A stretch of 64,000 nucleotides of DNA from an uncultured Pelagibacteraceae bacterium. Its GTDB lineage: Bacteria > Pseudomonadota > Alphaproteobacteria > Pelagibacterales > Pelagibacteraceae. Within the stretch, counting starts at the first letter, position 1, and every line of letters begins with the position of its first letter. Shown here piece by piece: positions 1 through 64,000 of the stretch. The stretch is from contig CACPPK010000001.1 of assembly GCA_902635845.1 (NCBI GenBank), positions 158,070 to 222,069 on the forward strand. Direction: 5' to 3'. The notes under the pieces are model-generated. The model saw nothing but the letters and a program-made list of their open reading frames with translations. It made no database searches and had not been told where the DNA came from. The translations under genes were made by a program, and so were the position numbers.

Positions 1-2
1 AT

Positions 3-563
3 GCAGCTGAATATGCTACTAGATATGTTGGAAAACTTTTAGAAATTAGAGAAGAATTAAAAAAAAGAGTTCAAAAAGATAGTATTTTTGATCCTCCACA
101 TTCAACTTTATCAATTGGTGGAATTAAAGGTGGTATTGCCCATAATGTCATTGCAGATAAATGTAGTGTTGAATGGGAAACAAGACCAGTTGTTAAAGAA
201 GATGGAGAATTTGTTACGAAAGAAATTGATAAATATGCAAATGAAGTACTTCTACCAGAAATGAAAAAAGTATTTCCAGATTCATATATTAAAAAAGAAG
301 TGATAGGTGAAGTTGTTGGTTTTAACAGATTAGATGAGTCTGAAGCATGTGAATTTGTATCAAATATAACTGGTGATAATTCTAGAGAAGTAGTTTCTTT
401 TGGAACAGAAGCTGGTTTATTTCAAGAATTAGGTATCAGTACAGTTGTTTGCGGACCTGGATCCATAGAACAAGCTCACAAAATTGACGAGTTCATAGAA
501 TTAAATGAAATGAAAAAATGCCTTAAGTTTTTAGAGGGTGTAAAAGATAAGTCAGTAAATTAA
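3..563 (+). CDS. argE: Acetylornithine deacetylase / ArgE-like M20 deacetylase (5'-truncated by the window edge)
   Basis: Frame is open from base 3 (AAEYATRYVGKLLEIREELK...) into the listed ORF 261-563. FDPPHSTLSIGGIKGGIAHNVI and VSFGTEAGLFQELGISTVVCGPGSIEQAHKIDEF are typical of proteobacterial ArgE. Confidence 0.85.
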   Translation, partial: AAEYATRYVGKLLEIREELKKRVQKDSIFDPPHSTLSIGGIKGGIAHNVIADKCSVEWETRPVVKEDGEFVTKEIDKYANEVLLPEMKKVFPDSYIKKEVIGEVVGFNRLDESEACEFVSNITGDNSREVVSFGTEAGLFQELGISTVVCGPGSIEQAHKIDEFIELNEMKKCLKFLEGVKDKSVN

Positions 564-1993
564 CTCCAGCCACCTACGGCTTTTACTTCTAAAAACTCTT
601 CTAAACCGTGTTCACCTGCTTCTCGACCTATTCCAGAATGTTTAAAACCACCGAAAGGTGCATCAACTGCAATACCTGCTCCATTTACATCAACCATTCC
701 AGATCTTAATTTTCTCGCAACTCTTTGTACTTTTTCGGAATCTTGAGTTTGGATATAATTTGTTAATCCATAAGCAGTATCATTTGCAATTGTTATTGCC
801 TCTTCTTCTGTTTCAAATGGGATAACAGATAAAACGGGTCCAAAAATTTCTGTTCTTGCAACTTCCATATTATTATTTACGTCCGCAAAAACAGTTGGTT
901 TAACAAAGTAACCTTTGTCTAATCCATCAGGTTTACCTGTTCCTCCAGCAACTAATTTTGCACCTTCATCTATTCCTTTTTGAATTAAAGTTTGTATTTT
1001 ATTGTATTGAGTTTCTGAAATAACTGGACCTATATGTTCTCCTTCTTTTTTAGGGTCACCAACCTCAAAACTTTCAGTATATTTTTTTAATCTCTCAATA
1101 GCCTCTTCATACATTGATTTTTCAACTAACATTCTTGTTGGCGCATTACAAGATTGTCCAGAATTTCTAAAACATCTTAAAGCACCTCTTTCAATAGCCT
1201 CTGGATCAGCATCTTTAAAAATTATATTTGCTCCTTTACCACCTAATTCTAAGCTTACTCTTTTAAAATCTTTAGCAGCATTTTGTGAAATCAAAGCTCC
1301 TGCTCTTGTTGATCCCGTAAAAGAAATCATATTAATATCTGGATGACTTGTAAGAGCATCACCTGTTGTTGCTCCATCACCATTAACTAAATTGAACACA
1401 CCTTTTGGAAATTTTACATCATCAATAATTTCAGCAAGTATCATTGAAGATAGTGGTGCTAATTCTGATGGCTTTAAAACCATTGTACAACCTGCAGCTA
1501 TTGCTGGCATTACTTTTAAACAAACTTGGTTCATCGGCCAATTCCATGGTGTTATTAATGCACAAACACCTTTTGGTTCATAAATTAATCTTTGATTAGG
1601 AGCATGCTCACCTAATGGTTTTTCAAATGCAAAATTTTTTAAGTATCTAATAAATGATTTAATATGACTTGCTCCTGTGCCTGCTTGTAATTTTGTTGCA
1701 AAATCTTTTGGAGCACCCATCTCAAGAGTTATAGCTTCTGCAATATCTGCCCATCTTTTCTTATAATTTTCATAAAGTTTTTCTAATAGTGCAATTCTTT
1801 CTTCTTTGGAAGAAAAGGCCCAAGACTCATAGGCATCTTTAGCTGCATTAACAGCAATATCAACATCAGCTTTGTTCCCTAAAGTAATTACTGCACAATT
1901 TTCTTCTGTGGCAGGATCAATTACTTTAATTTCCTCAGAACTGTTTGGCTTAACCCACGCTCCATTAATGTAAAAATTTTTTTTGTCTAACAT
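560..1993 (-). CDS. NAD-dependent aldehyde dehydrogenase
   Basis: ITPWNWPMNQ, SFTGSTRAG, LELGGKGANI and NSGQSCNAPTRM (catalytic Cys) motifs. Paralogous to the ALDH at 15035-16465. Confidence 0.9.
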   Translation of the reverse strand: MLDKKNFYINGAWVKPNSSEEIKVIDPATEENCAVITLGNKADVDIAVNAAKDAYESWAFSSKEERIALLEKLYENYKKRWADIAEAITLEMGAPKDFATKLQAGTGASHIKSFIRYLKNFAFEKPLGEHAPNQRLIYEPKGVCALITPWNWPMNQVCLKVMPAIAAGCTMVLKPSELAPLSSMILAEIIDDVKFPKGVFNLVNGDGATTGDALTSHPDINMISFTGSTRAGALISQNAAKDFKRVSLELGGKGANIIFKDADPEAIERGALRCFRNSGQSCNAPTRMLVEKSMYEEAIERLKKYTESFEVGDPKKEGEHIGPVISETQYNKIQTLIQKGIDEGAKLVAGGTGKPDGLDKGYFVKPTVFADVNNNMEVARTEIFGPVLSVIPFETEEEAITIANDTAYGLTNYIQTQDSEKVQRVARKLRSGMVDVNGAGIAVDAPFGGFKHSGIGREAGEHGLEEFLEVKAVGGWS

Positions 1994-2013
1994 GTTTTGA
2001 CGTTATCCTTTCT

Positions 2014-2973
2014 TTATGTTTTTGCAAATAAATTAGTTAATTCATAAACAATAGTAGCTGCTGCTAAAGAAGTTACTTCTGCATGATCATATGCTGGAGA
2101 AACCTCAACAACGTCTGCTGAAACTAAATTTAATCCAGACAAACCTCTTAAAACATTTACCATTTCTCTTGTAGTCATCCCTGCAATTTCTGGTGTACCA
2201 GTACCTGGAGCAAATGCAGGGTCTAAAACATCAATATCAATTGATAAGTATAAAGGATTGTCTCCCACTCTTTTTCTAATTCTTTCTGCTATTTTATCGG
2301 TTCCTTCTGTTTGAAACTCATCACAATGAATTATTTTAAATCCAAAACTTTCATCATTTTTAATATCATCTCTACTATAAAGTGGACCACGAATTCCAAC
2401 ATGCATAGAAGCATCATCTAAAAATAATCCTTCTTCTCTAGCTCTTCTGAATGGAGTTCCGTGAGTATAAGGTGCACCAAAATATGTGTCCCAAGTATCT
2501 AAGTGGGCATCAAAATGAACTAAAGATACAGGGCCCTTATTTTTTTTATTGATTGCTCTTAACAATGGTACAGCAATAGTATGGTCTCCACCTAAACTTA
2601 TAATTCCTCCAACCTTATTTAATAAATCTGTTGCGCCTACTTCTATTTGTTTAATTGCTTCATCAATACTAAATGGGTTGCAAGCGATATCACCAGCATC
2701 AGCTACTTGTTGGATTTTAAAAGGCTCAACATCATAATTAGGATGATAATTAGTTCTCAAATGTCTAGAGGCTTGCCTGATGCTTTGTGGACCAAATCTT
2801 GCTCCGGGTCGGTAACTTGTGCCAGCATCAAACGGAATTCCAACAATTGCAACGTCACAACTTTCCACATCTCTTAGTTCAGGTAATCTCGCAAATGTGC
2901 TTGGGCCAGCAAATCTTGGAACTTTAGTTCCGCTAACCGGTTGAATTGGATTTTTGTTTCTTTCTTTTTTCAT
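2014..2973 (-). CDS. speB: Ureohydrolase (agmatinase/guanidino-acid hydrolase family)
   Basis: Metal-binding motifs GGDHT, HFDAHLDTW and SIDIDVLDPAFAPGTGTPE. Confidence 0.85.
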   Translation of the reverse strand: MKKERNKNPIQPVSGTKVPRFAGPSTFARLPELRDVESCDVAIVGIPFDAGTSYRPGARFGPQSIRQASRHLRTNYHPNYDVEPFKIQQVADAGDIACNPFSIDEAIKQIEVGATDLLNKVGGIISLGGDHTIAVPLLRAINKKNKGPVSLVHFDAHLDTWDTYFGAPYTHGTPFRRAREEGLFLDDASMHVGIRGPLYSRDDIKNDESFGFKIIHCDEFQTEGTDKIAERIRKRVGDNPLYLSIDIDVLDPAFAPGTGTPEIAGMTTREMVNVLRGLSGLNLVSADVVEVSPAYDHAEVTSLAAATIVYELTNLFAKT

Positions 2974-2987
2974 TTTTTAATAATGTA

Positions 2988-3001
2988 AGATAATATTATC
3001 T
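2988..3001. promoter_or_regulatory. Perfect 14-bp palindrome AGATAATATTATCT in a divergent promoter region
   Basis: agataat|attatct is exactly self-complementary; it lies between divergent starts at 2973(-) and 3027(+). Confidence 0.35.
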
Positions 3002-3026
3002 AATCTAATTCGTCTATAATAATTTA

Positions 3027-3755
3027 ATGAAAATTTTATTTTTATTTATTCTTATTTTTCATATTTCGCATGTAAATGCTGATGAAATTTATAATCTGAT
3101 AAAAATTCCAAATTTAGAAATTTATAAATTAAAAAACGATAATAATATTCGTTATTTAAGCGCTAAAGGTAATTTTAAAATTGGTGTAAATAAGAATATT
3201 TCTTGCGATAAAGTTAATATTAATAATTTAAATTCAAAATTTACTTTAATTGAAAAAAATCTTAATCGATATAATTCTAATTTTCTTAATAAGATAAAAT
3301 TAAAATATATTGTATTTTGTGAAAATTTATTCATCTCTGAAATTAATACAGGGGGAATACCTGATAATAAAAATAGGACATTAATTTTAGATATTAATTT
3401 TAATAAAAAATATTTTGAAAGAATGATACACCATGAAATTTTTCATATGATACAAAACACTCACTTTGAATATTTTGATGAGGATAAATTTTCTTCTTTT
3501 AATCTAACAGCATTTAATTATGCTGAATGTTCAACGTGTTCTGATAGATTAAATTTAGATCTATATGAAAAAACTGATGGTTTTTTAACAGAATATTCTA
3601 AATCTATCCCATCTGAAGATATGGCAGAAATTTTTTCATTTCTAATGACTGATAAGGAAACAATTGAAGATAAAATTAGTAGTGACAAAATCCTAAATAA
3701 CAAAGTGAATTTTATAAAATTAAACTTAGCTAAAATAGATAAAAATATTTTATGA
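3027..3755 (+). CDS. Putative secreted zinc metallopeptidase-like protein
   Basis: N-terminal signal peptide (MKILFLFILIFHISHVNA), HEIFH (HExxH) in MIHHEIFHMIQ, and a downstream Glu in EDMAEIFSFL as possible third ligand. Confidence 0.55.
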   Translation: MKILFLFILIFHISHVNADEIYNLIKIPNLEIYKLKNDNNIRYLSAKGNFKIGVNKNISCDKVNINNLNSKFTLIEKNLNRYNSNFLNKIKLKYIVFCENLFISEINTGGIPDNKNRTLILDINFNKKYFERMIHHEIFHMIQNTHFEYFDEDKFSSFNLTAFNYAECSTCSDRLNLDLYEKTDGFLTEYSKSIPSEDMAEIFSFLMTDKETIEDKISSDKILNNKVNFIKLNLAKIDKNIL

Positions 3756-4402
3756 TTAAAACTATTAAAGCCTCAAAATCAGAAAAAATTTTATTTATAT
3801 TTTTAATTTGTCTTTCAATTTTTGCTTTTACATCTATTTTTTTATTAAAAAATAAATGTCTATTTGTAGAAAAAAATAATTTAAGTAAACTTAATTTTAA
3901 TGATCCAGATAATATTACAGTAATGAATGTTGAGTGTGGAAATGTAATAATTCAACTTTATCCAAATATTTCTCCTAAAGCGGTGGAAAGATTTAAAATT
4001 TTAATTGAACAAAAAATGTATGATGGTTCTGCTTTTTATAAAGTTTCAGAAAATACTTTTGTACAAGCTGGAGATATTGAGTATGGAAATATAAATAATT
4101 TAGATTATTCCAAAATCGGTAGCGGAAAGTCTGGACTGGGATTGTTAAAATCAGAACTGAGTAACGATTTTAAATTTACAGAGGGAAGTGTTGGTTTTGC
4201 TAGATCAACAGAATTTGATACAGAAGATAGTGAATTCTTTATTACATTAAAAGAAATTCCAATTTATCAAGGTGAATATACTCCAATTGGTAAAGTAGTT
4301 TATGGTTTAGATATATTAACTAAAATTAAAACAGGTAATAAGGCGATTTATGTTTTAAGACCTGATTATATTAAAACCTTTAGAATGTTTAATTCTAATT
4401 AA
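3752..4402 (+). CDS. Membrane-anchored cyclophilin-type peptidyl-prolyl cis-trans isomerase
   Basis: N-terminal TM segment; cyclophilin core GNVIIQLYPNISPKAVERF, YDGSAFYKV, FVQAGD, DTEDSEFFITL. ATGA overlap with the upstream gene. Confidence 0.8.
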   Translation: MIKTIKASKSEKILFIFLICLSIFAFTSIFLLKNKCLFVEKNNLSKLNFNDPDNITVMNVECGNVIIQLYPNISPKAVERFKILIEQKMYDGSAFYKVSENTFVQAGDIEYGNINNLDYSKIGSGKSGLGLLKSELSNDFKFTEGSVGFARSTEFDTEDSEFFITLKEIPIYQGEYTPIGKVVYGLDILTKIKTGNKAIYVLRPDYIKTFRMFNSN

Positions 4403-6617
4403 CTAAAGGTTTACCTGTCGATAATGTATGTTTAATTCTTTCTTGAGTTTGTTTTGTTTCTATCAATCTCATAAAAGAATCTAGTTCTAGTTTGTACAGA
4501 TCATCCTCTGATAATATTTTTTCAATAGTAGTGTCTCCACCACTTAAAACGTTTGCAAGCTCAGTTCCAACATGCATACCATGATCTAAAATTACCTTTT
4601 CGTTATATAATTTCTCTAAAACCTTAATCATTTTATCTTTCAACGGCTTTCCAGAAAGCTTAAATTTACACTCTTCTGGAGGAACAAAATCAGTATTTTG
4701 ATTAATTAAATTTTTTGCTTCCTCAAAAAGGCTATTTCTGTTCATTACTTTTTTATCTTCTGGTCTTAAATACTTTAATGGCTCAGCCTCAATTGGAGAT
4801 GTGGCTGTTTTAGCATAACCAATAATATCAAAAACTTTTAGTGGGGCATAATCTGGATCTGATTTTGCTTCGTCTGTTTGTGACCATCTCCACAGCATTT
4901 CTTTACATCCTCCACCTGCTGGAACTAATCCAACAATAGTTTCAACTAATCCAATAACTAAATTTGTGTGTGAGGCAACATAATTACTTTGAACTAAAAC
5001 CTCAAAGCCTCCTCCAAGTGTAAGTCCAGAAGGTGCTGATACAACTGGGTACTTAGAGTATTTTAAAGTTTTGCAAGTATCTTGAAAATATTTAATAAAT
5101 TTTTCAATTGATTTAAAATCACCTTTGTCGGCAAAATTCATAGTATAACTTAAATTCACACCTGCTGAAAATTGCATGCTTTCATTAATTACTATTAAGG
5201 GTTTGTCAGTTGCATTTTTCAATGCATCCATTGAGTCGTAATCTAATGCACAGGCTTTTGTTGTAAACTCAACAATATTAAAATCATTAAATCGATGAAT
5301 TTCGGCAGAATTATTTTTATCCAGTTTAATTGCTGATGGTCTTATTTTTCCTAAAGTTTGAATATCTGTATAAATTTGTCTTTCTCCATAAAAATTTTCA
5401 TCTTTTGTTTTTGATAAATTTTCTAAAAATTTATTATTTTCAAAATTATCAATTCTTTCAAAGAAATTCTTTACCCCTATAGATTTTAACATTTCAAAAG
5501 GACCCATTGCCCAATTAAAACCAAGTCTCATCGCTTCATCAATATCATTAAACTTATCAGTAATTCCTGGAACAAGGGAAGATGCATATTTAATTATTTT
5601 TGAAATTACAATCCAAGCATACTCACCAAACTTATCTTTTCGATTTATTAAATTATTGATGTCAACAGTCTCGATTCCTAAATCTATTTTTTTAGTTGCC
5701 GAATACTCTCCTGTTTCTAAATTAATTGCTTCTAAAATTTTTTGATCTCCACTTTTATTCATTCTATAAAAGCCCCCTTTTCCTTTACGACCTGTGTAGC
5801 CAGTCTCAATTAATTTTTTTACTAATGGAATTTCTTTTGCAACAACTTGAAATTCGTCTTTATCTGAAAGTTCCTTTATAAAGCTTTTTAATACATCGGC
5901 CATCAAATCAATTCCAATTAGATCATATAATCCAAACACCCCTGTCTTAGGTATTCCCATTGGTCTGCCAAAAACTGCATCAGCTTCTTCTATTGAAAGT
6001 TTCATTTTGAAAGCTTCTGTCATAGCAACTTGCATTGCATAAACACCGATTCTATTGCCTAAAAAACCTGGGGTATCATTACAAATTATAGCTCCTTTGC
6101 CAAGCTCTACCTCGCAAAATTTCTTTAATGAATTAATTTTGTTTAAATCATTATTTTCGTTTTTAACAATTTCTAACAACCCCATGTATCTAACTGGATT
6201 AAAAAAGTGAGTGATGCAAAAATCTTTTTTTTCTTCATCATTTAGTTTTTCTGATAAAACTTTAATTGGAATTGATGATGTGTTTGAAGAAACTATTGCA
6301 CCCTTTTTTCTGTTGTTAAATATCTTCTGATAAATATTATGTTTAATATCAATTCTTTCTACTACCGCCTCTACAATCCAATCTGCATCTTTTACAACAT
6401 CAAAATTTTCATCAATATTTCCAATGTTAATATTGTTAATTTTACTTTTATCTATTAGCAAAGGAGGTCTTGATTTATGAATTCTTTCTCTAGCCTTTGC
6501 ACTTATTTCAGTTGTCAAATCTAAAAGAGTAACTGGTATACCTGCATTACATAAGTGGGCAGCTATTCCACTTCCCATTGTGCCAGAACCAATTACTACA
6601 ACTTTTTTAATTTTCAT
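4395..6617 (-). CDS. 3-hydroxyacyl-CoA dehydrogenase / enoyl-CoA hydratase fusion (3HCDH domain N-terminal, FadN-like order)
   Basis: VVVIGSGTMGSGIAAHLCNAGIPVTLLD Rossmann start, HFFNPVRYMGLLEIV, NDTPGFLGNRIG, C-terminal crotonase-like segment LVIGLVETIVGLVPAGGGCKEM. Confidence 0.85.
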   Translation of the reverse strand: MKIKKVVVIGSGTMGSGIAAHLCNAGIPVTLLDLTTEISAKARERIHKSRPPLLIDKSKINNINIGNIDENFDVVKDADWIVEAVVERIDIKHNIYQKIFNNRKKGAIVSSNTSSIPIKVLSEKLNDEEKKDFCITHFFNPVRYMGLLEIVKNENNDLNKINSLKKFCEVELGKGAIICNDTPGFLGNRIGVYAMQVAMTEAFKMKLSIEEADAVFGRPMGIPKTGVFGLYDLIGIDLMADVLKSFIKELSDKDEFQVVAKEIPLVKKLIETGYTGRKGKGGFYRMNKSGDQKILEAINLETGEYSATKKIDLGIETVDINNLINRKDKFGEYAWIVISKIIKYASSLVPGITDKFNDIDEAMRLGFNWAMGPFEMLKSIGVKNFFERIDNFENNKFLENLSKTKDENFYGERQIYTDIQTLGKIRPSAIKLDKNNSAEIHRFNDFNIVEFTTKACALDYDSMDALKNATDKPLIVINESMQFSAGVNLSYTMNFADKGDFKSIEKFIKYFQDTCKTLKYSKYPVVSAPSGLTLGGGFEVLVQSNYVASHTNLVIGLVETIVGLVPAGGGCKEMLWRWSQTDEAKSDPDYAPLKVFDIIGYAKTATSPIEAEPLKYLRPEDKKVMNRNSLFEEAKNLINQNTDFVPPEECKFKLSGKPLKDKMIKVLEKLYNEKVILDHGMHVGTELANVLSGGDTTIEKILSEDDLYKLELDSFMRLIETKQTQERIKHTLSTGKPLVN

Positions 6618-6653
6618 GAGAGACTCTATATATGAATAAATTATTTGGGTAAA

Positions 6654-7508
6654 TTATCTATTTATTCCTCTTAATCTTTCAGATCTTCTTCTTAATAATT
6701 CGGCACTAATTAATATTAATGTAGATAAAATGATTAAACACGTAGCTACTGCAAGAATTGTTGGGCTCAATTGTTCTCTTAAGCCTGTCCACATTTGTAT
6801 TGGAATAGTTGTGTTTTCCAAACCTGCTAAAAACAATACCACAACAACCTCGTCAAAAGATGTAACGAAAGCAAACAAACCCCCAGATATAACTCCAGGC
6901 AATATTAGAGGCAATGTTACTTTCATAAAAGTATTAACAGGATTGCTTCCTAAGCTAGCCGCCGCTCTTGTTACACTATGATCAAAACCAGAAAGTGTTG
7001 CAGTAACAGTAATTACAACAAATGGAGTTCCTAATATTATGTGAGCTAAAACTATTCCTGTATGTGTTGCAGCAAGACCAACTTTTGCCATGAAGAAAAA
7101 AATTGCAACCCCAGAAATAATCAAAGGAACTATCATAGGAGAAATTAAAGTAGCCATTATGATTCCTTTATATGGCATATGCCTGCTACTTAATCCTAAA
7201 GCAGCCAAAGTTCCTAAAATTATCGAGCCTAAGGTTGCAAATATTGCAATTATAAAACTATTTTTTGCAGCTAAGCCCCAAGGATTTTTAGTTCCATAAA
7301 CCATATCTTTATACCATCTTAAAGAAAAAGCATCTGGATCAAGATTTTTCATTCCTTCAGAAAAAACCAAAAACTCTTCTGCATTAAATGATAATGGGAA
7401 AATTACAAATAAAGGCGCTATCAAAAAGAAAAATACAAAAGTACAAATAGCAATATAAATATAATGCCAAATTCTGTATCTTGTTTCCGTATAACTTGGT
7501 AATGCCAT
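6654..7508 (-). CDS. potC: Polyamine-type ABC transporter permease
   Basis: Multi-TM protein with EAA-loop RAAASLGSNPVNTFMKVTLPLILPGVISG; adjacent to the potB-, potD- and potA-like genes. Confidence 0.85.
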   Translation of the reverse strand: MALPSYTETRYRIWHYIYIAICTFVFFFLIAPLFVIFPLSFNAEEFLVFSEGMKNLDPDAFSLRWYKDMVYGTKNPWGLAAKNSFIIAIFATLGSIILGTLAALGLSSRHMPYKGIIMATLISPMIVPLIISGVAIFFFMAKVGLAATHTGIVLAHIILGTPFVVITVTATLSGFDHSVTRAAASLGSNPVNTFMKVTLPLILPGVISGGLFAFVTSFDEVVVVLFLAGLENTTIPIQMWTGLREQLSPTILAVATCLIILSTLILISAELLRRRSERLRGINR

Positions 7509-7510
7509 AA

Positions 7511-8773
7511 TTATCCTAATTTAATATTATCAACTCCAACCAATTTATTATAAATCCAATAAATAACTAAAACTCCACTAAGCAGCATTAATCCCATCGC
7601 AGATGCAAAACTCCAATCTAGGGTTTGTTTCATATGGAATGCAATTTGATTACTAATTAAAGTTCCTGATGCACCACCAACTAATGCTGGTGTAATGTAA
7701 TAACCAATTGCTAAAATAAATACTAGCAAGCATCCTGCTCCTATTCCTGGAATAGTTAATGGAAAGTAAACTTTCCAAAAAGCAACAAAAGGTGTTCCTC
7801 CTAAAGATTTCCCAGCTCTCATCAAACTAGGGGAAATAGTTTTCATGACACTATAAAGCGGAAGAACCATAAAAGGTAACAATATTTGCGTCATAGCAAC
7901 ATAAGTACCTACTTTATTATACATCATCTCAGGCCTGTTATCGTCTGCAACAAGACCTATCAAAACAAAGAAATCATTAACGACTCCTTGTTGTTGTAAC
8001 AAAATCATCCAGCTAGCAGTTCTAACTAATAATGATGTCCAAAAAGGTAAAAGTACACATATCATTAAAAGATTTGAATATTTCATAGGTAAAGTTGCAA
8101 GCAAATGTGCTATTGGATAACCCATTAAGAAGCAAAATAACGTAACAAAAAAAGCAATTTCAAGGGTTCTCAACCATAGAATTCTATGAATTCTTCTATC
8201 CTCTTCTACTTGTGTAATACTTCCATCTGCAGCATAGTACATGTCCATACCTTTTAAGTACTTAGACATTGTATAGGGCGGAGCAGTTCTTTTTATCGCT
8301 TGCCAATACTCAACATTTCTCCAACGTTTATGAACTTTCATAATCTGTTCTTTAATGCTTGTGCTCTCATCAATTTTTTTTCTTTTCACTTGTCTGAAGA
8401 GTTTTTTGGTTATGGAGTTAAAACCATTTTTTTCTTTATTTAGTCTTTGACCAAGTTTTCCGTGTTCTTGTTTTTCAACAAGAACTTTAAAATCATAATA
8501 AAAAGCTGTAAAAACTTCTTCTGGAGGTAATTCTTGTCCGTCCCATTTTTCCATTTCTTTAAAAGTTTTAGGAAGCATATTTGTTATCATTTTATCATCT
8601 ATGCTTCTACTAAACATCTCTCCTATGGGAAAAACGTAAGTAATTATTAAAAATAAAAGTAATGGCGCTACAAGAAGAAAGGCTTTAATTTTATTTTTCT
8701 TCTCAGCTTTTTTTAGACTGACTTCTAATGGAATTCCATCAGTTGTTAATATTTGTTTTGTCTCAGAGCTCAT
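7511..8773 (-). CDS. potB: Polyamine-type ABC transporter permease with large loop after TM1
   Basis: EAA loop RAGKSLGGTPFVAFWKVYFPLTIPGIGAG; long soluble insert after the first TM. Confidence 0.85.
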   Translation of the reverse strand: MSSETKQILTTDGIPLEVSLKKAEKKNKIKAFLLVAPLLLFLIITYVFPIGEMFSRSIDDKMITNMLPKTFKEMEKWDGQELPPEEVFTAFYYDFKVLVEKQEHGKLGQRLNKEKNGFNSITKKLFRQVKRKKIDESTSIKEQIMKVHKRWRNVEYWQAIKRTAPPYTMSKYLKGMDMYYAADGSITQVEEDRRIHRILWLRTLEIAFFVTLFCFLMGYPIAHLLATLPMKYSNLLMICVLLPFWTSLLVRTASWMILLQQQGVVNDFFVLIGLVADDNRPEMMYNKVGTYVAMTQILLPFMVLPLYSVMKTISPSLMRAGKSLGGTPFVAFWKVYFPLTIPGIGAGCLLVFILAIGYYITPALVGGASGTLISNQIAFHMKQTLDWSFASAMGLMLLSGVLVIYWIYNKLVGVDNIKLG

Positions 8774-8780
8774 AAAAAAA

Positions 8781-8806
8781 TAGGGCGGTTAGTCATAACC
8801 GCCCTA
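8781..8806 (-). terminator. Rho-independent terminator/attenuator between potD and potB
   Basis: Perfect 10-bp stem TAGGGCGGTT-agtcat-AACCGCCCTA followed on the minus strand by a T7 run that abuts the potB ATG. Confidence 0.8.
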
Positions 8807-8841
8807 AATATATTATATAAATTCAGTGTTTAAAACTGAAA

Positions 8842-9960
8842 TTATAGGCCTGCTTTCATTGCTTCCCACTTTTCACCAATCTCTGTTCCGTTATCTGCCC
8901 AGTAGAAAGGATCAACTAAGAAATAGTTCTTAGTGTTTGCAGGAGCTGTTGGCATTTGAGGCATCATCTCTGTTTTACCATCTTTGTACCATGGCTCACC
9001 AGCTTTGATTACATCAAGAGAAGATTTTCTCCATGGAGCATATGCAATGTACTTAGCGCTACCTGCTAACATTTCAGTGTTAGTCATCATGGCTAAAGCT
9101 TTTTTAGCATTTGCTTCATCTGGACCACCTTTAACAAGTGCAAAATATTCATAGTCTAAACCTTGACCATCCCATACTTGTTTAATTGGTGCACCTTCAC
9201 CTACTTCAGCGTTAAAGAATCTTCCGTTCCAACCAGTTGCCATTACAACTTCACCAGCAACTAATAGTTCAGGTGGTTGAGCACCTGCAGACCAGAATAC
9301 ACATCCACCATTTGGATCTGTACATAATTCTTTAATTTTGTTCATAGCTCTATCAAGACCACCTTCGGCTTCAAGTTTTCTGTAGATTAATTCTCCACCT
9401 TTACCCATTTTTACACCGTCAGCAGCTAAAGCAATTTCTAAATTAGTTAAAGCACTTTTGTAGATTGCTCTTTTTCCAGGGAATTTTTTAGTGTTAAAGA
9501 AGTCCTTAATTGTTTTAGGCTCTTTACCACCAAATGCTCTTGTATCAAAAGCATAGTTCCAAGAATATAGAATATTACCTACAGCACATTCACTTGGCAT
9601 TCCTGTGAAGAAGTCTTCACTTGCAGGAGTTCCATCTGGTGCAGCTGGGAAGTCTTTGTCAAAATCAAATTTAACAAATAAACCTTCATCACATCCATTA
9701 ATCGTATCGAATGCAAATAAGTCTATAATATCCCAAGTTATAGCACCTGCTTCTTTTTGTGCTTTGATTTCTGATAAACCACCAGAATAGTCAACCCAGT
9801 TGATTTCTATTCCAAGTGCTTTAGCAGTAGGATCACCATACCCAAGCTTTTGAGACTCTGTATAAGCTCCACCCCATGATGCTACAGTAACAGCAAAGGC
9901 TGAAGAAGTTAGAGATACAACAAAAGAAAGAGCTAGTAATAATTTACTTATTTTTCTCAT
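8842..9960 (-). CDS. potD: Extracellular substrate-binding protein, spermidine/putrescine type
   Basis: Signal peptide MRKISKLLLALSFVVSLTSSAFA; periplasmic-binding fold (VASWGGAYTESQKLGYGDP); located between ATPase and permease genes. Confidence 0.85.
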   Translation of the reverse strand: MRKISKLLLALSFVVSLTSSAFAVTVASWGGAYTESQKLGYGDPTAKALGIEINWVDYSGGLSEIKAQKEAGAITWDIIDLFAFDTINGCDEGLFVKFDFDKDFPAAPDGTPASEDFFTGMPSECAVGNILYSWNYAFDTRAFGGKEPKTIKDFFNTKKFPGKRAIYKSALTNLEIALAADGVKMGKGGELIYRKLEAEGGLDRAMNKIKELCTDPNGGCVFWSAGAQPPELLVAGEVVMATGWNGRFFNAEVGEGAPIKQVWDGQGLDYEYFALVKGGPDEANAKKALAMMTNTEMLAGSAKYIAYAPWRKSSLDVIKAGEPWYKDGKTEMMPQMPTAPANTKNYFLVDPFYWADNGTEIGEKWEAMKAGL

Positions 9961-10066
9961 TATTCCTCCGTTTAAACGTTAATATAAATTAATTTATATA
10001 AGTAAAAGTACAACAAATAGGGGTGGCTAAGTCAACAGCTGATTTTGTCATTAAAATATATATTAG

Positions 10067-10086
10067 ATATATATATATATATATAT
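10067..10086. repeat. (AT)10 microsatellite inside an AT inverted repeat
   Basis: Uninterrupted alternating AT at 10067-10086; flanking arms TAAAATATAT (10052-10061) and ATATATTTTA (10081-10090) are reverse complements. Confidence 0.9.
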
Positions 10087-10098
10087 TTTATAGTGTAA

Positions 10099-11184
10099 TT
10101 ATTTAGGGTCTAATGCTCTAGCATCAACACTATTCCAACCGATATTTATATCTTGACTAACTTTTAGTTCTAAATTGGATGTACTGTTAGGAACTTTAAG
10201 AATAAACTCCGAGCTTCCTAAAAGATTTAATCTAACCCTTGTATGATCTCCATGATAGATTACTTCTTCTATCTTTCCAGTAAACATATTATCCATCTTA
10301 TCACTTGGATTAATTAATGCTCTTTCAGGTCTCAATGAAACTGTAGTTTTTTCACCTTTGGACTTAACTGAAATTGGATTAGCTAAAATTTCTGAGTTTG
10401 CTAATTTTACTTTACATTTATCTTTTGCGATATCAATCACTTCACCATTAAAGGTATTATTTTCACCAATGAACTCTGCTACAAAAGAATTAACTGGCTT
10501 CTCATAAAGTTCAGCTGGATCTGAAAGTTGTTGAACTTTCCCATCATTAAATACTGCAATTCTATTTGACATTGTTAATGCCTCACTTTGATCATGAGTT
10601 ACATATACAACTGTTACTCCAATACTTTCATGAATATGTTTAATTTCATATTGCATACTTTCTCTCAAATTTTTATCTAACGCTCCTAGTGGTTCATCCA
10701 TTAAAACCACTGCAGGGTCAAATACTAAAGCTCTTGCAACGGCAACCCTTTGTTGTTGACCACCTGAAAGTTGAGCTGGCATTCTAGTTTCAAAACCATT
10801 TAAAGAAACCATCGATAATGCTTTGTCAACTTTTTTATCTATCTCATCTTTTTCAACTTTTCTTACTCTTAATGGGAAAGCCAAATTTTCATAAACTGTC
10901 ATGTGTGGGAATAATGCATAATTTTGGAAAACCATCCCGATACCTCTTTTATGTGGAGGAATATTCGAAATTATATTTCCATCTAATAATATTTCACCAT
11001 GTGTTGGTGTTTCAAATCCAGCTAACATCATTAAACATGTTGTCTTACCTGAACCAGATGGACCAAGCATAGTTATGAATTCGCCTTCTGCGATATCTAA
11101 TTGAAGATCTTTAACGACAAGAACTTTACCGTCATAACTTTTGTCTACTTTATCAAATTTTACGAATTCTGGATTTTTAGACAT
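10099..11184 (-). CDS. potA: Polyamine-type ABC transporter ATP-binding protein
   Basis: Walker A GPSGSGKTT, signature LSGGQQQRVAVARAL, Walker B VVLMDEPLGALD, C-terminal TOBE-like region. Confidence 0.9.
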   Translation of the reverse strand: MSKNPEFVKFDKVDKSYDGKVLVVKDLQLDIAEGEFITMLGPSGSGKTTCLMMLAGFETPTHGEILLDGNIISNIPPHKRGIGMVFQNYALFPHMTVYENLAFPLRVRKVEKDEIDKKVDKALSMVSLNGFETRMPAQLSGGQQQRVAVARALVFDPAVVLMDEPLGALDKNLRESMQYEIKHIHESIGVTVVYVTHDQSEALTMSNRIAVFNDGKVQQLSDPAELYEKPVNSFVAEFIGENNTFNGEVIDIAKDKCKVKLANSEILANPISVKSKGEKTTVSLRPERALINPSDKMDNMFTGKIEEVIYHGDHTRVRLNLLGSSEFILKVPNSTSNLELKVSQDINIGWNSVDARALDPK

Positions 11185-11229
11185 AAAAGTGCATATAAAA
11201 CATTTGTATAAATAGATTTCAATAGCTAA

Positions 11230-12399
11230 TTAACTCTTAATATGAAGCTCTTTTGGAAAATTACAGAACAATTCTGATCCATTCTCTGTAACTCTAATAG
11301 CCTCTGAAGCTTCAACACCCCAGTCTCCGAACTGCATCACTGCTATCATATGAAAACAAACATTGGGCTCAAGCACTGTCATATCTCCTTTATAAATATT
11401 AAGTGTATGCTCACCCCAATCAGGTGGATAACCAATTCCAATGGAGTAACCTGTTCTAGATTTTTTTTCTATTCCATACTTATCTAGAATTTTCCAAAAA
11501 GCTTGGGCAACATCATCTGCTGTGTTACCTGGCTTAATTGCACTAATTCCGGCATTCAATGCTTCAATTGTTTTGTTCATTGTATCAATCTTTAATTGAT
11601 TTGGTTTTCCAAGCAGAACTGTTCTAGCCATTGGAGCATGATATCTCTTATAAACCCCAGATAATTCAATAATTGTAGCCTCTCCTTCTACAAATTTATC
11701 TTGTGTTGCTGTTAAATGCGAAGCTGAAGTACCTTTTCCTGTTGGAAGTAATGTTGCAATACTAGAATATTCTCCTCCAAATTCCTCTGTTCCGTAGAAT
11801 AAAGTTTTTTGAATTTCGCCTACTGCATCGCACTGTCTTACTCCTGGTTTAATAACCTCCATTGCAGTTTTCATTCCTTTTTCTGAAATTTTTGCAGCAG
11901 ATTTCATGAAACCTATTTCAGCATCTGATTTTACTAACCTTGCCCAATTAACTAGACGATCACTATCTTTGATTTTTGCATTAGGTAATCCCTGCTTTAT
12001 TTTTTCATAACAAAATGCAGTGAAGTAATGTGCATCCATTTCTAATCCAATGCATAACTTGTCCCATTTTCTTTCTTTTATAATCTCTACCAAATTATCA
12101 TAAGGATGTTTTGGCCATGTATGAATGTAATTTTCGTCATAAACTAAAATATTCTCATCCTTTAAATAAGTTTTAATATATGCGCCACCTGCATCTTGAG
12201 CTCTTACAAAACATAGGGGCTCGTCTGCATCTATATGAACAATTGCGCATTGAGCATAATAAAAAGACCAAGCATCATAACCTGTTAGGTAATTCATGTT
12301 GTTAGTTTCATGTGAGATTAAAAGATCGATGCCTTTTTCTTGCATCATTTTTTTAACTTTTGTTAATCTTTGCTTATATTCTTCTTTTGTGAACAACAT
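11230..12399 (-). CDS. doeA: Ectoine hydrolase (M24 family, DoeA/EutD-like)
   Basis: NMNYLTGYDAWSFYYAQC, GVRQCDAVGEIQ, SRTGYSIGIGYPPDWGEHTLNI and LEPNVCFHMI resemble remembered DoeA sequences; adjacent to an EutA-like gene. Confidence 0.75.
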   Translation of the reverse strand: MLFTKEEYKQRLTKVKKMMQEKGIDLLISHETNNMNYLTGYDAWSFYYAQCAIVHIDADEPLCFVRAQDAGGAYIKTYLKDENILVYDENYIHTWPKHPYDNLVEIIKERKWDKLCIGLEMDAHYFTAFCYEKIKQGLPNAKIKDSDRLVNWARLVKSDAEIGFMKSAAKISEKGMKTAMEVIKPGVRQCDAVGEIQKTLFYGTEEFGGEYSSIATLLPTGKGTSASHLTATQDKFVEGEATIIELSGVYKRYHAPMARTVLLGKPNQLKIDTMNKTIEALNAGISAIKPGNTADDVAQAFWKILDKYGIEKKSRTGYSIGIGYPPDWGEHTLNIYKGDMTVLEPNVCFHMIAVMQFGDWGVEASEAIRVTENGSELFCNFPKELHIKS

Positions 12400-13145
12400 T
12401 AATTTTCTTTAAATAATTTACCAAATCCTTCGACTGAATTATTTTTTTTAATTTTTACAAGGGTATCCCAAATCAATGCCTGATTACTTGATAAAACTAT
12501 TGTATTTAATTTTTTTTCTAATTTATCAATAATTTCTAAAACTGGTAGAGCTGTGCATGAAACAAATAAAGCATCTGCCCCATTTAAATCTATTTTAGAG
12601 AGAACATCGTATAAATAATCTTGATCAACTTTTCCAATGTCATAATCATCTTGAATATCAAAGTATGAATTTGAGGTAACCTCAAAACCTTCACTTGTAA
12701 AGTAATCTAAAACATCATCGTTTAATTTTTTACTATATGGTGTAAAAATTGAAACTTTCTTAATATTTAATTTCTTTAACGCTTTAATAGCAGCAGTGCT
12801 TGGTGTTGATACGTCTGCCATTGGTTTAGCAACTTTAACTTTTTGTTCAATTGAATCATGACCAGCAGCAATAGTTCCTGAAGTACATCCATAAACTACA
12901 CAATCCAAGTCTTGATCAGGTAAAATATCTTTTGTAACATCGGTGATTTTATAAGACATTTTAATCAAGTTTTCTTTCGTGAGAGGGTTGTAACACTCAA
13001 TACGATTCACAAAGAAATCGATTTTCTTATTTTTAATCACATTTATAAAATCTTTTTCTATCATAAAATCACTAGCAAGAGCAATTAAACCAATTCTAGG
13101 ATTAGCTTGGCTTATAAATTTAGGATCTATTTTTGTTGAATTCAT
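12399..13145 (-). CDS. eutA: Ectoine-utilisation EutA-like / maleate isomerase-Asp/Glu racemase superfamily protein
   Basis: PRIGLIALASDFMIEKDF, CTSGTIAAG and SCTALPVLEIID (two conserved Cys); 1-nt stop/start overlap (TAATG) with doeA. Confidence 0.7.
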   Translation of the reverse strand: MNSTKIDPKFISQANPRIGLIALASDFMIEKDFINVIKNKKIDFFVNRIECYNPLTKENLIKMSYKITDVTKDILPDQDLDCVVYGCTSGTIAAGHDSIEQKVKVAKPMADVSTPSTAAIKALKKLNIKKVSIFTPYSKKLNDDVLDYFTSEGFEVTSNSYFDIQDDYDIGKVDQDYLYDVLSKIDLNGADALFVSCTALPVLEIIDKLEKKLNTIVLSSNQALIWDTLVKIKKNNSVEGFGKLFKEN

Positions 13146-13202
13146 AAATTAAAAAGTGAATATATCATAAGATCTTTAATAATCATTAATATTAAAATAG
13201 GC

Positions 13203-14075
13203 ATGAATATAAAAGATACTTTCGTAGCATCCCTTGTGCCTATTTTTTTAGGCTTCGGTTTTGTAATTGCAAAACCTGCTTTTGAATCTTTCCCACCTAT
13301 ACTTTTAATGGGCATAAGATTTACGTTTGCTGCATCATTATTAATTTGGTGGTTTCCAATACCAAAAGGATATTTAAAAAGAATATTTGCTGCATCATTA
13401 GTGGCTAACACTTTGCAATACAGTATTACTTATACTGGATTAGACTTGATTGATGCATCTGCTGCTGTTCTTTTAGTCCAAACAGAAGTTCCTTTTGGAG
13501 TTATTTTTGCTTACTTTATGCTTAGCGAAAAACCAACTATTAGAGCTTTGATAGGAATAGCTATCGCCTTCATTGGTGTTTATATTCTAACTGGATCTCC
13601 AAACTTAGATGGAAAGTTTATTGGAATTGGACTTACGATTTTAGGCTCTGCCGTATGGGCTCTTGGACAAGTTATGGTTAAACCTTTAAGTAAAGAAATA
13701 AATCCTTTGTGTCTAGTTGCTTGGTTAGCATTTTTCTCTGGGCCAATTTTAATAATGCTTTCCTCAATAATTGATGGAAATACAATTAATTATTTAACAA
13801 ATGCCAAGATTAATCACTGGATCATTGCAATTTATATTGGTTTCATCATGCAACCAATTACTTATGGTTGTTTCTATTATGTTTTAAAAAACAACCCGCT
13901 TTATAAAGTTCTTCCTATAGTTACTATGGGTATCCCGCCAACAGGATTGTTAGCTGCAATTTTTCTTTTAGGAGAAAAACCAACTCCAGAATTGTTTATA
14001 GGTGGAGCAATAATAATAGTGGGGGTAATTTTAATTGTATTTACAAAAAATAAAAAAGAAGAGGAAATAAAATGA
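13203..14075 (+). CDS. DMT superfamily (EamA) transporter
   Basis: About 10 hydrophobic segments in two EamA-like repeats. Confidence 0.85.
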   Translation: MNIKDTFVASLVPIFLGFGFVIAKPAFESFPPILLMGIRFTFAASLLIWWFPIPKGYLKRIFAASLVANTLQYSITYTGLDLIDASAAVLLVQTEVPFGVIFAYFMLSEKPTIRALIGIAIAFIGVYILTGSPNLDGKFIGIGLTILGSAVWALGQVMVKPLSKEINPLCLVAWLAFFSGPILIMLSSIIDGNTINYLTNAKINHWIIAIYIGFIMQPITYGCFYYVLKNNPLYKVLPIVTMGIPPTGLLAAIFLLGEKPTPELFIGGAIIIVGVILIVFTKNKKEEEIK

Positions 14076-15013
14076 AAATAGGTTTTATTGGATTAGGCAA
14101 TGTAGGAGGTAAACTTGCTGGAAGTTTAATAAGAAATTATTTTGATGTTACTGTTAGAGATATAGATGAAGGTTTAACAAATTCATTTAAAAAACTTGGA
14201 GCTAAAATTGCAAAGTCTCCTAAAGAATTAGCAGAACAATCCGATCTAATTATTACTTCGCTTCCTTCACCTGAAGTTTCCGCAGAAGTTATGGAAAGTG
14301 AAGATGGAATTATAAACGGTTTATCAGCAAATAAAATTTGGTTAGAAATGAGTACAACAGATGAAAACGAAGTTAAAAGACTTGGAAATAAGGTAATATC
14401 AAAAAAAGCTATCCCGCTAGATGGGCCTGTAAGTGGTGGTTGTCATAGAGCTGCTACAGGCAATATTGCTATATTTGTAGGTGGAGAAAGAAAAGCTTTC
14501 GAAAAAATTTTACCAGCCTTAACTGTAATGGGTAGAAAAGTATTACATACTGGTGAATTAGGTAGTGCATCAGTTCTTAAAGTCATAACAAATTATTTAG
14601 CATCAGTTCATTTGGTAGCATTAGGTGAGGCATGGACTGTTGCAAAAAAATCAAATTTAGATCTAGCTAAAACATTTAAGGGTATTGCAGTTTCATCTGG
14701 AAACTCATTTGTTCATGAAACAGAAAGTCAGGTTATTTTAAATGGTTCTTATAATATTAATTTCACGATGGATCTTGTTCTAAAAGATACTGGGTTATTC
14801 GATAATCTAGCAAAGAAATTAAATGCTCCATTAGAAATTTCTCCAAAAATAGTTGAAATATTTAAAGATGGAGAAAAAAAATATGGATCAAGAGCATGGT
14901 CATCAATGATTGTAAAAAGAATGGAAGATTTAAATAAAATTGATTTTAGAGCTGATGGATTTCCTGATGAGCTTGTGGATAATGAACCAGAAGAAAAAGG
15001 CTATGAAATTTAA
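14072..15013 (+). CDS. 3-hydroxyisobutyrate dehydrogenase-family NAD(P)-binding oxidoreductase
   Basis: IGFIGLGNVGGKLAGSLI start, DGPVSGGCHRAATGNIAIFVGG and conserved Lys in KVITNYLAS; ATGA overlap with the DMT gene. Confidence 0.85.
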   Translation: MKIGFIGLGNVGGKLAGSLIRNYFDVTVRDIDEGLTNSFKKLGAKIAKSPKELAEQSDLIITSLPSPEVSAEVMESEDGIINGLSANKIWLEMSTTDENEVKRLGNKVISKKAIPLDGPVSGGCHRAATGNIAIFVGGERKAFEKILPALTVMGRKVLHTGELGSASVLKVITNYLASVHLVALGEAWTVAKKSNLDLAKTFKGIAVSSGNSFVHETESQVILNGSYNINFTMDLVLKDTGLFDNLAKKLNAPLEISPKIVEIFKDGEKKYGSRAWSSMIVKRMEDLNKIDFRADGFPDELVDNEPEEKGYEI

Positions 15014-15034
15014 TTAATATGTTAAGATTAATAA

Positions 15035-16465
15035 ATGTTAGATAAAAGAAAATTTTACATAAATGGTAAATGGGTTGATCCAGTAGAAAAAAATGACTTT
15101 GAGGTAATTAATCCTTGCAATGAAGATCCTTGTGCAATTATTTCATTAGGTTCAAAAAAAGACACAGATAATGCGGTTAAGGCTGCAAAAACTGCTTTTG
15201 AAACCTGGAAAGAAACTAGCAAAAAAGAAAGGGTGGATTTGCTAGAAAAATTATTAGTAGTTTATAAAAAAAGATTTGGAGAAATGGCAGAAGCTATTTC
15301 GTTAGAAATGGGAGCTCCAATAGATTGGGCTACTGATGTTCAAACTGGATCGGGACAAGCACATTTAGAAGATTTTATTTTAAGATTGAAAGAATTTAAT
15401 TTTGATGAACACTTTGATCAAAAATCAAACAACCATATTTGTTATGAACCAATTGGAGTATGTGGATTAATTACTCCATGGAATTGGCCTATAAACCAAA
15501 TAGCTCTTAAGGTCGTACCCGCATTTGCAACTGGGTGTACGATGATACTTAAACCATCTGAAATAGCTCCTATATCTGGGATGTTGTTTTCTGAAATGAT
15601 TGATGAAGTTGGGTTTCCTCATGGTGTATTTAATCTAGTAAATGGTGATGGTGCAGGTGTTGGAACACAAATATCGAGTCATCCTGATATTGATATGGTT
15701 TCTTTTACTGGATCAACTCGTGCTGGGAGACTTATTTCAAAAAATGCAGCAGAAACAATTAAAAGAGTTTGTTTAGAACTTGGAGGCAAAGGTGGAAACA
15801 TAGTTTTCGCAGATAGTTACAAAAATGCTGTTAGAGATGGTATAAGAAATGTTATGAGTAATTCTGGTCAATCTTGTGATGCACCAACAAGAATGTTAGT
15901 TGAAAAATCTATTTACAAAAGAGCAGTTGATGAAGCGGTTGATGAAGCAAATAAAATTAATGTAGATCAAGCCTCAAAGAAAGGGGATCACATAGGACCA
16001 GTAATATCTAAAACTCAATATGACAAGATCATAAATTTAATTGAAAGTGGAATTTCTGAAGGTGCAACGTTAGCAGCCGGTGGTCCAGAGTTACCTAACG
16101 GATTAAATAAAGGTTATTTTATAAAACCAACAATTTTTACAAATGTTACAAACGACATGAGAATAGCTAAAGAAGAAATCTTTGGTCCTGTTCTTTCTAT
16201 TATTCCGTTTGAAACTGAAGATGAAGCAGTAAACATTGTTAATGATACTTCTTATGGTTTGGGAAATTATTTACAAACAGAAGATAGAGAAAAAGCACAT
16301 AGAGTTGCTAAAAAATTAAGATCTGGTTGTGTTTATATTAATGGCAATGCAGCTGATGCCGGAACTCCTTTTGGAGGTTACAGACAATCAGGAAATGGTA
16401 GAGAGGGCGGTGTTTGGGGTCTTGATGAGTATCTAGAAGTTAAAACTGTTACCGGATGGAAATAA
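15035..16465 (+). CDS. NAD-dependent aldehyde dehydrogenase
   Basis: ITPWNWPINQ, SFTGSTRAG, LELGGKGGN, NSGQSCDAPTRM. Clear paralog of 560-1993. Confidence 0.9.
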   Translation: MLDKRKFYINGKWVDPVEKNDFEVINPCNEDPCAIISLGSKKDTDNAVKAAKTAFETWKETSKKERVDLLEKLLVVYKKRFGEMAEAISLEMGAPIDWATDVQTGSGQAHLEDFILRLKEFNFDEHFDQKSNNHICYEPIGVCGLITPWNWPINQIALKVVPAFATGCTMILKPSEIAPISGMLFSEMIDEVGFPHGVFNLVNGDGAGVGTQISSHPDIDMVSFTGSTRAGRLISKNAAETIKRVCLELGGKGGNIVFADSYKNAVRDGIRNVMSNSGQSCDAPTRMLVEKSIYKRAVDEAVDEANKINVDQASKKGDHIGPVISKTQYDKIINLIESGISEGATLAAGGPELPNGLNKGYFIKPTIFTNVTNDMRIAKEEIFGPVLSIIPFETEDEAVNIVNDTSYGLGNYLQTEDREKAHRVAKKLRSGCVYINGNAADAGTPFGGYRQSGNGREGGVWGLDEYLEVKTVTGWK

Positions 16466-16471
16466 AAATTT

Positions 16472-17110
16472 ATGCATTTAATCCATCGTGGGATTGTAAA
16501 CAAAAAATATAAAGAGAACCTTTTAAATTCATTTAAACAATCATTTAAAAAAGGATTTGGAATAGAAACCGATATACACGCAACTAAAGATAATAAATTT
16601 ATCTGTTATCACGACTTTACTTTAAGAAGAATTTTCAAAAAAAAACAAAGTGTTAAAAACTTAAATTATCAAAAATTAAAAGAAATAACTCTCAAACAAA
16701 ATAAACCAATTCCCCTGCTCCAAGATTTATTAAAGATATCAAAAAATAAATTCTATTTATTTATTGAAATTAAGCCCAAATTCACAACAAAATTGCTTAA
16801 AAAACTAATTAATGAAACATCTAAATATTCAAAATGTGTATTTATTTCGTTTAAACATCAAAATATTTTTAATCTTTTGAAACTAAATAAGAAAATAAAA
16901 GTGGGTTTATCTTTTTCACCACCAACAACTGTGAAATCAATAGTAAAAAAATCAATAATTAAAAATATAGATTGCTTAATTCTTGATAAATCATACATCA
17001 AAAACAAAAAAATTCAGAAACTAAAGATTAAAAAATATTTTTATACAATTAAAAATAATTCTGAATTCAAAAAATATAAAAAAAATAATCTTATATTCGA
17101 AAACTTATAA
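16472..17110 (+). CDS. Glycerophosphodiester phosphodiesterase (GDPD) family
   Basis: HRG...ENLLNSFKQSFKKGFGIETDIHATKDNKFICYHDFTLRRIF matches the GDPD N-terminal pattern. Confidence 0.75.
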   Translation: MHLIHRGIVNKKYKENLLNSFKQSFKKGFGIETDIHATKDNKFICYHDFTLRRIFKKKQSVKNLNYQKLKEITLKQNKPIPLLQDLLKISKNKFYLFIEIKPKFTTKLLKKLINETSKYSKCVFISFKHQNIFNLLKLNKKIKVGLSFSPPTTVKSIVKKSIIKNIDCLILDKSYIKNKKIQKLKIKKYFYTIKNNSEFKKYKKNNLIFENL

Positions 17111-18235
17111 TTTTTGCTTCAGATAATTCAATCTTCCAATTATTTCGTCCCTATCCATATAATAACCTTGAAGGTGCCTGTGTCCTGAGTTTGGATCAAA
17201 TTCTGTTCTTCCATGAAGAAGTCTTCTGTTATTAAATGAAAAAATATCACCTGGCTCTAATCTGAAATTAATTTGAAATTTAGGGTCATGTAATAAATTT
17301 CCAAATCGATGATGGGCTTTATAAACTGAGTCCATTATATCTGGATGACAATCAAGAGCATCTAGTGTTGCTATACTATAACGAATATCATTGTAATCTC
17401 CGTCTTTAGTAAGTGATATTGCTGTACCATAAACACTTCTGACTGCTTCTTGAGTATAATCTTTATCTCTAAATTTAAGTGGAGTATTTACCAATATATC
17501 AAAAGTATCCTTTTCGTTATTTTTTAAATAATCTGCCACAGCAAATGCATCTACGGCTGATGAGTCGCCACCCTTTGCTGAATTTATTAAACAGTGTAAA
17601 AATTGATAACCAGGTGGATTTTCAAACCAAGGCAAATCCATATGATTTCTTAAGGCGTGCGCTGTATATGCAGAATTATTTGGTTTTGGAATATTAATTA
17701 CTTCAAAAGGTGTTTTAAAAAAAGTTTCTCGAGTATGACTTATTCGATTTAAAACTTTTAATGCAGAATTTTTTTCTACTGGAGCATTTTTAACAATAGC
17801 TATTCCGGTATAATGTAAAAGCTCTAACCATTTAATCAAACCATCATCAGAGTTTATAATTTCATCATGATCTATCTGTATTGATTTTAAGTTTTTTTCT
17901 AATGAACAGTCCCAAAGTTTATATGGAGAAACGTACTTTTGTTTATTTTTTAAAGTATAACAATTTTCTCTTAACCATTTTGGATCATAATAACTTATAT
18001 GGTCTCCTTCGCTCCATTCGATTTCTAATTTTCCATCTGAACTTATAGAATACTTTGAAGGATTAATGTTTTCTGAGACCTCTAGAATGTTAAACATTCT
18101 ATGTCTCGAATCTTTATCATGAGCAGTTGGACAATTATCTCTTAGCCAAAGGTAATTAAACTTACTCTCTTCACCATCATTCCAAATAACTTTTAAATAC
18201 GTTGAATTTTTTTCTAGTTTAGAAATTGAGCTCAC
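17105..18235 (-). CDS. Gamma-butyrobetaine hydroxylase-like Fe(II)/2OG dioxygenase (BBOX/TmpA superfamily)
   Basis: N-terminal small domain FNYLWLRDNCPTAH; TauD-like core with HMD (HxD) and RRLLHGRTEF distal His. Confidence 0.8.
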   Translation of the reverse strand: MSSISKLEKNSTYLKVIWNDGEESKFNYLWLRDNCPTAHDKDSRHRMFNILEVSENINPSKYSISSDGKLEIEWSEGDHISYYDPKWLRENCYTLKNKQKYVSPYKLWDCSLEKNLKSIQIDHDEIINSDDGLIKWLELLHYTGIAIVKNAPVEKNSALKVLNRISHTRETFFKTPFEVINIPKPNNSAYTAHALRNHMDLPWFENPPGYQFLHCLINSAKGGDSSAVDAFAVADYLKNNEKDTFDILVNTPLKFRDKDYTQEAVRSVYGTAISLTKDGDYNDIRYSIATLDALDCHPDIMDSVYKAHHRFGNLLHDPKFQINFRLEPGDIFSFNNRRLLHGRTEFDPNSGHRHLQGYYMDRDEIIGRLNYLKQKL

Positions 18236-18366
18236 ATTTAATTTTTATATAAAAGAGTAGTCAAATCAACTCAATTAATAGTTGTATCAATAATTCAAAG
18301 CTTGTTTTTTATCTACATTCATTATTAAATCTCGGTATTAAAACTTAACCTTAAGGAGATAATTTA

Positions 18367-19383
18367 ATGAAGTTTTTAAAGAGATTAACAATCTCAATTT
18401 TCCTTCTTTCATCTTTAATTGTAAGTAATGCAAACGCTGGTGATTGTAAGGCAAGATTGGGAGATTTTGATTGGAGCAGTGCTAACATCCACACAGCTAT
18501 CACTACTTTCATACTTGAAAAAGGATACGGTTGTGAAGTGTCTGTAACTAAGGGAAGTACTACTCCGATTATGGCCGCTCATTACGATGGTCAATTAGAT
18601 GTCATTACTGAAGTTTGGTACGATAATATAATTGGTAATTATAAACCTCATGAAGAAGCAGGTACAATTATCCATATGGGAACAAACACACCAGACTCTC
18701 AGCAAGCATTCTACGTAGATAAAGCTACTGCTGATAAATACAATTTAAAATCTGTTGAAGATATGAAAGATCCAAAAATAGCTGCGCTATTTAAAGATCC
18801 AGAAGATCCTTCAAAAGGCAGAATGACTAGCTGTATATCTGGTTGGACTTGCTACACTGTTAACTTGGTTAAGCAAAAAGAGTATGGTTTAGATAAATAC
18901 TATACAAACTTTGATCCAGGTTCAGGAGGTGCATTAGATGCTGCTATAGCAGGTGCATTTGCTAAGAAAAAACCAATCTTCACTTACTACTGGGCACCAA
19001 CTGGATTAATGGGTAAAGTTGATCTAGTAAGATTAACTGAACCAAAATTTGATCAAACTTGCTGGGATAATATGTCTGCAGTTGTTGAAGATATCAAAGC
19101 TAACGGACCAGATGCTTATAAACCTTCATGCGCATGTGAATATAGAGATATGGCTTTAACTAAGTCTGTACTTGCAACATGGGCAAAAGCTCATCCAAAA
19201 GAAAATGAGTTTATTGGAAAATATACAGTTCCAACAGCTACTGTTAACAAAATGTTAGCATTCTATGAAGATGAGTCAGGTGGTGATATGGAAGCTACTG
19301 CAATAGAGTTCTTGAAAACAGAAACTATGTGGAAAGACTGGGTGCCAGCTGATGTTGCTAAAAAAGTTTCAGCAGCATTATAA
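18367..19383 (+). CDS. proX: Glycine betaine/proline-type ABC transporter substrate-binding protein
   Basis: Signal peptide; OpuAC/ProX-like architecture; SD AAGGAGA; followed by ProW and ProV homologs. Confidence 0.85.
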   Translation: MKFLKRLTISIFLLSSLIVSNANAGDCKARLGDFDWSSANIHTAITTFILEKGYGCEVSVTKGSTTPIMAAHYDGQLDVITEVWYDNIIGNYKPHEEAGTIIHMGTNTPDSQQAFYVDKATADKYNLKSVEDMKDPKIAALFKDPEDPSKGRMTSCISGWTCYTVNLVKQKEYGLDKYYTNFDPGSGGALDAAIAGAFAKKKPIFTYYWAPTGLMGKVDLVRLTEPKFDQTCWDNMSAVVEDIKANGPDAYKPSCACEYRDMALTKSVLATWAKAHPKENEFIGKYTVPTATVNKMLAFYEDESGGDMEATAIEFLKTETMWKDWVPADVAKKVSAAL

Positions 19384-19406
19384 TCACTAAATTAAATTTA
19401 TAAGAT

Positions 19407-19430
19407 AGAGCCCTTCGGGGCTCTTTCTTT
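19407..19430 (+). terminator. UUCG-loop terminator/attenuator between proX and proW
   Basis: AGAGCCC-TTCG-GGGCTCT stem followed by TTTCTTT, in the proX-proW gap. Confidence 0.8.
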
Positions 19431-19445
19431 AAGTAAAAAACAAAT

Positions 19446-20477
19446 ATGGAAGCATTAAAGAAAAATAAAAAAATATTTTTTAATATTGGTTTGTTGGTTG
19501 TTTTTGTATGGTTATTAATAACTAGCTATTCTCAATCAAAAAGAAAACCTGACAATATTGGGGAATTATTAAATGATTTTTCTTGGCTAGGAGGTAAGTG
19601 GCCAAAATGGTTAGATTTACCATTAATGAATTGGATTAATTCTGGTTTCAAAACACTTAACGAAAAATATGGGTACATATTTGAAGCTATTAACAATGTT
19701 CTTTTATATATGTTAATGCTTGTAAAAAATTTTTTAATTCAAGCTCCATGGCCACTAGTTATACTTGGTGTGGTGGTTCTAACTTACTTTGCAAGTGGAA
19801 GAAAAATTGGAACAACAGTATTTGTAGGATTTTGCACTTTTTTTATAGGTTTTCTTCACCCAATATTCTGGCAAAAAGCAATTGAAACAACTGCAATAAT
19901 GTTAATTGGAATATTTCTTTGTGTTGTTGCAGGTATTCCATTGGGAATAGCTATGGCACGAAGCGCAAGAACAAGAAATGTTATTTTGCCAGTTTTAGAT
20001 TTGATGCAAACTATTCCAAGTTTCTGTTATTTAATTCCGGGTATTATGTTGTTTGGTTTAGGAGCAGTTCCAGCTATTATAGCTACATTTATTTATGCAG
20101 TTCCTCCTTTAGTAAGACTAACAGATTTAGGAATTAGGCTTGTAGATACTGAGGTTATTGAAGCTGCGGATGCATTTGGTGCAAGTAAAAAACAAAAACT
20201 ATGGGGAGTACAAATGCCATTAGCTTTGCCAAATATTATGCAAGGAATTAATCAGTGTACAATGATGGCATTGGCGATGGTTGTTATTGCATCGATGATA
20301 GGCACTAGAGGTTTAGGAGATGAAGTTTTACTTGGACTTCAACAATTAAATGTAGGAAGAGCTGCTGAAGCAGGGATCGCTATTGTGCTTCTGGCAATAG
20401 TTCTTGATAGGATAACTCAATCTTATGGAGAAACACTACAAGAGAGAACAGCACCAAATACAAAGAAAGGTAAATAA
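19446..20477 (+). CDS. proW: Glycine betaine/proline-type ABC transporter permease
   Basis: EAADAFGASKKQKLWGVQMPLALPNIMQGINQ EAA loop and Pro/Gly-betaine permease core. Confidence 0.9.
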   Translation: MEALKKNKKIFFNIGLLVVFVWLLITSYSQSKRKPDNIGELLNDFSWLGGKWPKWLDLPLMNWINSGFKTLNEKYGYIFEAINNVLLYMLMLVKNFLIQAPWPLVILGVVVLTYFASGRKIGTTVFVGFCTFFIGFLHPIFWQKAIETTAIMLIGIFLCVVAGIPLGIAMARSARTRNVILPVLDLMQTIPSFCYLIPGIMLFGLGAVPAIIATFIYAVPPLVRLTDLGIRLVDTEVIEAADAFGASKKQKLWGVQMPLALPNIMQGINQCTMMALAMVVIASMIGTRGLGDEVLLGLQQLNVGRAAEAGIAIVLLAIVLDRITQSYGETLQERTAPNTKKGK

Positions 20478-21502
20478 TGTCTAAAATTGAGATTAATAAT
20501 GTTTATAAAATCTTCGGTAACAATCCTCAGTCTGTAATGCCAATGGTAAAAGATGGAGCAAACAAAGAAGAAGTTTTAGAACAAACTGGTCATACTGTTG
20601 GTCTTGATAATGTTTCATTAAAAATAGAAGAAGGAGAAACTTTTGTTTGTATGGGTTTGTCAGGATCTGGAAAATCAACTCTAATTAGGCATTTAAATAG
20701 ATTAATCGATCCCACTGACGGAGAAATTTTAGTAGAAGGAACAAATGTAATGTCATTAAATAAAGAACAACTAATTGACTTTAGAAGACATAAAATGAGT
20801 ATGGTGTTTCAGAGATTTGGTTTGTTCCCACATAAAACTGTTTTACAGAACGTAGGCTATGGATTGGAAATGCAAGGCAAAGCAGAAGAGGAAAGACATA
20901 GTGTAGCGATGGAAAAAATTGATGCTGTTGGTTTAACAGGATTTGAAAATCAATTTCCAAATCAATTATCTGGGGGAATGCAACAAAGGGTTGGTTTAGC
21001 AAGAGCACTTGCTACTGATAGTGATATCATGTTAATGGATGAAGCTTTTAGTGCTTTAGATCCTTTAATTAGAAGTGATATGCAAAAACAACTGCTAGAT
21101 CTTCAATCAGAATTAAAAAAAACAATCGTATTTATTACTCATGATTTAGATGAGTCTTTAAGACTTGGTGATCACATTGGAATATTAAATGCTGGTAAAC
21201 TTGTTCAAGTTGGAACACCAGTAGACATTATAATGAATCCAGCTGATGATTATGTTAAGGCATTTGTTAAAGATGTTAATAGAGCAAAAGTAATTAAAGC
21301 TAAAATAGTTATGAAAAAAACTGAAGAAGCAAATGATATTGATAAATCTAATTTAATAAAAGTTAATGAAGATCAATTTATAGAAGAATTTTTACCTCAA
21401 ATTGTTTGTTCAAATTCAAACTGTGAGGTTGTTGATAAAAGTGGAAATGTAAAAGGTTATATATCAAATAAAGAACTACAGACATCACTAACAAAATCTT
21501 AA
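20477..21502 (+). CDS. proV: Glycine betaine/proline-type ABC transporter ATP-binding protein
   Basis: GLSGSGKST Walker A, LSGGMQQRVGLARAL, DEAFSALDPLIR, C-terminal CBS-like tail. Confidence 0.9.
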   Translation: MSKIEINNVYKIFGNNPQSVMPMVKDGANKEEVLEQTGHTVGLDNVSLKIEEGETFVCMGLSGSGKSTLIRHLNRLIDPTDGEILVEGTNVMSLNKEQLIDFRRHKMSMVFQRFGLFPHKTVLQNVGYGLEMQGKAEEERHSVAMEKIDAVGLTGFENQFPNQLSGGMQQRVGLARALATDSDIMLMDEAFSALDPLIRSDMQKQLLDLQSELKKTIVFITHDLDESLRLGDHIGILNAGKLVQVGTPVDIIMNPADDYVKAFVKDVNRAKVIKAKIVMKKTEEANDIDKSNLIKVNEDQFIEEFLPQIVCSNSNCEVVDKSGNVKGYISNKELQTSLTKS

Positions 21503-21505
21503 TTA

Positions 21506-22294
21506 ATGGTTAACCAATCATTAAAGAATAAAAAAATAATAATTTCTGCAGGAGCATCTGGGATAGGTTTAGCTACGGCTAAAGTATGTCTTGCGCGTGG
21601 AGCATATGTTTATCTTTGTGATATTGACACTAAATCTTTAAACAAACTTAATAAACATCCTTTAAAAAATAAAAGATTGTTCTCATATGCATGTGATGCC
21701 TCAGATGAAAATCAAGTTTCAGATTTATTTAAGAAAATAAATAATAAAACAAAAAAAATCGATGCTTTAATAAATAATGTTGGAATCGCTGGACCAACCG
21801 GATCACTAGAAAAACTTAAATCTGAAGATTGGGAAAGAACCATTCAAGTAGATGTTAATAGTCATTTTTATTTTACTAAGAAAGCCATACCTTTAATTAA
21901 AAAATCTAGAAATGGATCAATAATAAATATTTCATCAACTGCTGGTATATTAGGTTTTCCTTTAAGATCCCCTTATGCGGCAAGCAAGTGGGCAATCATT
22001 GGAGTTACCAAAACATTGGCGATGGAGCTAGGTAAATTCAATATAAGAGTTAATGCGGTTTGTCCTGGTTCAATAAAAGGCGAAAGAATGAAAAGAGTAA
22101 TAAGAGATAAAGCAAAGTTTACAAAAGTTTCTTCAAAAAAAGTTGAAAAAGAATTTATTTCAATGAGTTCTATGAAAAAATGGATCCTAGAGGAAGATAT
22201 AGGAAAAATGTGTGCTTTTTTAATATCTGATGACTCAAGTAAAGTTTCAGGACAGGTAATTTCTGTAGATGGACATACAGAAAGAAACGACTAA
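21506..22294 (+). CDS. Short-chain dehydrogenase/reductase
   Basis: GASGIGLA cofactor motif, NNVGIAGP, YAASKWAIIG (YxxxK). Confidence 0.9.
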   Translation: MVNQSLKNKKIIISAGASGIGLATAKVCLARGAYVYLCDIDTKSLNKLNKHPLKNKRLFSYACDASDENQVSDLFKKINNKTKKIDALINNVGIAGPTGSLEKLKSEDWERTIQVDVNSHFYFTKKAIPLIKKSRNGSIINISSTAGILGFPLRSPYAASKWAIIGVTKTLAMELGKFNIRVNAVCPGSIKGERMKRVIRDKAKFTKVSSKKVEKEFISMSSMKKWILEEDIGKMCAFLISDDSSKVSGQVISVDGHTERND

Positions 22295-22689
22295 TTCGAA
22301 AACCTTTTATACTTTGGAAGTTTATCAGTAATTTTATAAAAATCTGATTTAGTACCAACAAATATATTTCTCATCGTCTTAAGACCTGTTTTTCCATTAA
22401 ACATACCCGCAGCTATTGATACATTATCTGTGTTTTTAAATTTAAAAAAAATACTAGCCCCACATTTATTGCAAAATCCTCTTTTTGCACTACTGGATGA
22501 TTTAAACCATTTGAGAGTTTTTTTATTTATGAATTTAATATCTTTATCTTTAACATTAGAATAAGCCCCATAAATACCATGGGTTTTTCTACATTGAATA
22601 CAATGACAATTTGAGACATTTCTATGTTCACCACTAGTTTTAAACTTTACTCCTTTACATAAACAACTGGCTGTTAAAGTTTTTTTCAT
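22291..22689 (-). CDS. GFA-family (glutathione-dependent formaldehyde-activating-like) zinc protein
   Basis: Cys pattern SCLCKGVKF, CHCIQCRKTHG, FCNKCGASIFF. Confidence 0.8.
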   Translation of the reverse strand: MKKTLTASCLCKGVKFKTSGEHRNVSNCHCIQCRKTHGIYGAYSNVKDKDIKFINKKTLKWFKSSSSAKRGFCNKCGASIFFKFKNTDNVSIAAGMFNGKTGLKTMRNIFVGTKSDFYKITDKLPKYKRFSN

Positions 22690-23633
22690 TATCTTCTAAT
22701 TTTATTTTCGTATTTTTTTCTTAATTTTTGAAGATCAACTAAATACTGATCTCTTATATTTGATATCATTGTAACCGATTTACCCTTGGCTTGTTTTGCT
22801 GTTCCTGAAATAAGTCTTGATGATAATTTATTTGATAATTTTGGGGCTTTTAATTTTGTCCAAGGTAACTTTAAAGCAGGTCCAAATTGCTCTAACATAT
22901 GTTTCATTCCTGCTTTTCCACCTGCAAGGTGAAAAGTTAAAAATGTACCCATTAACGACCATCTTAATCCTGGACCATCTTCAATTGCCCTGTCTAATTC
23001 CTCTGTAGTTGCATACCCCTCATTAATTATATGTAACCCTTCTCTCCATAATGCTTCTTGCAATCTATCTGATAAATAACCAGGTAATTCATTTTTTACC
23101 ATAATTGGATTCATAGAAATCGATTCATAAAATTTTTTAGCTAAATTTAAATTTTTTCTTGAAGTTCTCTTACCTGGAACAATTTCTACAGCAGGCAATA
23201 AATAAACAGGATTAAACGGGTGTCCAATTATACCTCGCTCTGGATTTTTGCATTTTGAATAAATTCTTGTTGGGAGCAAACCTGAAGAACTTGAGGAAAT
23301 TATTGAATTTGGTTTTGCATACATTCCAATTTTATTCATCAGTTTAGTTTTTAAAGAATAGTTTTCAGTTGCACATTCCTGAATAAAGTCTGCTTCTTTT
23401 AACGCCTGTTCTATTGAAGTAAAAAAATGAAAATTTTTAAGATTTATTTTTTTTTTGTTAAAAAGTTTTTTTACAAATGGCCATGTTCTTTTTATTTCGG
23501 ATATTAAATTTTTTTTTAACTTGATATCCTTATCAAATGCATAAACAATTTTGTTATGAGCTAAACAACGTATGATCCACCCTGCTCCAATTACACCTGT
23601 TCCAATTACAGCAACTTTTTTAATATTTTGCAT
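22689..23633 (-). CDS. L-carnitine dehydrogenase-like (3-hydroxyacyl-CoA dehydrogenase family)
   Basis: VAVIGTGVIGAGWI, GHPFNPVYLLPAVEIV, DGPGLRWSLMGTFLTFHLAGGKAGMKH. Followed by BKACE in the same operon. Confidence 0.85.
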   Translation of the reverse strand: MQNIKKVAVIGTGVIGAGWIIRCLAHNKIVYAFDKDIKLKKNLISEIKRTWPFVKKLFNKKKINLKNFHFFTSIEQALKEADFIQECATENYSLKTKLMNKIGMYAKPNSIISSSSSGLLPTRIYSKCKNPERGIIGHPFNPVYLLPAVEIVPGKRTSRKNLNLAKKFYESISMNPIMVKNELPGYLSDRLQEALWREGLHIINEGYATTEELDRAIEDGPGLRWSLMGTFLTFHLAGGKAGMKHMLEQFGPALKLPWTKLKAPKLSNKLSSRLISGTAKQAKGKSVTMISNIRDQYLVDLQKLRKKYENKIRR

Positions 23634-24520
23634 TACTTGTGTTTAACAAGTTTTAACTTCTCTCTTGTTTCTGCAGGTGTCATTGTTGTTGCACCTAGAT
23701 CTTCAACAATTCTAAGTGCTTTTTCAACTAACTGAGCATTTGTTGCTAGTTTGCCTTTAGATAAATACAAATTATCTTCTAAACCCACTCTTGGATTACC
23801 GCCCATAATTACAGTTTGTGCTACGAATGGCATCTCGTTTTTGGATATTGCAAAACCTGACCACACACCTTCTTTTGGCATAATATCTTTCATTGCTTGC
23901 ATTGCTAATGGAGTAGCTGGCGCTCCCCATGGAATTCCTAAACACATTTGAAACATTGGAGGATCGTCTAACAATCCTTCTTTATATAGTTGCGCTCCAA
24001 ACCACATATTTCCTAAATCAAATGCTTCTATTTCTGGTTTTACTTTAATTTCTTTTAATCGTTTTGCAGCTTTTCTTAAATCGTTTGGGGTATTAACCGT
24101 TATAACTGAACTATCACCAAAATTTAGAGTTCCACAATCTAGTGTACAAATTTCAGGTAAAAATTGTTCAGCATTAGCAATTCTTTCCATAACATTTGCC
24201 ATATCAGTCATTGGTCCAAACTCTAAAGGGTCTTTGCCTTGACCAATGTCTAAATCTCCACCCATTCCAGTTGTTAAATTTAAAATAACATCCGTATCAC
24301 TTGAACGAACTCTATCTACAACCTCTTTATATAATTCTAGCCTTCTGCTTGGTGTTCCGTCCTCTTCTCTAACATGAATATGTGCTATTGCTGCACCTGC
24401 CTTTGCAGCTTCAATCGCCGCTGTTGCAATTTGTTCTGGTGTTTTTGGCAATTCAGGATGTTTGCTTGCGGTATCTCCTGACCCAGTTACAGCACATGAT
24501 ATGAATACCTTGTTGTTCAT
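23633..24520 (-). CDS. BKACE family beta-keto acid cleavage enzyme (dehydrocarnitine cleavage)
   Basis: FISCAVTGSGDT...IATAAIEAAKAGAAIAHIHVRE, NLTTGMGGD, GNPRVGLEDNLYLSKG; neighbours L-carnitine dehydrogenase. Confidence 0.85.
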   Translation of the reverse strand: MNNKVFISCAVTGSGDTASKHPELPKTPEQIATAAIEAAKAGAAIAHIHVREEDGTPSRRLELYKEVVDRVRSSDTDVILNLTTGMGGDLDIGQGKDPLEFGPMTDMANVMERIANAEQFLPEICTLDCGTLNFGDSSVITVNTPNDLRKAAKRLKEIKVKPEIEAFDLGNMWFGAQLYKEGLLDDPPMFQMCLGIPWGAPATPLAMQAMKDIMPKEGVWSGFAISKNEMPFVAQTVIMGGNPRVGLEDNLYLSKGKLATNAQLVEKALRIVEDLGATTMTPAETREKLKLVKHK

Positions 24521-24567
24521 TTTAAGTAAGATTTATACTATTATAAAAAGGACGAGGGAATAAAAAA

Positions 24568-25035
24568 ATGTCATTTTACATAACAGATCTAACAATCAAA
24601 AAAGAATGGACCGATTACAATAATCACATGAACATGGCTTACTATGTCCTAGTTTTTGATCAGACTTGGGAGATAATTCTTGAAAAATTTAAGATGGGCG
24701 AAAAATCTGCAAAGGATACTCAAAGAAGTACCATGGTTGTTGAAACTCGAACTACTTATGATGGGGAGGTTAAAGAAGGAGATGGGGTTGAAATTGTTTT
24801 AACCTTTTTTGATCATGATAAAAAGAGACTACATTTCAAAATGGAAATGATTGAAAAATCATCAAAAAAATTATCTGCAACTATCGAAATGTTAGCTCTC
24901 TATATTGATCTTAGTAAAAGAAAAGTTACAGAATTTGAGGAAGAAAAAATTAAAATTATGGACGACTTTATAAATGAAAATAAAAATGAATTTAATTCTA
25001 ATAATTTAACAATTATAGGAAAACTTAAAAAATGA
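24568..25035 (+). CDS. Hotdog-fold thioesterase, probable betainyl-CoA thioesterase
   Basis: WTDYNNHMNMAYYVLVFDQ hotdog signature; divergent from the carnitine dehydrogenase/BKACE genes. Confidence 0.75.
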   Translation: MSFYITDLTIKKEWTDYNNHMNMAYYVLVFDQTWEIILEKFKMGEKSAKDTQRSTMVVETRTTYDGEVKEGDGVEIVLTFFDHDKKRLHFKMEMIEKSSKKLSATIEMLALYIDLSKRKVTEFEEEKIKIMDDFINENKNEFNSNNLTIIGKLKK

Positions 25036-25862
25036 TTGATATAAGATTATTATCTGGAGCATTAGGTGCAGAAATAAATGGAATTGATTTAACTGATGTA
25101 TCAGATGAAAATTTTAAGAAAATAAACGACCTATTGTTAGAACACAAAGTTATTTTTTTTAGAGATCAACCTTTAACCACAGAACAGCATATTGCATTAG
25201 CTGCAAAGTTTGGCCCATTAGAAACACATGCATATGTTAAAGGCCGAAGTGAATTTCCTGAAATTGTAAGAATAATTAAAAAACCTGATGAAAAAACACA
25301 ATGGGGCGAAGGTTGGCATTCAGATGTTAGTTACAATAAAAAGCCAACAAAGGCAGTTGTTTTAAAATCAATTAAAATTCCTCCAGTTGGAGGGGATACT
25401 GTTTTTTCAAATATGGAACTTGCATGGGAAACATTAGATGATGAGATGAAAAATAAGATTAAAGATAAAAAAGCTGTTCATTCATCAAGAGGTGGAGGAT
25501 TTTTCCTAGATAAATATAAAGCAATGGAGAGCAATGGAAATATGGATGAATACTCAAATACTCATCCAATTTTAAGAACTCATCCCGAAACAGGTAATAA
25601 AATTCTTTTTGTTAACTGGACCTATACAAAAGAAATAGTTGGCATGGATAAAAAAGAAAGTGATGAGATATTAAATTATTTATTCGAACATCAGGCAAGA
25701 CTAGATCTTACTTGTAGATTTAAATGGACAGAAAATGCAATTGCAATTTGGGATAATAGAAGTGTTCAACATTATGCAATCGCTGATTTTTATCCAAATA
25801 AAGGACTTGGTTTTGAAAGAATAATGGATCGGATTGCGATTGAAGGGGATCATCCACAATAA
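25032..25862 (+). CDS. TauD/TfdA-family Fe(II)/2OG dioxygenase
   Basis: VIFFRDQPLTTEQHIALAAKFGPLE, WHSDVSY (HxD), WDNRSVQHYAIADF (distal His). Confidence 0.85.
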   Translation: MIDIRLLSGALGAEINGIDLTDVSDENFKKINDLLLEHKVIFFRDQPLTTEQHIALAAKFGPLETHAYVKGRSEFPEIVRIIKKPDEKTQWGEGWHSDVSYNKKPTKAVVLKSIKIPPVGGDTVFSNMELAWETLDDEMKNKIKDKKAVHSSRGGGFFLDKYKAMESNGNMDEYSNTHPILRTHPETGNKILFVNWTYTKEIVGMDKKESDEILNYLFEHQARLDLTCRFKWTENAIAIWDNRSVQHYAIADFYPNKGLGFERIMDRIAIEGDHPQ

Positions 25863-25865
25863 TAA

Positions 25866-26402
25866 ATGAAAATAATTTATAAAATCATTTCAAATTTTAT
25901 AAATAATAAATCTTTATACATTGGTGAAAAAGTAACTATGTCAGAACATATGATTCAATCTGCCATGCTTGCTGAAAAAGCTAAGTGTAACGATGATTTA
26001 ATTTGTGCATGTTTGCTACATGACTATGGTCATTTTCTTTTAGAAGATCCTGATGAATTAGTTAAAAATAAATTAGACGGAGAACATGAAAATATTGGAT
26101 ATCAGTATCTTAAAAAATTTTTTGGGCAAAAAATAGTTGAACCAATTAAATACCATGTTTTAGCTAAACGTTATTTGGCTAGAGATAAAAAATATTTTAA
26201 TTTTTTATCAGATGCGTCAAAAATAAGCCTCAAGTTACAAGGAGGAGTTTTAAATACTAGAGAGAGTAAAGAGTTTGAGAATAAATCTTACTTTAAGCCA
26301 TCAATTCTACTTCGAAAATTTGATGAAGCTGCTAAAAGAACTGACATTAAAATGAAATCTATTCATGACTATGAAAAGTTGTTAAGTTCCAAACTTATAT
26401 GA
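25866..26402 (+). CDS. PhnZ/TmpB-like HD-domain protein (putative mixed-valent diiron oxygenase)
   Basis: YIGE at residues 18-21, H28, H52-D53 (LLHDYGH), H74, HVLAKRYL with H97, LSDASKISLKLQGG and D153 in LRKFDEAAK follow the remembered PhnZ ligand pattern. Confidence 0.75.
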   Translation: MKIIYKIISNFINNKSLYIGEKVTMSEHMIQSAMLAEKAKCNDDLICACLLHDYGHFLLEDPDELVKNKLDGEHENIGYQYLKKFFGQKIVEPIKYHVLAKRYLARDKKYFNFLSDASKISLKLQGGVLNTRESKEFENKSYFKPSILLRKFDEAAKRTDIKMKSIHDYEKLLSSKLI

Positions 26403-27979
26403 ATTTCGATTATTTAATAATTGGTGCTGGAAGTGCAGGCTGTGTACTTGCAAATCGATTAACAGAAAACAATCAAAACAATGTAGCAATATTTGAAGCT
26501 GGGAAGCCCAGTGATATTTGGAAAGTTAACATGCCACTTGCGATTTTATATACGATGCATGATCCAAAATATAACTACAAATATTATTCAGAACCAGAAC
26601 CTCATTTACATAATAGAAGATTATTTTGTCCAAGAGGAAAAATGATTGGCGGATGTTCTGCTCATAATGGAATGGTATTTGTAAGAGGAAACCCAAATGA
26701 TTATCAAAGATGGGCATCCTTTGGATTGGACGATTGGTCTTATGAAAAAGTCCTTCCCTATTTCAAAAAAATTGAAACCTGGTCTGAGGGAGAAAATGAA
26801 TATCGAGGTGGTAATGGAATATTACCAGTAAACCAATCTAAAAATAAAAATCCTTTATTCAAAGCGTTTGTCGATTCAGCTGGCGAGGCTGGTTACAAAA
26901 TAAATAATGACATGAATGGTAAAGAACAAGAAGGTTTTGGAATGTACGATGTTACTATTCATAATGGTGAAAGAGCAAGTGTATCTAAATATTATTTAAA
27001 TCCTGCCAAAAAAAGAAAAAACCTAAAAATATTCACAGAAGCTTTTGTTGAGAGAATTATATTTGATGGAAAAAAAGCAATTGGAATTGAAGTAAAAATC
27101 AAAAATAAAATCGAAAAGATTTATGCTAATAAAGAAGTGATTTTAAGTGGAGGTGCAATTAATTCACCACAATTACTAATGCTTTCTGGAATTGGTCCAA
27201 GCCAACACTTAAAAGACAAGGGAATTGATGTTGTTCATAACTTAGAGGGTGTTGGAAAAAACTTACAAGATCATTTAGAAACCTACGTGCAGCAGGAATG
27301 TAAAACCAAAGATACTTTATATTCATACGTTAATAAACTTAATATGATGAGGATTGGTATTCAGTGGTTTTTAAATAGAAGTGGTCCCTGCTCTACTTCT
27401 TTCTTAGAAGCTGGAGGTTTTTGTAAATCATCTCCAGAGAGAGAATATCCTAATATTCAATTTCATTTTTTTCCTGCTTTCGTAATTGATCATGGGTTAG
27501 TTGATCCAGATAGGCATGGTTATCAATTACATGCGAGTCCAAACCATCCAAAAAGTAGAGGTCATATAACTTTAAACAGCTCAGATCCTTATGATTATCC
27601 AAAAATTCAATTTAATTATCTAGAACATGAGGATGATTTAAAGCAAACCATAGAATGTATTCATGTAGCTAGAAAAATTTTGGGGCAAGACTCTCTGAAG
27701 CCTTTTGCAGGAAAAGAAATTGGACCAGGAGAACATGCTCAAACTAATGAAGTATTTGAAGAATACATTAGATCTAAAGCTGAAACTGCTTACCACCCAT
27801 CATGCACTTTAAAAATGGGTGTGGATAGTATGGCTGTTGTAGATCAAAAACTAAAGGTTCATGGTGTTGAAAATCTAAGAGTAGTTGATGCGTCTGTAAT
27901 GCCTGAAATTACAAGTGGAAACCTAAATGCTCCAACATTGATGATTGCTGAAAGAGCGTCTGAATTTATTTTAAACTAA
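26399..27979 (+). CDS. GMC-family FAD oxidoreductase (choline dehydrogenase-like)
   Basis: DYLIIGAGSAGCVLANRLTE, GGCSAHNGMVFVRG, GGAINSPQLLMLSGIGP, C-terminal YHPSCTLKMG. Confidence 0.85.
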   Translation: MNFDYLIIGAGSAGCVLANRLTENNQNNVAIFEAGKPSDIWKVNMPLAILYTMHDPKYNYKYYSEPEPHLHNRRLFCPRGKMIGGCSAHNGMVFVRGNPNDYQRWASFGLDDWSYEKVLPYFKKIETWSEGENEYRGGNGILPVNQSKNKNPLFKAFVDSAGEAGYKINNDMNGKEQEGFGMYDVTIHNGERASVSKYYLNPAKKRKNLKIFTEAFVERIIFDGKKAIGIEVKIKNKIEKIYANKEVILSGGAINSPQLLMLSGIGPSQHLKDKGIDVVHNLEGVGKNLQDHLETYVQQECKTKDTLYSYVNKLNMMRIGIQWFLNRSGPCSTSFLEAGGFCKSSPEREYPNIQFHFFPAFVIDHGLVDPDRHGYQLHASPNHPKSRGHITLNSSDPYDYPKIQFNYLEHEDDLKQTIECIHVARKILGQDSLKPFAGKEIGPGEHAQTNEVFEEYIRSKAETAYHPSCTLKMGVDSMAVVDQKLKVHGVENLRVVDASVMPEITSGNLNAPTLMIAERASEFILN

Positions 27980-27981
27980 AA

Positions 27982-28968
27982 TTACTTGTTACGATAAACT
28001 GAAATTAAACAGATAATTTCAAACATAATAGAAGCTGCAACCATTGCTGTAATTTGATTTGGACTATCTTTTGTTGGCATTAAACAAGCAACATCTCCAC
28101 CAATTACATTTTTTCCTTTTAAACATTGAATAAGTTTTCTTGCCTCATCCATATTAAATCCTTTATATGCAGGTTCTATATTTGCTACCCCTGGTGCAAC
28201 TGTTGGATCTAAACAGTCTAAATCAAATGTAACATAAATTGGATTGTCCCCTAATCTATCTAAAATCATTTTCACACATTTTTCATGGCCCCATTCTCTA
28301 TATTCATCCATTGTAATTACTTGATAACCAATATCATAACTCGCCTGTAACCAATCTAATGTTCTTGGATTTCCTCTTATACCTATCTGAGTACTTGTGT
28401 GTGGATCCACATTTCCTTGTTTAACTAAATAAGAAGCCCAATGTGCTGCTGATTTTTTTGCACCTAAAAAATGATCTAATTTTTCAAAACAATCTGTGTG
28501 GGCATCAAAATGAAGAAATGTTATTTTTTTTCCTTTAGTTAATTTTGAATTTTTTTTAGCTAAGCTTTGAACAATTCCACCAGTTACTGAGTGATCACCA
28601 CCAATTGATACAACTGGCTTTTCGGCTTGTTCAATATGATCATAAAATGCTGAAATTCTTTCTATACATTTTTCATTATCATTAGCTTCTGGAAAAGGAA
28701 CATCTCCCAAATCGTGAATTTTATTTTCTTTCCAAGGATCAATTTTGTAATCAAAGTGAGATCGTCTCAGCATTGCAGAAATATTTCTAACTGCTCTTGG
28801 GCCTAAATGTTGATCTCTTTCTGTAGTTCCATTCCCAGTACTGTGAGGAACGCCTACTAACGCTATATCACAATTTTTTGGGTCTGGATCATTTTTGCAT
28901 CTAAATAAAGTTGGTATACCCCACCAATATAGGGTTTCCATCATTATTTTATCTTCTTCTGAAATCAT
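27982..28968 (-). CDS. Divergent ureohydrolase (agmatinase/arginase superfamily)
   Basis: GGDHSVTGG, HFDAHTDCF, TFDLDCLDPTVAPG metal motifs. Confidence 0.8.
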   Translation of the reverse strand: MISEEDKIMMETLYWWGIPTLFRCKNDPDPKNCDIALVGVPHSTGNGTTERDQHLGPRAVRNISAMLRRSHFDYKIDPWKENKIHDLGDVPFPEANDNEKCIERISAFYDHIEQAEKPVVSIGGDHSVTGGIVQSLAKKNSKLTKGKKITFLHFDAHTDCFEKLDHFLGAKKSAAHWASYLVKQGNVDPHTSTQIGIRGNPRTLDWLQASYDIGYQVITMDEYREWGHEKCVKMILDRLGDNPIYVTFDLDCLDPTVAPGVANIEPAYKGFNMDEARKLIQCLKGKNVIGGDVACLMPTKDSPNQITAMVAASIMFEIICLISVYRNK

Positions 28969-29031
28969 GAGTTGAATATTGCATAAATAATAAAAATATA
29001 AAGATGAATAATTATTTGATATAGAGCGTAA

Positions 29032-29982
29032 ATGAGTACCTCAAACAATAATCCTAAAGGAATTTTATTAATTCTTATAGGAATGGCTATTTTTTCAATT
29101 CAAGACGCTCTTATAAAATTTGTTTTTGAAGATACAGCTTTATATGAATTATATTTTGGAAGAACGCTTACTGCATTCGTATTATTGTTATTATACTTAA
29201 AAATTACTAACCAAAAATTAATTTTAAAAGCTCATTATCCTTACTTAGCAGTATTTAGAGTGGTGTGCTTCTTTTTTGGATTTAGTTTTTTTTATATCTC
29301 TTTAACCTTTATGTCTTTAGCTATGGCTAATGCTTTATTCTTTTCTAGTCCTTTTTTTATTTCAATTTTAGCAATGATATTTTTAAAAGAAAAAATTGGT
29401 ATTAGGAGATGGCTTGGTATTTCAGTTGGTTTTTTAGGGGTTTACATAGTTTTAGATCCAAACTTTGATGACTTTAATTATATGAAACTTTCACCTGTTG
29501 CATGTGCATTGTGTTATGCAATTTCAATGACTATTACTAAATACACTTCAGATAAAGACAATGTTTATACTCAAATGAGTCATCTTTATATTGGAGCAAT
29601 AATTATAAGCATCCTGTTTTTTATATTTACTGGAGAGGGTCAGTTCAATACTTCATCAGATCCAACTTTCCAATTCATTTTTAGAGAATGGTTTAGTAAT
29701 CCAAGTTATGCATGGCCATTTATAATATTTATGGGTTTTGTTGCAGCAGTATCATTTTATTGTGTGTTTTCTGCATATTCAATTGCATCACCTTCTGCAG
29801 TTTCTTTATTTGAATACTCATTAATAATATGGTCCATTATAGTTGGTTATTTATTATTTAAAGATGTACCAACAACAAGAACATTTATTGGTGTTGCATT
29901 AATTATTGGAGCAGGAATTTATATTTATATACGAGAAAAAGTACGAGACCAAATGATTGTAACGGATACTCCGAATAGATGA
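29032..29982 (+). CDS. DMT superfamily (EamA) transporter
   Basis: About 10 TM segments in duplicated EamA repeats. Confidence 0.85.
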   Translation: MSTSNNNPKGILLILIGMAIFSIQDALIKFVFEDTALYELYFGRTLTAFVLLLLYLKITNQKLILKAHYPYLAVFRVVCFFFGFSFFYISLTFMSLAMANALFFSSPFFISILAMIFLKEKIGIRRWLGISVGFLGVYIVLDPNFDDFNYMKLSPVACALCYAISMTITKYTSDKDNVYTQMSHLYIGAIIISILFFIFTGEGQFNTSSDPTFQFIFREWFSNPSYAWPFIIFMGFVAAVSFYCVFSAYSIASPSAVSLFEYSLIIWSIIVGYLLFKDVPTTRTFIGVALIIGAGIYIYIREKVRDQMIVTDTPNR

Positions 29983-30944
29983 AAAGCTATATCCCAACAA
30001 TCAATATTTCAGCATTAATCAAAAATAATTTTAACACAAAAAAAGCCAATCAAACAATTAAACAAATAGAAAAGGCTTGTATCAATGTTGGTTTTTTTCA
30101 GATCACAGGTCACGGTATCAATTTAAAAGAAATAAAAAAAACTTGTAATGTTGGCAATAAATTTTTTAATTCTTCTAAAATTAATAAGCAAAAATTATCC
30201 CCCAAAAAATGGAATAAAAAAAATAAAAATCTTTATAGAGGATACTTTCCAAATGACGTGAATGGTAAAGAGGGTTTAGATATTGGTGATTTAAAAGTTA
30301 CAAAAAATTATTCAGTAAAAATTAAAAACCAATATATTGAACACTTAGATCTAAGAAAAAGCATTGATAAATCATCGATAAAAATTTTAGAAAAATATTT
30401 TGATAATTTATTTTCATTAAGTGAAACTTTATTCAAAAGTATAATTAAACTTTATAAAAAAAATCCTGATATTTCTAAAATGGCTTTCTCAAGATTAAAA
30501 ACATTAAGTACTTTAAGATTTAATTATTACCCAAACCAGACAAAGCCAGTTGAAATATCAAAACAAGATGGCGTTGCTCTTGGATGTGAAACTCATGTTG
30601 ATAGTGGAGTGTTTACTGTACTTTATCAAGATAGAAAAGGTGGACTACAGGTGCAAAATAGAAAAACAAAAAAATGGCATGATGTTCCATTTAATAAAAA
30701 GGCTTTGGTTGTAAATACTGGAAGAGCATTAGAATTTCTTAGTAAAGGTAAATTTAAAGCAACTAATCATAGAGTGCTATGGAATAAGAGTAAAAGGCTT
30801 TCTATTCCTTTCTTTTTTGAGCCCTCATATGATTTTAAAATGAATAAATCTTATCTTAATTTTAAAAAGTATAGAAACTCTGGTCAGATTTATGAAAAAT
30901 TTTTAAATAAATCCTTAAAGAAATTTGTTGAATATCAAAGATAA
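29979..30944 (+). CDS. Isopenicillin-N-synthase-like 2OG-Fe(II) oxygenase
   Basis: N-terminal FFQITGHGI, ETHVDSGVFTVLYQD (HxD), NTGRALEFLSKGKFKATNHRVLW (distal His), RLSIPFFFEP. Confidence 0.85.
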   Translation: MKSYIPTINISALIKNNFNTKKANQTIKQIEKACINVGFFQITGHGINLKEIKKTCNVGNKFFNSSKINKQKLSPKKWNKKNKNLYRGYFPNDVNGKEGLDIGDLKVTKNYSVKIKNQYIEHLDLRKSIDKSSIKILEKYFDNLFSLSETLFKSIIKLYKKNPDISKMAFSRLKTLSTLRFNYYPNQTKPVEISKQDGVALGCETHVDSGVFTVLYQDRKGGLQVQNRKTKKWHDVPFNKKALVVNTGRALEFLSKGKFKATNHRVLWNKSKRLSIPFFFEPSYDFKMNKSYLNFKKYRNSGQIYEKFLNKSLKKFVEYQR

Positions 30945-30968
30945 TAATTTTTTGAAATATTAATAATT

Positions 30969-32018
30969 TTAAATAAATTTCCTAGCAGCATTAACCATTG
31001 TGGTTAATTTTTTTATAGCTAGTTCTCTTGGTAAAAAACCTAGTCCACAATCTGGTGCTGCTATTAATCTTTCTTTATCAATATATCTTAAAATAGCTTT
31101 TATTCTTTGTTCTATTTCTTGTTCGGTTTCTTCTTTGCTTGAAGCAATTTTTATTAAACCTAGAATTAATTTCTTATTTTTAAAATCTTCAAATATCTCT
31201 TCATCGTTATATCGATGAGCATCCTCAATTGATATTGCATCTAAAATTGAACTGTCTAGTTGTTTAGAAATTTTTTTATAAGAATCCAAAGGTGCTTTTG
31301 GGTAGTTAATTGCATCAAGTTTATCTGGATAACCACAACACATATGCATTATTTTTTCAATTTTGGGATTATTTATTCCCTCAAAACAGATTTCTAAATT
31401 TCTAATTCCATAATTCAAAGCCTCTTCTGGTTTTCTTGCAAATAAAGGTTCGTCAATTTGAATATATTTACAGCCTGCCTCAACTAATCTTTTAACCTCA
31501 ATATTTATTGCTTTTGCTAAGTCAAAACCTAATTCTTCATCTGTTTTATAAAATTTGTTGGCAACTGTGTCTGTAATAGTCAAAGGTCCAGGAATAGTTA
31601 TTTTTAAATCTTTTTTTGTTAGAGATTGATTTTTTTTCCACTCATCGACTAAAAAAGGTTTGTCTGCCTCAACCTTTGATACAATAGTTGGTAAAAAAGA
31701 TGTATAACTTCCTGATCTTGCTGGTTTTTCAGTTAAAAATGAAAAATCTATACCTAGTAAATGACGACAATGATAATGAACATAGTTTTCTCGTCTAACT
31801 TCCCCATCTGTAATGATATCTAATCCACACAACTCTTGATCTTTAATTACTTGTTTTGTTGCTTTTAAAAATAAATCTTCAGCATTTTTTCCAAAGTCAT
31901 TTATTTCTTCATTATAGTATTTTGTTGGGTATTTTTTATCAGTTTTGTTAGTGTTAAACCAATCAGTTAAATTTAAAAAACTTGGTTTGGGGTAAGCGCC
32001 AATAACAGTTGTCAGCAT
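30969..32018 (-). CDS. Short cobalamin-independent methionine synthase (MetE C-terminal)-like methyltransferase
   Basis: QIDEPLFARKPEEALNYG, HMCCGY (Zn ligands), PDCGLGFLPRELA; lacks the MetE N-terminal half. Confidence 0.8.
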   Translation of the reverse strand: MLTTVIGAYPKPSFLNLTDWFNTNKTDKKYPTKYYNEEINDFGKNAEDLFLKATKQVIKDQELCGLDIITDGEVRRENYVHYHCRHLLGIDFSFLTEKPARSGSYTSFLPTIVSKVEADKPFLVDEWKKNQSLTKKDLKITIPGPLTITDTVANKFYKTDEELGFDLAKAINIEVKRLVEAGCKYIQIDEPLFARKPEEALNYGIRNLEICFEGINNPKIEKIMHMCCGYPDKLDAINYPKAPLDSYKKISKQLDSSILDAISIEDAHRYNDEEIFEDFKNKKLILGLIKIASSKEETEQEIEQRIKAILRYIDKERLIAAPDCGLGFLPRELAIKKLTTMVNAARKFI

Positions 32019-32148
32019 ATAATAATTATATAATGTTTTTAAAAATTGTGATAATATTTCTTAAAGCGATACATAACTCGTCGTTAAATATCTTTTATTT
32101 ACGAAAGTGGGATCGGTCGTCTTTAAATTAATTTTTAAAGGAGGCTTT

Positions 32149-33315
32149 ATGAACTTTGGATATTTTTGTAACACTACTAATTGGGATAAAAAACCTTATA
32201 CCCAACTTTTAGATGAAGCTAGAGAGATCACTGAATATTGTGATCAAAATAATTGGAATTCTATTTGGTATACCGAACATCATTTTAATCATGAAGGAAT
32301 GGAGTCGTGCACCAATCCACTAATGATGTGCACTGATGCTGCTGCAAGAACTAAAAATATTCGTTTAGGGCAGGCTTGTAACGTAATTACATTTCATAAT
32401 CCTATAAGACTTGCAGAAGATATTGCTACACTTGACCAAATGTCAAAAGGAAGAGTTGAAGTAGGTATTGGAAGAGGAGTTTATGGAAGAGAAGCAATCA
32501 ACATGAATAAAGAAGCTGACTTAAAAGACCAAGCAAAAAATTTTAGACTATTTTCAGAAACATTAGACATAATGAAAAAAGCATGGTCTGAAGACTTCTT
32601 TTCTCATCAAGGAGAATTTTATACCTACCCATCTCCTAATTTTATTTGGCAACACGACATGAGTCCTCCAAAAGAAAATGTTGTCGATTTAAAAACAAAT
32701 GAATTAAAACAAATATCTGTATTACCAAAACCTTATCAAAAACCTTTTCCACCAATTTCTCAAGTAGTTGATGGAGAAAGATCAATTCAGTGGGCAGCAG
32801 AAAATGGGCTTAATACAATTATGTGGATACCAACTGTAAAAGCTTTGAAAAAAAGATTTGAAATTTATAAAGATGCAAAATCTAAAGCTGAAAATAGAGA
32901 TGTACCACTGGGGGAAGGTATTAGTTTGGTTAGAGATATGTTTGTTGCAGAAACTATGGAAGAGGCTGAAAAAATGGCTGGAGAACATATTGTAAATTAT
33001 ATGAGATGGGTTTGTCATTGGAGAGGATTGGGAAATCATATGGATCCAGATGAAAAATTACCAGAGACAAAAAATAAACTAGATTTATTAAATTATGAAT
33101 TTCTTCATAAAAGAAATCTATTGTTTGGAACACCTGAGTTTGTAATTGAAAAAATAAAAGAACTTCAACAAGAATTAAATCTTCAAAATTTACAAGTCTG
33201 GTCTAACTTTCCAGGTATTAATCACGAAGATTGTATGAGAAGCATCAAATTATTTACAGAAGAAGTAATTCCAAATATAAAACCGATAGACACAAACATT
33301 CAAAGAGCTAGTTAG
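32149..33315 (+). CDS. Luciferase-like (LLM) flavin-dependent monooxygenase
   Basis: WYTEHHFNHEG, GRVEVGIGRGVYGREA. The ATG at 32149 has an AAAGGAGG SD just upstream, so the 32107 track start is probably too long. Confidence 0.85.
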   Translation: MNFGYFCNTTNWDKKPYTQLLDEAREITEYCDQNNWNSIWYTEHHFNHEGMESCTNPLMMCTDAAARTKNIRLGQACNVITFHNPIRLAEDIATLDQMSKGRVEVGIGRGVYGREAINMNKEADLKDQAKNFRLFSETLDIMKKAWSEDFFSHQGEFYTYPSPNFIWQHDMSPPKENVVDLKTNELKQISVLPKPYQKPFPPISQVVDGERSIQWAAENGLNTIMWIPTVKALKKRFEIYKDAKSKAENRDVPLGEGISLVRDMFVAETMEEAEKMAGEHIVNYMRWVCHWRGLGNHMDPDEKLPETKNKLDLLNYEFLHKRNLLFGTPEFVIEKIKELQQELNLQNLQVWSNFPGINHEDCMRSIKLFTEEVIPNIKPIDTNIQRAS

Positions 33316-33318
33316 TAA

Positions 33319-33903
33319 ATGGATTTAAAACTTAGAAAATTTGCAAAATTTGTTGATAAAACTTTTATTGAAGGTGGAAAAAAAGCTAAAGAACCTGTTC
33401 TGTTAGTTTCGGTTGCAGCTGTTATAGAAAATCCTTGGGCCGGAAAAGGTTTTGTAGAAGATTTAAAACCAGAAATATTAGATCTTGCGCCTCAATTAGG
33501 AGATCTTTTGGTTCCAGAGTTAACAAAAGAAATTGGATCGGGTGAAAAAATTTTAGCTTATGGAAAAGCTGCTATGGTTGGATTAAATGGTGAGATAGAA
33601 CACGCTTCTGCATTTATTCATACTTTAAGATTTGGAAATAAATTTAGAGATGCTGTTGGTGGAACTTCCTATTTAAGTTTTACAAATACCAGAGGTCCTG
33701 CAGGTGCAAAAATTTCAATTCCAATGATGCATAAAACTGATGCTGGATTAAGACCTTTTTATCTAACACATGAATTTACAATTCATGATGCACCAAATGA
33801 GGATGAAATAGTTGTTGCAATTGGAGGCGCTCCAACTGGACGAGCTCATGCAAGAACAGGTGATAGATATCAAGACATGAAAGAGATGGGCATTGATAAC
33901 TAA
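33319..33903 (+). CDS. DUF1185 (amino acid synthesis family) protein
   Basis: ENPWAGKGFVEDLKPEILDLAPQLGDLLVPELT, GKAAMVGLNGEIEHASAFIHTLRFGNKFRDAVGG. Confidence 0.75.
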   Translation: MDLKLRKFAKFVDKTFIEGGKKAKEPVLLVSVAAVIENPWAGKGFVEDLKPEILDLAPQLGDLLVPELTKEIGSGEKILAYGKAAMVGLNGEIEHASAFIHTLRFGNKFRDAVGGTSYLSFTNTRGPAGAKISIPMMHKTDAGLRPFYLTHEFTIHDAPNEDEIVVAIGGAPTGRAHARTGDRYQDMKEMGIDN

Positions 33904-34692
33904 TTGATGTCTTATAATTTTGATACAGATCAAAATCATTATTATTTTAATAACAAAAATTCTTTACCAATAATTTTTATTCATGGCGTTGGTTTAAATC
34001 AACAAATGTGGAAACCACAAATCGAATTTTTTAAGGACAATTCATTTATAACTTACGATCTGTTAGGACATGGAAAAACTCCGTTTAAAGAGCCAAATTT
34101 ATCAATGAAAAATTTTACTGATCAATTATCAAATTTAGTAAATAACCTAAAGATAGATAAATTTAATTTAATTGGCTTTTCTATCGGATCTTTGATTGCA
34201 ATTGAATTTGCCTCAAAATATGAAAATTATTTAAATTCCTTAACTCTAATATCCACTACATACCAAAGGACAGCTGAAGAAAGACAAAATGTAATTGATA
34301 GAGTAAATTTAGCAAAAAAAAATATGCCAATATCTCAAATGGCAATGAAGAGATGGTTTTCAGATGAGTACCTTGAGCAAAACCCTGAATTATACGATGA
34401 GTTTATGAAAATTCTTAATAAGAAAGGAATTGATCAAGAAAATTTTATAAAAGCTTATGAAGTCTTTGCAAATTATGAGGAGAATCTTGAAAACATAAAA
34501 AATATTAAAACAAATACCTTAATTATAACAGGATCAGATGATCCAGGATCTACGCCCGATATGTCAAAAAATTTAAATAAAGATATACAAAATTCAACAT
34601 ATGTTGAAATTAAAAATGGAAAACATTTATGCACTATTGAATATGCAGAAGAAGTAAATAATGCAATAATGAAACATATAAATAATGCCTGA
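33904..34692 (+). CDS. Alpha/beta hydrolase
   Basis: FIHGVGLNQQMW oxyanion region, nucleophile elbow GFSIGS, C-terminal GKHLCTIE. Confidence 0.85.
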   Translation: MMSYNFDTDQNHYYFNNKNSLPIIFIHGVGLNQQMWKPQIEFFKDNSFITYDLLGHGKTPFKEPNLSMKNFTDQLSNLVNNLKIDKFNLIGFSIGSLIAIEFASKYENYLNSLTLISTTYQRTAEERQNVIDRVNLAKKNMPISQMAMKRWFSDEYLEQNPELYDEFMKILNKKGIDQENFIKAYEVFANYEENLENIKNIKTNTLIITGSDDPGSTPDMSKNLNKDIQNSTYVEIKNGKHLCTIEYAEEVNNAIMKHINNA

Positions 34693-36166
34693 GTTAAAAA
34701 AATATCAAATGTTTATAGACGGTCAGTGGGTAGACTCTGATACAAAAAAAACTTTTGAAACTTTAAACCCAGAAAATAATAAACCTTGGGCTATAGTTCC
34801 TGAAGCTAGTGCAAATGATGTTGATAGAGCTGTAAAAGCTGCACAAAAAGCTTTTGAAGGTGAATGGCCAAAAATGCTTGCAAGAGATAGAGCAAAATAT
34901 TTAAGAGCGATTGGAAATAAGCTCAGAGAAAATTCTGAATTATTAGGAAAAATTGAAACAATTGATACAGGAAAGCTGTATAGAGAAACTTATCAACAAG
35001 CAAAATATATTGCAGAATATTATGATTACTATGCAGGTTTGGCTGACAAGGTTGAAGGAACAGTTCTTCCAATAGATAAACCAAATATTCAAGCAATCAC
35101 AACAAGAATTCCAATAGGTGTTATTGCGGCTATCATTCCCTGGAATTCTCAAATGTTTTTAACCGCAACAAAAGTTGCTCCTGCTTTGGCGATGGGTAAT
35201 ACGGTTGTAATTAAATGTTCTGAATTAGCGCCAGCAACTATGTTTGAGTTTGCAAAGTTAGTTGAAGAAACGGGAATACCCAAAGGTGTAGTAAATGTAG
35301 TTTCTGGTTTTGGAGATCCATGCGGTAAAGCTTTAACTACTCACAACTTAGTTGAGAAAGTAGCTTTTACAGGAGGTCCTGAAACTGCAAGACATATAAT
35401 TAGAAATTCTGCAGAAAATTTATCTGAAGTAAGTTTAGAGTTAGGTGGAAAAAGTCCTGTAGCTGTTTTTGATGATGCCAAACAAGAAAATGCAATTAAT
35501 GGAATAACTGCTGGAATATTTGGAGCAAGTGGTCAAAGTTGTATAGCAGGTTCAAGGTTGTACTTACAAAAAGGAATTTATAACGAATTTTTAGATAAGT
35601 TAGCATCAAGAGCAGAAAAAATTAAAATAGGTGCTCCTATGGACTCTGATACTGAAATGGGTCCCTTAAGTAACTTTAAACAATTAGAAGTAATAGAAAA
35701 AAATATTAAATTAACAGTTGAACAAGGTGGAAAAATTAAATGCGGTGGTAAAAGACATACTTTTTCAAATGAGGGGTATTATTTTCCCCCAACAATTATT
35801 GAGTGTGAAAATCATAATTTACCAGCTGCTGAGAATGAACTTTTTGGTCCTGTATTATCAGTGATGAAATTTGATACTGAAAAAGAGGTAATAGAATTAA
35901 TGAACGACAATCAATATGGTCTTTCTTCAGGTGTTTATACTAGTGATCTTGCAAGAGGCATGAGGGTATCTAATGCTATCCGAGCAGGAATAACATTTGT
36001 AAATACTTATAGATTAATTTCACCTTCAGCTCCATTTGGGGGTATCAAGGATAGTGGATATGGAAAAGAAGCAGGAATTGACTCAATTAAAGACTACACA
36101 AGAGTAAAAACAACTTGGTTCTACACATCAGACGAACCCTCGCTAGACCCCTTCTCAATAAGATAA
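34685..36166 (+). CDS. Aldehyde dehydrogenase
   Basis: IIPWNSQMFL, AFTGGPETAR, LELGGKSPV, ASGQSCIAGSRL. Confidence 0.9.
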   Translation: MPELKKYQMFIDGQWVDSDTKKTFETLNPENNKPWAIVPEASANDVDRAVKAAQKAFEGEWPKMLARDRAKYLRAIGNKLRENSELLGKIETIDTGKLYRETYQQAKYIAEYYDYYAGLADKVEGTVLPIDKPNIQAITTRIPIGVIAAIIPWNSQMFLTATKVAPALAMGNTVVIKCSELAPATMFEFAKLVEETGIPKGVVNVVSGFGDPCGKALTTHNLVEKVAFTGGPETARHIIRNSAENLSEVSLELGGKSPVAVFDDAKQENAINGITAGIFGASGQSCIAGSRLYLQKGIYNEFLDKLASRAEKIKIGAPMDSDTEMGPLSNFKQLEVIEKNIKLTVEQGGKIKCGGKRHTFSNEGYYFPPTIIECENHNLPAAENELFGPVLSVMKFDTEKEVIELMNDNQYGLSSGVYTSDLARGMRVSNAIRAGITFVNTYRLISPSAPFGGIKDSGYGKEAGIDSIKDYTRVKTTWFYTSDEPSLDPFSIR

Positions 36167-36208
36167 TCTGTACCAATTTGCCCATCTAAAATAGGATAAT
36201 TTTGTCAT

Positions 36209-36227
36209 TGAATATTGATTGTATTCA
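36209..36227. promoter_or_regulatory. Inverted repeat TGAATA-N7-TATTCA upstream of an SBP gene
   Basis: Perfect 6-bp arms with 7-nt spacer in the 107-bp gap before the SBP start at 36274. Confidence 0.25.
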
Positions 36228-36273
36228 TACTTAAATTGGATTTTATAAATTGTTAACAATAAAGAGGAAGATA

Positions 36274-37464
36274 ATGAGAAAACTATTTATCGCTGTATTT
36301 ATGTTTGTATCAAGTTTTGGTTCAAATGTAATGGCAGACGGACATTCGATTAAAATGGGGATCATCTTAGGATTCACTGGTCCTATTGAATCTCTAACTC
36401 CAGCTATGGCTGCATCTGCAGAGCTTGCATTTAAAGAAGCTTCTGATTCAGGTTCTCTATTAGGTGGAAAAAAAATTGAGCCAGTAAGAGCAGACTCAAC
36501 TTGTGTTGACTCAGCAGCGGCAACAGCTGCAGCTGAAGGTTTAATTTCAGGTGGTGTGGCTGCGATTATGGGAGCAGACTGTTCTGGTGTAACTGGTGCT
36601 ATTGCAACTAACGTTGCTGTACCAAATGGTGTAGTAATGATTTCACCTTCAGCTACTTCTCCAGGATTAACAACTCTAGATGACAAAGGGTATTTCTTTA
36701 GAACTGCTCCATCAGATGCTAGAGGTGGTCAAATTTTAGCTGATATAACTAAAGACAGAAAAGTAAAAAGTGTTGCAATCACTTATACTAACAATGACTA
36801 TGGTAAAGGTTTAGCTGATGTTTATAAAGCAGCAGTTGAAGCCCATGGTATTAAAGTTACAACTGTAACTGCTCACGAAGATGGAAAAGCAGATTACTCA
36901 TCTGAAGTAGCAACTCTTGCTTCTGCTGGTGGTGATGCTGTAGCAGTTATTGGTTATCTTGATCAAGGTGGAAAAGGAATTATTCAAGCTTCTTTAGACT
37001 CTGGTGCGTTTGATAGATTTATTTTATCAGATGGTATGATTGGTCAATCTTTAGTTGATGCATTCGGAAAAGATTTAAGTAAATCATTTGGATCATTACC
37101 AGGTTCTACTGGTAAAGGTGCAGGTATATTTGCTGAAGTTGCAAAAGCTGGAGGTGTAGAAGCTTCTGGTCCTTACACAGGTGAATCTTACGATGCAGCT
37201 GCTTTAATCGTTCTTGCTATGCAGGCAGGTAACTCTGCTGACAGAGCATCTATTGCAAAAAATGTAATGGATGTTGCTAATGCTCCTGGAACTAAAATTT
37301 ATCCAGGTGAACTTAAGAAAGGTTTAGACTTACTAGCAAAAGGTAAAAAGATTAATTACGAAGGTGCTACTGGAGTAACTTTTACTAGTGTTGGTGAAGC
37401 TGAAGGTTCTTTCTTAGAACAAGAAGTTAAAGGCGGAAAATTCAAAACTAAAAAACAAAGATAA
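36274..37464 (+). CDS. Branched-chain amino acid-type ABC transporter substrate-binding protein
   Basis: Signal peptide MRKLFIAVFMFVSSFGSNVMA; Liv-type SBP (GIILGFTGPIESLTPAMAASAELAF). ATG at 36274 with AGAGGAAG SD preferred over TTG at 36250. Confidence 0.85.
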   Translation: MRKLFIAVFMFVSSFGSNVMADGHSIKMGIILGFTGPIESLTPAMAASAELAFKEASDSGSLLGGKKIEPVRADSTCVDSAAATAAAEGLISGGVAAIMGADCSGVTGAIATNVAVPNGVVMISPSATSPGLTTLDDKGYFFRTAPSDARGGQILADITKDRKVKSVAITYTNNDYGKGLADVYKAAVEAHGIKVTTVTAHEDGKADYSSEVATLASAGGDAVAVIGYLDQGGKGIIQASLDSGAFDRFILSDGMIGQSLVDAFGKDLSKSFGSLPGSTGKGAGIFAEVAKAGGVEASGPYTGESYDAAALIVLAMQAGNSADRASIAKNVMDVANAPGTKIYPGELKKGLDLLAKGKKINYEGATGVTFTSVGEAEGSFLEQEVKGGKFKTKKQR

Positions 37465-37480
37465 TTTTTTATCTTAATTC

Positions 37481-37518
37481 AAAAAACCCCAGTAATTTAA
37501 TTACTGGGGTTTTTTTTT
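37481..37518. terminator. Bidirectional terminator at a convergent junction
   Basis: AAAAAA-CCCCAGTAA-tttaa-TTACTGGGG-TTTTTTTTT; 9-bp stem with A and T tails. Confidence 0.85.
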
Positions 37519-38666
37519 AAATCAGCTCTTATTGTAGATAGAGCTATGATAATTAGAAAAATCAAACATATTAAATTCATAGTTTTCCAGCTAGTTAAGC
37601 TAAGAAATACTCCAGCAGACAAACTGGCTAATGCTTGTATAGAATAAACAATTAAATCATTATACCCTTGAGCTCTAAATTTTTCCTCTTCTCTGTAACA
37701 CAAAACAAGTAAGCTCGTTCCTGATATAAATAAAAAATTCCACCCTAGCCCCAGGAAAATAAGTGCAACCATATAGTTAATATAATTCTGTTCAAATAAA
37801 CTTGTAATAATTGTGACTAAAAACAATAAAACTCCCACATGCATTATTTTACTATGACCAAATCTTTTAATTAAATTTCCTGTAACTAGTGAAGGTAAAA
37901 ACATAGCTGCAATATGAAGCTGAATAACAAATCCAGTCTTGCTTAAACTTATTTTCTCCATCAGATGCATACTTATAGGAGTTGCTGTCATTAAAAAAGT
38001 CATTACAGCATAGGCAAAAGCTGAAGCTACGAGCGCCTGTAGAAATCTAGGTTGAGAGATAAGCTCAAAAAAACTTCTTCCAGTTTTATATTGATTACTA
38101 GATATCGTTTTTGGTTCCTGATAAAAAATTAAAAATATTGTTGATGAGATAGATAAAATGGCGAGTGCAATATAAGAACCAGCATACATATGATTTGAGA
38201 TAAGTCCTTTAGAAATGTTTGCAATGTTTGGACCAATAAACGCCGAACCTATTCCTGCTAACAAAATGATAGAAATTGCTTTTGGTGCATAATCCTTATC
38301 CACAACCTCCACTGCTGCAAAACGATATTGATGGCTAAAAGCTATTCCTCCACCAATTAAAAAGCATCCTAAATTATACAAGACAAAACTTTCTATAATT
38401 ATAGAGTATGCAGTTAAAAGAGATGCAAAACATGTACCTATTGATGCACAAATAAAACCTAATTTTCGTCCAATTATACTCATTAGCTTTGCAGCAAAAA
38501 AAGCGAATAACGCAATTCCAACAACTGACAAAGCCATTGGAAGAGTAGCTAAAGATTTTATTGGACTAAATTTTGAACCAATTATGCCGCTTAAAAAAAC
38601 AGTGACCGGTGCAGCTGTAAACGCGAAAATCTGGCTTAATATAAGTAACGAAAGATTTTTATTCAT
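37497..38666 (-). CDS. MFS transporter
   Basis: 12-TM-like hydrophobic profile; stop codon lies within the bidirectional terminator. Confidence 0.75.
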   Translation of the reverse strand: MNKNLSLLILSQIFAFTAAPVTVFLSGIIGSKFSPIKSLATLPMALSVVGIALFAFFAAKLMSIIGRKLGFICASIGTCFASLLTAYSIIIESFVLYNLGCFLIGGGIAFSHQYRFAAVEVVDKDYAPKAISIILLAGIGSAFIGPNIANISKGLISNHMYAGSYIALAILSISSTIFLIFYQEPKTISSNQYKTGRSFFELISQPRFLQALVASAFAYAVMTFLMTATPISMHLMEKISLSKTGFVIQLHIAAMFLPSLVTGNLIKRFGHSKIMHVGVLLFLVTIITSLFEQNYINYMVALIFLGLGWNFLFISGTSLLVLCYREEEKFRAQGYNDLIVYSIQALASLSAGVFLSLTSWKTMNLICLIFLIIIALSTIRADLKKNPSN

Positions 38667-38737
38667 TAAAAGAATAAATACTTATCAGCCATATACAAAG
38701 CCCAAGCAACAGCAGCACCTAATATAATATATTTCAT
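38666..38737 (-). CDS. Candidate 23-aa single-TM small protein MKYIILGAAVAWALYMADKYLFF
   Basis: Short ORF between livM (stop 38743) and the MFS gene; its TAA overlaps the MFS ATG (TAATG). Not in the supplied ORF track. Confidence 0.45.
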   Translation of the reverse strand: MKYIILGAAVAWALYMADKYLFF

Positions 38738-38742
38738 TATGT

Positions 38743-40113
38743 TTACTTTATTTCTATTTTTTCAGGAAGTATACCTTTAGGTCGATACCTCATGATAAAC
38801 AACAACCCTAATCCCATCAGTAAAAATCTGAAATAAGGAACGCTTTCAATTAAATGAGCTTTAAGTGCATTTGTTTCAGGAATTCCCGCAGTGAAAAAGT
38901 TTATTAAAAATAATGATATTGGTGCAGCTTCAATCCATAAGAACCAAACAACAAATCCTCCTAAAATTGCCCCAAAATTATTTCCACTTCCTCCAACAAT
39001 TACCATCACCCAAATCAAAAAAGTATATCTCATAGGTCTATAACTTCCTGGTGTAAATAAACCATCTTGTGTAACAAGCATTGCACCCGCAATTCCAACA
39101 ATTGCTGAGCCTAAAATAAAAATTAGTAAATGTTGTTTAACAACATTTTTACCCATTGCATTTGCAGCTTCCTCATTGTCTCTAATTGCCCTCATCATTC
39201 TTCCCCATGGAGAATAAAGAGCCTTTTGAGTTAAAATTAAAAGAATGATTACTACTACTAAAAATAATCCTGAATAACACAGTTTTACAAATACTGAAGA
39301 GCCTTCAATAACAAGTTGATTTAAAGCAGCTTGTCTATCAGCTAAATTCTCAATTACACTTAATTTTCCTGAATTAAACTTTTCAACTAATTTAATAAAC
39401 CAATCAGTTGTTTGAAGATCTACTTCATAAGGTGCAGGTCTTTTTAATCCAATAACATTTTTGACCCCTCTTGTGAGCCAATCCTCGTGTTTAATAATTG
39501 CAATAACAATTTCGGAAATAAGAAGAGTAGCAATAGCTAAATAATCTGCTCTAAGACCAAGTGCAACTTTTCCAACTATAAATGCTAAACCCCCTGCAAA
39601 AAGAGCTCCAACTATCCAAGAAAATATAATTGGTAATCCAAATCCTCCTAGGAAACCAGTTTTAGCAGGATCAACTGCTTCAATAGCTTCTATGCCTGGC
39701 TCTGCAGAAAATCTAATAAGTAAAATACCTGAAATTATTATTGCAGCTATGCTGTATGTTCTTATTTTTGATTTTTCAAATCTTTTTAAAATAAACCTTA
39801 TAACTAATACCATTACTACTATGAGCCATAATGACATTAGAATGTCGAAACCTCCTGCCCTCCAGGCCTCTTGGACAGGATCTACAGATATTAATACTGC
39901 AGCTAAACCACCTAAAGCTGTATATCCCATAATTCCAAAATTAATTAAACCAGCATACCCCCATTGAATATTCGCACCCATTGTCATGACCGCAGAAATC
40001 AAACAAAGATTAAATATTGATAACGCTATGTTCCAAGATTGAAATATCCCAACCATTAGAATAAGCACCATCATGATGCTGTAAGCTGCAATTACATTTA
40101 GGTTTTTTCTCAC
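38743..40113 (-). CDS. livM: Branched-chain amino acid-type ABC permease (LivM family)
   Basis: LRADYLAIATLLISEI and GRMMRAIRDNEEAANAMG LivM motifs. Confidence 0.85.
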   Translation of the reverse strand: MRKNLNVIAAYSIMMVLILMVGIFQSWNIALSIFNLCLISAVMTMGANIQWGYAGLINFGIMGYTALGGLAAVLISVDPVQEAWRAGGFDILMSLWLIVVMVLVIRFILKRFEKSKIRTYSIAAIIISGILLIRFSAEPGIEAIEAVDPAKTGFLGGFGLPIIFSWIVGALFAGGLAFIVGKVALGLRADYLAIATLLISEIVIAIIKHEDWLTRGVKNVIGLKRPAPYEVDLQTTDWFIKLVEKFNSGKLSVIENLADRQAALNQLVIEGSSVFVKLCYSGLFLVVVIILLILTQKALYSPWGRMMRAIRDNEEAANAMGKNVVKQHLLIFILGSAIVGIAGAMLVTQDGLFTPGSYRPMRYTFLIWVMVIVGGSGNNFGAILGGFVVWFLWIEAAPISLFLINFFTAGIPETNALKAHLIESVPYFRFLLMGLGLLFIMRYRPKGILPEKIEIK

Positions 40114-41120
40114 AATACTTTCCCCTTAAATATTCCCGATGGTCTATAAATTAAAACAATTACAAGAATAGAGAACGATACAGCAAACTTGTAATCTGTT
40201 GACAGTAGCTGAACCAAACTATTTGGTTCCATACTTTCTGGTAAAACATACATAAAGAATTTTTTATATGCATAAGTGAGGAGTATTTCAGAAAAAGCAA
40301 TTACATATCCACCTAAAAAGGCTCCAAATGGATTTCCAATTCCTCCAACAATTGCAGCAGCAAAAATAGGAAGCATATTATTAAAATAAGTAAATGGTTT
40401 AAAACTTTTATCTAAACCATACAAAGCTCCACCAATTGTAGCTAAAATACCAGCAATAACCCAAGTAACTAAAACTATTTTTTTTGGATCAATACCTGAT
40501 AGCAAAGCAAGATCTTCATTATCAGAATAAGCTTTCATACTTTTTCCAGTTTTGGTTCTATTTAAAAACCAAAATAATAAAGAGACTAAAACTATTGTTA
40601 CAAAAATAGTAATCACTTGTGTGGATTTCAGTGCAAGACCTTCGTTTAAACCTGTCATCTCTTTAAATTCACGAGCTTTAATAATGAATTTTTCACCATC
40701 AAAAAATCTTCTATCACCAGGTCCAATTATAATTCTGACCACTGCTTGTGTTACAAACATTACACCAATACTTACCATTGCAAATTGAACTGGAGGACTT
40801 TTTTGATTTCTGTAATACTTAAAGACAAACTTATCTATTAAAAGCATGTAAAATATCATGAAAATTATTCCAAAAGGAATAGCCAATAAAGCAGTAGGCA
40901 AAACACCTAAAGAAACACCTAAAGATTGAAAATACCATGTAAATAAAATCGTTGCCATGGTCCCAAAAGACATCATGTCACCAGTTGCGAAGTTTGCAAA
41001 TCGTAAAATTCCATAAATAAGTGTTACAAATATTGCACCCAGTGCTAACTGAGAACCATAAGTTAATGCAGGAATGAAAATATAATTTAATAAAAGAATT
41101 ATTGCATTTACAAAATCCAT
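40110..41120 (-). CDS. livH: Branched-chain amino acid-type ABC permease (LivH family)
   Basis: GILRFANFATGDMMSFGT, AFLGGYVIAFSE; adjacent to livM. Confidence 0.85.
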   Translation of the reverse strand: MDFVNAIILLLNYIFIPALTYGSQLALGAIFVTLIYGILRFANFATGDMMSFGTMATILFTWYFQSLGVSLGVLPTALLAIPFGIIFMIFYMLLIDKFVFKYYRNQKSPPVQFAMVSIGVMFVTQAVVRIIIGPGDRRFFDGEKFIIKAREFKEMTGLNEGLALKSTQVITIFVTIVLVSLLFWFLNRTKTGKSMKAYSDNEDLALLSGIDPKKIVLVTWVIAGILATIGGALYGLDKSFKPFTYFNNMLPIFAAAIVGGIGNPFGAFLGGYVIAFSEILLTYAYKKFFMYVLPESMEPNSLVQLLSTDYKFAVSFSILVIVLIYRPSGIFKGKVL

Positions 41121-41121
41121 A

Positions 41122-41829
41122 TTACCCTCCCAAAAAAGAGCTTCTTACTCTTGGATCGTCTAATAATTCTTTTCCAGTCCCTGAATAACGATTTTCTCCA
41201 GTGATCAATACATAGCCTCTATCTGAAATGCTTAATGCTTGTTTTGCATTTTGTTCTACCATTAAGATAGCAACATTTGTTCTTTTAACTTTTACAATAT
41301 GATCAAATAATTCGTCCATAACAATTGGCGATACACCTGCAGTTGGCTCGTCTAACATTAAAACTGTGGGTTTAATCATTAAAGCTCTACCTAGAGCCAC
41401 TTGTTGTCTTTGACCTCCAGAAAGTTCACCAACCATCTGATTTCTTTTCTCTCTTAAAATTGGGAACAATTCATAAATTTCCTCAATTATATTTTTTATT
41501 TCATCCTCAACAAGAAATGCTCCCATTTCTAAATTTTCTTCAACAGTCATACCTGCAAAAACATTTTTAGTCTGAGGGACAAAAGAAATACCTTGCTTAA
41601 CTCGATCTTGGGGAGATAATTTTGAAATATCCTTACCATCAATCTTTACTGATCCAGATTTTAAATTGAGCAAGCCCAACATTGCTTTCATGGCAGTTGA
41701 TTTACCAGCACCATTAGGCCCCAGAATAGAAACTATTTCACCTTTATTAACATTTACAGAACAAGAACTAATGATATCTGGACCATTACCATAACCACCT
41801 GTCATTTCTATTCCTTCAAAATATGCCAT
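41122..41829 (-). CDS. livF: Liv-type ABC ATP-binding protein (LivF)
   Basis: GPNGAGKST, LSGGQRQQVALGRAL, MLDEPTAGVSP. Confidence 0.9.
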   Translation of the reverse strand: MAYFEGIEMTGGYGNGPDIISSCSVNVNKGEIVSILGPNGAGKSTAMKAMLGLLNLKSGSVKIDGKDISKLSPQDRVKQGISFVPQTKNVFAGMTVEENLEMGAFLVEDEIKNIIEEIYELFPILREKRNQMVGELSGGQRQQVALGRALMIKPTVLMLDEPTAGVSPIVMDELFDHIVKVKRTNVAILMVEQNAKQALSISDRGYVLITGENRYSGTGKELLDDPRVRSSFLGG

Positions 41830-42617
41830 TAATTTGTATCCTTTAATTTTGATCCTCTTCCAAGATAGCTTTCGATAACTTTCTCATCTTTTTTTGCTTC
41901 CTCAACACTTCCCTCAAATAAAACTGATCCTTCAGCCATTACAATCACTGGATCACACAATCTTCCAATAAAATCCATATCATGTTCAATCATACAAAAG
42001 GTATAACCTTTTTCTTTATTTAACTTTTCTATTGCAGTTCCAAGATCTTTTAACAAAGTTCTATTAACTCCAGCCCCTACTTCATCTAATAATACCAATT
42101 TTGCATCAACCATCATCGTTCTTCCAAGTTCTAATAATTTTTTTTGCCCACCTGAAAGATTTCCGGCAAGCTCATTAGATAGATGTCCTAGATTTAAAAA
42201 TTCAACAACTTCTTTTGCTTTTTCTTTAACTATAGCTTCTTCTCGTGCAACTAAACCTGGTTTAAATAATGCAGTCATTATTTTTTCACCAGATTGATTT
42301 CCAGGAACCATCATTAAATTTTCTAAAACAGATAAATTTGAAAACTCGTGTGCAATTTGAAATGTTCTTAACAATCCTTTAGAAAATAACTCATATGATG
42401 GAACATCTGTAATGTTTTCATCATCGAAAACAACATTACCACCAGAGGATTTTAAGTTTCCAGCAATTAAATTAAATAAAGTTGTTTTTCCAGATCCATT
42501 TGGTCCAATAATACCAGTGATTGTTCCTCTTTTAACTTTTATTGAACAATCCGAAACTGCAGCTAATCCTCCAAAATATTTACTTAAATTATTAATCTCT
42601 AAAATATTTTCGGACAT
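41829..42617 (-). CDS. livG: Liv-type ABC ATP-binding protein (LivG)
   Basis: GPNGSGKTT, LSGGQKKLLELGRTM, FCMIEHDMDFI. Confidence 0.9.
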   Translation of the reverse strand: MSENILEINNLSKYFGGLAAVSDCSIKVKRGTITGIIGPNGSGKTTLFNLIAGNLKSSGGNVVFDDENITDVPSYELFSKGLLRTFQIAHEFSNLSVLENLMMVPGNQSGEKIMTALFKPGLVAREEAIVKEKAKEVVEFLNLGHLSNELAGNLSGGQKKLLELGRTMMVDAKLVLLDEVGAGVNRTLLKDLGTAIEKLNKEKGYTFCMIEHDMDFIGRLCDPVIVMAEGSVLFEGSVEEAKKDEKVIESYLGRGSKLKDTN

Positions 42618-42622
42618 TTGAT

Positions 42623-43390
42623 TTATTTATTTAGTCTTTTGTGAATACTATTTAAAGTTTTTTCTAAAGACTTATAAAAACCTGCTTTAGTTAATTCTTT
42701 CACACCTTGTTCATTTAATCCTTTTGGTGTTTGAGATTCTTTCACTAAATTTTTCAAATTTTCTTTTGAATTTACGACTGCATCTTCAGATAAAGCTAAA
42801 AATAAAGAAGTAATATATTTTTGAGCATTATTTCTTTTTACCCCTCTTTTTACCAACCAATCAGTCATAACTCTTAATACCTCATAAAATGGTGCCATCA
42901 TTCCAGATGTTGACCAAAAATTTATAGACGATTTTTCATTCTTAATTTCTACAGTTGTGCCCAAGTTATTGAAAAACGCTTTAACTTTTGAATTAGGAGG
43001 GCAAATAGGTACAGGGCCTTTTTTTAATGAAATTGGAGGAAGAGGTATTGCTCTTACAATTTTTGCTTTTACTTTAATTGCTTTTTTTAATTGAGATAAA
43101 GTAATTGTCGAAATAAAACTAACAATTGTTTGGGTTGATTTAAATTTTAAATCTTTAATAATTTTTTCACCGACAGTAGGTGTAACAGATAAAAATACCC
43201 AATTAGATTGATCTACAATTTGTTGATTATCCTTGGCAATAACTATTTTTTTAAACTTTCTTTTTAACCCAAGAGCTATTTGTTTATTTCTTGGAGAAAT
43301 AATGATTTTTTTATATGAAATTTTTGATTTACATATTCCAGTAATCACTGAAGATGCAATTTTTCCAGTACCAATAAAACCTAAATTCAT
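42623..43390 (-). CDS. Pyrroline-5-carboxylate reductase-like protein
   Basis: MNLGFIGTGKIASSVITGI; FLSVTP; VRAIPLPPISLKKGP resembles ProC. Confidence 0.7.
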   Translation of the reverse strand: MNLGFIGTGKIASSVITGICKSKISYKKIIISPRNKQIALGLKRKFKKIVIAKDNQQIVDQSNWVFLSVTPTVGEKIIKDLKFKSTQTIVSFISTITLSQLKKAIKVKAKIVRAIPLPPISLKKGPVPICPPNSKVKAFFNNLGTTVEIKNEKSSINFWSTSGMMAPFYEVLRVMTDWLVKRGVKRNNAQKYITSLFLALSEDAVVNSKENLKNLVKESQTPKGLNEQGVKELTKAGFYKSLEKTLNSIHKRLNK

Positions 43391-43422
43391 AATTTTGGAT
43401 ACTTTATATTGATTATATTGAA

Positions 43423-44334
43423 TTAATTAACAAAAAAAGAACCTCTAATTCTTAGTAATTCTCTGCTTAATTCCTTGTTTTCTTTGAAGGGTTTTCTTCC
43501 ATGAAGCCAGAAATAATTATTTGCAATCACAGAGAATCCAACAGGTAATTTCGTAATTATTTTATTTTTACTTTCCTCTAATCCATCAGATAATCTTTGT
43601 AAAAAATTTCCTTGATCCATATTTTGAGGTTCTGGAAATTGATCTATATAAGATATCGTTGGTCTTCCCTCTTTATCAGTCGAAAAGACTGGGTGCTCTA
43701 CCTTGTAATTAATATTTTTACTTTTTGGCGACCCCCAGACAAAATTTTGTCTCCCTACTGGATCATTGTATAAATCATCACAATGTTCCCAGTCATCAAG
43801 ATGAAGCATGGCTGTTTCACCACCTTCTACATTTTGCTCATCAATTTTTGTCATAATTAACCAATCGGTTACATCTTTTACGTATGTCCCGTCTGTATGA
43901 AGATCCATATTTCTATAAGCCTTCCTTAAATAAGAGTCGCTAGTATCTTCATGTTTAACATGAAAACGAGCATAGTATTTTCCTGCCATAGCGTCATGAT
44001 TGGGTACACCAATTAGATGAGCTATTGCAGTTGATAACTTAACTAAAAATGTATCATTAATTTTTGCAGTTATATTTTTTGGTCCAAAAATAAAGCAACC
44101 TGTAGATCTATCTCTAATAATTGAGTTCATCAATTCACTTAATTTATTATCTGTTAAATCATCTAAACTTTTAGCTAAAGTAAATCTTGTAAATGGTTTT
44201 AGTTCTAAAGCTGTTAGATCGAATTTATTAAAAGGAAAAATTAATTTGTCTATAATATCATTTTCTAAACTTATCTTTATAATCCTATTCGATTGATCAT
44301 GTTTTTGAACATCTATGCCTGTAATTTTTTGCAT
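43423..44334 (-). CDS. glaH: Glutarate 2-hydroxylase (CsiD/GlaH family)
   Basis: TAIAHLIGVPNHDAMAGKYYARF, SYLRKAYRNMDLHTDGTYV (HxD), DEQNVEGGETAMLHLDDWEH, YIDQFPEPQ, NNYFWLHGR resemble E. coli CsiD closely. Confidence 0.85.
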   Translation of the reverse strand: MQKITGIDVQKHDQSNRIIKISLENDIIDKLIFPFNKFDLTALELKPFTRFTLAKSLDDLTDNKLSELMNSIIRDRSTGCFIFGPKNITAKINDTFLVKLSTAIAHLIGVPNHDAMAGKYYARFHVKHEDTSDSYLRKAYRNMDLHTDGTYVKDVTDWLIMTKIDEQNVEGGETAMLHLDDWEHCDDLYNDPVGRQNFVWGSPKSKNINYKVEHPVFSTDKEGRPTISYIDQFPEPQNMDQGNFLQRLSDGLEESKNKIITKLPVGFSVIANNYFWLHGRKPFKENKELSRELLRIRGSFFVN

Positions 44335-44373
44335 TCTAAATTTTATTTTACCTTATTTTATAAATCAATCTAA

Positions 44374-44697
44374 TCAGATATAATTATTGAGCACTGCCAT
44401 ACAAATAGCAGAGAAAATTGTAGGATAAACAAAGTTCTTCTTTGAAATGAAAAAAATAACTAAAGAAAACAGCACAACAAGAAATCTACTTGAATAACTA
44501 GCATCTACCAAAACACCAGCAGGAAAAATTATAGTTCTAGCTATTAGTGCTGCCAAGGTTGCATAGGCTAAACAATTAAACCACTTAAAAAGTTTAGAGG
44601 TTTCTCTTATACCTTCAGATGTTAAAGCTCCTAAAAACCTAGATAAAAATGTCGCTAAAGAGGTAACTAAAATTGCGGAGACAATACTAGCTGACAT
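44374..44697 (-). CDS. azlD: AzlD-family branched-chain amino acid exporter subunit
   Basis: Small 4-TM protein overlapping an AzlC-like gene. Confidence 0.75.
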   Translation of the reverse strand: MSASIVSAILVTSLATFLSRFLGALTSEGIRETSKLFKWFNCLAYATLAALIARTIIFPAGVLVDASYSSRFLVVLFSLVIFFISKKNFVYPTIFSAICMAVLNNYI

Positions 44698-45391
44698 TAT
44701 ACTCTCCTGCTAAATAAGCTATGGTTCCGCCAATTATACCTGCCAACAAAATTGACCACTCTGGTGAGAGTAAATAAATAATTGGTCCCAATATAGTTCC
44801 AAACAAAACTGATAGAGTTACTGGTATAGTTTTAGATGCCCCAATCATCATACATAGAAAATAAACTGGATTAAGAATTGCTAAACCCAACATCATATCT
44901 TTATTCAAATATTCTGAAAAAGAGAAACCTATAAATGTTCCAATTACTGATACACTTACTGTTGCGCTTCCAATACCAATCCAATAATCAATTCTATTTT
45001 TTTTTGGAATGTTTTTATAATTGCTTTTCATGATTAGCCATGCAGATATAGCAATGAAATGACAAGAAAAGTAATACTTCCACTTAGGTTGACTTTTGTG
45101 CATCATTAACGGAAATAAAGATACAGCCATAGGATAAAGTCTTGCATTAACAATCCATACCGCCAAAAAAATATTTAACAAAGATGCTCCAATCAACATT
45201 GACTCTGCCATTACCAATGAACCTGGTAAAGCATAGGTTAAAACAGTTGAAAAAATACTTTCCTGAATATTAAAACCTAAATTTTTAAATAGAGCTCCAA
45301 TTGCTATAAAGCAACAAGTAAGAGCTATAGCTGGACTATCATGAGTAAATATAGATCTATATCCTTTAAAGAAAAAATTTTTATTAATCAT
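44687..45391 (-). CDS. azlC: AzlC-family branched-chain amino acid exporter subunit
   Basis: ALPGSLVMAESMLIGASLLNIFLAVWIVNARLYPMAVSLFP is typical of AzlC. Confidence 0.8.
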   Translation of the reverse strand: MINKNFFFKGYRSIFTHDSPAIALTCCFIAIGALFKNLGFNIQESIFSTVLTYALPGSLVMAESMLIGASLLNIFLAVWIVNARLYPMAVSLFPLMMHKSQPKWKYYFSCHFIAISAWLIMKSNYKNIPKKNRIDYWIGIGSATVSVSVIGTFIGFSFSEYLNKDMMLGLAILNPVYFLCMMIGASKTIPVTLSVLFGTILGPIIYLLSPEWSILLAGIIGGTIAYLAGEYNVS

Positions 45392-46176
45392 TATCCACCT
45401 AGAAACAGTCTACCAACATCAGGATTTTGGAGTAAATCGTCTCCTTTACCTGCAATTGCAGTTTGCCCTGATACTAAAACGTATCCTATATCCGCAAACT
45501 CCAATCCTTTTTTGGCATTTTGTTCAACTAGAATGATTGTTTTTTTTTCATTTTTCTGAAGGTCTCTTAATATTTCAAAAACCATTTCGATATATCTGGG
45601 TTCAAGTCCAATTGACGGTTCATCTACTAAAAGTACTGAAGGTTTCATAACTAATGCTCTAGATATTTCTAGTAATCTTCTCTCCCCACCAGATAAAACT
45701 TTTGCAGGTTGGTTTCTTCTATTTCTTAACCTTTCATACTTTTCAAAAATTCTTTCAGCCTCTTCATATGACTCGTCTGTTTTCTCTTTTATATATCCTC
45801 CCATTAATAAGTTTTCTTCTACTGTCATATCTGGAAATACAGAGTTATCCTGTAATATATAAGCTATACCAACTGACTTTAACTTTTCTGCTGGGGTAAG
45901 ATTTGTAATTTCTTTTCCTTCAAGTTCAATTTGACCAGAAAAAATATTTGTAAAACCATATATTGAATGAAGAATTGTAGATTTACCTGCACCATTAGGT
46001 CCAATTAAACATAAAGACTGAGCTTTATTTACGAATAAATCAAAGTTGTGTAAAATTTCCATTTTTCCATAACCTGCGTTTAAATTTTTAATAGTTAAAT
46101 GAACTTCTTTTGGAGATAATTTTTTTAAATCATCTGGTGTCGGAGCTTTTCCTAATACTTCATATTGGTTAGACAT
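45391..46176 (-). CDS. livF: Liv-type ABC ATP-binding protein (LivF)
   Basis: GPNGAGKST, LSGGERRLLEISRAL, LLVDEPSIGLEP. Confidence 0.9.
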   Translation of the reverse strand: MSNQYEVLGKAPTPDDLKKLSPKEVHLTIKNLNAGYGKMEILHNFDLFVNKAQSLCLIGPNGAGKSTILHSIYGFTNIFSGQIELEGKEITNLTPAEKLKSVGIAYILQDNSVFPDMTVEENLLMGGYIKEKTDESYEEAERIFEKYERLRNRRNQPAKVLSGGERRLLEISRALVMKPSVLLVDEPSIGLEPRYIEMVFEILRDLQKNEKKTIILVEQNAKKGLEFADIGYVLVSGQTAIAGKGDDLLQNPDVGRLFLGG

Positions 46177-46916
46177 TATTGAGCTCCTAAATACGCGTCA
46201 ATGACACGTTTATCATTTTTAATTTCATCTGGTGATCCATTGGCTAACATTTTACCATGAGCTAAACAAAAAATATTTTCTGCTAATTGCATAATGACTC
46301 TCATGTTGTGCTCTATAACCAAAAGAGTTATTCCAAAATCTTGGTTAACTTTAATTAATCTATCAATAATACCATTTATTAGTGTTGGATTAATCCCAGC
46401 TGTAGGCTCGTCAAGTAATAGCATCTCTGGTTCATTCATTAATGCCATAGCAAGCTCCAGTAATTTTTGTTGACCAAAAGATAAATCTCCAGCTCTTAGC
46501 TTTCTTTTTTGATATAATCCCACAAAATTTAATAAATTTTCAGCTTTATCTGTTAATTCTTTTGGAATCTTTGAAAATATTTTCATTAAATCTGCGTCAC
46601 TACCTTTGTGACTAATAAGCATATTTTCTATACAATTAAGCTTTCCATAAATTCTTGTTTGCTGAAAAGTTCTCAATAATCCTAACTTAGCAATTACAGG
46701 GACTGGTAACTCAGAAACTTCTTTTCCATTAAATTTAATAGATCCATTATCGATTGGGTAAGTTCCTACAATCGAGTTAAATAATGTAGTTTTTCCTGAA
46801 CCATTTGGCCCAATCAATCCAACTATCTTCCCTTTTTCAACATTCATTGAAATATCAACGTTAGCTTTAACACCACCAAAAGATTTACTTACATTGCTAA
46901 CTTCTAAAATACTCAT
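46176..46916 (-). CDS. livG: Liv-type ABC ATP-binding protein (LivG)
   Basis: GPNGSGKTT, LSFGQQKLLELAMAL, LLLDEPTAGINP. Confidence 0.9.
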   Translation of the reverse strand: MSILEVSNVSKSFGGVKANVDISMNVEKGKIVGLIGPNGSGKTTLFNSIVGTYPIDNGSIKFNGKEVSELPVPVIAKLGLLRTFQQTRIYGKLNCIENMLISHKGSDADLMKIFSKIPKELTDKAENLLNFVGLYQKRKLRAGDLSFGQQKLLELAMALMNEPEMLLLDEPTAGINPTLINGIIDRLIKVNQDFGITLLVIEHNMRVIMQLAENIFCLAHGKMLANGSPDEIKNDKRVIDAYLGAQ

Positions 46917-47962
46917 TTAAGTTCTACCTGTGCTTTACGATCTTTTTCATCAACCACTTCACCAAATCGCTCTGGATATTTTTCTCTAAGCCATCCCATA
47001 ATTCCTTCTGGAAAATAAATCACAATCACAACAATCAAAACTCCTAGAGCAACATACTGCCAACCCAAAAAGAATGTCCAAAAGCCTTCTTTAAAAATAT
47101 GAAATATAGTTGCACCAATAATTGGGCCCCAAAGAGTTCCTTTACCTCCAAGTATTGCCATCAGTACCATGAATACTCCCATTTCTCTTCCGTCAAATGC
47201 AACATCTGTTGAATCGATGTATCCAACTAAGCCACCCATTATTCCTCCTGCCAATCCACAAAAGAAAGCTGAGATCATCCAACCAATAATTTTATATTTC
47301 ATTGTTTCAATACCCATTGCTTCAGCTTTATCCTCATTATCTCTAATAGCGTTAAGTATTAATTTAAATCTTGTAGAATAGATTGAACGAACAGCAATGA
47401 ATGTGAGCACTAATGTGAAGAAGCTTAAGAAATAGAAAAACTCCCCCCTTGCTTCTAAGCTACCAACATTTGGAAAAGGCGGTGTAGTAAAGCCTTGACC
47501 TGCTCCAATAATTTCTATTCCACCAGAAATTTCACCCGCAGCTACGCCTAAACCCAATGTACAAATTGCAAAATAATGTCCTCTAAGTCCAAGAATAGAA
47601 TATCCTATCAAACCTGCTACAATAGTTGGAACTACAGCAGCTACGACTAGTCCAAATGCCATACCTTGAAAGAACTGTGTTGGAGTATGAACAAATGTTT
47701 TTTCCCCTCCACTCTCCGTCCATTCAGCTAATGGAAAAAACATTCCAACTTGAACAGAAGCGCATAAGTACATTCCTAATCCATAAAATAATATATTTCC
47801 AAATGAATTATAGCCCATCTCCCCACCTTGGATGTTCCAAGTAGTAGCAAGAACTATTAAAACACAAAGGATTGATAGCTGAACTTTAAAGGCTGGAAAT
47901 AAAAAAGGGGCAGCTAATCCAAATATTAATATTGCTGCATATAAAATAAAATTCTTATTCAT
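46913..47962 (-). CDS. livM: Liv-type ABC permease (LivM)
   Basis: LRGHYFAICTLGLGVAAGEI, KLILNAIRDNEDKAEAMG, GGKGTLWGPIIGA. Confidence 0.9.
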   Translation of the reverse strand: MNKNFILYAAILIFGLAAPFLFPAFKVQLSILCVLIVLATTWNIQGGEMGYNSFGNILFYGLGMYLCASVQVGMFFPLAEWTESGGEKTFVHTPTQFFQGMAFGLVVAAVVPTIVAGLIGYSILGLRGHYFAICTLGLGVAAGEISGGIEIIGAGQGFTTPPFPNVGSLEARGEFFYFLSFFTLVLTFIAVRSIYSTRFKLILNAIRDNEDKAEAMGIETMKYKIIGWMISAFFCGLAGGIMGGLVGYIDSTDVAFDGREMGVFMVLMAILGGKGTLWGPIIGATIFHIFKEGFWTFFLGWQYVALGVLIVVIVIYFPEGIMGWLREKYPERFGEVVDEKDRKAQVELK

Positions 47963-47976
47963 TTTTCATCTCAATC

Positions 47977-48870
47977 TTACTTTAAATATTCTCTTTTTCT
48001 CGAAAGTTTAAATCTTCTATAAACCAGGATTAATACTAATAATAAAAATACTGAACCTATTCTAAATTCTGTGCCCAGAATATAATCTGCAAATTCTTCA
48101 AATACTCCTAATCCCATTCCTGACATTGCTACACCAGGTAAGTTTCCTAATCCTGCAACAATTACGATCATGAAAGATCTAATTGTGTAGGGCAATCCCA
48201 TGTAAGGATGAATTGTGAAAGTTATAGATATCAAAGCACCAGCAACACCACAAAGTGCAGCATTTATTCCAAATGTTGCGGCATAAACTTTTTCTGTATC
48301 GACACCTAAAATCTTTGCAGCTCTTGCATTTTGAGCTGTAGCTCTAATTGCACGCCCTAGCTTAGATTTTTTCATGTAAATCACCAAACAAACTGCAAAT
48401 ACAATACTAATAAACGCCGAAAATATTTTTGAATTTGGTAACACAACATTGTTATCAAACAACATAGTTGTTCCATAACCAGAATTTGCAAGTACTACGT
48501 CTGCACCAAATGCAAAATTCATTAATTGCATAAAAAGAATACTTATTCCAAAAGTAGCTAAAATAGAGATAAATAGATCTCTATCTACTACTTTATTAAT
48601 TACAAGTTTGTAAATCGCTATACCAACAAAGTACATTATTACTGGCGCAACAATAACTCCCCATGCTGGATGAATACCATAGAGATACATAAAGTATGCA
48701 ATGTATCCTCCTAAAATTACAAGATCTCCTTGTGCAATATTAATTATATTCATCACACCCCATTGAAGTGCCATTCCATATGCAATCAATGCAAACAAAA
48801 CTCCAAGCAAAATACCATCCAAGCAAGCTTGAAGAGTTATCATAGGATATTGAAATACAAGAAAATCCAT
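47977..48870 (-). CDS. livH: Liv-type ABC permease (LivH)
   Basis: GMALQWGVMNIINIAQGDLVILGGY, GRAIRATAQNARAAKILGV. Confidence 0.9.
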   Translation of the reverse strand: MDFLVFQYPMITLQACLDGILLGVLFALIAYGMALQWGVMNIINIAQGDLVILGGYIAYFMYLYGIHPAWGVIVAPVIMYFVGIAIYKLVINKVVDRDLFISILATFGISILFMQLMNFAFGADVVLANSGYGTTMLFDNNVVLPNSKIFSAFISIVFAVCLVIYMKKSKLGRAIRATAQNARAAKILGVDTEKVYAATFGINAALCGVAGALISITFTIHPYMGLPYTIRSFMIVIVAGLGNLPGVAMSGMGLGVFEEFADYILGTEFRIGSVFLLLVLILVYRRFKLSRKREYLK

Positions 48871-48900
48871 AAAAAATATTTTTTGGGTTATATAAAAAAA

Positions 48901-48922
48901 AGCCCCCTATGACTAGGGGGCT
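48901..48922 (-). terminator. Terminator/attenuator between the SBP gene and livH
   Basis: AGCCCCCT-atgact-AGGGGGCT, 8-bp stem followed by a T run on the minus strand. Confidence 0.8.
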
Positions 48923-48935
48923 TTAGTATTTTATT

Positions 48936-50174
48936 TTATCTTTCTGACCACTTAGGAATTGGATGTATCAACTTAGCTGATGCCCATTTTAATGGAGCAA
49001 CAACTTTGTTTTCACAACTTCCTGAAGCATCACACATTACTTGGAAAAGTACCATTGGTTTATCAACGTTCTGACCACCAGGTGCAAATTTAATATTTCC
49101 ATAGAATGTTTGCATATTCGTAGCTGCAAGAGCATCTCTTACTTTCTTTTGATCAAAAGAATTTGCTCTTTCAAATGCATCTTTGAATACCAATAAAGCA
49201 GCTGAAGATTCAGCAGATTGGTAAGGTGGATCATATCCAAACTCTTTCTCAAAGTCTGCAGCATAAGTCATACCATCTTTAAAGAAATCATCTTTATAAG
49301 TTAGTGACTTGTGCCATTGAGAAGCACAAAGAGCGTACTGTGAATTCTTACCATGCTGTTTAGATAGCTTAGCAGCATCACAGTGAGTCATAGCCAACAT
49401 AGGAACATCAACTTTCATTTCAGCAATTTGTCTTATCGCAGTTAACGCACCTTTTGTGTGACCTGATACAACAAGTACATCTGGTTTCATTTGTTTTACT
49501 TTAACCAAAGTAGCAGCCATATCATTTAGCTCTTTAGGTAATTTATCGTCAATTATTATTTTAGAACCAGTTCTTTCTGCAGCATCTAAGATACCTAATC
49601 TAACGTCCTGTGAGAATGCATCTTGTTCAAACGCTTGTGCAATTCTTACTGGTTTTCCACCATTTAACTCAACCGCTGTTTCGATAGCAACATCAAGATA
49701 CAAGTTAGCTGGAGCTAATACAGCAAATAGATATTTGTAACCTTTTGTAAACAAAGATCTAGATGCACCATTTGCTTCAACCATTGGAACACCATATTTT
49801 TCAGTCACTGGAGCAATCGCTTTAGTTAAACCCGAACTGTAAGGGCCAAGCATAAACTCAACACCATCTTGTGATATTAATCTTTCTGCAAGCTGTGCAG
49901 CTCTCTTAGGGTTTGATTCATCATCATAATAAATAATGTCAAACTTATAAGTCTTTCCACCAACTTTAACACCACCCATGCTGTTAATTCTATCAACGGC
50001 CATGTTATAACCATTTTGAGTATGAACACCATTAGATGAGTATTTACCAGTTAAGGAAATCGCAGCACCTAAAATAATTTTGTCACCAACTACTTTTGCA
50101 AAAGATGCAATAGAAGTTGAAAATAAAATTACTAATGCAGAAACAAAACTTAAAATTATTTTATTTAATTTCAT
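48936..50174 (-). CDS. livK: Branched-chain amino acid-type ABC substrate-binding protein
   Basis: Signal peptide; IILGAAISLTGKYSSNGVHTQNGYNMAVDRIN; first gene of a liv operon. Confidence 0.9.
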   Translation of the reverse strand: MKLNKIILSFVSALVILFSTSIASFAKVVGDKIILGAAISLTGKYSSNGVHTQNGYNMAVDRINSMGGVKVGGKTYKFDIIYYDDESNPKRAAQLAERLISQDGVEFMLGPYSSGLTKAIAPVTEKYGVPMVEANGASRSLFTKGYKYLFAVLAPANLYLDVAIETAVELNGGKPVRIAQAFEQDAFSQDVRLGILDAAERTGSKIIIDDKLPKELNDMAATLVKVKQMKPDVLVVSGHTKGALTAIRQIAEMKVDVPMLAMTHCDAAKLSKQHGKNSQYALCASQWHKSLTYKDDFFKDGMTYAADFEKEFGYDPPYQSAESSAALLVFKDAFERANSFDQKKVRDALAATNMQTFYGNIKFAPGGQNVDKPMVLFQVMCDASGSCENKVVAPLKWASAKLIHPIPKWSER

Positions 50175-50259
50175 TTTATTCCTCTTTAATTAATTAATTA
50201 TGTGATGATTAAATAAAGAAATTTTATTTTATGCAAGTGGCAATAAAGGCCAAATCTAA

Positions 50260-50874
50260 TTAATATTGTTGAGTTAAAACAATTATTACGGCAATAATCA
50301 CTAAAACACTCGCAGAAATTGTATTAATTGTTTTTGGATTAGCAGTTATCCACTTTATTAATTTTTGTGCGAGCATTGCGTAGCCAATCAAAGATAAAAA
50401 ATCTAAAACAATGTAAGTTGTAATTAAAATTACAAATTGAACAAATAAATTAGAATTAAAGTCAATAAACTGAGGAAAAATAAAAGGAAAAAACATCCAA
50501 GCCTTGGGACTTGTACCAGCAACTAAAAAACCATCTCTAAAAAAAGATAATTTACTTTTTTCTATTTCTCCTTCGCTTGTAATACTTTTTGGTCGAGATT
50601 TATAAATATCGTAAGCTAAATATATTAAATAAAGTATACCTATCCATTTAAATATATTTAGTATTGTTGAATTCTCTGAAAAAAAAGATCCAATTACAAA
50701 AATAACTAAAGTTGCTTGAATCAAATTTGCAGTTACATCACCTAAAGCAGACCATACACATTTTCCAACACCGTAATTCATTGAATAAGAGATAATTACA
50801 ATTCTAGGAGTTCCAGGAGTAATAAATAAAAAAATAATAATCTGTAGATAAAGTATAAAATCTAGGGGGAGCAT
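50260..50874 (-). CDS. LysE/RhtB-family amino acid exporter
   Basis: ITPGTPRIVIISYSMNYGVGKCVWSALGDVTAN; multi-TM. Confidence 0.8.
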   Translation of the reverse strand: MLPLDFILYLQIIIFLFITPGTPRIVIISYSMNYGVGKCVWSALGDVTANLIQATLVIFVIGSFFSENSTILNIFKWIGILYLIYLAYDIYKSRPKSITSEGEIEKSKLSFFRDGFLVAGTSPKAWMFFPFIFPQFIDFNSNLFVQFVILITTYIVLDFLSLIGYAMLAQKLIKWITANPKTINTISASVLVIIAVIIVLTQQY

Positions 50875-50880
50875 AAAAAA

Positions 50881-50929
50881 AGATAGTCCTTAAAAACCGG
50901 GAGCTAAAGATGGCTAAGAAGGACTATCT
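50881..50929 (-). promoter_or_regulatory. 11-bp perfect stem hairpin ending in a T run at the lysE-like start codon
   Basis: AGATAGTCCTT (50881-50891) pairs with AAGGACTATCT (50919-50929). On the minus strand the AAGGA lies in the stem, followed by T7 and ATG. Confidence 0.55.
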
Positions 50930-50951
50930 AATACATACTATCAGAGGCTAA
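50910..50951 (+). CDS. Candidate 13-aa leader ORF MAKKDYLIHTIRG
   Basis: ATG preceded by GGGAG-CTAAAG (SD-like spacing); reads ATGGCTAAGAAGGACTATCTAATACATACTATCAGAGGCTAA. Confidence 0.3.
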   Translation: MAKKDYLIHTIRG

Positions 50952-50991
50952 AAAAAATGCATTAAATTTTTTTTTCAAATATAAAGGATTT

Positions 50992-51288
50992 ATGAAAAAA
51001 AAAGGTCACAGGCCAATTACTAAAGTCAAAAATCCAGAGCCCAAAATGGACGATCCGGATTGGATCATTTGGGCAGCTTGGGCAGATCGGATAACTTTTG
51101 AGGAAATTGAAAAAAGAACTGGGAAGAGAGAGTCTGATGTTATAAAAATAATGCGAAGATCTCTTAAACCATCTTCTTTCAGATTGTGGAGAAAAAGAGT
51201 AAATCAAAAAAGTATTAAACATCGAAAAAAGTTCGAATATTCTAGAAAAGAAATAACTAGTAAAATTAAAAAAGGTGACTATCTATAG
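50992..51288 (+). CDS. TIGR03643-like small protein
   Basis: DDPDWIIWAAWADRITFEEIEKRTGKRESDVIKIMRRSLKPSSFRLWRKRV matches the remembered family pattern. Confidence 0.7.
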   Translation: MKKKGHRPITKVKNPEPKMDDPDWIIWAAWADRITFEEIEKRTGKRESDVIKIMRRSLKPSSFRLWRKRVNQKSIKHRKKFEYSRKEITSKIKKGDYL

Positions 51289-51291
51289 TTT

Positions 51292-51549
51292 ATGAAAAAA
51301 ATTACCATGTATACAGGTCCACTATGCAACTATTGTGAAGCTGCAAAAAGATTATTAGCTAGAAATAACGCTCCTTATAATGAAATTGATATTTCAAAAG
51401 TTGCAGGTGCTGCTGACGAGATGATAAAAAAAGCAAATGGCAAAAGAACAATCCCACAGATCTTTTTTGATGACCAGCATATTGGTGGTTACGATGAAGT
51501 TAGAGCACTAGAAAAAGAAAATAAACTTCAAGATCTTTTAAAAAATTAA
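51292..51549 (+). CDS. grxC: Glutaredoxin
   Basis: ITMYTGPLCNYCEAAKRLL (CxxC) and TIPQIFFDDQHIGGYDE. Confidence 0.9.
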   Translation: MKKITMYTGPLCNYCEAAKRLLARNNAPYNEIDISKVAGAADEMIKKANGKRTIPQIFFDDQHIGGYDEVRALEKENKLQDLLKN

Positions 51550-51559
51550 TTTTAATAAT

Positions 51560-51934
51560 TTACTCTTTTGGTTTAAAAATTAAACAAACTCCGTTATTAC
51601 AAAATCTTTTTCCCGTAGGTTCAGGTCCATCATCAAATATATGACCATGATGTCCTCCACATTTTTTACAATGATACTCGGTTCTTGGGTAACCTATGTG
51701 ATGATCTGTTTTGGTTTCAAATACATCTGGTAAAGAATCATAAAATGAAGGCCAGCCTGATCCACTCTCATATTTTGTTTTTGAGTCAAATAATTTTTCT
51801 CCACAATTTGCACAATGAAAACTTCCTTCTCTCTTTTCATGATTAAGTTCGCTTGAACCTGCGCGCTCAGTTCCTTCTTCGAACAAAATTAATTTTTGCT
51901 CTGCAGTTAAATTTGAATTTATTTTTTTTGTCAC
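51560..51934 (-). CDS. msrB: Peptide methionine-R-sulfoxide reductase
   Basis: GTERAGSSELNHEKREGSFHCANCGEKLF, GSGWPSF, CKKCGGHHGHIFDDGP, RFCNNGVCLIF. Confidence 0.95.
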   Translation of the reverse strand: MTKKINSNLTAEQKLILFEEGTERAGSSELNHEKREGSFHCANCGEKLFDSKTKYESGSGWPSFYDSLPDVFETKTDHHIGYPRTEYHCKKCGGHHGHIFDDGPEPTGKRFCNNGVCLIFKPKE

Positions 51935-52830
51935 GATCCTATATATTTAGCACAGGATTTATGTAAGATTGAATGTAATTCAACTAATTTGTTGAAATCT
52001 TTATTATAACCACCACCTAAAACACCACAAAATGGTATTCTTTTAGAAAAAAAGTTTTCAATAACAAGCTCGTCTCTAGATTTAATCCCTTCATCAGATA
52101 TTTTTAATTTACCTAATCTATCGTTAAAATGAATATCTACTCCAGCTATATAGAAAACAAAATCAAAATTTTCTTGATTTAACTCATTTAAATAATGTTT
52201 AAGTGTCTTAATGTAAGCATCATCCTCTAAATTATCTTCTAGCGCCACGTCTAAATCGCTATTAGATTTTTTAGCTGGATAGTTAGTTTTAGAGTGCATA
52301 CTGAACGTAAAAACACTTCTATTTTCTTTAAAAATTTCTGAATTTCCGTTTCCTTGATGAACATCTAAATCAACAATTAATATTTTGTTAGCCAAACCTC
52401 GATTTAGTAAATAATGAGCAGCAACAGCTACATCATTAAAAACGCAGTATCCAGCTCCTCCATCATAGTTTGCGTGATGACTACCTCCAGCAGTATTACA
52501 TGATATTCCGTAATTAATTGCAAGTTTAGATGCTAAAACAGTACCACCAGTAGCTACTAATGATCTCTGAACAACACTATCAACAAGTGGAAATCCAATT
52601 TTTTTTACTTCCTCTTTACTTAAATTTTTATTTTGGATGTTAGAGATATAATCTTTTGAATGTGCGTAACTCAATGTTTCAAGCGAACAAGCATATGGTT
52701 TATGAAACTTTTTAACGATTTTATTTTGGATCAAATAATTTGCCAATTCTCCAAACTTCTTTATAGGAAATTTATGATCATCTCCAATTTTGGCAAAATA
52801 ATCCTCATGATTAACCACTGGTAAATCCAT
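51931..52830 (-). CDS. Histone deacetylase-family (HDAC11-like) amidohydrolase
   Basis: GGSHHANYDGGAGYCVFNDVAVAA, ILIVDLDVHQGNG, FYIAGVDIHFNDRLG. Confidence 0.9.
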   Translation of the reverse strand: MDLPVVNHEDYFAKIGDDHKFPIKKFGELANYLIQNKIVKKFHKPYACSLETLSYAHSKDYISNIQNKNLSKEEVKKIGFPLVDSVVQRSLVATGGTVLASKLAINYGISCNTAGGSHHANYDGGAGYCVFNDVAVAAHYLLNRGLANKILIVDLDVHQGNGNSEIFKENRSVFTFSMHSKTNYPAKKSNSDLDVALEDNLEDDAYIKTLKHYLNELNQENFDFVFYIAGVDIHFNDRLGKLKISDEGIKSRDELVIENFFSKRIPFCGVLGGGYNKDFNKLVELHSILHKSCAKYIGS

Positions 52831-52832
52831 CG

Positions 52833-53783
52833 TTATTCTAGAACACGTACTGGGTTTCCATCAACACAAGCCTCTAATCCTTCAATCATTTGATTATAAA
52901 AAATACTATAATTTTCTGCTGTCACATAACCTATGTGTGGTGTAAGAAGTGCATTAGGTAAAAATCTTAGTTTATTATTTTCAGGTAAAGGCTCTTTATC
53001 ATAGACATCAATCCCAGCTCCTGCAATTACATTGGTTGACAATGCGATAATTAAATCATCCTCATTAACAATAGGTCCTCTAGAAGTATTTATCAAAAAA
53101 GCTGTTTTTTTCATTTTATCAAATTCTTTTATGGTAATACAGTCTTTGTATCTTTCACCTCCTTGGACGTGAATTGAAAGTACATCAGAATTTGTGATTA
53201 AGTCATCTTTGCTACAAGGGAGTACATCTAATTCTTTACACTTGTCTAAGCTCAAGTTTTCACTCCAGGCCATTACTTGCATTCCAAATGCTTTTCCAAT
53301 TTTTGCAACTTCTGTACCTACTCTACCTAGACCAATCAAACCCAGGATTTTTCCTTTCAATTCCACTCCAATTGTAGTTTGCCAATACCCTTGATACATA
53401 TTATCAATTTCTTCTTTAAAATTTCTAGCTAAACCAAGAATTAATGCCCAAGTCAATTCAGGTGTTGGGTTTAAATTTATATCTGTTCCACAAACTATAA
53501 TTTTTCTTTTCTTCGCAGCCTCTAAATCAACAGATTTGTTTCGTAATCCACTTGTAATTACAAATTTTAAATTATTTAGATTATCAATTAAATTTTTTGT
53601 AATTGGAGTTCTCTCTCTCATAATTAATAGAGCCTCAAAATCAGATAATTGTTCAATTGCATTAGCTTCATCTAGAAAGGGTTCGCTGAAGATTTTAAAC
53701 TCGTATTTCCCAGATAGTTTTTCTAAATCTACAAACTGTTGGGCAACGTTTTGGTAATCATCTAATATAGCAACTTTAAGCAT
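52833..53783 (-). CDS. D-2-hydroxyacid dehydrogenase (SerA-like)
   Basis: LGLIGLGRVGTEVAKIGKAFGMQVMAW, NTSRGPIVNEDDLI, DVYDKEPLP, TPHIGYVT. Confidence 0.9.
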   Translation of the reverse strand: MLKVAILDDYQNVAQQFVDLEKLSGKYEFKIFSEPFLDEANAIEQLSDFEALLIMRERTPITKNLIDNLNNLKFVITSGLRNKSVDLEAAKKRKIIVCGTDINLNPTPELTWALILGLARNFKEEIDNMYQGYWQTTIGVELKGKILGLIGLGRVGTEVAKIGKAFGMQVMAWSENLSLDKCKELDVLPCSKDDLITNSDVLSIHVQGGERYKDCITIKEFDKMKKTAFLINTSRGPIVNEDDLIIALSTNVIAGAGIDVYDKEPLPENNKLRFLPNALLTPHIGYVTAENYSIFYNQMIEGLEACVDGNPVRVLE

Positions 53784-54678
53784 TTTTAACTTTCTTGTTT
53801 GATAACAGTATTCCTACAATGATAAAACAAGCGCCTAAAATATGATAAAACATAAATTTTTCACTAAAAAAAATCATCGCCATTATCGCACTTAAAATCG
53901 GCATTAAATGTAAAAAAACACCTGATCTATTAGCTCCAATCATAGATATTCCTTTTATCCATAAAAGAAAGGACGCCAAACCTGGAAATAAAACAACATA
54001 AGATAAAATTAAAATAAATGGGAGTTCTAAATTAATTCTAAAACCAATTTGGTATTCAATAAAATAAACTGGTATCAAAAATATTAAACCGAAAGTAATT
54101 ACTACTTGAAGTAATGATATTTGAGTTAACTCATATTGTTTGCCTTTCAACAACGTTGAGTATAAAGCCCAAGAGAACATTGCTATTACCATGGTTATGT
54201 CACCTTTATTAAAGTCTAAATTTTTTAATATTTCCAAGTTTGCTTTTGTAATAATCATAATCACACCAGCAAAAGAAAAAATTACTCCTATAATTTGAAA
54301 AATATTTGTCTTTTCAATTTTTAAAATTGATGAAAACAACATTATCATTACTGGTATAGTTGAAATCATCAACACTCCACTGATAACTTGTGTAAAATTA
54401 AGAGAATAATAAACAATAGAGTTAAATACAGTTATGCTAGTAACTCCCAATATAATAAAAAGCTTATAATTCTTAAAAATGTAGTTCCTTTTCTCTAATA
54501 TTTCAGGGATTGTAAAAGGAGCTAAAATTAACCAAGCAAAAAGCCATCTGTAAAAATTTAGTGAAAAAGGAGGAACTTCATAAAAACTTGCGAGTTTACC
54601 TACTACAAAATTTCCTGCCCAGAAAGTTACTGTTAAAAATAGATATAAATAAGCTAAAAAATTATTATCTTTAGTCAC
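53776..54678 (-). CDS. DMT superfamily (EamA) transporter
   Basis: About 10 TM segments, duplicated EamA repeats. Confidence 0.85.
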   Translation of the reverse strand: MTKDNNFLAYLYLFLTVTFWAGNFVVGKLASFYEVPPFSLNFYRWLFAWLILAPFTIPEILEKRNYIFKNYKLFIILGVTSITVFNSIVYYSLNFTQVISGVLMISTIPVMIMLFSSILKIEKTNIFQIIGVIFSFAGVIMIITKANLEILKNLDFNKGDITMVIAMFSWALYSTLLKGKQYELTQISLLQVVITFGLIFLIPVYFIEYQIGFRINLELPFILILSYVVLFPGLASFLLWIKGISMIGANRSGVFLHLMPILSAIMAMIFFSEKFMFYHILGACFIIVGILLSNKKVKNA

Positions 54679-55920
54679 TTAACTAAATCTAAGCGAACTA
54701 TAAGGTTTTAAATCTAAATTTGTATTTTCGTTCGCTATCATCCCTGAAACAATCTTTCCAGAAATTGGACCTAAAGTCCATCCTAAATGATGATGCCCAA
54801 AACAATAATAAATATTTTTGTAATTTTTTGATGGCCCCATAACAGGTAAAAAATCTGGTAAAGTTGGTCTAAATCCTAGCCACTCATCCTCATGTTCAGG
54901 TAAATCACCAAGCATATATTTTGCATTATTTATCAAATTTTTAACTCTTGATTTAGATAATGGATTATCTAATCCACCAAATTCTACAGTTCCAACAACT
55001 CTTAAACCTTGTTCCATCGGTGTAATTCCAAATCCACGGTTGGAAAATATTACAGGTCTACTTAATAAATGATCACAATTTTTGAAATGGACATGATATC
55101 CACGCTCTGTATCTAAAGGTATTTTTTCACCAAGATTATCTGTTAATTTTTTTGAAAAAGCTCCACAAGCTATTACTGCTTTATCAAAAATATAACTTTG
55201 AGTTTCAGTTTTAAAAACTGGTTTTTCTTCATCAAAACTAATATCTTTAATATTTACTTTGTTAAATTTTCCACCTTTTTGCAAAAATAAATCAAACAAT
55301 TTTAAAAGAATTCTTTTTGGGTTTCTCGCATGTCTTGCATAAGGATAATATACACCTGCGTGGTAAAATGGTTTGATATGAGGTTCAAGATCGTGTATTT
55401 CGTCTTTGGTGACTAATTGTTGTTCAACACCTAATTCATCTCTAACTTTAATCTCTAATTCTCTACTTTTTAAATCTTTATTGTTCCATATATAAAGAAT
55501 TCCTTTGTTTTCAACCAAACCATCCAAGTCTATCTCTTCAAATAATTCATCATATGCAGGTAAGGCTAGATCTAAAATTTGGTGCATATTTTTAGCAGTA
55601 TGCATCATCTTAGTTTTAGTAGTATTCATTATAAATTTTATAAACCATGGGATCATTTTAGGAACATAATTCCATTTTAAAGCAAGTGGACCTGTAGAAC
55701 TTAGTAACATAGCAGGAACATCTGCTAAAACATCAGTCCTATTTAAAGAAAGGGATGCATAAGGTGAAAAGTGTCCTGCATTACCATAAGAGGCTGCTTG
55801 ACTACCTGGGTTATCTCTATCAAAAATAGTTACATCGAAACCTTTTTTTTGAAGAAATAATGCATTGGATACGCCCTGAATACCTGCTCCTACTATTCCT
55901 ACTTTATGATTTTTATTCAT
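54679..55920 (-). CDS. D-amino-acid dehydrogenase-like FAD oxidoreductase (DAO family)
   Basis: VGIVGAGIQGVSNALFLQKKGFDVTIFDR, TERGYHVHF, GFRPTLPDFLPVMGPS. Start at MNKNHK preferred over the track start 55935. Confidence 0.8.
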   Translation of the reverse strand: MNKNHKVGIVGAGIQGVSNALFLQKKGFDVTIFDRDNPGSQAASYGNAGHFSPYASLSLNRTDVLADVPAMLLSSTGPLALKWNYVPKMIPWFIKFIMNTTKTKMMHTAKNMHQILDLALPAYDELFEEIDLDGLVENKGILYIWNNKDLKSRELEIKVRDELGVEQQLVTKDEIHDLEPHIKPFYHAGVYYPYARHARNPKRILLKLFDLFLQKGGKFNKVNIKDISFDEEKPVFKTETQSYIFDKAVIACGAFSKKLTDNLGEKIPLDTERGYHVHFKNCDHLLSRPVIFSNRGFGITPMEQGLRVVGTVEFGGLDNPLSKSRVKNLINNAKYMLGDLPEHEDEWLGFRPTLPDFLPVMGPSKNYKNIYYCFGHHHLGWTLGPISGKIVSGMIANENTNLDLKPYSSLRFS

Positions 55921-55983
55921 GAGGCTGTTATACAATTAAAAATTAAATTTTCAGAGTGACAAATTATGCAAATTTAAATTATA

Positions 55984-57108
55984 TTAAGCAATCATTTGTT
56001 TATGATTAATTTTTGCACTTAGTACTATACCAAAACCAATCATTGTAGCTAACATTGAAGAGCCACCATATGACATTATAGGCAATGGAGAGCCAACTAT
56101 AGGTAGTAATCCTAGAACCATAGATAGATTTACAACAATATAAATGAAAATTGCAAAAGCGTAGCCAAAACAAAAAAGTCTAGCAAAATTGCTTCTTGAA
56201 ATAGATCCTATTCTTATAATTCTAAAAATTATTATTGAGTATAGTATTAAAAGCCCTACCGAACCTACAAACCCAAACTCTTCTGAAAATAAAGTAAATA
56301 TAAAATCTGTATGTTTTTCGGGTAAAAAATCTAAATAACTCTGCGTCCCTTTTAAAAAGCCCTTTCCATCAAGACCGCCTGAGCCAATAGCTATTTTTGA
56401 TTGTATAATTTGGTATCCTGCACCTAAGGGATCTCTGTCCGGGTCTAAAAAAGTAAGTATTCTTAGTTTTTGATAAGGTTTTAAGAATGAAATTATAAAT
56501 GGGAGTGAAATTAAGAAAGTAATAAATGAATAAATAAAATATTTAACTTTTACTCCTCCTAGCCATAATATAATTAATCCACTTAATGCAATTAGTATTG
56601 AGGTGCCAAGATCAGGCTGAGAAACTACAAAAATAGTTGGAATTAATATTATCGATAATACAATTGTGATACTAGTAAATGAATTTACATTTTCTATTTT
56701 TAATCTGTGATAATATTTAGCAAGACACATTATAATCGCTATTTTCATTAATTCAGATGGCTGAAGTACAAATAAATATACATCCATCCATCTTTGTGAA
56801 CCTGATGCCTTTATTCCAAAAAAAGATACATAAATTAATAAAAGTATTACTATAATATAAATAATGTATGAAAAATTATGCCAAAATTTTATATTAAAAA
56901 AAGCTATAAAAATCATTAAAGGGAAAAAAACCGTGAGTTTTACAAAATGATTTTTAGTGTGAAAAAGTATTTCACCTCCATCTGTTGAATACATTACAAA
57001 TACACTTATTGCAGAAAGAAGGAGAACCGAAATTAACAATATATAATCTAGGTTTTTTATTTTTTGTAATAAAGTAAGCTCATTATTTAACCTATTATGT
57101 TGAAACAT
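55984..57108 (-). CDS. rodA: Rod shape-determining SEDS protein
   Basis: QPDLGTSILIALSGLIILWLGG, FLDPDRDPLGAGYQIIQSKIAIGSGGLDGKGFLKGTQSYLDFLPEKHTDFIFTLFSEEFGFVG. Confidence 0.95.
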   Translation of the reverse strand: MFQHNRLNNELTLLQKIKNLDYILLISVLLLSAISVFVMYSTDGGEILFHTKNHFVKLTVFFPLMIFIAFFNIKFWHNFSYIIYIIVILLLIYVSFFGIKASGSQRWMDVYLFVLQPSELMKIAIIMCLAKYYHRLKIENVNSFTSITIVLSIILIPTIFVVSQPDLGTSILIALSGLIILWLGGVKVKYFIYSFITFLISLPFIISFLKPYQKLRILTFLDPDRDPLGAGYQIIQSKIAIGSGGLDGKGFLKGTQSYLDFLPEKHTDFIFTLFSEEFGFVGSVGLLILYSIIIFRIIRIGSISRSNFARLFCFGYAFAIFIYIVVNLSMVLGLLPIVGSPLPIMSYGGSSMLATMIGFGIVLSAKINHKQMIA

Positions 57109-59031
57109 TTAAATAGTTATCCTTTCGAAATTCGATTGTTTATTTCTTAAATCATGCCTATCAATAATTAATTTAAATAATTTTTTAGCAATTGGTGCCG
57201 CTGCTTTACTACCAGAACCACCATGTTCAACAATTATACTTAGTGCATATCTTGGATTTATGTACGGACCATATGCAACGTATAGAGCATGATCTCTATC
57301 TTTGTAAGGTATTTGCTCTAATTCTAAATCTAATTCTCTTTCTCTTTTACTTATTCTCTTAACCTGAGCCGTTCCAGTTTTCCCTGCAAATTGATATTTA
57401 GGATCATCAATTCTCGACTTATAAGAGGTTCCAAATCTTTCATTGGTTGAACTAAACATTGCCTCCTGAACAATTTTTATATTTTTTTTGTCTTTAAATA
57501 ATTTTTTATCCAATAAAGAGTCTGAGTTAGTGTCAAATAATAGCCCACTTTCCATTGATTGCTTTGCATCTTCGTATGATATTGGATTGTTATCTACAAT
57601 TATTTTTGGTTTGATCGCATATCCTCCATTTGCTATTTGTGCTGTCATCATACAGAGTTGTAGAGGGGTTGATTGTATATAACCTTGACCAATACCTGTT
57701 ATTAAAGTCTCACCTAACACCCAACCCTTGCCAAGGTTATTTTTTTTCCATTTCGTATTTGGGAATAGTCCTTTTTTTTCATTATCAAAATAGTTACCGA
57801 GCACTTTTTTACCTAAGCCAAATTTTTCAGCTGTAACATTCAATCGATCTACACCTAACAATCTTGCAACTTCATAAAAATAAGTATCACATGATTGTTT
57901 CATTGCATTTTTTAAGCTAACCCAACCATGACCCTTTTCCTTCCAGCAATGAAATGTTTGACCATACAACTCCATTTTTCCAGTACATTTAACTTTAAAC
58001 TTTGTGTCGATTACATTATTTTCTAAAGCGGAGAGTGCAACGATTGGTTTTATAGTTGAGCCTGGAGAGTATAGACCTGAAAGAGTTTTATTAATTAAAG
58101 GTTTTAAGGGATTATTTCTAATTAATTGCCACTCATCTTGACTTATACCAAACAAAAATAAATTTGGATCATAAGATGGAGATGAATACAGCGCAATAAT
58201 ATCTCCAGTATAAATATCCATTACACTTATAGATCCTGCCTTTTCATTCAACAATTCTCCACATGCCTTTTGTATTTCAGTATCAACAGTTAAACGTATT
58301 TGTGATCCTTGCTGTCCTTTTTGATGTTCTAATTGATTAATTCTTTTACCATATGCATTGACCTCATATCTTTGTATTGCATTTGTTCCAATTAAGTGAT
58401 TTTCAAGTCTTTTCTCTAAGCCCAGTTTTCCAATTTTCATCCCAGGTACAAATCTTTCTTGAATTATCTGATTGTTTAAAATTTCTTGTTCGTTTGGTTG
58501 GCTCACATATCCAAGAACATGTGTATATACATCATTAAATGGATAGTTTCTTGAGATTGTCATTACAGGTTTAACACCTACAAGATCGTATAAATAGTTA
58601 TTAATTTTTACAAATTGACCCCAGCTCAAATTTTCTGAAACAATGATACTATCCCAGGGTTTAAGCTCTGCTTTTAATTTATTTATCTTTGCAATTTTTT
58701 TATCACTTAAATTTAAAAGATTTTTTAATCTCACCAATAAATAATTAAAATTCTCAACTTGTTCTGGAATTATATGTAGTTGGTAAACTTTTAAATTGCC
58801 CGCAATTACGTTACCAAAGTAGTCTACTATGTTTCCTCTTGTAGGTGGAAGTTTCCACTCTCTAATTCTATTTTTATCAGACAGTGTGAGATATTTTTTG
58901 TTTTCATTTATTTGTAAAGAAAATAAACGTGCAATAATTCCAACAAACACTAATATTTTTGCAGTTCCGATTATAAACATCCTTCTATTAATGACGTCAG
59001 TTTTTCTTATTCCTGAATTAGATTTAATCAT
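57109..59031 (-). CDS. mrdA: Penicillin-binding protein 2
   Basis: LPPTRGNIVDYFGN, YSPGSTIKPIVALSALE (SxxK), SCDTYFYEVA, FAGKTGTAQV (KTG). Confidence 0.95.
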   Translation of the reverse strand: MIKSNSGIRKTDVINRRMFIIGTAKILVFVGIIARLFSLQINENKKYLTLSDKNRIREWKLPPTRGNIVDYFGNVIAGNLKVYQLHIIPEQVENFNYLLVRLKNLLNLSDKKIAKINKLKAELKPWDSIIVSENLSWGQFVKINNYLYDLVGVKPVMTISRNYPFNDVYTHVLGYVSQPNEQEILNNQIIQERFVPGMKIGKLGLEKRLENHLIGTNAIQRYEVNAYGKRINQLEHQKGQQGSQIRLTVDTEIQKACGELLNEKAGSISVMDIYTGDIIALYSSPSYDPNLFLFGISQDEWQLIRNNPLKPLINKTLSGLYSPGSTIKPIVALSALENNVIDTKFKVKCTGKMELYGQTFHCWKEKGHGWVSLKNAMKQSCDTYFYEVARLLGVDRLNVTAEKFGLGKKVLGNYFDNEKKGLFPNTKWKKNNLGKGWVLGETLITGIGQGYIQSTPLQLCMMTAQIANGGYAIKPKIIVDNNPISYEDAKQSMESGLLFDTNSDSLLDKKLFKDKKNIKIVQEAMFSSTNERFGTSYKSRIDDPKYQFAGKTGTAQVKRISKRERELDLELEQIPYKDRDHALYVAYGPYINPRYALSIIVEHGGSGSKAAAPIAKKLFKLIIDRHDLRNKQSNFERITI

Positions 59032-59542
59032 TTGCTTGGTAGGAAATTCTTTCGTTTAAAAAATTAAAAAATACAAAAAAAATTGGATAAAATAAGAAGG
59101 TAAAACCTGAGTTAATTAAATAATTTATGTAATCAACTTCAATTAAAAAAACTAAATCTAAAATAATAACTTGAATGGAGTTTATTAATAAAATTGTGAA
59201 CAATAATGATATCCAGTCTTTTATAAAATTTGGTGATAATGTAATATTCCTTATATAAGCGGTGACTGAACAAAGAATTAGATAACAAAAACTACTAATT
59301 CCTATTGGTATTCCTATAACAACATCATTGATTATACCTGCAAAAAAAATAGCGAGATATCCTAATTGATCAGGATTTCTTAAAGTCCAAAAGAAAATTA
59401 ATAAATGAACAAAATTAAAAGCAAAATAATCAAGTTTTAGGTAATTAAAATCAAATTCATTAAATACAGAAAAAAATAACATTATTATAGGCAAATAAGA
59501 TATAAATATTCTGAAAAAAGGACTTTTGTTGAGTGAAGACAT
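59024..59542 (-). CDS. mreD: Rod shape-determining protein MreD
   Basis: Small multi-TM protein between mreC and mrdA; AIFFAGIINDVVIGIPIGISSF. Confidence 0.85.
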   Translation of the reverse strand: MSSLNKSPFFRIFISYLPIIMLFFSVFNEFDFNYLKLDYFAFNFVHLLIFFWTLRNPDQLGYLAIFFAGIINDVVIGIPIGISSFCYLILCSVTAYIRNITLSPNFIKDWISLLFTILLINSIQVIILDLVFLIEVDYINYLINSGFTFLFYPIFFVFFNFLNERISYQAND

Positions 59543-60390
59543 TATTCCTCTCCCTCAAATTTATAAGAGATTATTTTTACATAATTTAACTGGGTGAAAT
59601 CAGAAAAAAAATTAATTTGTCCATTCGAACTACTATCAATTTTTCCTATTGGTATCCCTGGCTTAAATAACCCTCCAAGTCCAGACGTGTAGGCAATAAT
59701 TTCTTTATTTTTAAATCCTTCTTTATAATCTATTTGAGTATGTTCGATTGTTCCAAAATTGCCTCCAGTACCAGAAACTACTGACTGTATATCATCTGGC
59801 TCTAAAACAGAGGGTATTTTACTATTTAGATCAGACAAAAGTAATGCTCGAGAATTACTATAATTTACCTCAATAATTTGTCCTACTAAATAAACTTCAT
59901 CAATAACGGCCATTCCAATTTTTACTTTATCCTTTGTGCCTTTATTTAATACTACTGATTTTAAATATGGACTATCTTTATCAATTAAAACTCTGGCAAA
60001 TATTTCCTCTGAATTTATGCTTTCATCAAGTAACTCTCTAAGTTTTTTATTTTCCGTAGTTAAAAACTCATTTTGTAATTTTAGTTGCTCAGAATTTTCT
60101 ATTTCAATTAATTCTTTCTGGTGATTTTCATATAAATCCATATGTGATTTAAATTTTAAATTTATTTCTTTTAATTTATTTTCTGGAATTGATGCTATAT
60201 GAGATGATATATAAATTACTTCATTGATACCTAATTTTATGACTTGTATTGCTTTAAAATTAAGATTGCTTAAGACAATTACAAAAATCGATAAAAAAAT
60301 TAAAGTGAGTAAAGAAAATTTTTGTTTATCTTTTTTTTTTAAAAAAGCTGACCTAATGGCAATTACAAAATCATCTCTGCCAGTAGCCAT
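59542..60390 (-). CDS. mreC: Rod shape-determining protein MreC
   Basis: N-terminal TM, coiled coil, VLNKGTKDKVKIGMAVIDE...LVGQIIEV; position after mreB. Confidence 0.9.
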   Translation of the reverse strand: MATGRDDFVIAIRSAFLKKKDKQKFSLLTLIFLSIFVIVLSNLNFKAIQVIKLGINEVIYISSHIASIPENKLKEINLKFKSHMDLYENHQKELIEIENSEQLKLQNEFLTTENKKLRELLDESINSEEIFARVLIDKDSPYLKSVVLNKGTKDKVKIGMAVIDEVYLVGQIIEVNYSNSRALLLSDLNSKIPSVLEPDDIQSVVSGTGGNFGTIEHTQIDYKEGFKNKEIIAYTSGLGGLFKPGIPIGKIDSSSNGQINFFSDFTQLNYVKIISYKFEGEE

Positions 60391-60395
60391 TTTTC

Positions 60396-63001
<2,606 letters not shown>

Positions 63002-63103
63002 AACTAAAATTTTAGAAAATCTATAATACAATCTATGAGAGAGATTGCAAAATAATTAGTTAAATAATCACTTTTAATGGACCATTTTAGGCTTACGAAA
63101 AAA

Positions 63104-64000
63104 TTAATTATAAATAGACTCAATTTTAGGCATTAATCGTAAAAGTTCTTTTGTGTATTCATGTATTGGTTTTAAAAATAAATGCTCAGTGTTTGAAACT
63201 TCACATAATTTACCATCTTTTAAGACTCCAATTCTATCACACATCTGTCTAACAACAGGTAGGTCATGACTAATAAACAAAATTGTTAAATTTAATTGTT
63301 CTTGAAGATCTTTAAGTAAATTTAATATTTGGGCTTGGATACTTACATCCAAAGCAGAGGTAGGTTCATCACAAACTAAAAGTCTTGGTTGTGTGGCAAG
63401 TGCTCTTGCTATTGATATTCTCTGTCTCTGTCCTCCTGAAAATTCATGCGGATATCGATCTGCAGATTTTTGAGTTAATTCTACAGACTCTAGCAGATCA
63501 TAAATATAATTATTTAAATCTAAAGTAGATATAGATGGATTGTGAAGTGTAATTGGTTCTGCAATTATATCTCTTACTTTTAACCTTCCATTTAGTGAAG
63601 AATAAGGATCTTGAAATATCATTTGAATTTGTTTTCTAAATTTCATTAATTCAGATCTTTGTTTAATTTTTGTTATACAAACGTTGTCAAAGAAGATATC
63701 ACCAGATGTAGGTTTAAATAAATTTACAATCATTTTAGCAATTGTAGATTTTCCACTCCCACTTTCTCCAACTAAACCAAAAGATTCGCCCTCTTTTATT
63801 TCAAATGAAACATTATTAACAGCCATTACAGAATTTTTAGAATTTTCAGAGAAAAAGTTATCATCAAAACTTTTATTTAAATTTTTAATCTGAACTAAAT
63901 CTTGATTTATAATTTCTTTCTTTGACCATCTATTTAATATTTTGATATTATTTTCTTTTTTATTGTTGTTTTCTTTTTCTACAATGACAAATCTTGAAAT
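63104..64000 (-). CDS. Peptide-type ABC transporter ATP-binding protein, open at the right window edge
   Basis: GESGSGKST, FSGGQRQRISIARALA, CDEPTSALD. Manual reading shows no stop upstream of 63826 to 64000 (...NRWSKKEIINQDLVQIKNLNKSFDDNFFSENSKNSVMAVNNVSF), so the gene starts outside the window. Confidence 0.85.
   Translation of the reverse strand: MSRFVIVEKENNNKKENNIKILNRWSKKEIINQDLVQIKNLNKSFDDNFFSENSKNSVMAVNNVSFEIKEGESFGLVGESGSGKSTIAKMIVNLFKPTSGDIFFDNVCITKIKQRSELMKFRKQIQMIFQDPYSSLNGRLKVRDIIAEPITLHNPSISTLDLNNYIYDLLESVELTQKSADRYPHEFSGGQRQRISIARALATQPRLLVCDEPTSALDVSIQAQILNLLKDLQEQLNLTILFISHDLPVVRQMCDRIGVLKDGKLCEVSNTEHLFLKPIHEYTKELLRLMPKIESIYN

Follow-up and report, generated by a model that had tools for sequence, protein, structure and literature searches.

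Several described systems come close to parts of the locus analysed here. TmpA/TmpB of Leisingera caerulea (NF049936/NF049941, PDB 6npa/6npb) and PhnY/PhnZ, which leads from 2-AEP to glycine, pair a hydroxylase with an HD-domain oxygenase; CdhABC converts carnitine to glycine betaine; and single genes recall the taurine dioxygenase TauD (PDB 1gqw) and BetA. The stretch examined, 64,000 nucleotides long and referred to as the window, comes from a member of SAR11, a group of abundant ocean bacteria. Four genes on one strand form an operon in it: a thioesterase of the 4HBT_2 family (TE; 24568-25035, +; 155 aa; 79 bits to the Pfam model), a TauD-type Fe(II)/2OG dioxygenase of the TauD family (25032-25862, +; 276 aa), a predicted HD-domain oxygenase of the PhnZ/TmpB kind (P0003; 25866-26402, +; 178 aa; HD family) and a GMC oxidoreductase of the choline-dehydrogenase subfamily (26399-27979, +; 526 aa). 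The layout given in the first-pass annotation, with ATGA overlaps between TE and TauD and between HD and GMC and a 3-nt gap between TauD and HD, was reproduced from the open reading frames, and the reported distance of 47 bp from the divergent BKACE (start 24520, -) and carnitine-dehydrogenase genes was borne out. Among about 48 SAR11 loci found via HD, in close relatives represented by Pelagibacteraceae single-cell genomes and MAGs, the order TauD-HD-GMC is kept in nearly all, so that the adjacency is not due to chance. In these loci TE usually precedes, BKACE and often carnitine dehydrogenase are divergent, and further left are a BBOX-family gene, a ProXWV transporter and an SDR.

The surrounding genes form a carnitine/choline island. 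BKACE (beta-keto acid cleavage enzyme; 23633-24520, -; Pfam 312.8 bits) is probably responsible for dehydrocarnitine cleavage and was present in 12 of 12 HD-bearing genomes tested, while the L-carnitine dehydrogenase-like 3HCDH next to it (22689-23633, -; 355.5 bits to NF005471, cut-off 414) is absent from some otherwise intact SAR11 islands. A ProX-ProW-ProV type ABC transporter of the betaine/choline class (18367-21502, +) is followed, in nearly all islands seen, by the SDR dehydrogenase (21506-22294, +). A betaine-aldehyde-dehydrogenase-like ALDH (15035-16465, +; TIGR01804 422 bits, below cut-off) and a glycerophosphodiester phosphodiesterase-like gene of possible choline release (16472-17110, +; a weak match of 22.6 bits) are also present. 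Two further genes were noted in passing: a GFA-family gene (22291-22689, -) is present in some islands and missing from others, and a Core-MetE-like gene is located at 30969-32018 (-). SAR11 has been reported to be without MetE (PMC12478193); MetE-like genes also occur beside HD/BBOX in L165 and beside carnitine genes in L152.

Carnitine dehydrogenase, BKACE and thioesterase families occur side by side in the window, as in the CdhABC gene set, but the SAR11 carnitine dehydrogenase is missing from the islands mentioned above and the thioesterase belongs to the operon on the opposite strand. TE aligns to the C-terminal thioesterase part of the fused carnitine 3-dehydrogenase NF005716 (60 bits) and is probably a betainyl-CoA thioesterase. 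It is mostly conserved with TauD, HD and GMC, also in places where its neighbour is not carnitine dehydrogenase, and the idea that it is tied only to the carnitine branch is weakened by islands having TE without adjacent carnitine genes. GMC exceeds the NCBIfam cut-off for the choline-dehydrogenase subfamily (751 vs. 605) but falls below that of the betA equivalog (687 vs. 732), and it is retained throughout, in operons with either oxygenase and in those that have the pair. The earlier suggestion that the neighbourhood points to glycine betaine is supported both by these gene families and by the presence of BKACE in the HD-bearing genomes.

HD most likely belongs with the PhnZ/TmpB oxygenases and is not a hydrolase, because diiron ligands, YxxE loop and PhnZ phosphonate contacts are kept and invariant. 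The residues in question are Y18xxE21, H28, H52-D53, H56, H74, H97, K101, S118, R150 and D153, which include the diiron ligand pattern H...HD...H...H...D and do not vary among SAR11 HD proteins. The same is true of the positions corresponding to H62, K108, S126 and R158 of PhnZ, which presumably contact the phosphonate. The substrate loop Y18xxE21, likewise invariant in SAR11, is of the YxxE type that is absent from MIOX and separates PhnZ/TmpB from it (PMC8177086). The best solved-structure relatives are TmpB and PhnZ; motif residues, nearest structures and tree thus all agree with a grouping among these oxygenases and not among the hydrolases, as first proposed. Nevertheless, HD stays under every curated NCBIfam cut-off (TIGR03276 Phn-HD, 167.8 bits against 214.6; TmpB NF049941, 152.5 against 300; PhnZ1, 137.2 against 300). 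A tree built from 101 HD proteins puts the SAR11 sequences in their own clade (support 100/99) outside the TmpB clade, and this clade branches weakly (64/83) within the half containing the BBOX-linked HDs and PhnZ, a placement that is not firm. Lid and pocket positions 25, 26, 31, 35 and 63 resemble BBOX-linked TmpB-type HDs, unlike most other Phn-HDs, while at the positions best splitting BBOX-linked from other HDs the SAR11 proteins are intermediate overall. No close relatives of the window-type HD were seen outside SAR11 among 399 genomes of the phylum. HD is therefore a TmpB homologue with YxxE loop, similar lid residues and a betaine setting, but one that is found beside TauD and GMC; no adjacent TmpA, and no other partner bearing the full TmpA signature including N287/R288, accompanies it, which sets it apart from TmpAB. 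With PhnY/PhnZ it shares the HD oxygenase signature and the phosphonate contacts, whereas its operon has no PhyH gene, its lid residues are different and a PhnD-type protein is mostly missing. PhyH proteins are found in many of these genomes, yet several with HD have none or weak matches, and there is thus no consistent PhnY partner.

TauD shares with taurine dioxygenase the fold family, the Fe ligands H99/D101/H255 and the residues H70, V102, R266 and R270 (E. coli TauD numbering), the last four of which we take to form the anion and 2OG side. In contrast, Y73/D94/N95, which we take to be the taurine amine contacts, are replaced by V/W/G in all 30 SAR11 sequences as well as in the window, and the score against the curated taurine dioxygenase NF007104 reaches 231 bits where the cut-off is 313. 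The predicted structure (pLDDT 56.5) was not used. On the best reading of these residues TauD would be a separate anion-binding Fe/2OG dioxygenase that differs from taurine dioxygenase in the amine pocket; an anionic organosulfur compound is a plausible substrate, and it could be a quaternary one. A second SAR11 family (f177) has TauD too, in 26 genomes, none of which has the window-type HD. In all five f177 loci fetched (L263-L267) TauD comes after an EamA transporter gene and has a divergent alkyl-sulfatase gene as its neighbour.

Whether TauD and HD belong together can be judged from natural strains. Of 298 Pelagibacterales genomes, most of the SAR11 genomes being incomplete, 81 had a TauD orthologue and 32 the window-type HD; 24 carried both, 57 TauD only (31 Pelagibacteraceae, 26 f177) and eight HD only. 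The association is positive (odds ratio 11, Fisher p ~3e-9, uncorrected for phylogeny), and 24 of the 32 HD genomes carry a full-length TauD. Among the eight without it, TauD is cut by a contig end in one and split in two frames in another, leaving six. The split copy (L288, G627), next to an intact HD, reflects either decay or sequencing error. Five fetched loci (L251, L252, L254, L255, L256) read TE-HD-GMC, with TE directly followed by HD and no TauD, while eight HD-less loci have TauD and then GMC, seven of them preceded by TE (L257, L258, L261, L262, L268, L269, L270) and one reduced to TauD-GMC (L259). The clearest case is the pair L240, with HD, and L258, without: the flanks are 97.7% identical over 8.3 kb and 98.6% over 7.7 kb, the TauD proteins are 98.9% identical, and between the flanks 550 bp holding HD in L240 compare with 15 bp in L258, whose genome (G446) contains no HD match anywhere. 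In the TauD tree, loci with and without HD are intermingled, with at least five label changes forced. TauD proteins from HD-less loci keep all pocket residues, and HD proteins from TauD-less loci keep all motif residues. Given the clean single-gene loci, the L240/L258 pair, the intermingled tree and pocket residues that are independent of HD, the two enzymes need not act in series. The first-pass annotation had cast them as consecutive steps and had named co-conservation across relatives, beforehand, as the test that could overturn this; the genes proved statistically associated but largely not co-conserved, and obligate succession is not supported, given the clean loss of either one with the other intact.

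A serial route, in which TauD hydroxylates C1 of a quaternary aminophosphonate and HD cuts the C-P bond, the products being glycine betaine and phosphate and single-gene strains being partial or repurposed, nevertheless has points in its favour. Tight adjacency, the 3-nt spacing and positive co-occurrence are what it would predict, the anion-binding H70 and R270 are kept, the aromatic residues W94, Y72, Y104 and Y206 that take the place of the taurine amine pocket could hold a trimethylammonium group, and none of the genomes examined yielded an enzyme with the full TmpA signature. However, either gene is cleanly lost beside an intact copy of the other, including in strains 98% identical over the region, the whole f177 family has TauD without the window-type HD, and no tight TauD-HD pair was present in 90 other alphaproteobacterial HD loci, as opposed to about 20 tight BBOX-HD pairs (gene content of high-GC loci having been read by tblastn). 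Strains with just one of the genes argue against a fixed two-step pathway, and we regard the serial route as unlikely. HD might instead be served by a BBOX/TmpA-family Fe/2OG dioxygenase of the same island (17105-18235, -), with TauD unrelated. This protein was not mentioned in the first-pass annotation, which had expected a TauD-type partner to be a new pairing; that argument passes over the BBOX protein, 7.6 kb away, which shares Pfam family PF02668 with TauD. TmpA is itself of the BBOX/TmpA family and elsewhere is what usually lies next to HD. The island protein retains the Fe ligands and N191, and an ortholog occurs in 10 of 10 HD-bearing genomes examined for it, including six that lack TauD. 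The Asn-Arg pair (N287, R288) that contacts phosphonate in TmpA (PMC9296572) speaks against this role: it is present in almost all HD-adjacent BBOX proteins of other Alphaproteobacteria (an NNRS-like signature) but reads I/V/T-A in the SAR11 proteins examined (S-I-A for N-N-R in the window), and the BBOX Asn pair is missing too. The BBOX tree is long-branched and was used for residues only. The protein is also retained in the HD-less islands L259 and L270, which would fit a carnitine-side role, and its serving as the TmpA of the island appears doubtful to us. A TmpA-related dioxygenase with Arg at the R288 position and Asp replacing N187 was observed in L176 (G000:C1:55238).

The substrate of HD could also be a non-phosphonate alpha-hydroxy acid. 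Of 31 HD-bearing genomes searched, 27 had no PhnD-type binding protein above cut-off, and the whole window assembly (76% complete) likewise yielded no phosphonate-binding protein above it, which extends the earlier remark that no phosphonate transporter is visible. A second SAR11 HD class (L225-L236), which shares about 40% identity with the HD of the window, does lie beside a PhnD-type ABC transporter (PhnCDE-type genes), with a PhnX-like HAD gene adjoining in some loci. Since most HD-bearing genomes are without PhnD, a phosphonate would have to enter through the ProXWV-type transporter. Against a non-phosphonate substrate, all listed phosphonate-contact positions of PhnZ are invariant in SAR11 HD, and we consider it very improbable. 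It is also rather unlikely, in our view, that HD represents a new specificity class that makes glycine betaine out of a quaternary-amine phosphonate taken up by the betaine-type transporter, with TauD as its new kind of hydroxylase where both are kept.

With moderate confidence, we favour a scenario in which the SAR11 island is a funnel to glycine betaine for several quaternary amines, TE, TauD, HD and GMC being separable entry or exit enzymes. The reasons include the clean separation of TauD and HD in both directions, the persistence of GMC with either oxygenase, the presence of BKACE in every HD-bearing genome tested and the tmpAB-like genes beside carnitine genes in two other Alphaproteobacteria (L139, L152), where a TmpA/TmpB-like pair directly adjoins BBOX, BKACE and carnitine-dehydrogenase genes. 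The BBOX in these clusters is a second one. In the proposed scheme TE would free betaine from betainyl-CoA supplied by the carnitine-dehydrogenase/BKACE branch, and GMC would oxidise choline to betaine aldehyde, with ALDH completing the conversion. HD, best read as a divergent TmpB-like oxygenase whose dedicated hydroxylase is possibly absent, would act as a mixed-valent diiron enzyme on an alpha-hydroxylated quaternary compound, in all likelihood 1-hydroxy-2-trimethylaminoethylphosphonate, and split it oxidatively into glycine betaine and phosphate. TauD would independently hydroxylate a different anionic substrate (e.g., a sulfonate or sulfate ester like trimethyltaurine or choline-O-sulfate) to yield betaine aldehyde. 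The protein classes, the conserved catalytic residues, the gene neighbourhood and the separability of TauD and HD are read directly from the sequences; we infer the substrates and products of all these steps, as well as the source of the hydroxylated substrate of HD. Several points count against such a funnel: the positive association and adjacency of TauD and HD, which a serial pathway predicts as well, the lack of PhnD in most HD-bearing genomes, the incompleteness of most SAR11 genomes used, and the failure to find a hydroxylase with the full TmpA signature among the aligned PF02668 matches of the eight HD-bearing genomes without full-length TauD, G405 and the window genome.

In one survey Pelagibacterales contributed 45% of marine phnZ sequences, with phnZ read as 2-AEP catabolism (PMC9381506). 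Counting the window-type HD as 2-AEP degradation may mislead, given its setting in a carnitine/choline island and the rarity of PhnD-type proteins in the same genomes. Strains that naturally have a single gene allow a direct test of this question. Should the substrate prove to be a quaternary phosphonate, SAR11 would obtain both phosphate and an osmolyte through one enzyme.
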